From the NCBI GenBank assembly GCA_009869945.1, contig WIXG01000077.1, positions 186,001 through 250,000 of the forward strand: DNA of 64,000 nt, read 5' to 3'. The notes under the pieces were generated by a model that worked only from the letters and a program-made list of their open reading frames with translations, did not search any database and was not told the origin of the DNA. The translations under genes were made by a program, and so were the position numbers. Origin of the DNA: Mesaphorura yosii. Lineage: Eukaryota; Arthropoda; Collembola; Poduromorpha; Tullbergiidae. Shown here in pieces: positions 1 through 64,000 of this stretch. The first letter of the stretch is position 1. Each line of letters begins with the position of its first letter.

Positions 1-2701
1 TTAGCTTGCATGCTGTCACTGCCACACGCTTGACTTCACTACAAATACAAGAATAAAGAATGGCCATTTGTGCATTAATCCAGTCCAGTAATGCGTACCA
101 CAGGCACAGTCAGAGGCACAAGTTCTTTAACCCACTAATTCCATTTGTAATATTTCGTATACACATTGCACTTGTTTGTATTCAAGTGGGAAGTCTAATG
201 CGTTTACTTTAATGCTTTTCGCGATAATCCTTACATGAAAACTTTCACTCAAGTGCGCTGCAAGTTCAGATTTGCGTGTCATGAGTTGGTGCGCAGATTT
301 TCGTTGGTAATAAGAATGCTGGTTTAGTTTTATACCCGGCCAGTGTATGAAGGAGCAGTAATAACTAATGATCCACAGCTTTACCAAACGTCACCTTGCC
401 CAGCCTAAGCTATGAGCAGTGTTCAGGCTACAGGATAATAAAACTAATTATTACTCGTAAAAGTCATGCCCGTGACTGTGCTGAACAAACATTTGGTGTG
501 TACCTTGCTGGCCACTGATTCAATTGCCGCGCACATGAGCTCGCGAAATGAATAGGGCCTCGTACAAAATGACCTACTCAATAGCGTTTATTGTGAGTTC
601 ATTTGTTCATTTTCCTGTTTTAAATGGTAATGGGCCTTCACTCACCCAAACTGCTTTAAAGTATTACTTTAGGAATTAGAAACACCTGAGCTGGTGTAAG
701 GCTTGGGGGTACTATTGTTTTGTCACGAAATCTGGTCGAAATCCAGTAATCGGACGTTTTAATTGGACATAACTCCAATGTTAGTACTTTGTGGTGTCTG
801 GCAGCCTGAGACCAATCTAAACCCAATGCAACAAATATGAACACACAGCACACCGTACCGTGTGCTGAGGAATGCTGACCATTCCGATTTCCCAAGTGGA
901 AGCGTGCTCGCCAATTCAACAAATCAAATTCAATAGTCACATTCCAGGAAGTCACGAAAAACGATTGAGTTTATGAAAGTAAAGCATTCATGTTTTCGGT
1001 ACTGCAAAATAAGTAGAGCAAACTCGGATATGCTAAAGCGGACGTAAATTTAATGCAAGGTGGAGCTGGAAAGGTTAGTATGCAGATTTGAAAAATATTT
1101 TGTACCGGCGCGCTAAACTTCCATGGCATACTTTAGCCGTGTATCGCAAGTCTAACACCACGCTCAAGAGGATACGGGAACAAGAGTCGATAGGCAGTGA
1201 GAAAGAACACTACTCTACACCAACACGGCACGGTACAACACACAATGGCACTTCCGTGATTGAAAACTACCAAAACTCCTTGAGGGAAACATGAAACTCC
1301 TCATAACACACATAATACAACTTGTTCACTTTACCACGCAGCAGCAGCAGCATAAGCGTGCAGCAACTTTCACTTCGTCTTCACAATAATTCAAACAATG
1401 CGCCCGTAATGCCGTAGTCATGCACACATGCAAGATCACGCCTTACCCGTAGTCATGCTGAACCAAATTTGTACCGTAAAGTTCCTGGAGAGTTTAAAAT
1501 ATGTTTTCTCTCGTGTAGGCCAGGCCATATTTTTCGTATCAAAGCACATCGCATTACATATTGAACTTTTTTTTCGTGTTACGCGTTATTGTCGTGTACT
1601 ACATTATTTTCATGTTCCTTTCTCCATTTTTAGCTTCTTTTCACATTGCTTTACAAGCGGCATGGAATGCCATGCACTTTCTCGGCTGCCGATTGCATGG
1701 ATATTGTTATGTGAAAGATAATGTATTACATTCCATTTTCCGTTTGCAGAATAACTCACACTCGCATGGCACTCACGCATCGTCTAACGGCCTTAAACAC
1801 ACTTTGACTCGATTTGTTTGCTACCTGAATGCGAAGGCGAAGCTTGCACGTTGCGTAAGGAGTAAAGTGCGTGAGTCAGTTGCTCGTATGAAAAATCGTG
1901 CTTCTGGAATAACAGATTTCACCAAAACGCTTCGTATGGACTGGCTAGCTTTCCCATGTGCATTCCGTTGTCCAATCCAATTGCCAGGTCATGGAAGTAT
2001 GTAACATTCTTCTGCTTGAAAATCTTTAATGTTCGAATTACATTAAAATAGTAAAACGATCAACGGTCGATCGAATTTGCCTCGTGTTCTCGCTCTTCTC
2101 GATTTTATTCCAAAAGTGCAACCGAAAACATATGGCTTTAATGCGCCATTTTCTGAGAAACGCGTAGGCACATCGCAGAAGCACGATCTGTACTTCTGTT
2201 GCTTTTTGCTAATGCAATTTCAGTAGTTTATGCTTGAGAATGGGAAATAAAGCTTGAAATGGAATTGAACAGGAAACAATAATCTTAAATAGAATTTGTA
2301 TTATTGTTTCGCATCACTTTTATGGCGATGCTGAAATGTCTACAGCCTTTGGATGTGTACGAAGAAATAAAACCAAATAGTTAGAGTTCGAGATCAAGTA
2401 CCAGGATAGAGCAGCAGCGTGCATGCTGCAGGACATTTGGTCCATTGTCCATAACACATAACAACTGTCACCATTTGTCTTCATTCACTGTGGCCGTACG
2501 TGTTGTTAACCTTTCTCCGTCTTGGAACAAAAGCCTTCCCAAGGATACAGTAAGTTTAATTCTTGAGATCAGAAACACAACAGCGTGGAAGGACGTGGAC
2601 AAGAAAAGCAGTAAAAAGGTCCGAGTGAGTTGAGTTCAAGATTGGTTGTAAAACTTCGCAGATCGGTACAAGAACATAAAATGGTGCCCGATTCCACTTA
2701 C
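1..2701. other. Left-edge intron of the Side-like gene
   Basis: This should be the intron after exon 14. I tested several minus-strand donor-like sites (near 233, 505, 643 and 1447) for a membrane-spanning exon in the right phase and none gave one. The plus-strand frame at 1561-2004 is T-rich and hydrophobic but resembles no known protein. A short CAG run near 1339 is the only simple repeat. Confidence 0.6.
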
Positions 2702-2912
2702 CAGATTGCATGGCAGGATAATGCAATGCGATTCCATCCATAATCGTTGGACTACTTCTACCTTTTCGATTGACCGCGTAGATTTTGAAATGAAATGTTC
2801 CTTCCGTGTCGAGATCGGTGAGCGAGAACGTCGGACTGGTCTTTGAGGAGATGTTAAATTGTAGACCACGACGAAATGATGGTGCTGATTGAAACGCTTC
2901 CAGGATAAACAG
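2702..2912 (-). CDS. side-like: Side-like exon 14: FN3 second part, last exon seen
   Basis: Phase 0 in and phase 1 out, acceptor TACTTTTACAG, donor GTAAGTGG, so at least one more coding exon must follow. It encodes LFILEAF, SPTFSLTDLDTEGTFHFKIY and AVNRKGRSSPTIMDGIAL. The F-x-L-x-DL...F-x-IYAVN-KGRS pattern closes the FN3 domain. The transmembrane helix and tail normally follow; none is visible in the remaining 2.7 kb. Confidence 0.94.
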
Positions 2913-5900
2913 CTGTAAAAGTACACGGAATGAGTACCAAGTACGACATCATGGTTTAAATGCGAAGAGCGAACGAACTGGGCTGAAGTGTTGAAGAATA
3001 CCTGCGGAAGACCGCCGTCAAATCCTGGCTCACAAGTGAGTTCCACGGAAGTACTAGTGCGGTTCACGATGGAGCAGTTCTCGACAGGTTGCGGAACATC
3101 TGAAACAGAACGAGCAAAAATGTAGTACTCATCGCCGCCGAGCCGGGCTTGGTCGCTGCACTGGAATGACTGCACTAATACTTAAAATAAACATTCCAGT
3201 ACGTAAGTACACGTATAATGGTATTGCAATGGCATAATAGAAGAATCAGGGACACCCAAAATGACATCCATGAATGTAATGCGCATTGTGGAAGGGCGAC
3301 GACCGTGTCCTTCGCCAGAAATGCAGACTGCAGAATATTGTAACGTAAGAGACAAGAATAGGATTTGGTTTTAAGAGGTTCTTTCACTTTCTAATTCCAG
3401 CCCACACAGTGTCAGCTTTCTCCTTCGTCTTGTTCTTATTGCCACTTGCACTTCAAAATTTAATCCTCTTACAACAATAATGTAAAATTAGTAAATGAGA
3501 GTCCTTCCGCCTCTTTTCCAAGATTTATTAATTCACTTTCCTTCCACTTTCAACTCATTCATTTCTCGAGCGCCCTTGCCTCACTTCGAGACTTTCCTTA
3601 TCTCGCGTATTTTGCATGTGAAGTAATTTCTCAAGTGGGTTGACGTTATTCCTTAGTATCAGGCTATAATGGGATGGGAATGTCAACGTCTTTTAATTCA
3701 TCCGGTCGGAGGATGGTGAAGAGCGAGCGCTGCAGTAACCCGAGCATGGCATTTCTTCATTTCCATCTTCACCTCCTCTTCACGCCTTAAACGATTTAAC
3801 AGAGATGAACCACTTCGTAGAATGACTAAAGAGTTGTCATCTCATTTACCATCCCACTTGTTTTTACACTGCAGTTACTGTGAATTAGTCAGCTCATGCC
3901 TTGCAGGCAAACACTTTCGTATAACGGTACAAAAAATAAATATAGAGTTCAGCCAAACTTTTTCCTGGTCTGCCAGCCCCTGTCGTAATTGCGCACAGGA
4001 CTCGTGAAGAAACTCTTGAAACTTAGCGTTGCGCAGCAGTGAAGGAATGAACAGGCTGATTATGATGATAAATTAGCAGTGAAAACTAACACAAGTGCTT
4101 AGGTACTAAATGAGCAGGAGAAGAAGTCTAAAAACTAAAAGAATTGGAAGAAAACTTGAATATGTCTTCCTTCACAGATCGGACCAGGAGAAGAGACAGC
4201 ACTTCAACTCCAAGTGTTAAACAATTTCATAAGACAAAGTTTATCCTCTGCACTTTCTGCTCTCCCTCAGCTACGTTGACATTCAACTTGTTTCGCAAGT
4301 CATTACTTCCTGTGGAGAAGGTTGCGTCATTCATTTTGCCCGGTAGTATTCTTCGGAGGCCTCAAATGAGTCAGGCGCTTTTGCACAGCTTATTGAAAAT
4401 ATTTGCAGTCCTTCAGCCTTCCACATGCAACACGCCATCATCAGGGGCAGGAGCAGAAATGGAGATGATGATCACCAACATGTGGTGGTATTATTTTTAA
4501 GGATGAAGATGCGTCGGTTTTATTTATCTTTTTACGACTGAAAATTGTTCCGTTCAAACTCATAAAACTAGCGAGTGTGGAATTATTACCCAAGGCGATA
4601 CGATACGGCATGCTGCCCAAATTTTGCCGATAAGCGGATGAGCAGGCAGTGTGAATCATGGGAAGCAATAAAATGATGTCTCATACGAAAATAATCTCGC
4701 ACTTAATACTCGTTCCGTTCAGTGAACCTTAGATCAGGAAAGAGCGGAAAATTTAACGCCGAAGCGTGCCTTTTGGAAAATGGCCAATTTTCAAAATCTT
4801 TCCATTATAAAAAATTCTAATCGCAGTAATTTCTTCACCTCAGATTAAAACCTACGCTCCCATCTTTTCTTTTGTGTGGTCTTTTATTAAAACTTCAAAA
4901 CTAAAAGAAATGAACGCGAAAACTCTTGTGAATCAAGTTCAATGCTTTGCCCTTCCCATTGCATTGAATTCAAGATTTCAAAAGCGCACAGCATCAACGA
5001 CATGCAATGCAGTTGGACGAGGTAAATGACAAAAGAGCGAGATGATTGAATGGAGAAGTCGCACTCGCACTGTATCCAAAAGTGCAAGAAAAGAAAAGAA
5101 ACGCGAAACACGACGAGGAGGGGAACAAATTCGAGGAGAAATTGTCGCAATTTCGCATCCTATAATACTAATATTGCGTGTCAAGGAATCGTTAAATCTA
5201 GCTTCAATGTTCTTTTCCCAGGGAAGGGTGAGAGCGTGGTTGCACTTTATTCAGGTTTACAAAAAATTGCAAAAGAAATACGCGACCGTGCGCGCTTCTT
5301 ATTTATTGCAGTGAAAAGTTCTGAATATTGTCTACGCAAGCAGCAGCAGGTGAGCACTCGGTTCCCTCCACTGCAACTTTTGATTCACGTAATAATAACC
5401 CAATGTTTACAAGGTTAGTTTATGATGATTGTAATTTCGAGTCGACAAAGGATTATTATTACCAGCAGCGCAGTCGACCATCAGCCATCATTCCAGACCT
5501 CCTGACTTGGAAGTTGTAATTCAAGACGCACTTTCCTCGCGCTGCACTCTTTACAGGATACTCGAATTCATACAGTTTTTGTGTATGATGTGAAAGTGTG
5601 TGGGAAAGGCGAAGCAAACCAGACGCCCTTTTCCGTTTTTTATTTACAACAAAATGTTCAGACATTTCGCATGAGCAAGGTTACAGAAACACTTTCGGTA
5701 GCAATTTAGAACCGAGAAATGAAATCCATTATAATTATGAATGACAATGTCAAATACTTCTATCCTCGTGCCAGGCCGCTGCCGCAGTGCAAATGGAATG
5801 ACAAAACATGACCCAAACTCGTAAACCGTATGCTAAATGCCTGGCGTGGCGTGCTCGGTGGGACACTGCAACATTTTGCTGCTTTTTATTATAAATAATT

Positions 5901-8900
5901 ATTCTAAACTCCGTGCCACTTTGCTACTTTCACTCTCAGCGCTTTAGAAGCAGGCAAGATGGTGATGGTGATGACGATGACTACGATGACTGTAATGGGT
6001 TATACTTTATTTGGACCCAGCAGACACTCACGCCTAATAAAAATAATAATTCACAACGCCCAGACACGGTTCAGTCACAGTTCGCAAGCCGAGAGCTCAA
6101 GAAGCGGCAAAAACTTTTGTTTCTATTTAAACTAAAGATTAATATAATTTCCTACGGTCTAGAAAAGTGAAACGAGTTGATATTAGATGAGCTAAATTAC
6201 TTCTGCGAGCACTGCCTTGACTTGGCTGCAGATCTGCGTGACATTCCGCTACCATTCATTGTGCTGTATAATGTGTCCTCGTGGAAAACCTAGAATGTGT
6301 CACAAGTTGACGCTTAAAAATATATATTATCCGCTCAACTCCGTTCTCTCAGCCTCCAAGTTTGAAGGCAGACGAGTTAAAACTAAGCAGCTCAATGCTC
6401 AAGTTTGTCTGAAACAAGGACAAAGCACTGCTGAAACGAGGCATGTGCCGTTTGCAGTTGCCTTCCTCTAAGTTTCCATTTCTGGGAACAGCAGTGAATC
6501 TCGCAAGTCATAAGTCAACATTCAGCAGAGGAAGCCAAGGAATATGGAAGCTGGGACCAAGATGGTTGGGAAATTGGTGACAAGTAAGACAGTTTACAAG
6601 TCACCGCAACAAAACAAGAAAAAACTGAATGTCAAAGCCCCTAAAATGAAACCATTGAAAGACAGGAATAAGTTTACGGTTTTATAACAGTTGAGACAAT
6701 TTCAAAGTCCGTGACGGGTTTGTCTTTACGCTGTGGCTGCGTGTCAACAGTCAACGAGGGTTGCAGTTCCACTCCCACTGCATAATTTTGTGCTGACTGC
6801 TGACTCGGCTCTTTGCTAAGGAGGATGAATTTGAAGCAGAATGAGAGACGGAGAAACTAACCTGCTGGCACTAATTGATAAATACATGGTCTTTCAGCAG
6901 TCCCAATAGAATTAGAGGCGAAGCAGAGGAGTGTTCCAAAGTCGTTTTCGTTCTTCACATGATATGAAAGTAAACTTCTTGATCCATGGTTGGAATAAAT
7001 CTCTGACGGCAACTCGGAACTTTCGCCGACCGTGTTTGTGTGTGTCCAGTGGAACTTGAGATTATCAGGAAGAGCGTCCATCTCGCAGTTGATGCGCACA
7101 TCCTCCATCCGGGACGCCGCTATAATTATAGCTCCTCCGTCTGTACCTGACAAGTTGGCCTGACATGCAGGAGCATCTGGAATGAACAACAAAAATTGTA
7201 TAAAATAATAACAAGTTACGGCGCAGAATATCAAGGAGTGAATCTCCGAGAATTAGGTCTCGACTGGAGCACGGCTAAAGGTCCATCACTTTAAGTAGCG
7301 TCCTAAACAATAATGTACACAATGGCACGTTATTTCTTTTCATTTCATTTCCCAGTGGATTCGCACACACATGCACGCACTCTGAGCTTAAAACTTTCAC
7401 GAGCTGCTTGTCTTGAAAGACGTGCATTCAAATCAATAAAGTGCTTCATTCTTCCTTATTGCATTCCTTTTTCTTGTGACTTCAGGAACCTTTCATGAAA
7501 ACTTCTTCCCAGCACGCACACTGGAGAAAGAAAGACACAGGCAGACACTTGGCATGTGCAGCTCAACTTACACATTATCTCCAGAAGAACTTCATTACTG
7601 TAACCAATTCCTTGTTGATTGACTGCACGGCATGAATAATTTCCACGGGACGGGCGACCAACGCGTTGGAGTACAAGACTCTGATTACTGAGAATGATGC
7701 CAGCACTCTGGTTATGGTGAAGAATAGCACCCTGGGTGAGAAATAAAACCGTCATTACTTATAAAGTCATCAGGCGAATAAAAAGGTGATAAAATTCACT
7801 ATCAGCGCGCATATCTGGGTAGTATCATTATTATTACCAGCAAGGAGACACAGAACTACACAGCGCCATATGTTTTTTTTTATAAAATATCTCTTCGTCT
7901 AGAAAAATATCCTACAGTTCTGGTTTGCAGAGAGCAATAAGCTGCTGGAGTATTTCCACCAAATTCTTTACCTCTAAATGCTCACTCTGTCTGTTTTCGC
8001 TCAAATTATTCAAATTGGTAAAAAGACCAGCACAAATAAAAGCGGTGACGGTGAACGCACGCTAATACACATTCCCAAAAGGGTTTCTCGCACAAACCCG
8101 GTCATAAAACTAATACCAGTTGCCAGCCCAAGCCTCTTTGGATCACATTGCCTTGCGGATTGCGGGGCGGCCAAGAAACGGAAACGGAAGAAATGCTCGA
8201 TATTTTAAGTAATAGTAAAACTAAATACGACAGACTAATAAAAAAAATCGTACGGCAAAAGATCATAAAATATTGTCATAATATGTATCATGTAGGCATT
8301 TGTTTATATTTGTAGGAAACTCATGTTGGATAAAAATACATTTTTACAACGTAAACTTTTACTGCACACTGCACGGGTAACGTGCCCGGCTAAAATAAAA
8401 ATACTGCAGAATATTATGATTATTGCTATTCAAATTCGTAAATTTTGATCACGCAATTCGCCTTTCCCTGCCACCAGTCAGCCAGTCACAAGTTTCAAAG
8501 TATTTTATTTTACTTTTTTATGATTTCTTTTCCTCATGCCGTGCGCCCGTGACTGGGAGCTGGAGTTTGTCGTCCTGCTGATGTTGATGATGGAAGTTCG
8601 GGAGGGAATGTCAAAGTCTGAACTAAAGTAGCTTAGCCTGCATGGGCACGGGCGCAAACACGAGCATGATGTTTCTGCGTTCAGGGAGCATTTACAGCGA
8701 AAATAGAAAACCAAAATGTGGTAAAAATAACAATTAATCGTTCTGGTGCTCGAATGACAGACACGCATTTTTCACACCCAAACTTCTTCCTCCAGTTTTG
8801 TTCTCGGTTCGTTACGCATTGCTCGCCATTGAATGACTGTTATTGACTCACGGACACGGACAGGCCATGACTGAAAGTATCGGGAATGTACTGAACACTT

Positions 8901-11900
8901 GGCCTGTGTGTTTTGAGGGAAAAACCATAATGCACAAGACGTAATAATGTAGTATTATGACGAGCCATGAATTTTTCATAGTTCACCCGCCCTTATAAAC
9001 AGGAACTGGAACTCGGTGCCTTTCATCATTGAACATTGCATTAAGGTGGCAGTAGCTATAATTTCTAATTTACAAATGCCGAAGTGCAATTGCGCCCTTT
9101 CCTGATCCTGAACAAGTTGCACGCGTTTGGTGTGGTCGTACAAGTCTACCGGAATCATGGAACTATTGATTCACGTCGCCGCCAATGTAAATACTACGAA
9201 CATATGTAAAACCACATCCCATGCATTTGTAAAAGCAACCGAAATTAATTTGGATAGTGCCAGATCGACACCGACATGAACTTACGTTGTGATACCATAA
9301 CAGCTTTTGAATCGGTGGATTTGATTTAATGGAACATTCAAAATACACGTCGTCGTTTTCTTTGATATCTTTCGGATTGAGCGAAGACCCCATTCGGAGC
9401 GTCAAAACCGGAGAATCTAGAAAGGAGGCAAACAAACGTATTTTCATTACTTTCATTACCAGAAATGGCATGGCGGGGAACGGAACGAAGCTTTGAAAAC
9501 AATGCAAGCTAGTGATTTTTCGTATATGATCGCAATTTCTTTTGTCTGTTCCAGAGAACATCAAAAGTGCTTTTCCAGTCTCTGCCGTGCCACGGTCAAG
9601 AGAATGTGGTTAAGTCGGGGAGACGAACCGCACGGATTTCAAATTAAAGTGGCGAACATGCTGATAAAGTTTACCATGCGCGCGCATATCGCGGCGATGT
9701 CGTACACGCATATGCGTACTGCGTAGAAAGGCAATTCATTTGAAGTAGTATAATTTATATCTTGTAACTCTAATACTAGAAAACCGACTCGATGAAAATT
9801 CCATTCAATGACAATCGGGCGGGTATAAGCTTCCATGGTTTTCGTTAGTCTGTGACGCTGATGCTGTGAGGAGACTCAAGCTGTTCGGAACTGGGATAAT
9901 GGAATCAAATTCCTATTTTGGTTGTCAGTCCGTACTCGCCCTTCAACAATGTTCAAGTGGGGACGACCCAGTTCCTGAACGAGTGTGTCAGAATTAACTT
10001 AACCACACGTTCTCGGAATTGTCTCAATTTACAAATTCTCTTTCACCCCGGCCTCGGTTAAACGAGCTTCGATAATTGTGGACCAAAATTAAGAGCAAGT
10101 CGTATATGACGAGCGGTAGAATTTCAGTGAACGAAAGCGACAGAGCAGCAGAAACTTTCTGCACTTAAACGCAAACATTGTGAAGCATTTTGTGGTTTAG
10201 TGAAACAGTAGAGCGGAGATTAGAGTACTTAAGTGTATGAACAAGTGACAGCTCGTGTAGCTGCAGGATTTTATTGTGAAGAACTGCGATCTCAGTCGGC
10301 AGCACAGCTTCCACGCACGTATGGCATGGTATGGCAGTGAAAAACGGAGAAAGAATAGAAACGAGGACAAATGAAAATCCTTTCCAAGAGAAACTCATCA
10401 GATCACATCAGCGGCGGAGAGCAAACTAGAACAAAGTTGATGGCAGTGCCTTGATTTCACCACGGCACGCAGTCATTTCCCGTCTGCAGTTTGCATTAAA
10501 TGTACATAAAAGGATTGTAATATCGGATATACTCCGTTTCAAGCTCACACAACGACTGCCACCGCCACCACGCCGCTATCGTATATCTGTGTTAGTATCT
10601 TGGCTTACTCGATGCCTGCTGCACGTCAGAGTTCTTATATCACATATTATCCTGACGTACAACTACTTAGTCACTCACGTTCTCTTTAAGTTGTCAGCAA
10701 CATTCTCTATCACGTTTCCTTTTGCTCTCGTTTGCTCACTCCTTCATGTTCATTCCTTTTAGATTAATACATCTTAAGTTCACAAATCGATTTGTGCAAG
10801 AATGTGCTGCGCGAATAACAAACCAAGCTAAAAGAGAAAGTAAATGCAAAAGCAAAACGGTGAAACGAAGAAAATTAAAGTACGCTCATGCATCAAACAA
10901 AGGAGACACATAAGCACCGAAAACCAGGAACAGGTAGTCAGGTAAATGTCCTTGTCACACTATGCTTGTCTTTCTATTCGGCTTCCCTACCTTGAAAACA
11001 CATTAACCCAATACCAAGAACAGCAACAGGACAACTGTCAATCGTCGGAAAATTTACCACTCAGAAACCAACAAGAGTGATTGACCCTTCTACAACAAAA
11101 GTATGATTCCTGTCCGCAAAAGGTAAAACTACCTCTGCTGTCATTAAAAACCGGAGGCCTCAATGTGCTTGTTTCTACGTTTGACTTGTCACACGTACGT
11201 TATTTGGACTCACGAAACCAATTCGATCTAGCACTTTCTGAACTCCTGAGTCTAAAGCGCTGCTCTTGTTCGGCTCTTGTGCTGGAAATGTTCTTTTGCT
11301 TTACGCCACTTTGTCAGCCACTGCGGTTGACACCATGGAATTTGAGTCGCCAAGAATCTTGAAAGAAAACGACAAAAGCCGTCCTTGCATTGTCTCCCAT
11401 GAAGGATCAAACAGATGTATGGGAAATATTTCGTGATTTCGAGTGCAAGCAAGGAATAGTACACCTGTGATTATAGGAAAGTGGAGAACTTGACGGCACT
11501 CTACACTGTATTATCTGTTTCGGTTGATTCTACGCGTGTGGATGCGCTGATGCGTTTCAAATATTCAGTACTTGTATAATACAAAAGAAAACCAAGCCTA
11601 AACCAAAACAAAGCTCAACACAAAACTATGGAAAGTTGACACGGCCAAAGGAAGGGGCTCTTTTCGTCGTTCGTTCTTTGTGATTTAAAAACAGTATGCG
11701 TCATAAAGGAAAGAAGATTCAAACCAGATTCTTCGCCTCGCACTATACTCGTTTTATTCTAGGGAATGGAACAAAAAATGCATACAAAAAAGCAGAGAAA
11801 GCAATTCTGAATACTTTAAATGACTTCTGCTCTTTCCCTTCTCTTTTATTTGAAATCTGGAAAAATTTTAATTGTGACTGCACAACAAAGGGAGGGTAAG

Positions 11901-14900
11901 AAAACTAGAAACGAGTATCGAACAATTTTCACATTTCAATGCACTTGGAGTACACAGATAATTATATTTCGCTCATTGATCACTTCTCACTCCGGGTAAA
12001 GCAAAAATAATGGGAGCGGAAGCTGAACCCTTTGAGAATGACAGGCGCTGAATCCAACTATCATCAAATCAAAGACTCACGAACAGCATCGGGTGGATCT
12101 GACAACGACTCATAGCCTTCGCCCTCATTTCGAACTCTCTGCGAGTACGATCGCTGATCGTGCAAATGTAATTACATGCTTGTGTCAGGAATAGCAATCA
12201 GAAGATAGAACTAAATGCCATTTCATATTTAATAAGAGCTGTCGGACAGGCGCGTCTGCTTCGCTACGCTATAAATAATTCGCGTCGTTGTACTCACATC
12301 GCACTCACACTCGCACTCGTGGACATGCAATGTAATTTTGCCCGTACACGAACAGGGCAAGCAACACCAGAGTTAATGGGCTTCGAACAAGCATATAAAC
12401 ACATGTCCGTTTAAATGACGTGACAGAAACTCCTACCTGACACCTCTCCCGATCGTAATAAGAAAAGTCGAGACCAGAAATAGCACGCTGCCTTTCGCTG
12501 CCATTGCGAAGAAATTTTTTCGAAGTGCTGCGTTGCTGTCGTGTAATCTATCTAATCGACACCATCGTGCGAATTGACACTATCGCATTACATGCATTCG
12601 AAATAAAGTATGCATGTGCCAGGCTTCTCCTCCCACGACAACTAAGGCGTACTTACGTGGGGAAATTACTCTGAGTAAATGCCGACTCAGATATTTCTCG
12701 TGCTTGCGCCTGGCTTTCTTTGCCCGTTCGACCGTTTAATCACTCATTTTACGTTCCCTTCCTCCATTTCGGCTTTCGACTTGCGAACGAACAGTAAATT
12801 TGATTTGGAGCTCGTTCACTTTAGATTTAGCCTCGCCTGCGTGTCGTACGTTGTCGTGTTATCTAATCTGTCACTTTCAGTTATCCGTCATCAAAAGGCA
12901 TGCCATGCAATGCAGGCAAGACGTGGACATGGATTTGGAAAACAAAAACGCGAACCGGAATGTACTTAATATATTACACGGGTTTTAGTAGTATTGGCTT
13001 AACTCATGTAAATCAAAATATAGCCAAGTCAAAGCAAAAGTGTAGTCGAGCTGGTAATTATTTGTACGACAGTTGCTCAGCACGAAACAGCGCTGTGCAT
13101 GTAAGCTTGTATTTTGTTTCTTAATTGGACATTCCATCTTTCATCTTTCCCTTGCCACCGCCATTGCATTTCACTGCCTTTACTGGTGCACGTACTGCTT
13201 ATCTTCTCATCTGACTGGCACTGCCATTACTCAGCTGACGAATGGCTTGACTGAGGAGCGCAACTAGAAATGTGCTTTCAAGTCAACTTAAACTATGCGT
13301 TCTTTATGGCTTTGACGTGCAAGATCGCGTACATAAGCTGAGTCGAGCGATCATAAAAGGGGAAATTTTTCCTGTAATCATGTCACATTTCCCCCTCGCC
13401 TTGTGCGCACCGTCTAGTTTATTTACCTGCTCTATTTCCCAGGTGAAACTTTAATTTTCACGTCCTTTGTCTATCTACTGAATCCATATTTTACCTGTCT
13501 TGTTCGTGGTACGTAATTTCAGAGAATCACAGGTGAAAGATAATCGAAGAGGAAAGTCATTGAAACCCATAATTTAACCGACAGGATCTACGTCAATAAT
13601 GCTTGTTTGCTCTACGATCTTTAGATCGCAAGAAAGATCAGAACTCATCATATCACTCCAGAGTGCACTTGGAAGAAAGACTTCAGGAAGTTAACCTATA
13701 ATACCAGTTACATGTGCTCGACTCAGGCTGCCGTGAATGCCAGTGCAGTGATACTTTCACAGTTCAGACTCGTTCTCTTCAGAAAGAAACTGAAAAATGT
13801 AATTTTCTCTCAGCTTTCTCGTTAACGAACTTCATGTCGGAAAGGTGATCTCCTTCGTCGAAAGTTTTCCAAGCTCAAAAATATACCAGCCATTTCCACA
13901 TATGCCTTGCCGTGTCGTGTCGCCGTTGTTTTTGTAACCCACTTCCTCACTTATGTTGCTTCACCCTTTGAAAGCCAATTTTCGTGAAGGAATTGACAGA
14001 AGCTTGCATAAATTAAAGCGTCGAAAATGAAGGCAGGAAGGCGAAATGAAATGCCACATGCAGAGTGTTAGAAGGAGGAATTGGCGCATGCAATGGCGAC
14101 ATTCTCTAGAAAGCCTCAACTCGCGGCTTGCTATGCGGAATTTGACGATCGTACTTAAGAGCCCCTTCTGAATAACGCCTCCTCAAGAACAACTTAAGCT
14201 GCAGGTTCCAAAGGGAAGTCAAAATTTGTATATTATGCATGCACGAAAAGGAAAGCCAGTTTACGGACTTTCACTACCAATTAAAACTTTCTAACGACTC
14301 ATTAACCCAAACCATCTCATTGCTGTCAAAACTGCCATATAATTTTAGCGACACAATTGTTGGGGCTCCGTGCCTGGCTTGGTTCGCGTGCTACGAACCG
14401 AGCACAGCAATTCACATAGTAAGAGAGCAGAAGTAAATTAGACTGAAAGGAGGAATTATGCTTCCAAAAAGAGCACTGGAGAAGACGAAGAACGCTTTTC
14501 CCTTCCTTCGTTCTCGCCCAATTTAAAATGAGTAAAAGTAAAATATGATTTTTGAGCGTTTCGTCGTAACGGGTCTTGCGGATGTTCATTGTGTTGTGTT
14601 CTCGACTTGAGGGACTTCGAGATAAGTATTTATAAGATATTATATTTCGAACAACTTTTGCATTGCCTTCAACTCGTCCGCACTACTCCCACAATTTCCT
14701 TTGTAATTCCATTTTGTCTGGTAAATAATGACTATAATGAGAAAATTCAGTACAAAACGACCGTGAAGTACGAGACAAGACAGGAAGAAGAAGAGATGAT
14801 TGTGGAAATGGTGGTTGTTCCCCGAATGAAGAACGAAATTATGACAGATCTTGTCTCTTTCATTTCATGTACATTACATCTTCCCTAGAAGTCTTGAAAT

Positions 14901-17900
14901 CTCTCGACAAATGGAAAGTTGGGAAATGAAAATTTGATTGACGTTATGAATTTGAATGAAGGAACAAACAAAGCTCGGAATGAAGGAAGAAATACAAAAC
15001 TTTAATTTATTGTGACAAGTTATAAAAATATCCCCTGAAGAATCAAATCATCATCATCAAGATACTTGACAAATGGTATGAAGGGGAAGCCACGAGAGAA
15101 AATCCGGGCACAACTGAGGCTCATTTCGCAATTGCTATTCCCTCGAATTTCGCAATGCCCATTTGCCTATTTGACGTCAGATTCCTTTGAAGCCGAGAGA
15201 TGAAAGTATTCACTGTGAAATTTCAGGCTTTGGCCTAAGTTAGTTTTGGGGAACAGGGAAAAAAAAAAGTCATGAGAGAAAACTGTTCGATTTTATTTTT
15301 ATTTTTCCGTGGAGAAATTGCCTTACTTCTTCATCCAGGATTTCTGGTTCCTTCCGAGCAGGAAGAAATCGATTTTTATGTGTATGATTGTACGCGTTTT
15401 GTGGATGGACTCAAAATAACTGTACCCAAGAGTAAATTCTGTGCCAAAGCAAAATATTGTGCAAAAGGCAAAATAGCACAACAGCGTGAGTGAGACAAAG
15501 ATCAAAAAATAATAAAAACAAGGGTCCCAGCTCCGAGTGTTTGCGTGAATCCTACTGGAGCCGTATGTAAATGCTCTACGCGCATTGCACGACACGGAAC
15601 ATAAAAGGTACACAATTTGATTCCGTGAAATGTACGTAATCTATAACCTAGTTTCGTTCGTGTACGGTATGAAAATTTGAAGAAAAAGACTTTTGAGATT
15701 TTACAGCCCATATATATTCTTAAAATGTCCAGATGTACGGTGAGTTATAGCTCATAGCATATGCAGCTTATTGCGACAGCGACCTGCAATAAAGCATTTT
15801 CTTACCAGCAAATGGTTTGCTCGTATTTTGGTTCAAGTTTCACGCACACGCAAGACGACATTCTCGTAATTCGCGCATATTTAAAATACACGCGTTAGAA
15901 AGCAGAAAACCAGTTTTAGCTGAGCAACAAACGCAGCCCTTCTGAGAATCATATGAATGTGTCAATTTGTAGGATGAAGGGTCCAGATTGGTTTTCATGG
16001 TCATAATGCGGCGGCTTGTGTCGACTGACATTAATTGTAAAGCTTCCAGGAATAATTTCCTTTAAAGAAAAATTGCACTCATTTCTACGCTCATTCGGTG
16101 TGCGAATTCTCCGCCCCAACGATAGTAAGGACTGATGTGGAAAAGGAAAGAAAGAAATTGCGACCATTTCTCAATTTAATAAACGAATGCGTTGATAGGA
16201 AAACCGTAATACAATCTACCAGCCATAGCAAGGCGGCGAGTGGTTGCACTTGCATGGTGAAGGAATAAGAAATTGACTTACAGACAACTTTGAGCCTCCA
16301 CGAATCTTCGATTGCACTTCCAGGTAAAAGTGGATTTTCACTTCTGCACATAAGGCGTTGGCCATCAAGTGAAGCAGTCGGGATAAGTGAAAGTCTTGAC
16401 ACTGAAGTGTTACTTGATCGCGAGTCCTATATGAAGGTAATCAAACATTTATTGAACATATTATTATATGTACTGAGTTTTCCCTGCTATGTACCCCGCG
16501 ATGAACTGCAAAGCTTGACTTTTTCTCTTTTTCCAGCAGAAATGCACACTTGCAGTTAGGGAGCATCCAACTGCGCACGCTTCTGATAATGGCGAGCAAG
16601 ATTGTAAGAAAGTCTGAGTAAATAATTCAACAACTTTGTACTTTATACAATCATCGTCTAGTTCACCACTCGCGAAGTCTGCCAGCACCAGACTCCTAAG
16701 ACGGGCAACTCAGCCTGGACTAACAAGTACACGAACTCGCTCAACTACCGCTACCACTACCTCAATTTGTGCCTTCAAACTAGACTACCGGAAAATGTTG
16801 CTCCTAAACTACCTTTCAACAAATCAACATTTTGCTTGATTGGCTCTTTTCGTCTTCGGATTTTGAAGTATGCATGCCCAGCTGCCTGATCAAACACCAT
16901 TGTGATGAGTCAGCAATTAAACGGGCGGTGATGACGGAAATCAATTTACTGAAAAGAGGTTTCTTCGCTTAATTACGAGACCTCAGTTGGCCTAACTATC
17001 AGCTGGCAACTATTTACAATTCGCAATCATCAGCCCCTGCCTTTTTGGCCTCCGCATTGATTAAGCGAAACAACTCGAAATGCGCCTAATTAAAATATCT
17101 AATATTAGACAAATTAAGTACAGAAAAGAAAACATAAACATGAAACACCGACCAACGAATTCTCAGCATTGACGCTCTTCTTTAATTGAAACCGCCTACT
17201 AAAGAACTACCCACATTCGTCTAAGTTGGGAAAATTTATCTTGAAGTTGGATGTAGCTTAGACCCTTAATTAAAATCCTTCTGTTTTTGAGCATGTTAAT
17301 ATTTAAATGCTCCTCGAGACACAGCGCAGTACTTTCATTTTGTGCTATGAATATTGACGAAGGTTAAAATAAACGAAAACATGATATTTCATGTTTTGAT
17401 TGCTGATGTTTAATAATTTTGAAGTGCGTCATTGCTCCGAAAATAGATTGACCCATCTGAAGTCGCTTGTTGTTCATCCATTTAGGAGATTACATATGGA
17501 TAAAAGTATTTGACCCCGAAATTTTCAAAAGCAGTCGACTAACCTCCGCTTTTCCACCTTTCAATTCTTGACTGTCCAGCCAAAACGTGATTTGCGGTGC
17601 TGGATGTGAGCCCCATGATTCGCAAATAATTTCGTACTGCATATCGGTCGAAAGTTGGGTGTGATGGTGAAGAAGTGAGACCGTCAAAGGACGCACTGAA
17701 AACAATTATTCGTCATTGTTATGCTGAAAGCTTTTAATTACGCGCCCGGCACGCACGTGGAGAAAGTGTACAGGAAGGGTCACCCAGAGAGCGAGCCATG
17801 CCCTCGCCACTGCTATTGCTAATGCATTCCTCAAATATAAATTATTTCCTTTTGTATTTGCAGATCAATAGGCTGATGCATTAGCCCCGTTCTTACAATA

Positions 17901-20900
17901 CGTTATTATTACCCGTTGTTCATCTCAGTGGGCAGGCCATATTGTTCTCGCTTTGTTCGGAGAATTTTATTACTACCGTTATTTTAGGAACAGTGGAATA
18001 TTAATACTGCCCATGCCAAGCAGTAAGGACAAGCCCCACAATCGAAAACAATTTATTCTCTCATCCTGACCGACCACAACATGAGTTCACACTCATGTCT
18101 TTCCGCTTCGACACAATTGTTTTGTTTTAGTTTTGTCGGCCCTCGAGCCCTGCTGAGAACAGTTAACGTTCACAGCACAGCAGAATTCAGGGTTCACTCT
18201 CCCACTGCCTCGAAAACCTGATTTGGCCTTTGCTGGGTGACATCGATAATTTAGACTTCACGTTGCTCAACCACTGCCGTTTCTTACAATGCAGTCGAAC
18301 AAGCTTTTAAACTCTCGTGCCATGTTCCATGTCGTGGTGTGGCGTGTCGCTTTATGAGAGCCAGAAATTTATGGGTTAAATGTGAATCAGATTGCGGTAA
18401 TAAATTAAATTAATGTAGTCTATTAATACCGTGAATGGCGGAATGGCCTTTTCGCAATTAGAAGCCTTTATGAGACAATTGGAAGAAATATGTGGAAAAT
18501 TTGCAGTTTTGCATCGCTAATAAAAGCGACAGTCCTCCCGTGCGCGTACCTCCAATCCGAACCAGACCGGGTCAGAACAGGGCACGAAGGACGTAGCGTT
18601 GGAACCATAATCAAATTACTTAAACTGTTTTTGCTTGAGTAGGCCATTATCCAAAATAATAATTATGAATCGACGTGACCAAAGCGAATACGTTATAATA
18701 AGCAATGAAAGATAAATATTAAAAAGCAAAGACCATGCGCGGTCGAGTGAACTGTTCAATAATCTACTAATCAAAAGGTTAATATGGCCCGCATCTGTAT
18801 AGTAAAACACGACTAGCCAAAGTTGCGGATTCGCCAGCGACCAGAGATTGCAGGTCACGAGTGCGTACCGATCATTATATCAGATTTACAATCTAATAAC
18901 GAGAGGCACCGATCGAAATATGTGATTTTCCATTATATCTCAATGTGGCGAGTGGGAGTGAGAGTGAGTCTATGCACAGCAAAAAGTGAAAGTGACTTCT
19001 TCACCAAAAAGGCAATTTATTTCCAAAAATTCGTTCATGCAACCGGGCGCCCAAGCTCGCTGCTGTGCTCTGCCTTCAATCACAGTGTAGCAAACTATGG
19101 GAAATAGAACTTCCACTCTGCAATGTACCCAGTGATATTTGTTCGTTAAGCGTAATGGTGTATCGGTACGGAATCCAATCAAAACTAAAAATTATGGACT
19201 CGAACAATGAACTCCACATCTGCTGTGCTGCAAAAAATATACTCTTACCATCCACGTTTGTTTTTGCGCGGTGTAATTATGCTGAGAGATGCAAAATGCA
19301 AATCTGGCGCACGCCGAATTACGCGTCACACTCACATGTGCATTGGCATTCCTAAAGTTCAAAGCCATGCGAGTAAACAACAGCTCCCGGGAACCCGAGC
19401 GCTCAGAGCTGAAAGAGTAACAGCGTATGATTTAATTTTGAATGTTTACACACACAAATGTACACCTGTAGAAATATTATTCAAATTGTGCAAAGGATTT
19501 TGCACTGCGATGCACATGCTTTATCTTTGCCTTGTATTTGCATGCTCGCATGGCGTACGCACTTCCGTTATTCCGGAGATAAACAAAAATTACATTTTCC
19601 ACCTAACTTGCTCTGCAGTTTGTTTGCTTAGTAAAATAGACGGAGAGAGAAATGAGTACGAGACACAGCAGAAACGCACGAATTCGGAACCAGATAAAAG
19701 ATATCGAATACAGCCACCCAATAGCAGCAGCTTGGACATTAAAACAGTGCAATGCAGTAGTGAGAGATTTAATACCTCGCCAAAAATGAGGACCGTCGCA
19801 TTGCATTACACTGAAAATCGTGTAGATGTAATTTTCACCAATGATTCAATCTCGACCAGAAATACATAGGACCGTGTTTTATTGTACAACTCCGATGGCA
19901 GTGCGAGAGATATAATGTACTGATACGGAGGCTAATGTTTTTATAAGCTTTTAACACAGTTGTTGTTAAATCGTAGATCAAGTGACCGGCGGCATCAGCA
20001 ATGGCATGGCGCGGTTCAGTGACAAGACGGGCGAGTAATGGACTTGATATTGGTTTGGTGGGAGCACAAGGCAAAGCAAGAACAGAAACTGAAGCGAGGG
20101 AAGATAGTGGGAGCTGAGACAGCAGAAAAAATAAAGTTGGCACGACATCATGCCCGCTCCAACCTGCATTGCCACGCAATGATAGAAATACAGACACGAA
20201 CGGTTACTTACAGTTCAATTCGATGGTGACAGTCTTGGAAATAGGAGGGGAAAGCAGAGTATTAAATGCCCGACAGGCCAAACGGGCTCGGTGGTGACTC
20301 CTTTGAATATTTGGCACCGAAATGTGATTTATCACCTCTCGCTCGTTCTCAATGTGGTACGAAGAGTCCACCAGCTCGTCGTTCAGGTACCAGTGCACCC
20401 GGGGACTCGGATTACCTACGACGCAAATCATAAAGACATTTCATTAGGGGCTGCACGGATCCGAGGAACAAAGGAGACCATTATTTTTGTTATCCCACCA
20501 ACAATTACATGGCGAGCAAAGCATGGCATGGCAGGGTTCTTGTTTCATCACCACTAAATACGAACTGATTCATTTTCGGTTGCGGTTGAGCAGAGATGAA
20601 TGAACGCATTTTATTGCTACGACTTGGGAGAACGAAAGCTGTGCGTTGTGGAGTCTGTATACATTTACACATATGCTTCAAATGAAATTAATGATGCGAA
20701 AGAAATGTCCGTGGGCATAATTGGTGAACAACGCAACCCAGCATCGCGCCAGCTTGTTCTGTGAAGCTGTGCAACAGTACAGCTTCACAGCACAGAACCG
20801 TCTGCATAGCGAGTGGTGGTTTGGTCATTAACTTGGATACCACGCCATAAACGAGGAAAGCTGAATGCACACTTTTACTTCAACGCTAAACTGTAAAGTG

Positions 20901-23900
20901 GGAGATTACTTTTACTTTATGACGGAGAAACAATAAGCGTGGGCCCAGAGAACCTCATTCGATCGCAACATTTTCGGGTATCAATAAAGAACAGCTGAGC
21001 ATTCTCTCGTAAAATGAGCTTTTACTAATGATTTACAAAATTGCATGGCGCACGTTAATTGTGAAATGTTAAATGAAATCGTTTCATGAACATGAACCGA
21101 TAGATTATGTCCTGCTACTCAAGACCACAACCAAAGCGCATTTTTTCTCTTTTGTGGTTTACTTGTTTTAATATGCTCAAATTAAAATTCTCAATTCTTG
21201 CACAATGATTTGCTGAGCTTACCTCCGCGTACAATGCAAGTCAGTTCCAAGGTTGAACCCTCACGAAATGGACCCACTTCACCCCGTGAACTCAGACCCA
21301 TATTTTCATATATCAGTGGTTCGTCAGGAGGCACTGCAAAAAACAAAAGTAGCGAATATGAATGAAAATCAATACTAACGACTCGTAAGTAACAACATAT
21401 AAAACACGTGCTTGCTAATTACAGCACGGTACGGCACGGTGCCAAACACAGTTACCGACCCACCGAAACTTTACATGCTACAGCAAACTAGCAGCTCACC
21501 TTTTTGCTCGCTTGCCTGCAATCATGATAAATTGTTGTGTTGTTGCTGTGCGTCTGTGCACCAGCACGTGTAAAGGAAACGCGCTACGCAACGAAATCCT
21601 GCCAAGGCCAATTTTGTGTGCCGATCGCATTTCGCTAGTTCGCTACACTTCACAGGAAATCTGTCAACATGCCTCGAGTCTTCCACGATATATTGATCCA
21701 TCGAATCGCTAATGTAAATTTGCGTAAAGAGGAAGGAAAGGAAAGGCAAGTGAAAGCAAGAAGGTGACAAATTCCTTCACTCCACACAAGGCCATTCTCT
21801 TACGATCCATTTTCTTGGTTCTCTGGCGTATTATTATTCATTACTTATTCACTTGCTCCCATCACACTACATTATTATGCTTTTATGTAAACAGAATGCA
21901 TCGGCGGTGGTACCAAGTGCCACTGCCACTGTCAGTACGTGAGGCGCGATGCAGATACAGAGCACGGTTAAGTTAATAAAGTTCACGTTTCACTTGCTCC
22001 CACGCGTTACATTGAACCGTGTAATAATATTAAGTGCCTGTGCATGTGAACGCAGTTCAGCTGAGAACAGGTTCAATGTTCCAGGAACCAAGCCCGGTGT
22101 TGATGTTTTCATTTCGAATGTCTTTTCCCTGTTAAGTGCTCCGGTGCGGAGCGCGGCGCGTTTCACTATATCTTAATTAAGTGTTGTGTGTGCAGTACAA
22201 ACTTTATTGCATAATCAATGGCACGCGTATTTGCATAAGATACGCAATTCGCCTCGCTAAATGCGTACGCGTGCCGCATGCGAACCGCGTTAATGTATAA
22301 ATCTGCCTTTCACCGCACCGCACAGCACCTCTTCAGGCTCCAGGACACTGGGCACGCGCATTACTCATTCAGGAGAGAACGCTTAATGTTTTTAATAAAG
22401 GACATTTTAATACCGCGTTGACTTTAAAAGCATGTGTTAATGAACTGAGCATGGGCGCATTGCGTTACAGTGTCTCTCGCAGCCGCAGCGCTGCTGTTGC
22501 GAAAGTATATCATTATTAATTCTTTGTACATTTATGAGTACCACGAAACGCTGAGTGGTGAATGAATATGAGATGCCCTTCATCATTGCCATCGCGGAAC
22601 GCGGAAGACGGAAGAAAGTACAAAAGAAGAGGCGCAGGTGTGCGAGGAGCGAATGTTTTAATAATCGCGAAAATGTGGACGATGATGAAGAGGAAAAGAA
22701 TATAAAATGTACCAGATTAAAATGGCGGTGATGAGATGAAGATGATGCATTGACACAGAACGCTACTGCGGCACGGAACGGTGAGATGAGGTACGGCGGT
22801 GATGAGCGGAGTGGAGAAAGCAAAAGACAGATGCAAAGAAGAAAGGTTGAAGCGGATGAGAGAAAAAAGTTGGATCTTCTTCTTGAATCCTTCATCTTCG
22901 TCATATATTCTTTTCATTAATTCATTAAAAAGGAAGTGGTTGTTGAGGATCAGGTCGGAAGCCTTTTTCATTCACTACCGTCAACTCGAAGCTGCACGGT
23001 TCATCTATTCAGGCATTCATTTAAACCTTCTCTATATTCATATTCTTGTTAGTCGCTCTTTGATGCTTTGCTGCCACTGCCACGGCTTTCTCTCTCCGCT
23101 CTTTCTTTTATCCTTCCATTATTATCGTCATACCTTTCGCGATAACGCAGGGAGAATTTGTTTCAATGGCACGGAGAAAGTTATACAGCCCAGCCGTAGT
23201 TTAGAATGTAGAATCTGGGCTAAGGCACATAACTTATGCAAAAACTTTCTCTTTATACCCATCACGCCAGGATTTGACAATACTCGTTCATTTTTACTCC
23301 TCGATCTCCGTCTTCAGCACACGCACACGGCAGAATCTCAGTCTCTCAGTCTCAGAATTTTGGCATGGGTGCTTTCTTCGTTTGGGAGAGTTTCACCTTG
23401 TATGCAGCTCCTGTGGCCTGTGGTTGTAGTCACGGGCGCTGGACGCAGTTGGAAGATATTGCCCCAGATATGTCACAGGGCCTTATTACGAATGGATAAT
23501 GTGAGAGTGTCCGCTGTGGTCGGAAGGGAAGGTTAGTTCTCCGTTGGGAGGTTGAAAATGCGTTCATGAGGTCCGGTTGCGGACTTTCGGCGACATTTTC
23601 GTCGACAAACGCGCAAATTAAATATCACGAAGCCGCATGAAAAAATCATATTGTATGCCGTGTATGACAGTTCTGGTGTCATACTTCTCTCCATTTCCTC
23701 GAAGAGATAGGATTCTTGAGTTGCCACGCAATGTGTGATTTCCAAAAATAAATTAATTATACATTCCGAACTGAACTTATTCCAACACCAACACTAAAAG
23801 TACAATGAATATTGATTCTTGTAACCTTATTTCATGCTCTACATGTTCCACATCCGATTATTATGGTATAAATGTATGAGGAGGAAATGGAAATGATCAG

Positions 23901-26900
23901 AGGAAAGGCAGGCTGGTGTTCAGCGTGGATGCGCAGGATACGGATTGAATGGCAAGAAAAATTGATGAGGAAGACAAGCTCGTGATCATGCTATGCCATG
24001 TTGTAGTTGGAAGGATGTGAAGGAATACGAGAATCCTTCAGAGAAACCAAACTTATTGACGACATGAAGAGAAATTCGGAGAAGTGTGGAAGCGAGAGAA
24101 AAATTGATCGCACATCATCCTTCTCACTTCTCATCACATCATATGTCTTTTCTACTCCGTCGATTATCTTCTCCTTGCAGTCCAATTCAATCTATTTTAT
24201 CATTTTCGTGTTTTTCGGCTGCCTGCCACCGATTCCTTGACTAATGTGATAGTAATAATGCCTATCAATACCTAATCACAAGAATTCGCAGCGCACTGCA
24301 TGTGCACTTGAAGCAGGGATTGCGCTTTGCTTTCTGCCTTCCACTAACTGTCAACGGAACCTTTTAGCGTAATTAGATGGAATCAATATAGCCAGTAAAG
24401 TTCCTTACTAAAAGTAACCAGGCACGTCGTAAAAGCACCTCAGGCGAATCTAAATTAGTTATGTATGAACTATTGAAAGTGTCTTCCACTTACCGACAAC
24501 TGTGAGGTTGAGACGAGTCTCCCGGCTTGGCGAATTTCTGCAAAATGAAACGGATTTAATACGTATGGAATGTTTTAAACGCACACACAAAATCGATTGC
24601 ACCGTTTGAGCAGTAGCACGATTTGCTAATTATTAGCTTTTAGCCATAAAATCTAATCTAAAATGTAGCCCATGTAATTATATGAGTAAACAGTTATTAC
24701 GCAGTATTCAGCATTTACGAACCTGAAATCCACGCGGCAGCGGTAAATTCCTTGATCCGAGACTCGCACGCCTTCCACGACCAGCTTGGCTGGCTCGGAT
24801 ACGGTCCGGAAGTGTGCACGCTTCCCGAATGGTACATCTGCAGTCCAGTGTTTGGCACCACTAAATGGCTTCCCACGTATATCAAGACTGTCATTCAACA
24901 GAAAATAAAAAAAGTTATACGTTTAAATGTTTAATTCGTGATACTAAAGTCCTCTCACGTCCAAACTAAAATTCAATATTACAAAGAAGCCCGTGATGTA
25001 ATCTCGCGAGCTAAGAAAATAAAGCAGCATTTAACCATCGTTAGCACTTTCGACGCCGTGTCTGCTGCTGCCACGTCGCTGTCGGTTCCACCGGGTGCAT
25101 TCACCCTGATTATCCACGTCGCGTGAAGCAGTTCAGCTCGGCCAACAACGAAGCTTGGCTCCGAAAGCTCCGTTTCGAAAGAATGCATTTTCAGAACCAA
25201 ATTATCTTTCTCTCTCTTCCGGAAACCGCACATCAACATGGGGCTTAATTCACATGCACTTTCCAACGTGCCTGAGAAAGTGGCTTGCGTGAGCCAAGAA
25301 ACAGGCACGTGGAAAGTGGAGAGCATATTTTCGAGACAAACAGAATAGCTAATGCATCAGCACAGTTAAATGAACTAACAAGTAAATTATAACAAGCGTG
25401 CGGAGGCAAGCATTGAATCTCAAGCGAGCAGCAGCAGCAGCTCTCACCACCACAACTGGATATAAATTCTCTAAAGACAACTTAAGTACGTTTTAAAACT
25501 GGAGAAACAAAAAATAAGTGCATTATGGAATTACTTTCATTGGATGGAATGAAAAATTAATTTTCCTTTGTCTGAGCTTGCACTCTTCCCTACCCAAGGC
25601 TTTCAACCTAGCTACAAGCATTTCCACTTTTGGTTTAAGGTTCGCGTTTTCAAAGACAAGATATGTTTCCAATAAGTCAGGGTTCATTTCTCTCCTCAGA
25701 CGTGCACCAGTTCGGAGATCGCTTGCTTCTACTTCTTGCCTGGGAGCTTGCTTGCTTGCCTTCTTATCCTGCATGCATACAATAATCAAGCCACCAACCC
25801 AAACCAAGAAATATTTTATTTGGCTAATGTATCCCGGAACTCCGGGTTGAGACGTCTCTACTGAAATATTGCATTAAAACCAAGAAATTATGGGATCCGA
25901 GACTTTGGTTCCATGCATCAGTCGAGAAAACCTCAACATCTCAAAAATGCCTTCTGGGAAAACACGTCACGCCATGTCAGCTATGCTCTTGCATTCTAGT
26001 GCGTTGTAATAATGGTATCAGGTTTCTGACTCCACTTCTCGAAGAAATGAGCTTATTACATTTCCTTGCATGCATTGACAAAGAGAAAAACCTGACCAAC
26101 TCACAATCGCCGCTAATATTACTTAGTACTTACGATTGCGAATTGCTCGGCAGGAACATTACTCTTCCCCGCTGCTCTTTTTTTAAAGCGTAGCAGGTAA
26201 GAAGTAAAAATATTTTCATTTATACAAAACACGACAACTGATCATTTCGCTGGTAGTACGGTATTTGTTTTACATCTTGTAACAAGAACAAGGAACTGCC
26301 GTGCGTGCGGGCAAGGAACATGAAATGCAGCAAAAAACAAGGCAGGGTACCACACCCGAACTAGTAATTCATTTTTATCTCGCCAACGACTCGCGGCTCA
26401 GGAACAGAGCCGCAGGAGCGAGCACAATGCATTTATGGTTGATTATGGCGAGGAGGGAGGACATGCAATCCACGAAGAAAGTAGGATGTTCTTTTCAGGT
26501 TTCGGGAAAGAAAGCAGCAGGTAAGCAAAAAGTGGGAAAAAAAGCTTGAGAAACATTTTTTGTGCTTTTCTTACAGGATTTTTACACGTTATAATGTTAT
26601 TACGTAAGACATTCATGCATGTGAACGATGTGGAGTGAGCATGCATGCAGGCACCCGGCCAGGAATGAAAGGAGCCGAAATTTATTACGAGGAGAGAACA
26701 AAAAAGAAAGAAAAGAAAGATATGAAATGGTAATTACATGACCAAAACCATACTTGACGATAAATTAAATTAGTACAAGAGTTTTCTCCTGCTTGCTTCC
26801 TCTTCCTTGCTGGTCGTGCTCGTGCCCGCGCCGTAGAAGGGGAGCGAGACAGCAAATGTGATGGCGAAGGTAGTCGGGCTAATAATGGCATTACACGAGT

Positions 26901-29900
26901 ATGTTTTGCACTGCATACGTAAAAGCAGAAGCAATCGTAAATGTAGCTAACAAGTTAACCAAAGGCCATGGGAGCCCAAGACACAAAGAGAGGAAAATAT
27001 TACCGTTCACATTCGTATGTTATATGTTGCTTAGAGCATCGATAAATCTTTCCTGAACCCGCGAGCTCGCCTGCACTTGGCCAATCTTAAAAAGTACTAA
27101 TAATCATACGCGTATTCATGCCTGCTAAGAACTGTGGACTCAATGAGACTATTTTTGGCTCGCTGGCCGAGCTTCCGCATGCTCTTTGATATTTATACTC
27201 GCAAGCATTGCTAATTCATTCTACAAGGAGAACAACACGCGTTTTATTGTGGAGCAGGTAAGAAGGTAAGAAATTACTCCAATGAGAAAATTTGCAGGAG
27301 TTGAGGCAAGAAAAACAAATATTTTAAAACTTGATGGATAATATTACATTACATTTGTAATTTAAAACTTCCTGCAGCTTTCTTGTACGCTACTCCAATG
27401 TGTAGCACGCTAGTAATAATAATGCAACGAAAATAATTACCGCCATAGTCCACGGAGTCGCGGCTTTCAATCAGACCAAATTATACAGGCATGCACAATT
27501 TTTCCTGAGGCACTTTTTTATGCTGTTGCTGAGCGAGCAATTAGCACACGCAAAATTACACGGCGCGAGGCACAGTTGAAAGTTTAAAAATTATTGTTCT
27601 AATAAATATCTTACGTGCAGTGTGGCTTGGCTGCCCAGTAAAATAATACGTTTTGGTCAGCATTAATTAACCATTTACATGAAATTTGGCATTAAATTAC
27701 GTTAATTTCGGGCGAACTTTGGACTTTGCGTCTGTGTGGCAATAAATTGCGAGAGGGGCCGCGCAAAAGTGACTTGCAGCAGACTGCACCCACTTTTACT
27801 CCTAGTTTATCTCACCATAAGTTTCAGGAGGGAATGCTTGGGACCGACCATAATTTTATGGCTGTGGAAGGAAAGTCTGGCCCTGTACAGCGACAAGATT
27901 TCAAACTCCTTTTTTCATGTTGTACTGCAAGTTTTCCTACTATATATTATTTGTCGCGGATGTTTCGCCTCACGCCTTGCCAGCTTGGTCAGACAAGCAG
28001 TTTAAGTCTGATTTGCCTCACGTATTCACGCGGACGGCGATTCTTTCGCAGTAAAGCCACCATGTGCTGAATCTGCAGGACATGAAAATATTTTAATCTG
28101 GACAGCTCTACAATATGGGGCTGACGTTGACCATCAATTTTCCCAGTGGTAGTAGTACGCATTATTATAAAGAAATTGCGTATGCAATATTATGACGTTA
28201 TAGCAATCCACGGAAAGCGTAGGTTAGTAAATCTCGAAAGGCGATAGACTGTGCCACAATATTTTCCTCACGCCGCGCACCAAAGCGAGAGCTGCCTTTC
28301 CAGGGCTGAAGGAATCTTGGGCACGTGAAGAACAAGTGCAAGTTCCCGAATGATAAGTTATGGATATGGAATTTGAAAATGAAAAGATACCAACTCAAGT
28401 TGGGATAAGGCAATGGAAAGGAATCGACTTGTGCGAGAACCGAAGTCAGAGTAAAGTTACGGCAGAAATTTGAGGGAAGAAAGTGAGAAAACGAGAGCTA
28501 AAGTGAAAGTCTTTTATTTTAAAAGTTTTTTCTTCAGTTTTCCGTGAAATAGGAAAATATGACTATCGATCGACGCGATTCTTCATTGCTTAGCAGGCGA
28601 TGGCCCGTTTGTGCGTGCGTTTTGCGTACGACAAACAGTTTAAAAGAGTTCTGATCAAATATGTCAGATAAACTGGGAGAATTTGTGCCTTTCTGTACGC
28701 ATAGATTACAACGTACATTGCGCGAGGAGGGCGCCGAATTAAACAGAAAGAAGAGCAGCAAAAGCAAACTTGTTCAGCTCAGTCGTGAGCAGAGCACGTG
28801 TATTTGAATATGAAAATATTTGTGAACAATTTACGACGAGTGGAGTCGCTGAGCACGTTCTCGTGTTCGTTCCTCCTGGAATTTGCCTTACAAAATCATT
28901 CGCATCCTTTGCACAATTTCTGAGAATTTCGTGAAAACATTTGAACGTGAGGATGTCACGTTGCATCCTTTCTTGCATCCCTGAACTTGAACCCTACTGC
29001 ATTCATTTCCCTTATGCGTGCTCTCTTATGATGTAATTGTCAGCACCGAGAGAAAGATGAAAGTGTTAAATTATGCAAATATATTAAATACTTATCTTCA
29101 TCATCTGCAGATGAAATGGTAAATACCGTGCTTTATAAATCGGGTCCTCGCCTCGCTCGCTCGAAAGCAGAGTAAACAGCAGATGATAGAGCACGGACAT
29201 AATGCCAAACGACGCTAAGTGGCATTGTAGAAAGAAAGTGTTTTGACAGGTTGAGCTGAAATGCGCGCGGTTCGAGTTATTTTAAATTCATTCAAACTCT
29301 CCTATTTAATACAGGACTCTGCGCTGTGTTGTACTGCTACTACCACTACTACTTCCATTATTGTGGAATAGGTTTTCCTGGTATCTTAATGCGAACTGAC
29401 ATTCCCTTCATCAATCCAGTGCCAAGGCGTGGTGACAGAATTTGGTAGAGAAAGTGCGCACAAAATTTCTTGTTCATGAATCTGTCGTGGCCCACAAATT
29501 CGGCATCAACTTCATCCAGAATCTGAGAATTCTCACCCAGCCAAATAAGGCGAGAACGACATCAATATTCGCTTTCTCTATTTTCCCAATCGCCTGGATA
29601 TAATAACGCTTGCTTTGCCAATGCTATGTAATTGGTCAACTTATATGTTTTTCTAGTCACTTAAGTATAGGTGCTACTTTTTTCTACTGCCTTAACTCAT
29701 AAACTCATTCGGAGAAGTACAACTGATATTTGCTTTTCTTTCTTCTCTTAACCGAACTACTTGTTTTATGTCTTGTGATCTTGTATCTCCTTGAATTCTG
29801 TGTCCATTCTTTAACTAAACGCTGACTGATGTTTTATGTTTTGATCACATCGCATTACACTGTTTATTGGGCGGTTGACGACTGGCCTAGGTTGCCGGTG

Positions 29901-32900
29901 CCGTTCTCATCCTTGCCACTTTTTATCGTGAAAGATCCGCGTCAATTATGTCTTGGCAAGATGTTCTCTCCGTTCCTTAACCTCAAGTGCGGAAATGCTT
30001 TAATAAAATCGACATAAATTCTTTACAGCGAAAGTTCTACATTTAATTCTTGGTACTTGGCCGAAGGAGGCTATGGCAGTTTGGTAGTTTGTGGCGGTGA
30101 TAAATTCTTGGGAAACCTTGATCTCATTTCCAGACCATATTTTACTGCGGATAGATAGGCTGAGTACATTTGGTTTATTGAAAGGAGTAACCTCTTTTGC
30201 GGGCTCAGAGCGTGAAAAGCAAGGGAGCAAGTGAAGAGTGAGCAATAAGATAAACACCCGCCATAAACAAAGCTGACAGTAAAATAAATGTAAATGCACT
30301 ATGCATGAAGTACAGGCACATATTTTGGAGAAAATTGAAAACATAATTCATCAAAGGAGACACGAGTTCACTCCCGCCTTTCACCACGTATTACAGTCTT
30401 TTCTTTATTATCCGGAGCGTACTCCACGTACATTGTTTCTGAAAGACAATTTCACACATTGGCAAGGTGCATCGAGAGAACGATGCGAAGATGAGACGTG
30501 GCAGACGCAGCAACAGACGTGGAGAAGTGGGAACGAATAAATTGAATTACTCGTACTTTCCCGTACTTACCTGTAGATTGGTATACTTTCATCACCGCGA
30601 AACCAGAGGACCATGTACACTGCATCATCACGACGGAGTGGTGTAATACCACAAGGCATCTCGACTGTCTTCCCTGTATAAAAACATAAGAGCGATATCA
30701 TTGCGAGCTAACGAAATAGATCAGAAATAAAAATATAGGCCGAATCTTCATTTTGTATGCAGAGCAACCAACTTACCAACTACTCCATCAATTGACTGCG
30801 ATAAGTCCGCACCTGCAAAATATAAACATCAAACATTAATGCAATGCAGGCAGGAGATAATTTATTCATGCATGGGAAGCACTGGCACTGGCTCTAATGT
30901 AATTGTTTTTGTTGCGAAAGATTGCTGGCAGGGGAAAGTCGACAAACGTGGGAAAGATCTGCAAATCACAATGCTTCGTCTATGTGAATTATACTGTGGG
31001 TAATTTACAGACGTCGCCGTGGGTCGACCTTGGAATCCGGCAGAGTGGCAGTTCCCGCGGCGTACTTCCGTCGAACGAGCAACAACTACGTGCGGGCAAT
31101 CATCTGTTGACAGTGATCTAAGAAAAATGCCGTGCGATAACGGATCGACATCTCATTTAAATTAACAATCGCGGGTCTAGCCTGCACGTGCCAAATTATC
31201 TGAAGTAGAACTCTACTGAAACGCAGAAAGAATTGATCGACCGGAAAGTAAATGTGTGTTCCCTGGATAAGCGACATGTTTTCCTCGAAACAGGAACGCT
31301 TTGGACATACCAGAGGTAATTTGCCGGGTCATAGGCGTCAAAATATTTACGATTTCGCGATATGGTTGTGCAATCAACCAAGCCAACCATCTGAACCCGA
31401 ACACTTAATTGCTACATATTTTGGGAAACATTGAGGTTCTGTAGCCATTTACCTGAGGTAATGTGCTCGTGCCTGCTGTTCGTGTATTATTATAACAGCA
31501 TCGTGTTAAGAAATTGAACAACGAGGGTCGATACATCTGATACACTCGTGTTTCTTTACAATGGGGCAGTTTGGGTCATCGATAATGCATGGAATATTTA
31601 TTTCGCTCGCCTGTGCATTATGGATACAATCCCATTTAACTGTATTTAATATTCACATAGCGGAACAATTGACACGTTTTGTTGCCCACATACGTGGCAG
31701 TACATGACATGCAAGAAAGCGTGGATACTGAATAGGAGCGCTGCTTCAATTGTCGGAAAGTGAAGGAGTGCGGGACAGGAAATGAAAGTTTTGCGAAAAT
31801 CCAATATTCAATAATAATTCACAACACTGTAGCAGTACAGGCATGCATGAATCATAACTTCTCATGCATGTATTCCATATTTGAACGAGAGCGTCAATAT
31901 TCCGTGCAGTGCAGCGCAGTGATGAGTGGAGGAGTTGAAATTGGGGCAGTGAAATTATTTCTGCCTTGTGTATTCCTTGGAATTTCACGGACGACATGAG
32001 TAATGACCTGGCCAGTGTAACATGCCAAAATGATGACGCTGTGAGACATGGATCGCATCGTGCATTGTGCGTGTCGTATTATGGCAGGCAGTTATGCATA
32101 ATAAAACCATACACTATCGGCCCAATCGAGGACAGCCCGCGCTAGTCTTGCATTGATAAGACAGGCCGGGCTTTACGTGGTGGCATTCATACCGCCTGCC
32201 ACTGCCAAGCAGAATGACACTGTTCAGAAGTTTGCGAGTGAAGAGCTCTTCATGTCCTCGTCCGAGAAAGAAAGAAGTAAGTCGTAAAGTAGATAAAAGA
32301 ATGGAGTAAGTAACAGTACGACTTGTCATATTAAAATGTAAACGAAAAGAAGACCTTTCTAGTTGTCCTTATGGACTTGGACTCTTCACAGTCCTTCTTC
32401 AGAAGACCAAAGTTTTCACTTTTCTTCATATATCGCACACGCTCACGCACTTCCTATTCAATTCGACTCAAGTCGCAGTCGTGCTCTACTTTTATCGATG
32501 TTGTTGCGCTAACAAACTTTGAGGGCCCGAATCGCGATGTAGGAGCAGGGCATCGGGCTGAAGTGCGAATGTCTCCTGCAATAATAAGGAAACGAAACTC
32601 CAAACTCATACATATGTATGTATGACATGTATCAGAAAGAGTGTGATACAGTGACAGACCTAAGCCATGCCGTGGTGATGACACATTCGCAGAAAAGAAA
32701 CGAATGCGATTGTGACAAAGGAAACTCGAATTGGATGTCGCACACAGATCAAGTGTGCGTACGCCGTACGCACTTTATGCTACCTGCGGACAACGCTCAT
32801 GGTTCATTTTGTGTAGGCGGGCACAGTCGAAGAGTTTATTTATTCTGAGAGGTTTTCTCCCACACTTTATTCGAAAAAGTACACAACTACGACGACAACT

Positions 32901-35900
32901 GGGGCATGAAACATGGTCATGGCTCGCGAATGTGAGTGCACGTGTGAAGTGCGAACCACGCGCGGGCAGAGACAAGTCGGGTCAGTGCAGCCAGTGGAAG
33001 AAAGAAAGCTATTCTCATCTGTCCCATTATTGAACAACTTGTACAGAGAAAGTTTGGGTGTAAGATACTAAAACATGGACACGTATGGGCAAACCACACT
33101 CACCTCACCTTCGCGCACATTCATTGTCCTCTCTACATCAGGCAGACTTGAAAGTCTTAAGACCATTAAAACTTGAAGGAACTTGAAGGAAAAAGTCATC
33201 GTGAAACAATCTTTAACAGTAATAAAAACTAAGGTACTTTCAACTTAAAATGTGTCTCCAATTAATTAAAGCCTCTTTTCCCACACTTATTCCATAATTT
33301 CAAGTATATCGCCAGCGGTACGCTGTTGGTTGCAGCCGTCAAGGCTTCAGCTCATCTTCTTCACCGTGCCATGACTTGACTCTGACTTATATTACATATT
33401 ATACTCTCGTAATGCTTCTTTTATAACTTTTCTTTCATTTGCCTCGCCTTATTGCTTTCACTTTCTCATTGTGTTTCATGTCGGCCGCGTTCTCGGGCTT
33501 GCTTGGCCAACCTTTGCTTTTACCTTTTCTTAGCTCAAAGCGATTTTATACCTCTGATCCTCGCTTCAGATCTTCCAAACTCATTTTGACTCCTGTTCAT
33601 GTTTGAAACTGGGGTGAAACAAGCCTGGTCTCTCTTACAGTTTCCAAGAACATATTTTGAGTGAATCAAGTACCCTGAAAAATTCCAGTCTGGTCTTGAA
33701 CGTTTATAATAGCACTTACAAAGAGTTTTATATTGTCTTGTAATAGCGACGGAGGCATCTCAGACACGATAAAGGGAAGAACCTCCTGAGCTCACTGGCC
33801 TGCCATCAGAGTGCAAAGCATCAGTCCAAGAGTTGTGTTAATGTTCACTGAAACAATGTAGCCCATGTACTTGCCTAATGTAAGAGCTCTTCATTTTACT
33901 TACCTTATAATACACACTCGGGCCACTGCTACTGCAATGCAATCGTGCAGGATTCTGCAACTGAAATCTTTCTCGCAAATACTTAAGCCAAAGAAACATA
34001 AAAATGGAGAGAAGGACTTTCTCTCGTAAACTCACGGGTCGTGTACGGCGTACGGAAATTTTAAGATGTAAAAAGTCTAAAGATCACAATTTTCTCTCTT
34101 GCTTGGGACCCACGAACCAAACGGCGGACGAGTTGCGAGTTGTGCCCGAATGGGAAAAGGCAGAGTGGAGAGATCGCCTTCATTTTTTACGCTGTACACT
34201 TATTACATTTTACTCATTAAGCTTTCTTCCTAGTTTCTTTTATTTCAGGCCCGGCGCTAACTCAGCTCCCACTTAACTTACGACTTGTATTACTCGCGGT
34301 GTCCTGCCCAAATGAAAATTCAGGATACATTCTCAAGGAAATATTTCGTGCCCTCAACCTGCGGCAGCGGAATCTCCTCCGCGTACTGTGCTTCGTCTTC
34401 CTCACACTCATTTCCGCCTACTTGTGCTTTAATGTGATTGTAACGAGAAACGAAGCACAATAAAAACTTCTCGAGTCTCCAGTACAATGGCTGTGAGGCA
34501 GACACCGCTCTGGAGTTTTTTCACTTGTGATTAGGTTGCGTAATCCTTTCTTGTCTGAGTCGTACAAAGACCGGATCCTCCTCCGTATTCAGGGAATCCA
34601 TTACGGAACTGACGGCTGACAAAAAACGAGCGCTAAGTAGCACAATTGTAATCTTTCACGTTTTAGCAGCGCTGGTAATCTGCCGGAGCTTAAAATTGAT
34701 TACACGATGATGATGACGCATTCATTAATATCAGAGGCTCAACTGTTCGACCAGACAGAGACACATTGCGTTGAAGGAAAAGTCAAGCACTGAAGGTCGT
34801 CAATCGATGAGTCATTTCAACGGGACAGGATGGGATTACTGCCCCGTGGTTCCAATGACCTTTTCTTGGTTGACGCCAGACGAGCCGTTGAAGGGAAATA
34901 AAAATGAGAGGGAAAGTAATTCGAGTGCTTCCATTTTCCTCCCATTTCAGCCACAATAAAGAAAGAAATGATCAAATATTATTATTGCCATTATGACGAT
35001 GACGGTCGTATTCTTTGAAGCGCACATTTCCTATTTCTATACAAGTGGCTAAGTATAGACACTTGCAGGTCGCCGGTCGCCCTTTTCAATTTTATGTGCG
35101 CATTTATAGGCAGAATGGTCAAGGAAGTGCAATTCCAAGGCAAAGGAGACGTCAATACGTACGCTTCACGTCGACAATAAACACTGGACACCAGGGAAAT
35201 GTCGCTTCAGACGCATGTTCATTTGAAGTTTCAACAACGCTCAACCATTTGTGTAAATTTTGAATAATTTCACCACACGATCAGTATCGAATGATGGCAC
35301 AATGCCATTGAAAAGTCTTACTCAAAATACAGATCTCGGTGCAGCATTCAGTGACTCGCCGCAATTAAATTTGTGAACCTAACTGGCAAAGTACGGTTGC
35401 TGCTGGGCTTGGGGTCTTGAAATTACATGCCCTAATCTGAATTGCCATGAAACGTCAGTGCTACTCTTTCATAATGCATTATAATGGCCCGTAGTCTCGA
35501 TTCTGAGACAAAGTTCATCTTTAAACACGGCTAACCCACACTTTTACCCTGCTCGCTGTTCCACTCTCAAGAGGTTTACAGTGCAGTAGGGACAAATTCA
35601 TGTACTGGTGGTGTACGATCGTGAGAGAGGATGTCGCAAAAAATTTTATGAGTTCCACGACTACTTCTTCCCTGCTAAACTTTATTTTACTAGTCTGCCG
35701 TCTGGCATGGGCTGGCCTGGTCTACCTTCTTGATCCTTGAACATTATTGAAGTGTTAAAAAATTTATGGTGACTTTCTCCCGCATCTTTCGGCGCTTTGC
35801 TACTTTGCCACCTTCTCGCCATTGCCCGATCGTTGTCCGTGCCCGCACTTTTTCCCTACTCCAAAATGCGCCGATACGGAAGGAAAATATTATTACGCCA

Positions 35901-38900
35901 GGATGCCAAAAGTCATATCATGGCTACTTCAACCCAAAACTTGCGTAATGCGCAATAATGATTCAACCACGACATGTGAGAAGCCCACGGAATTGTCGAA
36001 CGTCTCCTCATCTCAGGCGTAAAAATAGTACGCCTTGCCTTGACGAGTGTGATATTGGATGGCTTTGTGTTATTGAAGTTGAGTTGAATAGATGGTCGGG
36101 CCGAGGCTTATGTTCGGAGGAAGGATGAACCAAAAAGAGGAGTGCGTCATTTAGTGCTCAGAGAGAATTAAAATATGAATGCGGCTGACTTCTTATTTAT
36201 ATTTGACCTTTCGGTGCTTGGCGTGGGGTAGAATTGAAGCCGAGATAGCAAGACTGGAGAATGAAAAGTTCTGGCGCTTAAGTTTTGGAAGATCATCCAA
36301 AATGTGAGCCTAAAAATAGTTTCCCTCATTGGAGGAGGCCCGCCTTACGTCTGGTTTTGAAATGATATATTGATGAATCCCCTTCCTAAGATCTCTTAGG
36401 TGGATTACCATAGCCAAGGGCTTGCGCTACTGAATTAAGAGATATCGCGGAGCGAGGACTTGCCGGTTTGTGATAAACAGCCCACGAGAGATATTCGACT
36501 TGAAATGTAAAAATGACTTGCGTAATTGAAAAAATGATCTAACTCGAACGAGATACAAATCATGGCAAACTCCGCAAGCATGTTTTAAAACTGCATCACT
36601 TGCACCAGTAAAGCTCGACATTTCGCTGATTCCATTCTATAATCCATTTTCCGGCTGACAATAAGGCGCTGATATCATCGTTAGTCGTGTGACAGCTGTC
36701 AATGTATTCGTGGAGGGATATTCTCATTAAAATAAAACGCGACCTGAGTTTCTGCATCGCTAATAAAGTCGTGCTGTCTCCAGCAAATCGCGATTGGCGA
36801 GTGACGCGGATGACAAAAGACGGAATGGCATTTATTTCTTTTGATGAGTGCTCAATGTCCGTATGTGCATGCTTATGTCATGCGAATTCATGTTCAGGTC
36901 GATTTATTGATATGGCATGCATATGCACCAAATGCTTTGAAGAGCGGATCGGAAAGACAAAATTGGAATTTCGTTGTAACCAGGTTATACTTTGCTAGAC
37001 ACTTGGAAAAGATTTTTTGTTTCAAGAAGACGCATGAAAAGGAAAAATAAATAGAAATCAGTTTAAATCAAAGGAACGAGACAAGCACATTATGTTTATT
37101 ATATCGAGTTAAAGGAGAAATTCTCCTGGTGCACTTTTTCTTCTCTCCTTTTTGGGCTGTGCATCCTTTACAAATCTTGCAACATTTCTCTACTTCAGCC
37201 GTGAACTCAGCCGTACTGTGCTGCGGAACTGTTTGCAAACGAAATTCATGTTTTTATTTATTCTTCCACTTGTGAAGCTACTAAAAATCATGTACGCCAT
37301 ATTTATAATGCCTTTGCAGTGCGGTAGTGTGGTAGTAATAATAGTAATGCACATTATTTCCATTATTTTTATTTCATGTGGTACACTGGCGTTGCGTGCT
37401 TGTGAATTCATGTAATGCAATTCTCGATCTCGCGGAAAGTCTACGCTGCTACTGCTAACATTGGTAGTGTGGCGCGCAATTTACGGAAATCCTTCTGGGA
37501 ATTGGAAACTACTGTGCAGAAGGCAAGCAGTACATGATTATGATGAATGGGTGGAAGGATGGGCACAAAAGAGGAGTCATAGATCAGTAACGTTCAAGAG
37601 TCTTGCGCTACGCACTCAACACACACAAATTTAACGGTAAAGCACAGCACAGTGCAAAACAAGAGAGAAAGAGATTCCAAAAATCCGGACCTTCCGTGGT
37701 AATGTGCAGAAAATAAGATATATAGAAACATTTTGGCCTTCCTCAAATTATTGTCTTGAGTCAAGGCAGAGCAGGCTGAAGCAATGGAGGCAATCTTCCG
37801 AGAAAGCTTGGTCTAGGCCTGGAAATGAATGGCTAAAAGCACGACGGAGTGCACAAAAGTATCCTGCTGTTATATAAATGTGGCTAATGCAGATTTTTGC
37901 TACGCATTCTGCCCGAGTGCTCTTGAGTTAGAATATCATTAATTTCATCGCACTTCATCCCATGTCCTTCCTTAAAAGAATTTCTTGAGTTACGCGTTCA
38001 GTACGCTCTTACTAAGCTGAGTTTATATAAACATGTATTAAGTTTTCCTTTCGCGGGTGATATCTCAGAAGTTTCCAAAAGCTGCCCGATTCAAGATGCG
38101 TTTGAAAGCATTAAACCATTGCAGCGGAAGGAGCAGGCAAGAACAAAAGAAGTATGTGGCCATGAAATGGACTTTACTGCACAAACCCTTGTCCTAATGC
38201 CAATCTTACGGTTGAATTCTCAGCTTTCTCCGCGGGCCAAAGGAGAATTCTCTTCACTCGTGTTATTGCATTACTACATGCATTCGCGCCGAGAAATATG
38301 AAGGCTTTTACATTTTACAAGAGTTGACTGTCGAAAGATGCCCGCATAACATTACTATAATGTAACATGACAAGTCAAGGATGAAATCACGTTTGTGCTC
38401 TGAGCCGCTCGTTGTTGAGGTTGACAACTGAAGTGCGAGCCGACAATAATAGTAAATTGTGACTGCCCCCGCGGTCTACCACTTCGAGCCGTTTTCACTC
38501 AATGTCTATCGACCTTCCTTCGCGACGAGCATTTGCATTTCCACGCATGTTGCCAGATCAGATTTGCGTCTGGAGGGTTATGCTCCAAAACGGGGAAGGC
38601 TTTAAAATGACCAAGCTTTCAAATGGTGTTCAGTGCAGCATGAGCAAGGCTGCGGAGAAAATCCACCTGCTTTTACATTATTATTGCCTTGCAGCGGTCG
38701 TGGAATCTGTTCCTTTCTTTTCCGTTGTGAACAATAAACCCTGCATTGGAAAGACTGTGAATAAAAGAATGCGAATGCTTCTCTTTGTATTGCATGAAAG
38801 AAATTCTGGTGAGTATTCGTGTGTCGTGCCCTCGTGTCTTTTATCCGTGTCCTTTCATTTCACTTGCATTTTCCTTTCAGTCAGTTATTGCCTGAGCCGG

Positions 38901-41900
38901 TGCATCTCGTGTGACTCGTGTCTCGTAATAAAAGCTCTCTGTTTCTAGTCTGGCTTCGGCTTCAAGTTTCAATTCAAAAATATGGCTTCAATGGCCAGGG
39001 CCGTATATTTTGTATTTGTATTCCGTGCAGGCAGACTAGGCTTACTTTTACTGTAGCCAACTGAAAGCATGTACGCGCTCACAAGAAGCTTTTAGGATAT
39101 TGAACAAGATACAAGTCGTAGAATCGACGAACTTATTGCTGCTTCGCATAGCGGGAGCAATGTTGGGAGCGTAAATGGTGTATGGACTACAAAAGTTTCG
39201 CTGTGCTGTGCATGTACCTTCGCTTAGTAATTTTCTATTTACGGCAGCTTATGCTCAGAATACATTATGCGCGCCTGCATTTCGCAATTCACAGGATCCA
39301 CTTTAAACGCTTAGCACCTTATTATTCAAGGCCAACAGCGTCCTGAATCAATTAACGATCGGCATGCATTTTCGTAGTACTGCAAGTTCTTCGGTGGAAA
39401 ATTGTAGTATCACGAGTTTAAACTTTTGAACGTATTTCATCCTTGGAATGTGAAATAGGAATTGCTCACATATTTCGGCGTTTCGTACATGGCCTTTTAA
39501 TTTAGTGGGGAGAGGTCAAGCACTGCCAACCTCCTTGAGTCTCAAAGGTCACATTTTCTACTTTTCTTTTCCTCTTCTTGCTTTAATGCCCTTCCTTGCT
39601 TCTGGCAGCCTTGGCACTGTTCCACTACAAACGCTTGCCTGCTTTTCCCTCAAAGATTTTTTATCGTGCTGCTTCTTTCGTCTACTTTTATTATTATATA
39701 TTTATGATTCTATTGTAACAACTTAAAACTTTCACCCATCTTTTACAACGCGGCTCCGTAAACAAGTGCACATCAATGTGAACACCAAACGCAAGAACGG
39801 AGAGAGACAAAGTGAAGAAGCACAGAAAGTCTCACAAAATACTTTTTGCCTTGGTGTGTGAATGTGCGTGAATCACCTTCGAAACTGAAAACTCTTTGGA
39901 TAAAGCATTTGTTTCGTCTTCTGTTCTTCTCTGATCTGCTGCTTCTATATCAGGTTTATTTTCATTCGAGTTTTCTTGGATATTTTTCAGTATACGCTAA
40001 GCAGAAGAATCTCGCCTTCGCCTCGTCTGGCTCTTGTTCTTTATTAGGCAATGCTTGACACTTTCATCTCCTGGTATCATATAGCATATGGAATGAGATG
40101 TGCAAAATTCACTTTAGGCTTGCGACCTTCTGCCACTTTTCCCGACTTTCTTCCTCTTTCTCGGCTGTAAATTTCAGTTTCATGGCCTACAACGAAGACA
40201 AGTGCGGATTGTGCAAGTTTCTGTTATTTTATGCAATTCTTCCCGGCCTGTCTCGTCTTGTAAAAATATATTCAGCATGATAATGAAATTTTACACCATC
40301 AACAGAAGGTCGTGTCGGCATCGTAAGACTAAATTAAGAGATTTTCGTTTCTACTCGAAATGCAACGCAATCTTGCTGAATCCTGCCTTGCTTGGGAAGG
40401 AAGCCATCATATTCTTTCATTTCCCTCATTCAATTTCAAATTATATTGTGTTCTCTCCTATTGTGCCATTTCCCTTGCCTGATTACTTCAGAAAATACAC
40501 AGCACGCCTTGAGGATGTGACTTTGTTCGGAACATTTGCTTAGCCCTTTCTAATCAAGAGCAGGAATGCTTAGGATAGGCCCTTTTTCGTTTATTTTTAG
40601 GAGGAAGTTTATAGCAGGTCTAATGAAATGAAGGTTATGTGAACTGTACTATTTTTACAACGACGTAATTAATTATTAAAAGGAAACGGGCTGGAAGGAA
40701 ATGTCATTCCCAGCTATTTTTACTTGATTAAAGTGAAAGCTCAAATAATTTCGCCAGTCTCATGATCATGAACAAAGTCCACGTGAATTTGAGTCATTTA
40801 AAGTGTCAAGACATTCCCAAATTAGACACTGAATCAGACATGAGCTTGCGAAAGGGACTATAGCCGCTGACACAATCGGTCGCAGGTACTAAAATTCTAT
40901 TCTCAAGACAAAATTATAGCAATTATGGGCAATTCCACATTGAAACGAAAGGAAAGTGAAGAATGGGAATTTTTGGCTAAATGCAGACATGCTATAAATA
41001 AAAATGCTCATGTTCAAGTTCATTGAGAAAGTGAAACTTGTCGGCAAATTACGTGGGACGAGTCGCACTAATATCCCAGGACAGTACATATATAACGTTG
41101 TGACCATTGCGGGGAGCAGGTGATGACGATCAAGGCTATTGAGCCATATCAAAAGGTAACGAATGAGAAATTCCGTTGCGTTGTTTCCGTTGCTCTTCTA
41201 TTATAGAAGTTCATTAAATATTCCACGAATGTAGCGCTCACCTGAGAAATAGACCTTGACATAATCTATGTGGTGTATTATCAGCATGGACAGCCGAAAT
41301 CGATTGTTTGCACAATTATGTACATATACACGACCAATTTACTTTTCTGACCGCTGACCGATTTTCGTTTCTTGCATTCTGTCGGAAATTCTACCAGCCA
41401 TTCTAAATATACTACTACTTTCACTGGACGTTGAACTCTTACGCTACAAATAACTTTCATTTATTCGATAATTATAAATTGTCACTCGGTAGGTTCATGG
41501 CTGGGCTATTTCCAGCATTTATCCAGGCTCAAGTTCACGGATACAAAAGCCTGTAATTTGAAAGCCGGCATGAAGGCGCATGAAATTGGTTGTAATAGAT
41601 GGTTGTTTAAACACTGAGACAGAGAACTATTGCTTCATACGCGCTGCTAACATTTCCAAGAATAAACTTCGTGGGCTGCAATTTAAATATATGAGTACTA
41701 TTTTTATCTTATTGGGCAATCAAACATAATTGACATGTCCAGAGTCCAGGTTGCCATCACGTGAACAGACAATGACAGTACAATTCTGCCGTAATCGAGT
41801 ACCATTACATGAGTTCGAGACAATACAATAGCAAATGGCCAGCCCCTTCGAGTCATGGAATGATGTACTATCAAACCCAAAGGGTTTCGAAATCGATAAG

Positions 41901-44900
41901 ATCTTATCTCATGAATAAACAGGTATTCATTCAGAAAGTGAAAATTGAGTACCTTACAATTGTGTGGCGTGATCTTTGTCAGTAAGCAAAGCAAGGGTTG
42001 ATAGATTGACACAGTCACAGTGCTACGAAAGTGAACTTTTCGAGAAATAGAATTCATTCAAACAAGAAAGAAATCATTCCCCAGGCGAACGTGACTATAT
42101 TTTTTAACTTCAACTGCCATAGTCTTCAATGCCAGAGCGGTTTGATATTAAACGTCTCCGTCCCTGAAGGTCTTATTACAGAAGCGACAAAGTTATTCAT
42201 GAACTTAAAATTCAAACGAAAACGATATCATATGCCAGGCCGTAGTCTGAAAAGTGTCATTTCCAGACGGCAAGCAATAATTACACATTTTGAAGTTCAA
42301 ACCTTAACATCTTGAATTTTCTAACCAGAAATCCATAAGCTCGGTGTGAATGAATGAAGATTTTAGAAGTAAATTAAAACAGCTTCCTATAGTGCACAAA
42401 TAAGAGCCAGTTTCGCCAGTCTGTCGAACCAAGGATCAAATAGCGACTGAGAAACGCTCATGTTTACAAGTTCGAAAACAGATCATTTCAAAACACGGAA
42501 ACGCGGTCCGCAGACATTCCATATAAATCACCATGTGTGATTTCATGTTTCTATCTTTTGCTGCACCACTGAAGCTCATGAAATTTAAACGTAGTTAAAT
42601 GTTGACAACTTTGCCCCTTACTTGTGGTGGTCAGGGACCTTCTGAAATCGGCTTGGGTTATGGCATTTGCTTCATTCGATTTCTCAAGTTCGAGGTTAAA
42701 TTTTCACTTTCTATCAAGGCGAAAGCAAAATCGAGTAATGTGGAAAGATAGGAATAGGAAATGTGAGACCAGACAGTAGAACAAACATTCGAACGAGAAA
42801 TGAAAGCATTGAAAAGGCGATAGTTTATTATACTCAAAACTTGTAGTTTAAATATCCTCAGGTCACAGGATGAGCTTTTCCCTCAGCACAATCATGGAAA
42901 CTTATAGAATAGATGACTCCAACTGCAGTGTATGGTATAATGACTCAAGTCAATGCAGAAGTCTTTTAATGGAGATGAGATTGCAACTTTCATGAGCACG
43001 AGCGCGAAGGAGCCAAAGTGTGAGTCTCCAGACCGGATTATTCTTTCATACGCATTGTACATTGTATTTCTTTCTGTCTGGCCCAGCTTGCTTCACTTTT
43101 TCTGTCTCGATTTCTTTTCCTTGCTATTCTTTCTGGTGCAATTTTGTTTCCGGCGAGAAAAGTTACTTTCTTGGCCGCGTTGCCTTTCCTTCACCGTTGG
43201 AATTACTTTATATTAGGTGTACTTATTTTGTTACGATGGTTAACTTCTTCTTTCTTGAAGCATTTTACAGAAAAGAGGATAAAATGAGGACACATCCAAT
43301 TTTCAAGAATTGCTTCTCAACTTTCAGCGAAAGAGACTTTCTCGTGCTTGGCCGTGCGGCCAATCTCACTTTTACCCGTTCGTGTATCACATTTCACCTT
43401 CAGTGAACACCCAGAAGCAGTAACAGGCGTGGAATGTACATTCTTAAGGCATGATGAGTCCTATTATTATGATTATAGTTTCGAATTATGTGTGTAATGT
43501 AACAAAATATTTTGAGCTGGTAATGGAACTCATTGTTTTTGATTTACGAAAAGAAACACGCGCTCAGCTCGACCCATGTTCAGAAGACAGCGACCGACTG
43601 CAACGAGAACCTGTCGTGTGGACAAGTTGATGTCAATGGTGTAATAATTTAGCGGGTCGTTTACTATTGACTTTGTCTTCTTTTCTCAGACTTGTTAAAG
43701 TCGCATACTCTTTTACGATGTCATAATTTTGTTATCGCATTCCAACCTCTAGGCTTCTGACTGTACCTTTGACTTCCTACTACCGTACTAAATAACAATT
43801 CCTCGACCTTTATATCCTCGCCACTTTCTGACACTAAACCCACACTGGACAAGCTTAAGTTTGCTTGAGTAAACTTTTAATTCTGTTGCATTCAAAAAAA
43901 CTTAAATATTTAATACACCAGTCGGATTTAATTTAATTCCCAAATGTTCAGGAGCGGTACAGAATGAAATTGCAAAAAAAAACTTCGACTACCGAGCGCC
44001 GTCTGTATTCGTCTGCCCGGAGGCTCCTGAAACTGGAAATCGTACTTGGAACTTCTAGAATTGGATACTAGAAAAAAGCTTGAGCAAACACTTTTCTCTC
44101 CTTAAATAAATTTTAAAATATGACGTCCTCCAAAACTCAAGTCACTACCAACACGCATCGAGATACCCCCCAACCGTGTCATGACGAACGGTAATGGAAA
44201 GCCTCTTTAACCCCTGGCACAATTATTTTGTCAAATCCGCAATTCGCAAGAACCTGAAACCGCCGCCATTTCTTTTATTTGGAACTCGCTCGGAACTTCC
44301 CACCGTCATTCCACAAGCAGGCCAGGAGCATTTTGAGATTTGACCAACTTTCCAACGTAACGAGCAGAAAAGAAAACATTAAAATGGCATTAGACTACTT
44401 TATGGTCGTGCTGGCATGAAGATAGTATGTGATCATGTGAGTGAGCAGGAAAAGGAATGTACTTAAGGTCAACAGATGTACGTACACTCTCTGAATAGAA
44501 ACTACTGAATTTTAGAACGCTCACACGGACGAAGAGAGCCAATATTAGTATAATTGGGATCTCATATCACAGCCATTGCCGTACTTTTACGCCTAGCCTT
44601 TGTCAGAAAAGAAAAGGTCAGAAACCAAAAGCAGTTTGGCGAACAATGCACAAGCCTTTTCGATTTCGAGGCTCGGAAACCTAAGCCCGAACAACTGCGA
44701 TATGGATTGTTTTCGAAATCAATACTATTCATTGACCATTTGTTGGGCGATTACGGCCATTTCAGGATGAGGTGTGCATTTTGTGAACAAGGAGTCCTCG
44801 AATCATTGTTGCCATGTTTTTGTCTGGAACTTCGCTTTCGAGTGCTCCAGTTTTGACACTTATTTATCATTTTACGTGGTTCACGCTCTTTTGTGATAAA

Positions 44901-47900
44901 ACTGCAAGAAGAAATCAAAGATTCGCCTGAGGAGTTGATGGTGTATCGAGTTGACACAAGTGATGCGATAAATCAAGAGAAGAAAGGCAGCAAGGTTTCC
45001 ACTCAAAGGATCCGAGGAGACACGCAACTTCGAGCCGCATCTTGGCTTGGATTCGTAAATCACTGTTGTTGTTGTTGTTGCTCGTCTCGTTTCCTTTGTC
45101 TTCCACTTTCGTGGAAGACCGAGTACGTCTAGCTTGATGTCAGTGTATTGTATTTCTCTTGGAAACCATGAAGTAAACTTGAAGAAACCCAATAATAAAC
45201 CTTATACGCGGTGTTGAATGCGACGATGTAGTGCACTAGGCACTGAAGACTGTGAGGACTAAGCCAGTACTTGCAACAATAATGTCGTCAACATTCTGGC
45301 TCCAACACAATGCCCGTAGTATATAATACTTATTTAAAATAAATAACCTTTTTACATATTGGAGAAAATGATCATTCATCTTGGCCATCTGTTTTTCTTT
45401 CTCTTCCCATTTTCTTGTCTCAAGGATTTTCTCCGTGGCGCAGAGTGTATTTGGGTTTACCGCACCTTAACTTCCTTTATGCCAGTGCCATTATGGTGCA
45501 CTTATAAATTCCAATGTCGCTGCTCTGCTTGGTTTAAGCACATGGAAATGATCTCTTGGCTTGGTAGTGTGTCAGAGTCCTTGCCAGCTATGAATCCAGT
45601 GTCGTCGTCCTTTCTCTCTCGTGTTCAAAGCCAAAGCCAACTACCCCATTATCATTATAATATTATATGGAGAATTCATTCCGTAAAATGTGACTAAGGT
45701 TTTACTCTAATCTGACAACAAAATTAATCATTTGCCTTTCTTCCTCGCCTCCTAAGCCTAGTCACCGAGCTTCTATTCCATCGTCTTTTGCTATTTTCGG
45801 CAGCAACACGGCACAAGTCCTTCCAAAACTGAAACTTGGGTTGAAAGAGTTGAAAACTGGATCTATTATGGTAGCAGTAATCTCAAATATTTAATCATTC
45901 AATGAAAGACTCGTAATGCCCACCAACTCACTTAGTTTTATCATTATTAACGCAGAGTGCAAATTTGAAAATGTCTTGAACAGTTGCGAACATGTCACGG
46001 CGTCGACAGTCGACACACACCACATTAAACGGGGCTAAAATATATTTGCAGCGGGTCTAATACTTTGTTATTGATGCTCTTTGAACTTGCACAAATTATA
46101 ATTCAAAGCAAGGTGATGAATGATGTGCGTGCTTTATGACATGTGCTGACAACAGAACTGCCAAATGAAATGATATGAGAACATGATTGCAATCACGAAA
46201 ACAATTATAATCTCGGTCAACAAAGTTCGGCTCAGTGATTGTGATTATAGCTGTCATTAGACGTTGACTATGTCACAGACACAAAGGCAGGATATTGTAG
46301 TCAACAAAACAAAACAGGAAAGAGTCAGTTGTGCGTGTCCTCACAGACTGCGAGCGAGATTGAAGCTAAAACGATTTTAATAACTTACAGGAAATGTGAC
46401 CAGAAGCGCAAACAAAGGGATTAAATTTCATGCTCCACATTCAGGTCGGCAATTAGGTCAATATTTATTAGCCAAGAATTGTCAAGATTGCTTTTGCAGA
46501 CGTCGTTCATAGACGCATGGACATTGAGCAAAAGGCCATTATTGGTTCACATTCAATTTATTTCATTTTGCGCCAATGTAAAAGGTGAAAGTGACAAAAT
46601 TGTGTCTTATGGAAGAGTTCTCAGATATTGTTTTCTCGATTTAAGAAAAGCGTGCATCAATTCTTCGAATTCAAACAAACCAGTATACTCAAATGAAATT
46701 AGATTTACAATTCAATCTTATCAGTTTTATATTTGAAAATATTTGGTAAGGTAAAGAATCTGCGTGTCGACACACGGAATGCGAAAATCACGCTCTGAGC
46801 ACGGAGAAATAGAAAATACGGCAATATGCTTTGATAATGGAACGCAATTGTTGGATTATTTACACCTTTACTCCATTCCAACCGTTCTTTATGGTTAAAA
46901 TGTGTTACACTCACGAACAATAAAACTGCGACATTACAACGGGTACAAAGAAATGGTTAATTTTGTCCAATTTAATAATGCAAACGGTACAATTTTGGCA
47001 ACATTCATTGTAGTGCAAATGAATAGAAATTATTATGAGCAACATGCTGGGGGAAATGAACTTGTTCACTAGTTCACTGCTAACTTCAGACTTCCATGTC
47101 ATTACCGAGAAAGCACAAACCGAGAAAGTCTCAATCGAGAAGCCAAGACCGAGAATCTTGGACCGAGACGGGCATGAATCGAGAAAGGCATGAACAGCGA
47201 GAAGCATGAAAAGGACAAATGAAGTAACAAAGTCGTCAGAAACTAAGCTACAAATATTCAGAAAACATGACAAAAATGTTATATTAAACGAAAGATATGT
47301 GCGATTCCAGTCAGATAGTTTTTTTTTGAAATGGTACCGAACTTGTCAAGTAGGTTATTCAGTCTTTTCTTATTCACGATATTTGAGATGTCTAGCCGGT
47401 GGTTGCAAACCCGGTGCCGGTTGGTTTAAACGGAAAATAGTGTGATCTTTGCAACGAACCTGTTTCTTGCACAAAGGCTGAGAAAGGCATATGAGGCCTT
47501 CAGCCTAGGCAGCTGAGGCTGCCTGCTGGCTCGACTGAGAGACCAGCGCTAATGCCGACAGTGCGTTCGGATTAGCATTTTAAGATAAGGGATCCGATAT
47601 CCTTGTAAATAGTTGAGTATGAGACTCAGAAGTTCAAAAGAAGGTTTAGAGAGAATAGGTCAGTAATTGTGGTTCGTTAGCTTAGATGGTAGAGCTATCG
47701 GGGCCAATCCGAGCGACACGGGTTCGAATCTGGTACGAGTCACTTAATTTTTACTCTTTTCCTTCATCCTGTTCTTTTTTCAGTACGTCTATGAATTTCC
47801 ACAGGCTGGAATGATCAGCACGAAGTAATGGAGAGGAGTGTCTAAAATTACAGACTGCACGACAAAGAGAATGTGGAAGGGCTTATCAATACATTTGATG

Positions 47901-49961
47901 CAAATCTTTTTCAACTGAGACGACTAGGAAATCATTGAAGGTAAACAAAGGAGTACATGCTTCTCGCTGTTCACATTTTTCTCGATTCATGCCCTTCTCG
48001 GTTTGGTTTTCTCGATTGTGACTTTCTCGGTAATGACCTGCTACGACTTTAGAAGCATTATTTGTTCAGGTGCTGTTGCAGCGGCATTTTGGGTTAAAAA
48101 TCCGAGGATGACTTTTAGTGCTGTTTTCAGGCACGAAGGGAGTTAATGCACAAGGTTTTTCGTCGGTCCTGAATAATGGAGAAAGTTCGCCTGACGACAT
48201 TCGCCGTCCTGCTAGAAGCTATGTTTATGAATATTGGATTTGTTTAATGGACGCATTATTAATAGCGTGAGAGAAATTCGGCAATGGCTATGAAGCATGG
48301 AGGAACAATGACAATGCAGTACAATAAAAATCGATTGGTGAGAATTATGATATCAATTACGTTTCAGAGTTAACGTCAGGTACAATTTATTATGCAAATA
48401 TAAAGCTCCGCTCACTCAGCACATTTTACCCGACAGAGCACAGTGACAGAGCCCTATGCTGTATTGTGTTATGAGTATTTAATGCTCTTACTCATTTTCT
48501 GCCAACTATAAAAAACAGATGGGACTCTTACCAAAGCATGCAAGACCACGCTGAGCTGGGACACACTTCCAAGTCAAAGTCATATTTTTAAGTATTTCCT
48601 AAACTTTTTAAATCTCTTTCTTGGCTGCCATCTTTATGGCTTATATTTGAGAAGGAGAAAAATTATGTCATGACTCAGATTTAGGTGTCTTTTAAAAGTG
48701 GAAAGTTTGTTGTTTATTGGTAGGAAACTTATAGGCAGAGTAAACATAAATAAAAGTCGAGTAGGTCCACACTTTCCCTTTCATTAGCAGTGCCGGCACC
48801 AAGTGATGACCGAAGAAAGTGCAAGTTTTTCCTGGTCCCAAGTCCGTAATTAAGAACTACGAACTTCTAAACTAAATACAAGCACTTCAGCAATAGGCTT
48901 TAATGCTTCAGTGTCGTGGGCCAGACAGGCCGCCGACTTTGTTGAAAGTGAACTTGTACATGAGTCCATGTTTACGCTTTACTTATACTTTGCAAAGTAA
49001 ATACACTCCGAGGGCTTATCCAGTTGTATCGAAAAGAAGGCACCGAGGCGTTGGTTTACCGTGAGTAAAGTATCTGACTAAAATTATAATTTTGCACATG
49101 ATCAAGCAAAATTAAACCTTGCTTTCCTTCCGTACAGCATGCAGTACAAAACTTGCCTTCTGCCGCCTTCCTGTAATTCACTAATCGCTAATCGGATTCC
49201 GCCCTACGTCAATCAAGCGTGCGTACTTTGCTGGCCAGCGTTACTTAGGGCCTAGTAAAATGAAATGTGTTGCAAAGAACAAGAAATCACATACCTGAGG
49301 AGGACGACGGAAGAACGGCATTATTGGAAGTGATGGCGGGTGTCACAACTGGTGACAGCAGACAGAGAGTGAGAACGATTATGGAGATGATATCACTTTT
49401 CACAAAACTAATTTGACACCTGACACGAGCCCATAACAAAGGGAGTAGTCGCGGTAGCAGTCCGTGTCTATGAAATAATGAGGAACATTTGGAGTCGTAG
49501 GAACCATTAACGCAAAAATCGAACTGGCTTCCCTCGGGCTGCCTCGATATGCATTGTTCGCTTCTTCTCACTAATCGTATTACTTGTTGACATAAAGTGT
49601 GCCATGAAGAATGGAGGAGGTTTATTATCAGCAACGGCGTTAAGAGTATTGACGAGGAGCGATACTTCAATCGGATTACTTTATTGGGGCAAATTTGATG
49701 CTGAGTTTCTTTGTCGGGAAAACAATTTGAGCTTTGCAGTCGAGCTTGTTTGCTGTCAGCTGAGAGTTGACATTTTTTCTTGCACAGCTTAATTTTTTGA
49801 TGTTGCTCATTTTGCTGCGTGATTTCCCTTCTCCGGTCATGGTCGTAATTCGGATAGTGACTGTAATCTGGTGGGTGTGAGGCTGTCATTCTCTCTAGAC
49901 TTGATTCCACTGCGACTACCGATGCTTCTGGTCCGACGACAAAATTATACTTCGCTTGCAT
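2702..49961 (-). CDS. side-like: Sidestep-like Ig-superfamily receptor, 14 exons, 3' end missing
   Basis: This is a cell-surface recognition protein of the arthropod Sidestep family; in Drosophila these are ligands or receptors for Beaten-path proteins in motor-axon guidance and synaptic matching. Fourteen minus-strand exons join with matching phases at GT-AG introns. Approximate order, counting from the ATG at 49961: signal segment 193-210, Ig1 228-338, Ig2 339-443, Ig3 444-542, Ig4 543-639, Ig5 640-744, FN3 745-847. Family hallmarks include YSLD after the Ig1 tryptophan, YRCRVDFR, DVYFEC, YAP-C at the Ig4/Ig5 join, and FDGGLPQ plus YAVNRKGRS in FN3. Every Ig domain keeps its cysteine pair. 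The membrane segment and tail were not found and should lie left of the window. The family is large in arthropods, so I name the family and not an orthologue of one Drosophila gene. Confidence 0.93.
3002..3099 (-). CDS. side-like: Side-like exon 13: FN3 first part
   Basis: Phase 1 in and phase 0 out, acceptor TCTGTTTCAG. It encodes DVPQPVENCSIVNRTSTSVE, then LTCEPGFDGGLPQ. NCSIVNRTS and C-x-PGFDGGLPQ are the classic start of the Side FN3 domain, with its own cysteine pair. The donor is the weak GTATTC; reading through it gives only a short nonsense tail, and splicing to exon 14 restores the domain. Confidence 0.94.
3100..6861. other. Side-like intron 12 (3.76 kb)
   Basis: Intron sequence between the Ig5 and FN3 exons. 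I see no coding signal on either strand. It contains a purine-rich stretch near 5085-5140 and an imperfect GAT-type trinucleotide run at about 5958-5995. No mobile element ends were recognised. Confidence 0.7.
6862..7176 (-). CDS. side-like: Side-like exon 12: complete Ig5
   Basis: At 315 nt this is the largest internal exon, phase 1 in and out, acceptor GTTCATTCCAG, donor GTTAGTTTC. With the split codon it opens Y-APAC and encodes MEDVRINCEMDALPDNLKFH, then SLLSYHVKNENDFGTLLC and FASNSIGTAERPCIYQLVPA. It carries Ig5 whole. Besides the canonical pair (INC, LLC) it has the family's extra cysteines APAC and RPCIYQ. N-DFGTLLC-ASN-IG is a clear Side match. Confidence 0.96.
7177..9285. other. Side-like introns 10 and 11 around exon 11
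   Basis: Apart from exon 11 (7572-7731) this stretch is two introns of 395 and 1554 bp. There is a T10 run near 7871. No other coding or repeat structure was recognised. Confidence 0.7.
7572..7731 (-). CDS. side-like: Side-like exon 11: Ig4 second half
   Basis: Phase 0 in and phase 1 out, acceptor TCTCACCCAG, donor GTAAGTTG. It encodes GAILHHNQSAGIILSNQSLV, then GNYSCRAVNQQGIGYSNEVL. It completes the family motif in which W-x-HN at the end of exon 10 is followed by N-x-x-x-G-I-I-x-SNQSLVLQ, and supplies the second Ig4 cysteine. Two NQS and one NYS sequon are possible N-glycosylation sites. Confidence 0.96.
9286..9416 (-). CDS. side-like: Side-like exon 10: Ig4 first half
   Basis: Phase 1 in and phase 0 out, acceptor TCCTTTCTAG, donor GTAAGTTC. 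It encodes SPVLTLRMGSSLNPKDIKEN, then DDVYFECSIKSNPPIQKLLW and YHN. The run SLNP-x-x-I-x-E-x-DDVYFEC is one of the strongest Side signatures in the window. Confidence 0.96.
9417..16281. other. Side-like intron 9 (6.9 kb)
   Basis: A large intron between Ig3 and Ig4 exons. Short open frames occur on both strands but none has recognisable domains or matching splice sites. There is an A10 run near 15255 and a short GAA run near 14785. Nothing else seen. Confidence 0.65.
16282..16426 (-). CDS. side-like: Side-like exon 9: Ig3 second half
   Basis: Phase 0 in and phase 1 out, acceptor CTTCATATAG, donor GTAAGTC. It encodes SVSRLSLIPTASLDGQRLMC, then RSENPLLPGSAIEDSWRLKVV. The D-G-x-x-L-x-C-R-x-EN-P core gives the second Ig3 cysteine and matches the family's 'L-C-RA-N-P' pattern. 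Confidence 0.94.
17544..17695 (-). CDS. side-like: Side-like exon 8: Ig3 first half
   Basis: Phase 1 in and phase 0 out, acceptor TTGTTTTCAG, donor GTTAGTCG. It encodes LRPLTVSLL, then YEIICESWGSHPAPQITFW and LDSQELKGGKAE. First cysteine and tryptophan of Ig3 are present; the C-x-S-x-GS-x-PAP-x-ITFW pattern is diagnostic for the third Ig domain of Side proteins. Confidence 0.95.
19207..19869 (+). other. Unexplained 220-codon open frame in an intron
   Basis: An ATG-initiated open frame of 220 residues runs antisense inside an intron of the Side-like gene. The protein is basic to neutral, has several cysteines and one mildly hydrophobic stretch (MLYLCLVFACSHGV), and resembles no family I know. 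A frame this long is not expected by chance at this base composition, and the stretch is not strongly pyrimidine-biased. No promoter, poly(A) signal or convincing splice partner was recognised. It may be chance, an old insertion or a nested gene. Confidence 0.2.
20212..20415 (-). CDS. side-like: Side-like exon 7: Ig2 second half
   Basis: Phase 1 in and out. It encodes GNPSPRVHWYLNDELVDSS, then ISVPNIQRSHHRARLACRAF and PPISKTVTIELN. It contains the Ig2 tryptophan (VHWYL) and second cysteine (RLACRA). The NPSPRVxWY motif is typical of this domain in Side and related Ig receptors. Confidence 0.95.
20416..21222. other. Side-like intron 6 with a small hairpin
   Basis: An 807-bp intron between the two Ig2 exons. 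It has no coding signal. It holds an inverted repeat at 20756-20798, listed separately. Confidence 0.75.
20756..20798. repeat. Inverted repeat with 8-nt loop
   Basis: The arms GTTCTGTGAAGCTGT (20756-20770) and ACAGCTTCACAG plus CACAGAAC (20779-20798) pair over 15 bp, with a five-base bulge on the 3' side and loop GCAACAGT. The stem is too short for a typical miRNA precursor, and flanks do not extend the pairing. Confidence 0.6.
21223..21333 (-). CDS. side-like: Side-like exon 6: Ig2 first half
   Basis: Phase 1 in and out, acceptor TTTTTTGCAG, donor GTAAGCTC. It encodes VPPDEPLIYENMG, then EVGPFREGSTLELTCIVRGG. The PP-x-P-I linker starts the second Ig domain, and LELTC supplies its first cysteine. 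Confidence 0.93.
21334..24493. other. Side-like intron 5 (3.2 kb)
   Basis: Intron between Ig1 and Ig2 exons. Bases 22560-22880 are purine-rich on the plus strand (GAAGAA, GATGATGA), and 22900-23140 are pyrimidine-rich. A 245-codon plus-strand frame spans 22799-23536 (separate entry). Nothing else recognised. Confidence 0.65.
22799..23536 (+). other. Unexplained 245-codon open frame in an intron
   Basis: This is the longest open frame in the window, antisense in intron 5 of the Side-like gene. Its first half lies in purine- then pyrimidine-rich DNA, where stop codons are naturally scarce, and reads as low-complexity Leu/Ser/Phe sequence. The stretch from about 23150 (RICFNGTEKVIQP, then LECRIWAK) follows a passable acceptor, CGATAACGCAG. 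It looks faintly like an extracellular domain, but I cannot assign it. Most likely compositional chance. Confidence 0.18.
24494..24537 (-). CDS. side-like: Side-like exon 5: last Ig1 strand
   Basis: A 44-nt exon, phase 2 in and phase 1 out, with acceptor TTTTGCAG and donor GTAAGTGG. It encodes NSPSRETRLNLTVV, the G strand of Ig1 (family pattern RN-S-TRN-x-NLTV). It is separated from exon 4 by a short 185-bp intron. Confidence 0.9.
24723..24887 (-). CDS. side-like: Side-like exon 4: Ig1 second half
   Basis: Phase 2 in and out. It encodes SLDIRGKPFSGAKHW, then a strand with GKRAHFRT, PAKLVVEGV and SDQGIYRCRVDFR. The D-x-G-x-Y-x-C motif supplies the second Ig1 cysteine, and YRCRVDFR is highly conserved in Side proteins. 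The donor reads AG|GTTCGT, weaker than most in this gene. Confidence 0.94.
24888..30570. other. Side-like intron 3 (5.7 kb)
   Basis: Intron inside the Ig1 domain. It holds short CAG runs (about 25426-25440) and purine-rich patches (about 26695-26725). No gene, RNA or mobile element recognised. Confidence 0.65.
30571..30673 (-). CDS. side-like: Side-like exon 3: Ig1 first half
   Basis: Phase 1 in, phase 2 out, flanked by ACAG and GTAAGTACGG. It encodes GKTVEMPCGI followed by AVYMVLWFRGDESIPIY, giving the first Ig1 cysteine and the core tryptophan. The LWFR...IPIY pattern, continuing as SLDIRG in the next exon, is the family's signature for this domain. Confidence 0.92.
30777..30812 (-). CDS. 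side-like: Side-like exon 2: 36-nt linker into Ig1
   Basis: A tiny exon, phase 1 in and phase 1 out, between acceptor TTTTGCAG and donor GTAAGTTGG. It encodes ADLSQSIDGVV, the start of the first Ig V-type domain. It was found only by phase matching between exons 1 and 3, and is too short for ORF callers. Its acceptance rests on perfect splice sites and a continuous reading through the join. Confidence 0.82.
33171..33190. repeat. Tandem duplication of a 10-bp unit
   Basis: ACTTGAAGGA occurs twice in direct succession in intron 1 of the Side-like gene. This is probably replication slippage. Confidence 0.8.
45064..45080. repeat. Short GTT microsatellite
   Basis: Five uninterrupted GTT repeats within intron 1 of the Side-like gene. 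Confidence 0.7.
47098..47208 (+). repeat. Left inverted terminal array, about seven CGAGAA units
   Basis: Units in order begin ACCGAGAAAG, ACCGAGAAAG, ATCGAGAAG, ACCGAGAAT, ACCGAGACG, ATCGAGAAAG and ACAGCGAGAAG. Each is followed by a 4-6 nt spacer such as CACAA, TCTCA or GCATGA. Such end arrays often serve as transposase-binding sites in DNA transposons; that role is inferred here. Confidence 0.78.
47502..47606 (+). other. Cluster of three short hairpins inside the TIR element
   Basis: Three consecutive inverted repeats lie upstream of the tRNA-like sequence. The first is GGCAGC-TGAG-GCTGCC, extended by AGCC/GGCT across an internal loop (47502-47530). The second is GCTAATgCCGA with TCGGATTAGC (47548-47576). 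The third is AAGGgAT with ATCCTT (47588-47605). They could form a structured transcript leader or mark an older insertion boundary. Short stems like these can also be chance. Confidence 0.4.
47671..47742 (+). tRNA. tRNA-like cloverleaf, apparent anticodon CCA, probably tRNA-derived
   Basis: These 72 bases fold as a tRNA. Acceptor GGTTCGT pairs with ACGAGTC over all seven positions, two of them wobble. The D stem is GCTT/GAGC and the T loop is TTCGAAT. A-box-like TAGCTTAGATGG and B-box GGTTCGAATC are present, and a T5 run follows at 47748-47752. The anticodon arm ATCGG-GGCCAAT-CCGAG puts CCA (Trp) at 34-36, but position 33 is G instead of U and the outer stem pair is A-G. The T stem has one G-G mismatch. 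It is therefore more likely a decayed or tRNA-derived Pol III unit carried by the element than a working tRNA-Trp gene. Confidence 0.5.
47956..48037 (-). repeat. Right inverted terminal array, about five CGAGAA units
   Basis: Read on the minus strand from 48037 it gives GTCATTACCGAGAAAG, then ATCGAGAAAA, ACCGAGAAGG, ATCGAGAAAA and ACAGCGAGAAGCATG. It aligns with the left array if two middle units of the left copy are skipped, so unit number has changed in one end by gain or loss. Confidence 0.78.
49295..49961 (-). CDS. side-like: Side-like exon 1: N-terminal extension and signal segment
   Basis: This is the putative first coding exon. It ends TCCTCAG before donor GTATGTG in phase 1, which fits the next exon exactly (Gly-Ala-Asp across the join). 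The hydrophobic run SIIVLTLCLLSPVVTPAI near the 3' end looks like a signal peptide or signal anchor. The frame stays open back to a stop at 49992-49994. In-frame ATGs lie at 49961 (A at -3) and 49889; the first is used here. About 190 residues precede the signal, rich in charged residues, Gln and Cys, which is unusually long. Part of it may be 5' UTR, or the start may be on an upstream exon. The signal end is secure; the start is not. Confidence 0.68.
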
Positions 49962-52900
49962 GTTCGTCTGTTGTATTTGCTGTAGCTTCACTTACAGGGC
50001 TCTGATCATCAAAGTGTTCCGAACGGTCGACTTCTTGTAATTATCGATCTACATTTCCTGGATTGTTGTTGTAATTTAGAATTGAGAGCAGAAAAGAGCA
50101 TCTGATCCTGCAAAACACAATGAAATATAGTGTTAAAACGAGGCGGCAGTGTTCTGGGTGCGGTGAAGACGTCTATTTCACACTTTCACGATTGATTACA
50201 TTTTTCTTCATGTCTTGTTCAAGCCCCGCTTTTCCCTTGTGTCAGAGTTTTGCTTTCGTGCGGGTTTCCTGACCTTTCAAATTCTTTCCTTGTTATTTTT
50301 GGCTCGTCCTCCTTTCTCTAAGCTCATGCAAAAGCTGTCTTCACGCTTCTATTGTAGTATTTTCACAGGGATCAATAATGTACAGTGTACACACAGCCAA
50401 GTCTTCAATACAATGAATGAAATTGCTATTTGTAAATATTTACAGAATAAACGCAGTGTCTTCGCTTCGTCTTCGTCCTGCTTTCACCACCCACGTTTTC
50501 TTAGTTAGAGTTAATATTAGTTTCTTATTTTGCAGTTCAGTTCGGGTGTTTTCATACTTACTGTGGCTTATAAAGTAATTTCATTGAGCCAAAATTCAGG
50601 AATCACGAATGGCTAATCTGCCGTTAAGTTACTCGACTAATCCAATCCACCCTTGGCACACACTTGGCTTATTCAAGCCACTAGGCAAATAATTGAGAGA
50701 CTTCAGTGCGGTCAGTGTTTCAGAGGCGCTTAATGTACTAAACGGGCGTGTGCCGAGAATGGATTGAGTCCCCGGCTTATTTGCCGGTCCCCACCTTGCC
50801 TTGTCTTGCCTAGAGAATAATTTATAGAAAAATGATATACAGCTTAATTTCTTCGAGCTTATGTACAAAAGACGCGGACCGACTGCTGATTTTATTCGCT
50901 GCGCTTTCACTCCTGGAAAACCACGAAACACATGTCAAAATGCTCTGATGCTCTGGATGACGAAGCTGCACCGACTGTGGCTTATGAGAGCACGAGTGAA
51001 AGTGCCCATCTAGTAAAATCTATATGATATATATTTTACTCGGGTGCCACACAGATGCTTCCTCTCATACATTATTATTATCGTTATTACTATTATTATG
51101 ATTACTCTGGGCTCCGTTGTTACGTGTTCAACGCGTACCGTACGGACGCTGCACACAAGTGACACTTGTAAACAACGAAACAGTGAAAGCAGTGCATGAA
51201 CGCGTAACCTCGCTTCCTTTCCTGGTGCGCAGTTGCTCGAACTAGACTCTCGGACTTTGGTGCGATTCATTTTGTCAAAGTACAATGCACAACGCGCACT
51301 CACGTTTGTACTTTTAATACTTGGCCTGGCTTGTAGAAGTCCACGAGAGTTGTTCGGACTAGCCAGCAGATATTATTTATATTTTACAACAGGAAAACCA
51401 AAGCCAAGCCATCGCACATAGTAATCATATGTTTGTTCTTATTCTTACCCCAAGAGAATCGACGACAACGGAAGATTAATACTCCGACTTGTGGCCACGA
51501 AAGCCAGCACACAGTTTCACTGGCTATTTAGTTGCCTGTAGTCTGTCTGTACACTCTCAGTCAGTGTTCTGTTGCAATATTAATGCTAACAATATTCGTA
51601 AAAGTTATTAAAAACGAGTTGTGGCTGGTTTTGCAACGGCGTGGCGGTGTAATTTTGTTGGCCGCTGCTCTGTTTTTTGTACACACTTGTGTCTATTGTA
51701 ACAGCGACGGGACATTGATGGATAGATTCTTATTTACAACACACAATGTGCACTGGCTAATGCATTGGAGCTATTTTTCCTTGTAAAATGGGAAAAAGTT
51801 TTGTTATTCTCAACAGCAACAGAAACAGCAATGGTCCTTTTGTTGAACGCCACGTGAAGTGGTGTTAGTACAATGTACAATGTCCATTTATAAGGAAGAA
51901 GGGTATGTAAGGCCAAGTCCACCGGCCACGTCCACATCCTACACGACGCACGAGACGGTGAATGTCTGTGTACGCACTTACGCACGGCGCAGCACATTCA
52001 ACTGGAAATATGGGTTAAACTTGGGTGCAATCCTGTAAACAATATTTCAACTTGTCTCTGCGACGTGACTTTCACCAAAGACTTCGCTTTGTCCATGCTC
52101 AAGTGTGTGATTATTACTTTCTTGTTTGAATGATGTGTACTGTTGAAATGTGACGTTTCGGAAAAGAAGCTCTGGTTTCTGTTATGTTGATATTCACGAC
52201 TGTCACTTTCGCTTTGCGGTTGCAGCTTGAACAAAATGTCAATCAATGTAACGAAGTTTGCTCATTTCTTCAGGGCACCTATAATTTTGAGCACATGTGT
52301 GTGAACTGTACAGTACGCGGGGGCGATGGGAAAAGTTACGGGAAAGAGTTAAGGACCTGCTCTGAATACTGGCGAGGTTATTTACGCCGATAATTTAGTC
52401 AATACACACACAACACTTTTCCACTCGCGAATTTTAAAGTGGAAAAGAGACTCACAATTCTTCCGATATTTCTGCGTATTTGACACAAATTATTATTGGA
52501 TTCAATGTGGAAAAGTTATTGTGCTGACGAAGCAATTGTCCGCGGATATGTATTACACGGCAATAATAATAAATTTGGAGAAATGCAACAATTTGCACGT
52601 TTCTGCGTTTTGCCGCTGGATATGTGTTGTAGGCTCGGTGTGAGACGACGCGTACGCGGTGCACGATACTCGCTGTGTCGAACTGCGAATGAGATGTGTC
52701 ATGTACGAACTCAAACTCTCAACTCCACAGGAAAAGTGTGAACATCGAGACTCTTGTACCGAAATTTCCTCTCAACCGGTTCACCAGCCAGCTTTCCGAC
52801 CCTCCTGCATTGACTTTGCGTGGTACGGCAAGAAGTCTACACCACCAATGCCACTAGCTGGCCGTGAAGGAAAGCAAAAGTTGTACTCTGTAACATGTTT

Positions 52901-55900
52901 GGGTATGCGAGACCAACTTAATTTCATACGGTCTTCCTTTCCCCGCACTCCTGCCTACTTGGTGGGCTTCCACAATACATTGTCGCGAACCGTACTGCTG
53001 GCCCACCTTTACAATATGATGGATCTTTACACTTCATTTTTACTGTTACTTTCTCTTCAATACGTTGCTGGTGCTGTATGGAGAAAGGTACTTCATTCAT
53101 GCCGTGATGACCTTAAACTTTCATAATTCCCTTTGTCTTTCTGTCCGGTTCGTATTAGCACAGAGAAACCCAATCATTAAAAATTCACACTTGAAGCCAA
53201 AAATAGAATGGTGCAATGAAGTTGGCAGAAATGGGTGGGTTCCGTAATTTCCGTTCCATTCTAGCAGGGGTTTTCAGTCAGTTTTGGCATGGACTTTGAT
53301 TCTTTCGCCGACAGCTGATCGTTTAGCCGTGTCTGAAAAACTGAAATGTCAGGAGACCATGTATATTTTGGTGCTTGATAATTATGCATGTTCAGAACTG
53401 TTAAACGTTTCAGGGTCTACGACATTTGGCCCCAGTGTTAATGAATGATACTAGCTAAAACCTCGTGTGGGGGCGCCATGTCTGTACCCCAGACTTACAC
53501 ACGCATGTGTCCATTTATTTAGCACCACAAAAAGTGGGTAGTGAGGACGTCCAGCTCTGCTTCCATACACACCTGGTTAGTTTCCATGATGTGGTAAATA
53601 AGTCAATCATCTTCCAGAAATGGCAATTATCACATCGTTTGGCGTTTATTCCAGTCTCGTTGCAAATGAAGGATGGCCGAGTACACTACCTTCGTTCGCC
53701 TGGACAAGCTGAATTTGTCAAGAAATAGTGGAAAGTTTCTAAAAGTTTTATAAATCCTAGATGAATCGCCGCCGGAGTCGCTGGAGTTATTTCCTTGCGG
53801 ATTTTGCAATTATTAGTCAATCAATCACAACTAAAACCCTGCAATAGCAATCAATAACTTTAATCCATAATTGTGAAGTTATTATGGTACCTGTTCTATC
53901 AGATTCTGTCCCTGCAGTCAAATCAATACCACTTTGCCGAGCTGAACGTTGTTACCTGTCTGACGGAGTATGGAATAGCTCCAGTTGTAACAATTTTGAA
54001 TGACTAAATTAAAGGTCACCTTCCTGTAGTTTGCATGTCCATTTTTAACTGAGATTATTGAACCACGACTCTTTCCATATGGTCGCTCGTGCCCGTTGTT
54101 AAAAATACGTCGATATGTTAATATTTAAGGTACTTCTCTTGGCCAATAAATGAAGCAATGCTGTGTTATATGGTCCTATGACTGCGCCCTTTCTTCACTT
54201 TTTAAGTCTCAATTGAAGAGGAAGGATTCGGGCTTTAAAATGGGCTCCAATGTTGCATATTGCAAGATGAATTAGTGCGTGGCAAAGAAGGTTGGTTGTG
54301 ACAACCCTCCCTTCTTCTGTTCTGTTTAAACTTTAAACAGGCGTCTTGTAATTATCTAGGCAGTAGAGATTCAATCACATGATAAATAGAATGTTGCAAT
54401 TCCCATTCATTTCCTCTTGCTTCTGGTGTTGTCAATTGCATTTTCTGTTTTCCACCCGTTCAATTGTGCCAGAAATGTGTTTGAATGCTTCAGTTTGTGT
54501 ACAATAGCACAAACAGCAGCACTTGCAGGCATTCATTGTTTTCTCCCCAAAACTCTCCCTCCAGTCTCCTCCTGTTGCTGCATTAAAGTAGTTCCAGGAT
54601 TCTTTTATGAAATGTGAAGGTACTTCAATTCCACTTAGCCTGACAAATACGATAATGGCACAATTGTAACACTCGCTGCCTGTCTGCATGTTTTCCTAAA
54701 TGAGAAGAAATGAGAATCTGTCTATTCCATGTCCGCGTCCTTCGTGTCTCTCGCAGCAGTCACTGTACGAGCATGAGTGTATAATTTTATTTTGAGAAAA
54801 GGAAAATCCGAAATCGCTCCGGTTCTCAATTCACGAATTCACCCAATTTCTCAGGAAAGATGTCGAAAACAACGAAGTGATGGAACCAGAACTCAATTTC
54901 GAATGAAAGAAATGGAATTCTACTTTGTTCTTTTCCATTGAAATTGCATCGCACGTGCCGGGAAATCATGTCATCTGCAATTGGTTAACGTTACTGATTT
55001 TGAAGCGGTTGGTTATTGCGTATGCAAAGGAGTACGTGGCTAATGTATTGTTGAGGTTTAAATTTATTGTGACATGAATTAGGGTAAGCAGATGGTGAGA
55101 ATCACTTCATGCAGCTAAACTCAATCGAATTCACAATAGAAGCAAAGATTATCTTGTCACCTGGCTTTGTTTATAATTCGTATATGTCACGCTGGATTTC
55201 TTACACTCTTCATGGTGAAAAATATTCAACACATGAACAATGGGTGGATCCTGCAGATTATGTGGAAGTTACTGAAATATCTCTACCATCCCGGTATTGG
55301 CCTAATATCTGCAATCCATTGCTGTTGCATTATTCTGAAGTCGCGAAAAAGAGCAAGAGCCAGGTGCTAAATATAGTAATGGGTAGCAAATGTGACAACT
55401 CCATTCGATGATTCGATAGGAGCAGACCACAATGTCAAGTCTCGTTATTTCGTGATTTGGAGTGGAGCTAGTGAGAGATGGTTCTTGAAGTGCAGGATTA
55501 CCAAACCTCTTTGTTTACTTTTAGGCTTTCCATTTTTAACCATCCTAAATGCGGCGTATATCTCTTATCAAGCAAAGTACCACTAAGCTATAAGCTCCCA
55601 GATTTTTGATATTAAGTCACAAAAAGTCATTTCTCTGTGCGTATGGGTATTTGGTATGTTGTGAATGATCTTTGAGTGACTTGAACTAGCAGTGTGTTAA
55701 TGAATTCGGAGTTCAGAGCTTGGTATATCTGGTAGCCTGGTTTAACTATCGTCCTGGTTCATTGTATTCCCACTTTCTAAAACCGCTAAAAAGGAAATCA
55801 TGAACAAAAGTGGATTTGGCAAAAATCACCCTCGAGTCTCGTCCAATAAGCATCCATTCAGCATAACTAACACAGCACAGCAACCACGACGAGAACAAGC

Positions 55901-56250
55901 ACATTAGATTTTGTGATTGAAAGTCACAGCGGGTGACGACGACGGTGTTGGAAACAACAACAAAGGATAGGAGGTAAGGAAATAATCCAGGTTGGGGGAA
56001 ACAACAATATGTTCAAAATCCATACATGGCGTTATTTACGAATCCAATTATTTTTAGATCAAAAAGTGCATCCTTCTCAGTCAGTACGATATTATGACGC
56101 GTGGTGTTCATTTTCGCCAGTAAAAGCCATGAATCATACTCCAAGTCTTTTGAACTTGAAATGACAGTCTTTTATAACAGTAGCTGGGAAATAGGCAAAG
56201 AGGATTAAATCTTCGAAACTCTCATCGTTTTCACATACTGATTTCTGGAA
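49962..56250. other. Intergenic or 5' flanking region, no gene supported
   Basis: This lies between the 5' end of the Side-like gene and the 3' end of the NPC2-like gene. It may hold noncoding 5' exons of the Side-like gene: a strong minus-strand donor, CCCT|GTAAGTG, ends at 49996-49990. A TTA-rich microsatellite lies at 51071-51104. Open frames at 52659-53126 and 55109-55411 (plus) have no recognisable homology or splice support. Confidence 0.55.
51071..51104. repeat. TTA-type microsatellite
   Basis: An imperfect ATT/TTA trinucleotide run with single-base interruptions in the intergenic region. Confidence 0.7.
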
Positions 56251-56256
56251 TTTATT
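56251..56256 (-). terminator. Candidate poly(A) signal of the NPC2-like gene
   Basis: AATAAA on the minus strand about 175 nt past the stop codon. It is the first canonical hexamer seen downstream; no cleavage evidence is available from sequence alone. Confidence 0.45.
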
Positions 56257-56429
56257 TCTTCGATCTAATAGGAAATTCTATCAAGAAAAGTATCAAAATT
56301 AAGATGCGACTGCAAACCGCCATTTCTGTTACATTAAAATGAACTTAAGACTACGCTCCTTGGAGCAATTGAATACAATTAGTCGATGGCATAAATAAAA
56401 TGAAAGTTAAGATGTTATAGAGTAAGAAA

Positions 56430-56513
56430 TTAATTGGCAATTTTGGATGGAAGGTTGAAACACACCACCGGAGTCTTGCCATTGTTGAGTCCATACTGCA
56501 CTTGAACACTCAC
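56430..56513 (-). CDS. NPC2: NPC2-like exon 4 with stop
   Basis: Phase 0, acceptor ATTTATTCCAG, only 76 bp after exon 3. It encodes VSVQVQYGLNNGKTPVVCFN then LPSKIAN and a TAA stop. It supplies the last cysteine and the V-C-F-x-x-P-x-KI ending seen across NPC2 proteins. Confidence 0.96.
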   Translation of the reverse strand: MSVQVQYGLNNGKTPVVCFNLPSKIAN

Positions 56514-59500
56514 CTGGAATAAATTAGATGGCTGATTTCAGTGCAAACATTTCAGATGACTAATTAATCAATCGGGATGTACTACTTACGGCTGGGTAGC
56601 TTTTCAAAATCGGGAACGAGTTCTTGTAAGTGTACAGCTGGCCTGCTTCAATTGGACATCCGGGCTTGCCATCCATCTTGCGAACAATGTCTTTGCATGC
56701 ATTTGCGCCGTGAACTTCGCGGAATGGGACGCGGACGATTCCAATACCACCGAAAACGGCAGTTGTCAGTTGGTTGTAAGTTTTATCTGTGGAATTATGA
56801 AAGAGTATGAAACAGAAGCATTGATTTATCTGGGATGACCCTAAAGTGCAAACTCTCGTGCATTGGCATAAAACTCCAATTGAGTACTGACTACTTAGTT
56901 AGGGAATTTCTTGGTATTTAACGTCAGGCTTTTCCCACTTGATAACACTCTCACAGTCCCAGACTGGACTTTGTCTTTCTTATCAGCTGAGGCTTGGGAC
57001 AGCGTTCTAATCTCGGTCAACGGCCAAGCCGAAGTTCACAATCGCAACCCGAAGACTTGTCTCCGGAGACAGCCTGAGAGCTTTCATTATACTTTATACT
57101 GCTTTGTGACTTTTTATATTGCGATTTGGAGGCTAATAACAGTCAAGCGAGATGTTGGATAACAATATTACTACATTTGTAATTTCGCAACAGTTACGAC
57201 TGTAATGATACTGTCAAAGGCAGGTTATTATGAGCAGGGCAAGCTGGAACAGAACATGTAATTTAGAAATTAAGCATCGGAGTGGCCAGGCAAAGCCTGA
57301 ATTCGGACATATTTAATAAAAGGAAGGAACTTTTATTAGCCTGTCACCTTCTATCTGATGAGATATTATTGATTACTAGGTTGTTATTGCCCCAACCTTG
57401 GATCTTTCTGCGATCTAAGAAACGTTTCACTGCCTCTCAAGTTGTCGGCCTAACTCGCTTAACCCTAGTTCTGCATTTCACACACGATTGGGGCTGGGGT
57501 GAAAAAGCAATAATCTCAAGCTCTCGTATTTCTACAAACGCGTACCTGGAATGAAATCAAATTCGATGCTTGTTGTGTCTCCCTTTCTCAGCTTGCATGG
57601 TGTTTCGTCACAACTGCTCACGCGGACATCTTCAATTTTCGATGAGCCAAATGATCCGTCCCTTGCACCAAACAAATCTGTGAAACAAAAAACACGACCG
57701 AGTTATTGTTGGGTCATCATTTGGGAGCATGGAAAGGTTGAAATCCTTAATCTCTGTAAAATTCTTGCCCGAGGAGTAAAGGAGCAAAGCTGGATTATTC
57801 TGGGCCTTTGCTTTCACTTTTCGTGTGCTTTCTGTCTGTACAAAGCGTGGTGAAGGTTGTCAACATGTTTAATAAGTGCCATGTACACCACAGCTCCCGG
57901 CAACCATGGCTCACGTAGCGTGGACGCACAGAGAGTGCAATAAAAGTACGGTTACCTTGAACTATTTCTGTCATGTCATTGTTCTTGTTGAACTAGTAGC
58001 CAGTCACGGCTGGTCCTGAACATTGAACATGTCCTTGTAATAATGCATTTCCAGTTATGCGCTTACATGCTACAATGCTGGACTAGAGACTCCAACTATA
58101 ACTACTACATGCTGGTTGAAATAAATGGACACTGCTTTCCAGATTGACAGATCAAATTGACCGAAATTGTTTGGAAACGTGTTTTGAAATGAAATCAGGC
58201 AGGAGCGTAAACAGAGCGTAAAAACTGGAACACAACAAAAGAACTCTGACATTTTGAGCTATGCTGCTGCCTTCGTTTCAAAATTGCGGTGTACTAACCT
58301 AACAAATCCCTGCCGGATGAGCATAGTTAATTCATTTGATTGCGATAGTGCTTACAGTTAATCCAATGCTGGAGATGAATGAAACTTGTACAACTTGCAG
58401 AAGCTTCAATAAGAAAAGCATGTTTGAATTAGTTCTGGACACTTTGCCTCCGAAAGAAGCAGCCAATTCTTATTCATGCTGCCTACAACAATAATAAATA
58501 TTTAGATTCAGTCAAACGAAGAGTGAGTTGAAGTAACTGCATCTTCATTCTTCGTCTGCTGTTCCTCTCTTCCAGATCCCATCAACACGTCCAGCGTATT
58601 TGTGCACGAGTGGGCACAGAGTCGGAGGTTTTGTCCTACGACGACCCACTAGAAGGGTTCAAGAGTGAAAGCTAAAGCACTAAACAAGAAAAAGTCTAAA
58701 CAATACGCGAGGAGAGCGAAAGACAAGAGGCAACCATTACTCAAGATGGATTTTAAAGGTATCTTGAGGAAGAAAAGTTTACAAGTTACGTTTTCCAGAG
58801 ACTTTCTCAAGACAAGGAAAACTAACACGCTTCATTTCGTTAACTTTGTTGGAGAGAAGAATGGAGGAAAGTGCTGCTGGTAAAGTCCGACACGGCCCGG
58901 AACACGTCCGTGAGAAAATACGAAAGGAGCAATTCATAAAGCGTCGCACAAAGAATCTCAATTTCCATTGTGCGTAATTCCCTTCTGCTCCTTCCACTCT
59001 CAGCCTTAGCCATCATTCTACAATTGTTAACCCAAAGAGGCTGGTATTTCCTGCATATCAAATATTCTCTGGCAGATGAAGACTTTCAAGGCGTCAACGT
59101 GCACAGTGCACCACTTGCTTTGCTATGCAGATTCCGGACACATTAAAAAATTTTGCATTCACTGAAAGCCGGTAGGTTTCCTTTATCAATGGAACAAGAC
59201 TGCAATGTAGGAAGGAAACTCGAATGCAAACCAGCAATACTGTGGAAAACTGATTCTTATGATTATGAATATGGCAATACATTTGAACAAACCAACAATG
59301 AACTCCAACCAACGTAGATCAAATTGCGCGTGTAATGCCTGGAAGCGTTTAGTCACATTTCCCAGGTTGGATCAAACTGCGGAAGACGAAACGTTTATGG
59401 TTATATTTGGAAATTAATTTTGCTTGGACTGAATTATGGATGGCATTTTCATTTGAATGAAATTCATAGGCTCGTCGTATTACGTCTGCTTGATTGAGTT

Positions 59501-60615
59501 TGACATCTCAAATGTGTGACCATGAGCGTCATATGCAAACTATGTACAGGGTACCGACTTAGTACGCCTAGATGGTTGTGTTCGTAGTAGTAGTAAATGT
59601 AATTACTCTGTGGTAAATATGCATCCGCTACATTTGGTAGACTTAATTGCTCTATTGCGCAACCTTAAAACCATCCAAGTTAACACCTGCACTTTGTCAC
59701 ACGGTTATGCTATTAGCTACATCCTAGTTATGTATCCCTGACACATGGAATGGATTCGCAGTGAATTAAACCCCATCGCAGTGTCAAATTGATGACAATG
59801 GTAATTGGGACCATTATAATGAATGCGCCAGTGGCCACTGTGCTTGGCATGTTAATGTCTATTGTGGCAATTGTGCGAGCACAGCATTTGCGTCAGTCCC
59901 GTACTGAGCCCAATCACACAAGAAATCATAATACAAGTCAAATCGCAGATTACTCGCACGTATGTAAATTATACTGTTGATTAATCGCTCCATAAACATA
60001 ATTAATGGTATTGGGGTTTTTCTGACAATTGAAGCTCGAGTTTGTACGCTGTGTGCGCGTCAATGAGTAGTGGAGTGGTCTCTTGGCTTTTGAAACAAAT
60101 GGTTCGTTACTAAGGCTAATTTCAATTCTCAAATGGCGTCCCTCGCTAAATACAGTGCGCATTTAATGTTAGGACATGAAACTGATACGGTTTTGGTTCC
60201 ATATTCCAGAGAATTCTGACCACTGATGTAAACTGTTAGTTACATTTGCAGTGACGGACTTTATGTCTCAGTAAGCATCGAATTACAAAAAAAAACAATG
60301 AAAATTGGCGCAATGACGATGCTTACTGCCCACTTCTCTCCACCAAACCCTTGCGTGCACGTGGGAAGGAGGAAATCATTTCACTTTCATGTAATCATGA
60401 GACGCAACGCTTTAGGACGATGATTTTCAATTCAAAGCGCCGTTAATACTTAGCAGAGAAGCAGAGTTGTTACGCAATATAATTTGTAGTGTCACGCTGC
60501 ACGAGTACGAATAAGAAAAGAGTTTCATCTTACCTCTGCATTTGTCAACATGGACCGAGCTAACTAGGGCAATGCTTCCCAAAAGCAGGGCGACTCCATA
60601 AATGTGATTAATCAT
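56430..60615 (-). CDS. NPC2: NPC2-like secreted ML-domain lipid-binding protein, 4 exons, complete
   Basis: This is a small secreted or lysosomal sterol/lipid-binding protein of the NPC2 (MD-2-related lipid-recognition) family. Mammalian NPC2 hands cholesterol to NPC1; arthropods have many copies, with roles in sterol handling, immunity and chemosensation. Four exons give 164 residues: signal peptide about 1-20 (YGVALLLGSIALVSS), mature ML domain about 21-164. The six conserved cysteines are C26, C50, C55, C102, C115 and C155, expected to pair 26-155, 50-55 and 102-115. Motifs include VSSC...TPCKL-KG, IGIVRVPF, CPI-AGQLYTYKNSFPILKSYP and VVCFNLPSKI. The arthropod family is too diverse to say which paralogue this is. 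Confidence 0.95.
56590..56786 (-). CDS. NPC2: NPC2-like exon 3
   Basis: Phase 1 in and phase 0 out, acceptor TTCCACAG, donor GTAAGTAG. It encodes the core of the lipid pocket: VFGGIGIVRVPF, NACKDIV, GCPIEAGQLYTYKNSFPILK. The family's 'CP-aG--Y-Y--s-PVl--YP' block is intact. Confidence 0.96.
56787..60533. other. NPC2-like introns 1 and 2
   Basis: Apart from exon 2 (57546-57677) this is intron: 759 bp and 2856 bp. I see no other gene or repeat. Plus-strand frames here overlap exon 2 in antisense or have no homology. Confidence 0.7.
57546..57677 (-). CDS. NPC2: NPC2-like exon 2
   Basis: Phase 1 in and out, acceptor TTTCACAG, donor GTACGCG. It encodes the first ML strands: LFGARDGSFGSSKIEDVRV, then SSCDETPCKLRKGDTTSIEF and DFIP. 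The C-x4-C pair and the following KGDT are typical of NPC2. Confidence 0.95.
60534..60615 (-). CDS. NPC2: NPC2-like exon 1: signal peptide and first cysteine
   Basis: The ATG at 60615 has AGA before it (A at -3) and is the first ATG after the proposed cap site. The exon encodes MINHIYGVALLLGSIALVSS then VHVDKCR, ending in phase 1 at donor GTAAGATG. The hydrophobic core and small residues before VHV suit signal cleavage near residue 20. Confidence 0.93.
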
Positions 60616-60784
60616 TCTTGCGATTGTTTACGTTGAGCGTTGACGCTGATGTTTGAAACACCAAATTAAGATTTTACTGGCTCACTGAATGAATGTTTAA
60701 AAAACTCCTGAACGATGGATGTTGGGCGCTGATGAGACGAAGGGTGACTGAAACAGTCCAACACGATTGCAGTTTGGTCTTATA
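60616..60784 (-). promoter_or_regulatory. Core promoter and 5' UTR of the NPC2-like gene
   Basis: On the minus strand a TATA-like box, ATATAAG, starts near 60784. An arthropod-type initiator, TTTCAGTC, has its A at 60749, 35 bp downstream. The resulting 5' UTR of about 134 nt has no upstream ATG and runs straight into the start codon. A second TTCAGT lies at about 60686 without a well-placed TATA box. Confidence 0.6.
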
Positions 60785-61803
60785 TCTTTTTTCTTCAAGG
60801 GGATTTGCATTTTAATTTTATTTTTAGGTTACAGGACAATAGCACGGTCCTCTTGATGGTAACAAAATATTATATGGTATATTTACGAGGATCGGCACAA
60901 CAGCAATAAGACAAGATACGTTGTCTCAGTTGTAATTGTGCTCTTGCTTGGTCGTGCTGTACGGAGAAAAATGTACCATGTCACACAAAATTACGAAGGA
61001 ACATAACATTTAAAGTCACCAAAATCCAGCATCTACCATCATCACATTTTTGCATTGCTCCCTGCAAGCAAGGCAGGCGAAGACGTTTCATGTCTTGTGA
61101 GCAGTGAAGGTGAACCATGTAAATTACCTGTCAAAATGCGAGGAATTAGCTATACACTGAATGTAAAGGCGATTATTGTTAACTTATGAATTCTTGCGTA
61201 AGTAACTGTAAGTCGTGAAGTGTGACTCACGTATCACGTTGACTTTGACAATTCCGCAGAAGTTTGGCCTTAATCAAATTCAGTAAATGTAAATGACGCA
61301 CTGCTCAATGTTTACAAGACGCTGCTTCTTGGGAATTTGATTGATGACAAAGGTGCAACATGCTAATTATGCAATATGCGACATGAAGTAAGGCCGCCGG
61401 TGACCAATCCATAAAACAAACATCAGCCACAGTTGCAAAACTACGTCGGTTGTCGAATGATTCTGATCCACAGTCCAATTGTGACTATAAAACCCAATAC
61501 TGTTCTGCTCAATGACAAGTAACTTAGCCTGACAATTCAAATTCGGCCCTTCAATGTCATTGTCGTTATTAAAAATTACGTCTCATCTCTAGTTTTGCTT
61601 TGAGTTATGTCATTATCAACAACCTAAACTCATGGTCAGCGCCATCAGTGAAGAACGTCTTCTTTGTGCGCAGCACGACACCGCAATTGAACTTGGTTCT
61701 TGGTCGCCTCCTTCCTAACTTGGTTAAGCAGCTTTCTGGAATATTTTAACTGTGTGTATCAAATATCAAGGACTAAATATCGCTTGTGCAGCAAAGGTAT
61801 ATA
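60785..61803. other. Intergenic, nothing recognised
   Basis: Sequence upstream of the NPC2-like promoter and left of the pogo-like element. No coding, RNA or repeat structure seen. Confidence 0.6.
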
Positions 61804-61839
61804 CCATATTTTATGATTTAGAACCCCTGGCTTGTATTG
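61804..61839 (+). repeat. Left terminal inverted repeat of the pogo-like element
   Basis: It starts CCATATTTTATGATTTAGAA and ends GGCTTGTATTG. It pairs with 62426-62463 with a few mismatches and a small gap. A perfect palindrome, GCCCATGGGC, sits a little further in (61881-61890), followed by an inverted partial copy of the terminus (CTTTTATGGTAT), so the end can fold on itself. Confidence 0.78.
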
Positions 61840-61892
61840 TTTCAGAGGTCAGATTTTTAAGGGCTTAGGACGCAATAGAGGCCCATGGGCTT

Positions 61893-62159
61893 TTATGGTA
61901 TCAAACAACAAAATAGAAACATAAAATACAAAATTGGCGGTTTCTGACAAACGGTGGTCTTTCTTCTGCGAGAAAAGTTGTACCGTCCCATAAATATACT
62001 CAGCCACCTCTCGCCTCCATCAAATTCAGAAGTGCCCGATTTGTGCAACTCCTCAGCTTTGAGTAGTATAATTTTACGTGATACGGGCAGATTCCTTTCC
62101 CTCTGCTTGCGGCCTGTCCCATCCAATCGTCGTCTTTTCAGAGCGGCTTCACCTTTAAA
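61893..62159 (-). pseudogene. pogo-type transposase N-terminal remnant
   Basis: The open stretch reads AALKRRRLDGTGRK, then RNLPVSRKIILLKAEEL, RWLSIFMGRYNFSRRRKTT and VCQKPP. This matches the CENP-B/pogo-type DNA-binding region: R-R-L-x-G-x-GRK linker, an HTH with the 'PVSRK-I--KA-EL' helix, W-L--FM-R, and the RR-TT--Q-P motif that leads into the DDE domain. About 20 residues normally found between GRK and the second HTH are missing, and nothing of the DDE domain follows before the stop. It cannot encode a working transposase. Confidence 0.75.
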
Positions 62160-62425
62160 TTAACATTTGATTTGTGTTTAATGCTACATCCTACCAAGTC
62201 ACATGAGTATCGGCATCATTTTCTGCATAGCGAATTACTTCAAGCTTGAATCGGGCGCTTTTATCACTTTGGACCACTTTTAATTTCTAATGCCACATAC
62301 ACACAAAGCACATTCATATACCGCACGCACATTTGCTTCCGGCTTTATTCACATTGCTCATGAGCTGCTATTTTGCCCATGGGCTAGTATTGTTTCGAAC
62401 ACCCAATTTTGGCAAGCTAAGATCT

Positions 62426-62463
62426 CAATAGAAGCCCATAGGCTTCTAAAACGTAAAATACGG
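62426..62463 (-). repeat. Right terminal inverted repeat of the pogo-like element
   Basis: Read on the minus strand it starts CCGTATTTTACGTTTTAGAA and ends GGGCTTCTATTG. The same palindrome, GCCCATGGGC, lies internally at 62375-62384, mirroring the left end. Confidence 0.78.
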
Positions 62464-63904
62464 TAAGAGCTTCACAGTGATTTATTTCTGCATTTGACAA
62501 TTCGTTGTTTGGCACTGGGCATTCTCTGGTCTGAGATGCGTAGTTTGCCCAACGACGCCTTGCGGTCTTTACTTGCTCGACAGTCGTTAAGGCCTGCCAG
62601 CCTTTCATGGCCGGTCACTCCACTATTCGTTCAATGAAGACTTGCCTAGGATTATTGTGGCAGTTAATTGAACATCTTGCAGGGGAAATCGAAAAGCAAT
62701 GGGATAAGAGCGAGTCAGCATGGAGTTCTCGGGAAGGCGTCTTATATTTACATAACCAACTTTACCAAATATCCAAACACGAAGAAACGACATTGCTGTA
62801 CGAAAGGGCGAAACTCTCAATTGGATTTACTCAATTCAAATTCTGGCTCTGCAGATTAATTGAACACATACTTTCAGGCAGGCGCAATAAGGTGATAAGC
62901 CAAAGTTCGTCATATGGATTAAATCCAGGCAAATTGAATTGACTGTTCGACAAGCACCTGTTGCAAAAACATGCCATCCAATTATCTGTGCAAACACTTG
63001 ACACCCGCCGTTCAGCATGATCGATCAGAGCGGGCATGAGTCCACTTGAAATGTAACAGGTCAATAGTTAATTGATTGTAAGTTCGAAATTTGAAAGTCG
63101 AAATGCAGCAAGAGCCGATCGCTGATAAGGAGAGACTGCGACAGGTGTATTTCAGTCTTTTCAGTGACTCGACTGTGATAACTAGACAATTCTCAATTCC
63201 AATGCTTGCTATCATGGCATGAGGTAATAAATCTGAGATTAATCTGCATTTACAACTTTGTTTCACAACTACAAAATACGTATACCTATGGTAGTTTCAA
63301 TTCAGCTGCAAATTAGCTGTGATGCATGAGAGAAGCTTCATATCTCGAAGACCTCTGATGAATGCCAGATTGCCACGATATTTGGCGATGATGAACCAGT
63401 GTGCATTCCTGATTTGATTCCAAGAATTGATAACTGGAACGCCAACGCGTTCGCAATAAATTAAGCAAACACAGGTGATATTCTTGGAAACGCTGCGCCC
63501 GTCCGCCCACTCTTTATACAATTTCGCGATAAATTAAGGAAACATCTCCACAGGAATGGTATGAGTTAGACGCAGTTCGGACTCCAATCTCATTCTATAG
63601 AATTGAACTTTGGGCTTCTGACACCTCATCACAGCAGGTGAATTCGTGGCGAGCGATCGCATCAATTCGCGTTGTGGATGACAAAAATTCCCAAGATAAG
63701 CAGCGAACCACAAGTGATTTCAATTTCAATTGCGCTGACAGTTTAGGCATCACAATCACATGCTCCTATTTGGGCATTCGTTTTGTAATCTATCTTGTTA
63801 ATGCGTAAGAGCTGTTGATTTATACTGCGGTGGTGGTAGCGATTAGAACACTTGACATGTCCATGCACCTGTTCATCAGCCGCAGTCGGGAGCTGCAGGG
63901 GATT
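62464..63904. other. Intergenic, nothing recognised
   Basis: Between the pogo-like element and the right-edge promoter. Open frames at 62607-62942 (plus) and several short minus-strand frames show no recognisable domain. No repeats recognised. Confidence 0.55.
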
Positions 63905-63968
63905 TATAAAAGGAGGCGTTTGAGTTGGGCCGTTTCATTCACGATTTACACTTCTATTTGCCACAGTG
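63905..63968 (+). promoter_or_regulatory. Core promoter and noncoding first exon of a plus-strand gene at the right edge
   Basis: A good TATA box, TATAAAAG (63905-63912), is followed 32 bp later by an initiator-like TTTCATTC (A at 63937). After 32 transcribed bases comes a strong splice donor, CAGTG|GTAAGTCC, at 63968/63969. There is no ATG in the short exon, so this would be a 5' UTR exon, with the coding part beyond base 64000. The product is unknown. The spacing of the three signals is the evidence; each alone would be weak. Confidence 0.45.
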
Positions 63969-64000
63969 GTAAGTCCGAAAGCGAGCAACTCCAACAAAAC

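Follow-up and report, generated by a model that had tools for sequence, protein, structure and literature searches.

The element at positions 47091-48045 of the window, the 64-kb stretch of DNA on contig C77 that was analyzed here, is very probably an old, internally deleted, non-autonomous FLYWCH-MULE, Phantom-like and foldback-ended, which carries a nested LTR insert. It measures 955 bp with the insert and approximately 640 bp without it, and its strand (minus) is given by the sense of a remnant of transposase coding. Its extent is based on ends common to its relatives and on a sister copy on contig C107, which can be aligned on both sides of the insert. The Phantom-type class is a provisional assignment based on the MULE and FLYWCH domains of relatives, the ends and the target duplications. 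The first-pass annotation of this DNA had proposed a non-autonomous element with arrays of subterminal repeats, and its reading as a DNA transposon is supported; at least one further copy exists, on C107, and a longer coding relative with similar ends is present on C1031.

The ends of the element are inverted composite structures with tandem units of about 12-16 bp, a feature of the foldback type. The left end (47091-47203, plus strand) comprises the outer motif CTTCCATG, the core GTCATTACCG and seven CGAGA units at 47106, 47121, 47136, 47150, 47164, 47180 and 47198, with a spacing of 14-18. The right end (47962-48045, minus strand) comprises five inverted units, which read TCTCG at 47962, 47980, 47996, 48010 and 48025, the core CGGTAATGAC and the outer motif CTGCTACG; the units as a whole occupy 47106-47202 on the left and 47962-48029 on the right. 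Per 110 bp, the densest part of the window contains seven units on the plus strand and five on the minus strand, compared with a maximum, on either strand, of two (169 shuffles) or three (31 shuffles) when the whole window was dinucleotide-shuffled 200 times. The 16-bp terminus GTCATTACCGAGAAAG is present with the same letters at 47098-47113 and, inverted, at 48022-48037, and an independent inverted-repeat detection identified repeats of 33-69 nt with 78-86% identity. Both the seven-left and five-right inverted arrays of units of approximately 15 bp and the identical 16-bp start of the two arrays, as initially described, were thus recovered, with unit counts far above those of the shuffled controls. 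The limits initially drawn at 47098 and 48037 located the element correctly but fell slightly inside its true ends. Because the outer ends, CTTCCATG... on the left and ...CCTGCTACG on the right, are also found in relatives and there continue beyond the core, we place the limits at 47091 and 48045.

Aligning the copies yielded, in addition to these ends, an imperfect 8-bp target-site duplication, as envisaged in the first-pass annotation. Its left copy ACTTCAGA (47083-47090) and its partner ACTTTAGA (48046-48053) agree in 7/8 positions. Among the relatives, the duplications agree in 8/9 positions on C107 (CGAAACTAC/CGAAACCAC), 8/8 on C576, 8/10 on C156 and 7/9 on C11, and in 8/8 on C1031 (TTATTTAC), the last at a wider slack than the random-pair control covers. 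In this control, made up of 20000 randomly paired places, zero, one and two mismatches occurred 13, 152 and 1108 times, respectively, so that 165 pairs had at most one mismatch. The duplications of C156 and C11 are weak because two mismatches arise often among random pairs. Target duplications of 8-10 bp, a trait of Phantom/FLYWCH-MULEs, are found among the window element and its relatives. The imperfection of the window's own duplication, and likewise of those on C107, C156 and C11, counts against the MULE reading.

Two decayed pieces of transposase coding, both on the minus strand, flank the insert. The piece at 47767-47843 encodes part of the C terminus of a MULE transposase and was identified by tblastn against a frame on C1092 (residues 246-271 at 47766-47843, 58% identity, E 5e-06). 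The piece at 47326-47449, the last part of the transposase coding, was identified both by tblastn (residues 270-289 of the same frame at 47391-47450, 50% identity, E 0.006) and by blastn, in which 47326-47405 matched C997 and 47337-47403 matched C156. In the numbering of the C1092 frame, the insert lies between the remnant's residues 271 and 270. On C107, where the insert is missing, the remnant runs unbroken from residue 246 to residue 285 (55%, E 2e-06) and includes a stop. The catalytic, more upstream part of the transposase gave no significant tblastn match in either the window or the C107 copy. Given that the C terminus is kept and the catalytic part is without a match, the copies on C77 and C107 appear to derive from a MULE by internal deletion. 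The earlier statement that the element contains no protein frame is correct with respect to an intact frame, but not with respect to this decayed transposase C terminus. Elsewhere in the window, a Pfam scan of five frames gave two matches only: a weak immunoglobulin-domain match on the minus strand at 6857-7252 (26.7 bits, below the cut-off of 30), in a frame whose PDB matches, to Dpr-interacting proteins of the fly and to adhesion proteins of vertebrates, are weak, and an ML-domain match (NPC2/Der p 2-like) on the minus strand at 56560-56898 (42.4 bits). These two frames indicate no more than an animal host, possibly an arthropod.

The element is not a single copy in its source genome of 93 Mb. 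The 940-bp query identified one other array-bearing element, on C107 (L009 1889-2523), in which query positions 22-347 and 672-940 lie only 3 bases apart, so that this copy lacks approximately 320 bp from the central part of the window element. This copy has both end types, one exact and one with two mismatches, as well as CGAGAA-type arrays. Since the bodies of the C77 and C107 copies are 69-74% alike, the subfamily looks old and is probably silent. A strict pattern of three CGAGAA cores had 21 matches in the genome and two in a reversed control; five of the 21 are in the window element, none is in the C107 copy, and the others lie on eight other contigs, where no family ends were found at the matching loci. 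The strict pattern thus marks only the window element within the family, and the mobility of the subfamily rests on two copies together with more distant relatives. An exact match to TCATTACCGAGAA is present at seven places genome-wide. Three of these mark ends of the two elements with CGAGAA units, one on C38 consists of an outer motif and a single unit in the absence of an array, and no element was recognized by eye at those on C46, C62 and C736.

We read the ends of ten relatives (on C107, C156, C11, C576, C473, C444, C520, C1066, C1092 and C1031). They share the core GTCATTACC, exactly or in variant form, and outward of the core they have CATGGAA or a similar sequence at one end and CCTGCTACG or a similar sequence at the other. 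CGAGAA-type units are present among the elements read on C77, C107 and C1031. Exact CGGTAATGACATGGAA is found six times in the genome, and exact CGGTAATGACCTGCTACG three times. Compared to the reversed control, end patterns had 108 versus 51 matches with up to two mismatches, and 40 versus 44 with up to three mismatches. As the loosest end matches are no commoner than in the reversed control, only close matches count as evidence. A protein search of the genome with the C1092 frame returned 133 matching pieces and a search with PF10551 returned 48 matches, indicating that MULEs are common in this genome.

A longer relative with similar termini that encodes a transposase, as anticipated in the first-pass annotation, is present on C1031 (L058 546-2762). 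Both the FLYWCH and the MULE frame of this 2.2-kb relative lie on the minus strand, with Pfam scores of 36.1 bits for FLYWCH (PF04500, cut-off 23.6) and 64.5 bits for MULE (PF10551, cut-off 27.6), and CGAGAA-type units are present at both ends. Exact CGAGAA cores occur six times in its 3′ end and twice in its shorter 5′ end, alongside more near-copies, and its outer ends are GGTGTCAGGTGATTTCCGAG and GATTCCATGTGATTTCC. Its units have diverged, and one stop ahead of the C-terminal frame breaks the MULE frame. Three stretches of this contig (12252 bp; L058, L059 and L060), at a spacing of 4044 bp, are identical over the 3288 bases compared. Each contains a FLYWCH-MULE together with its flanks, and the repetition is due either to recent tandem duplication or to an error of assembly.

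A relative of 2.5 kb on C156 (L086, approximately 2215-4734), decayed and almost full-length, has both end types; ACCGCGTC-type units form an array on its 5′ side, and one end reads CGGTAATGACCTGCTACG. Its FLYWCH domain (PF04500) scored 47.3 bits; of its MULE pieces, the longest open one scored 24.6 bits, below the cut-off of 27.6, and the genome search gave 41.6 bits. In both C156 and C1031, FLYWCH lies upstream of the MULE frame and in a different reading frame. The relative on C1092 (PF10551, 62.9 bits) has an exact CATGGAA end, and ends lie within 0.4 kb after the MULE coding sequence in C1092 (CGGTAATGACATGGAA) and in C473 (CGGTAATGACCTGCTACG). Short relatives with both end types are present on C576 and C11. 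At a MULE end on C444 (L093 1-190), 16-bp CCTGAACCTCGAAAAG units follow one another cleanly; six places on C444, C732 and C733 have exact pairs of this unit, against none in the reversed control. At three loci (C520:37125/37172, C46:322590/322638 and C274:78934/78981), CATGGAA-type ends with zero to two mismatches follow each other in the same direction at a distance of 47-48 bp, which suggests doubled ends.

The insert within the transposase remnant occupies 47450-47766 (plus strand). It begins with TG, ends with CA and is 317 bp long, and its flanks TCTT (47446-47449) and TCCT (47767-47770) form a 4-bp target duplication that agrees in 3/4 positions. Near its 3′ end, at 47671-47743 (plus strand), lies a tRNA-like sequence in which A and B boxes were recognized by eye. 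ARAGORN called a tRNA-Trp(cca) at these positions and the Rfam tRNA model scored 31.9 bits (gathering score 29), in support of the tRNA-like cloverleaf noted initially. Relatives of the insert stand alone on C30 (85%), C145 (partial) and C25 (more distant), between identical 4-bp flanks of GACC, CGGT and CACT, respectively. Among the four copies, three start with TG (C25 with CG), all four end with CA and three have identical 4-bp flanks. The tRNA model exceeds the gathering score in the window and on C30 and remains below it on C145 (23.3 versus 29), and ARAGORN calls a tRNA in two of the four copies. The copy on C25 (L089, reverse complement, approximately 1453-1744) has a similar body and 3′ tail and a strongly diverged tRNA-like region; a different second tRNA, suspected there by eye, was dismissed, as neither ARAGORN nor Rfam detects a tRNA in this copy. 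No second LTR was found within 3-4 kb around each of the four copies, and no internal part or primer-binding site was seen. The absence of a second LTR is consistent with solo LTRs. TG...CA termini are a general mark of LTRs, and the insert is most likely a solo LTR from a TRIM of the Helenus type, in which the pol III promoter is tRNA-like.

Its tRNA-like unit, its length of approximately 300 bp and its occurrence as single copies lacking a second LTR in the surrounding 3-4 kb could also suggest that the insert is a tRNA-derived SINE, which we regard as unlikely. The tRNA-like part is located at the 3′ end, so that pol III transcription from there would miss the first 220 bp, and a poly-A or simple-repeat tail was not seen. 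The TG start (3/4 copies), CA end (4/4) and identical 4-bp flanks (3/4) also argue against a SINE, as does the combination, in animal Helenus elements, of 4-bp duplications with a tRNA-like sequence in the LTR (PMC10886601, in the part cited here). An insert of the SINE type with a 6-7 bp duplication had been considered and was dropped when the comparison of the four copies gave TG...CA termini and 4-bp duplications. Concerning the MULE itself, it had been suggested that the element captured a tRNA-derived unit or inserted around one. Approximately 20% of Muta1 derivatives have internal regions that align with host genes, according to the cited part of PMC5225508, which favors a Pack-MULE-like capture during transposition. 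This is nevertheless very improbable here, given that the tRNA-like part sits in a separate 317-bp insertion that interrupts the transposase remnant and is absent from C107. The unit has a flank duplication of its own and copies on C30, C145 and C25, and the sister MULE on C107 is without it at the precise site, save for an exact excision there. We rejected tRNA capture on the basis of this precise empty site, the unit's own copies and its own flank duplications. Finally, the hairpins and inverted arrays might form base pairs at the RNA level, and would then belong to a structured non-coding RNA gene or a regulatory array of no mobile origin, an interpretation that we find barely credible. The ends, arrays and transposase remnants recur elsewhere in linkage with coding MULEs, target duplications and transposase similarity are both present, and tRNA is the only Rfam family with a match above the gathering score in L001 and L010.

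The initial view that no named family has this layout is not supported: judging by the parts of the reports cited here, Tm1 (PMC3169594) and Muta1/Muta5 (PMC5225508) have it. Arthropod MULEs are also the subject of a 2026 survey (PMC13359780). Since foldback MULEs of this layout have been published, the window element adds a member to a known kind. Tm1 is a Mutator/Foldback family of root-knot nematodes (Meloidogyne) (Gross and Williamson 2011, PMC3169594). In the cited part of its description, as in the elements reported here, asymmetric outer motifs (A1/A2) lie outside the inverted repeat, the ends contain a variable number of tandem units (13-15 bp), target duplications are 8-10 bp long, the transposase has FLYWCH and MULE domains, most copies are short and MITE-like, insertions are nested, and some short derivatives retain patches 3′ to the MULE domain. 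In contrast, Tm1 has the ends CGGTTAA/CCTACCC and the unit CGATTCAGTATCCGC, compared by eye with CTTCCATG/CGTAGCAG and CGAGAA-type units here, and the elements described here do not show the end motifs and unit that are quoted for the Tm1 family proper (by eye; PMC3169594, cited part). Tm1 features Motif D and a histone hairpin, neither of which was noticed in our elements.

Muta1 and Muta5 are MULEs of Aedes aegypti (Liu and Wessler 2017, PMC5225508). As far as the cited part describes them, Aedes MULEs share with our elements the FLYWCH domain (13/14 Aedes families) and duplications of 8-9 bp. Nine subterminal repeats of 12 bp (Muta1) or 15 bp (Muta5) resemble the arrays reported here, as do non-autonomous derivatives with variable repeat number, a likeness by description. 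Muta1 is active, with seven identical copies (PMC5225508, same part), whereas the bodies of the C77 and C107 copies, at 69-74% likeness, are decayed. Helenus elements are TRIMs whose LTRs contain a tRNA-like sequence, and Arthropoda are among the phyla in which they are reported (Kojima 2024, PMC10886601). In the cited part of that report, animal Helenus combines 4-bp duplications with a tRNA-like unit, as does the 317-bp insert; by comparison, the insert is known here as single copies only.

In the history that we propose, the ends, arrays, duplications, transposase remnant, coding relatives and order of nesting are evident from the sequence. By analogy to published foldback MULEs, the FLYWCH-MULE transposase of the coding relatives would bind the subterminal units of approximately 15 bp and would cut at the asymmetric outer ends, and reinsertion would generate a target duplication of 8-9 bp. 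The window copy lost the catalytic part of the gene, keeping both ends and a C-terminal coding piece. Without a gene, it would be movable only by the enzyme of another copy, and on the same analogy we infer mobilization in trans in the past. An LTR element whose LTR contained a tRNA-like pol III promoter would have entered the transposase remnant and would then have been reduced to a solo LTR, for which we infer recombination between its LTRs.

Comparison of the relatives indicates the possibility of two details that may be new: subfamily-specific units, and a body that lies in either orientation relative to the asymmetric ends. By eye, the subterminal units are of CGAGAA, CCGCGTC, CCTCGA or CCGGGAAA type, depending on the subfamily. 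Among eight chosen elements, which do not constitute a census, the 3′ side of the coding sequence is at the CATGGAA end in C77, C107, C1092 and C520 and at the CCTGCTACG-type end in C156, C473, C11 and C1031, with C520 and C11 placed through the similarity of their remnants to C156. That foldback MULEs of this genome have similar asymmetric ends, with units that differ by subfamily and a body orientation that flips, is a tentative generalization that we put forward with some doubt. The differences between units would fit a turnover together with the DNA-binding part of the transposase, and recombination between the inverted arrays would yield flipped bodies.

In conclusion, the analysis extends the foldback-ended MULEs by one animal family, provides what is likely another example of an LTR bearing a tRNA-like sequence, and corrects the view that a tRNA had been captured. 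Similar ends with changing units, in both orientations, could serve as natural material for addressing which part of the end is read by the transposase.
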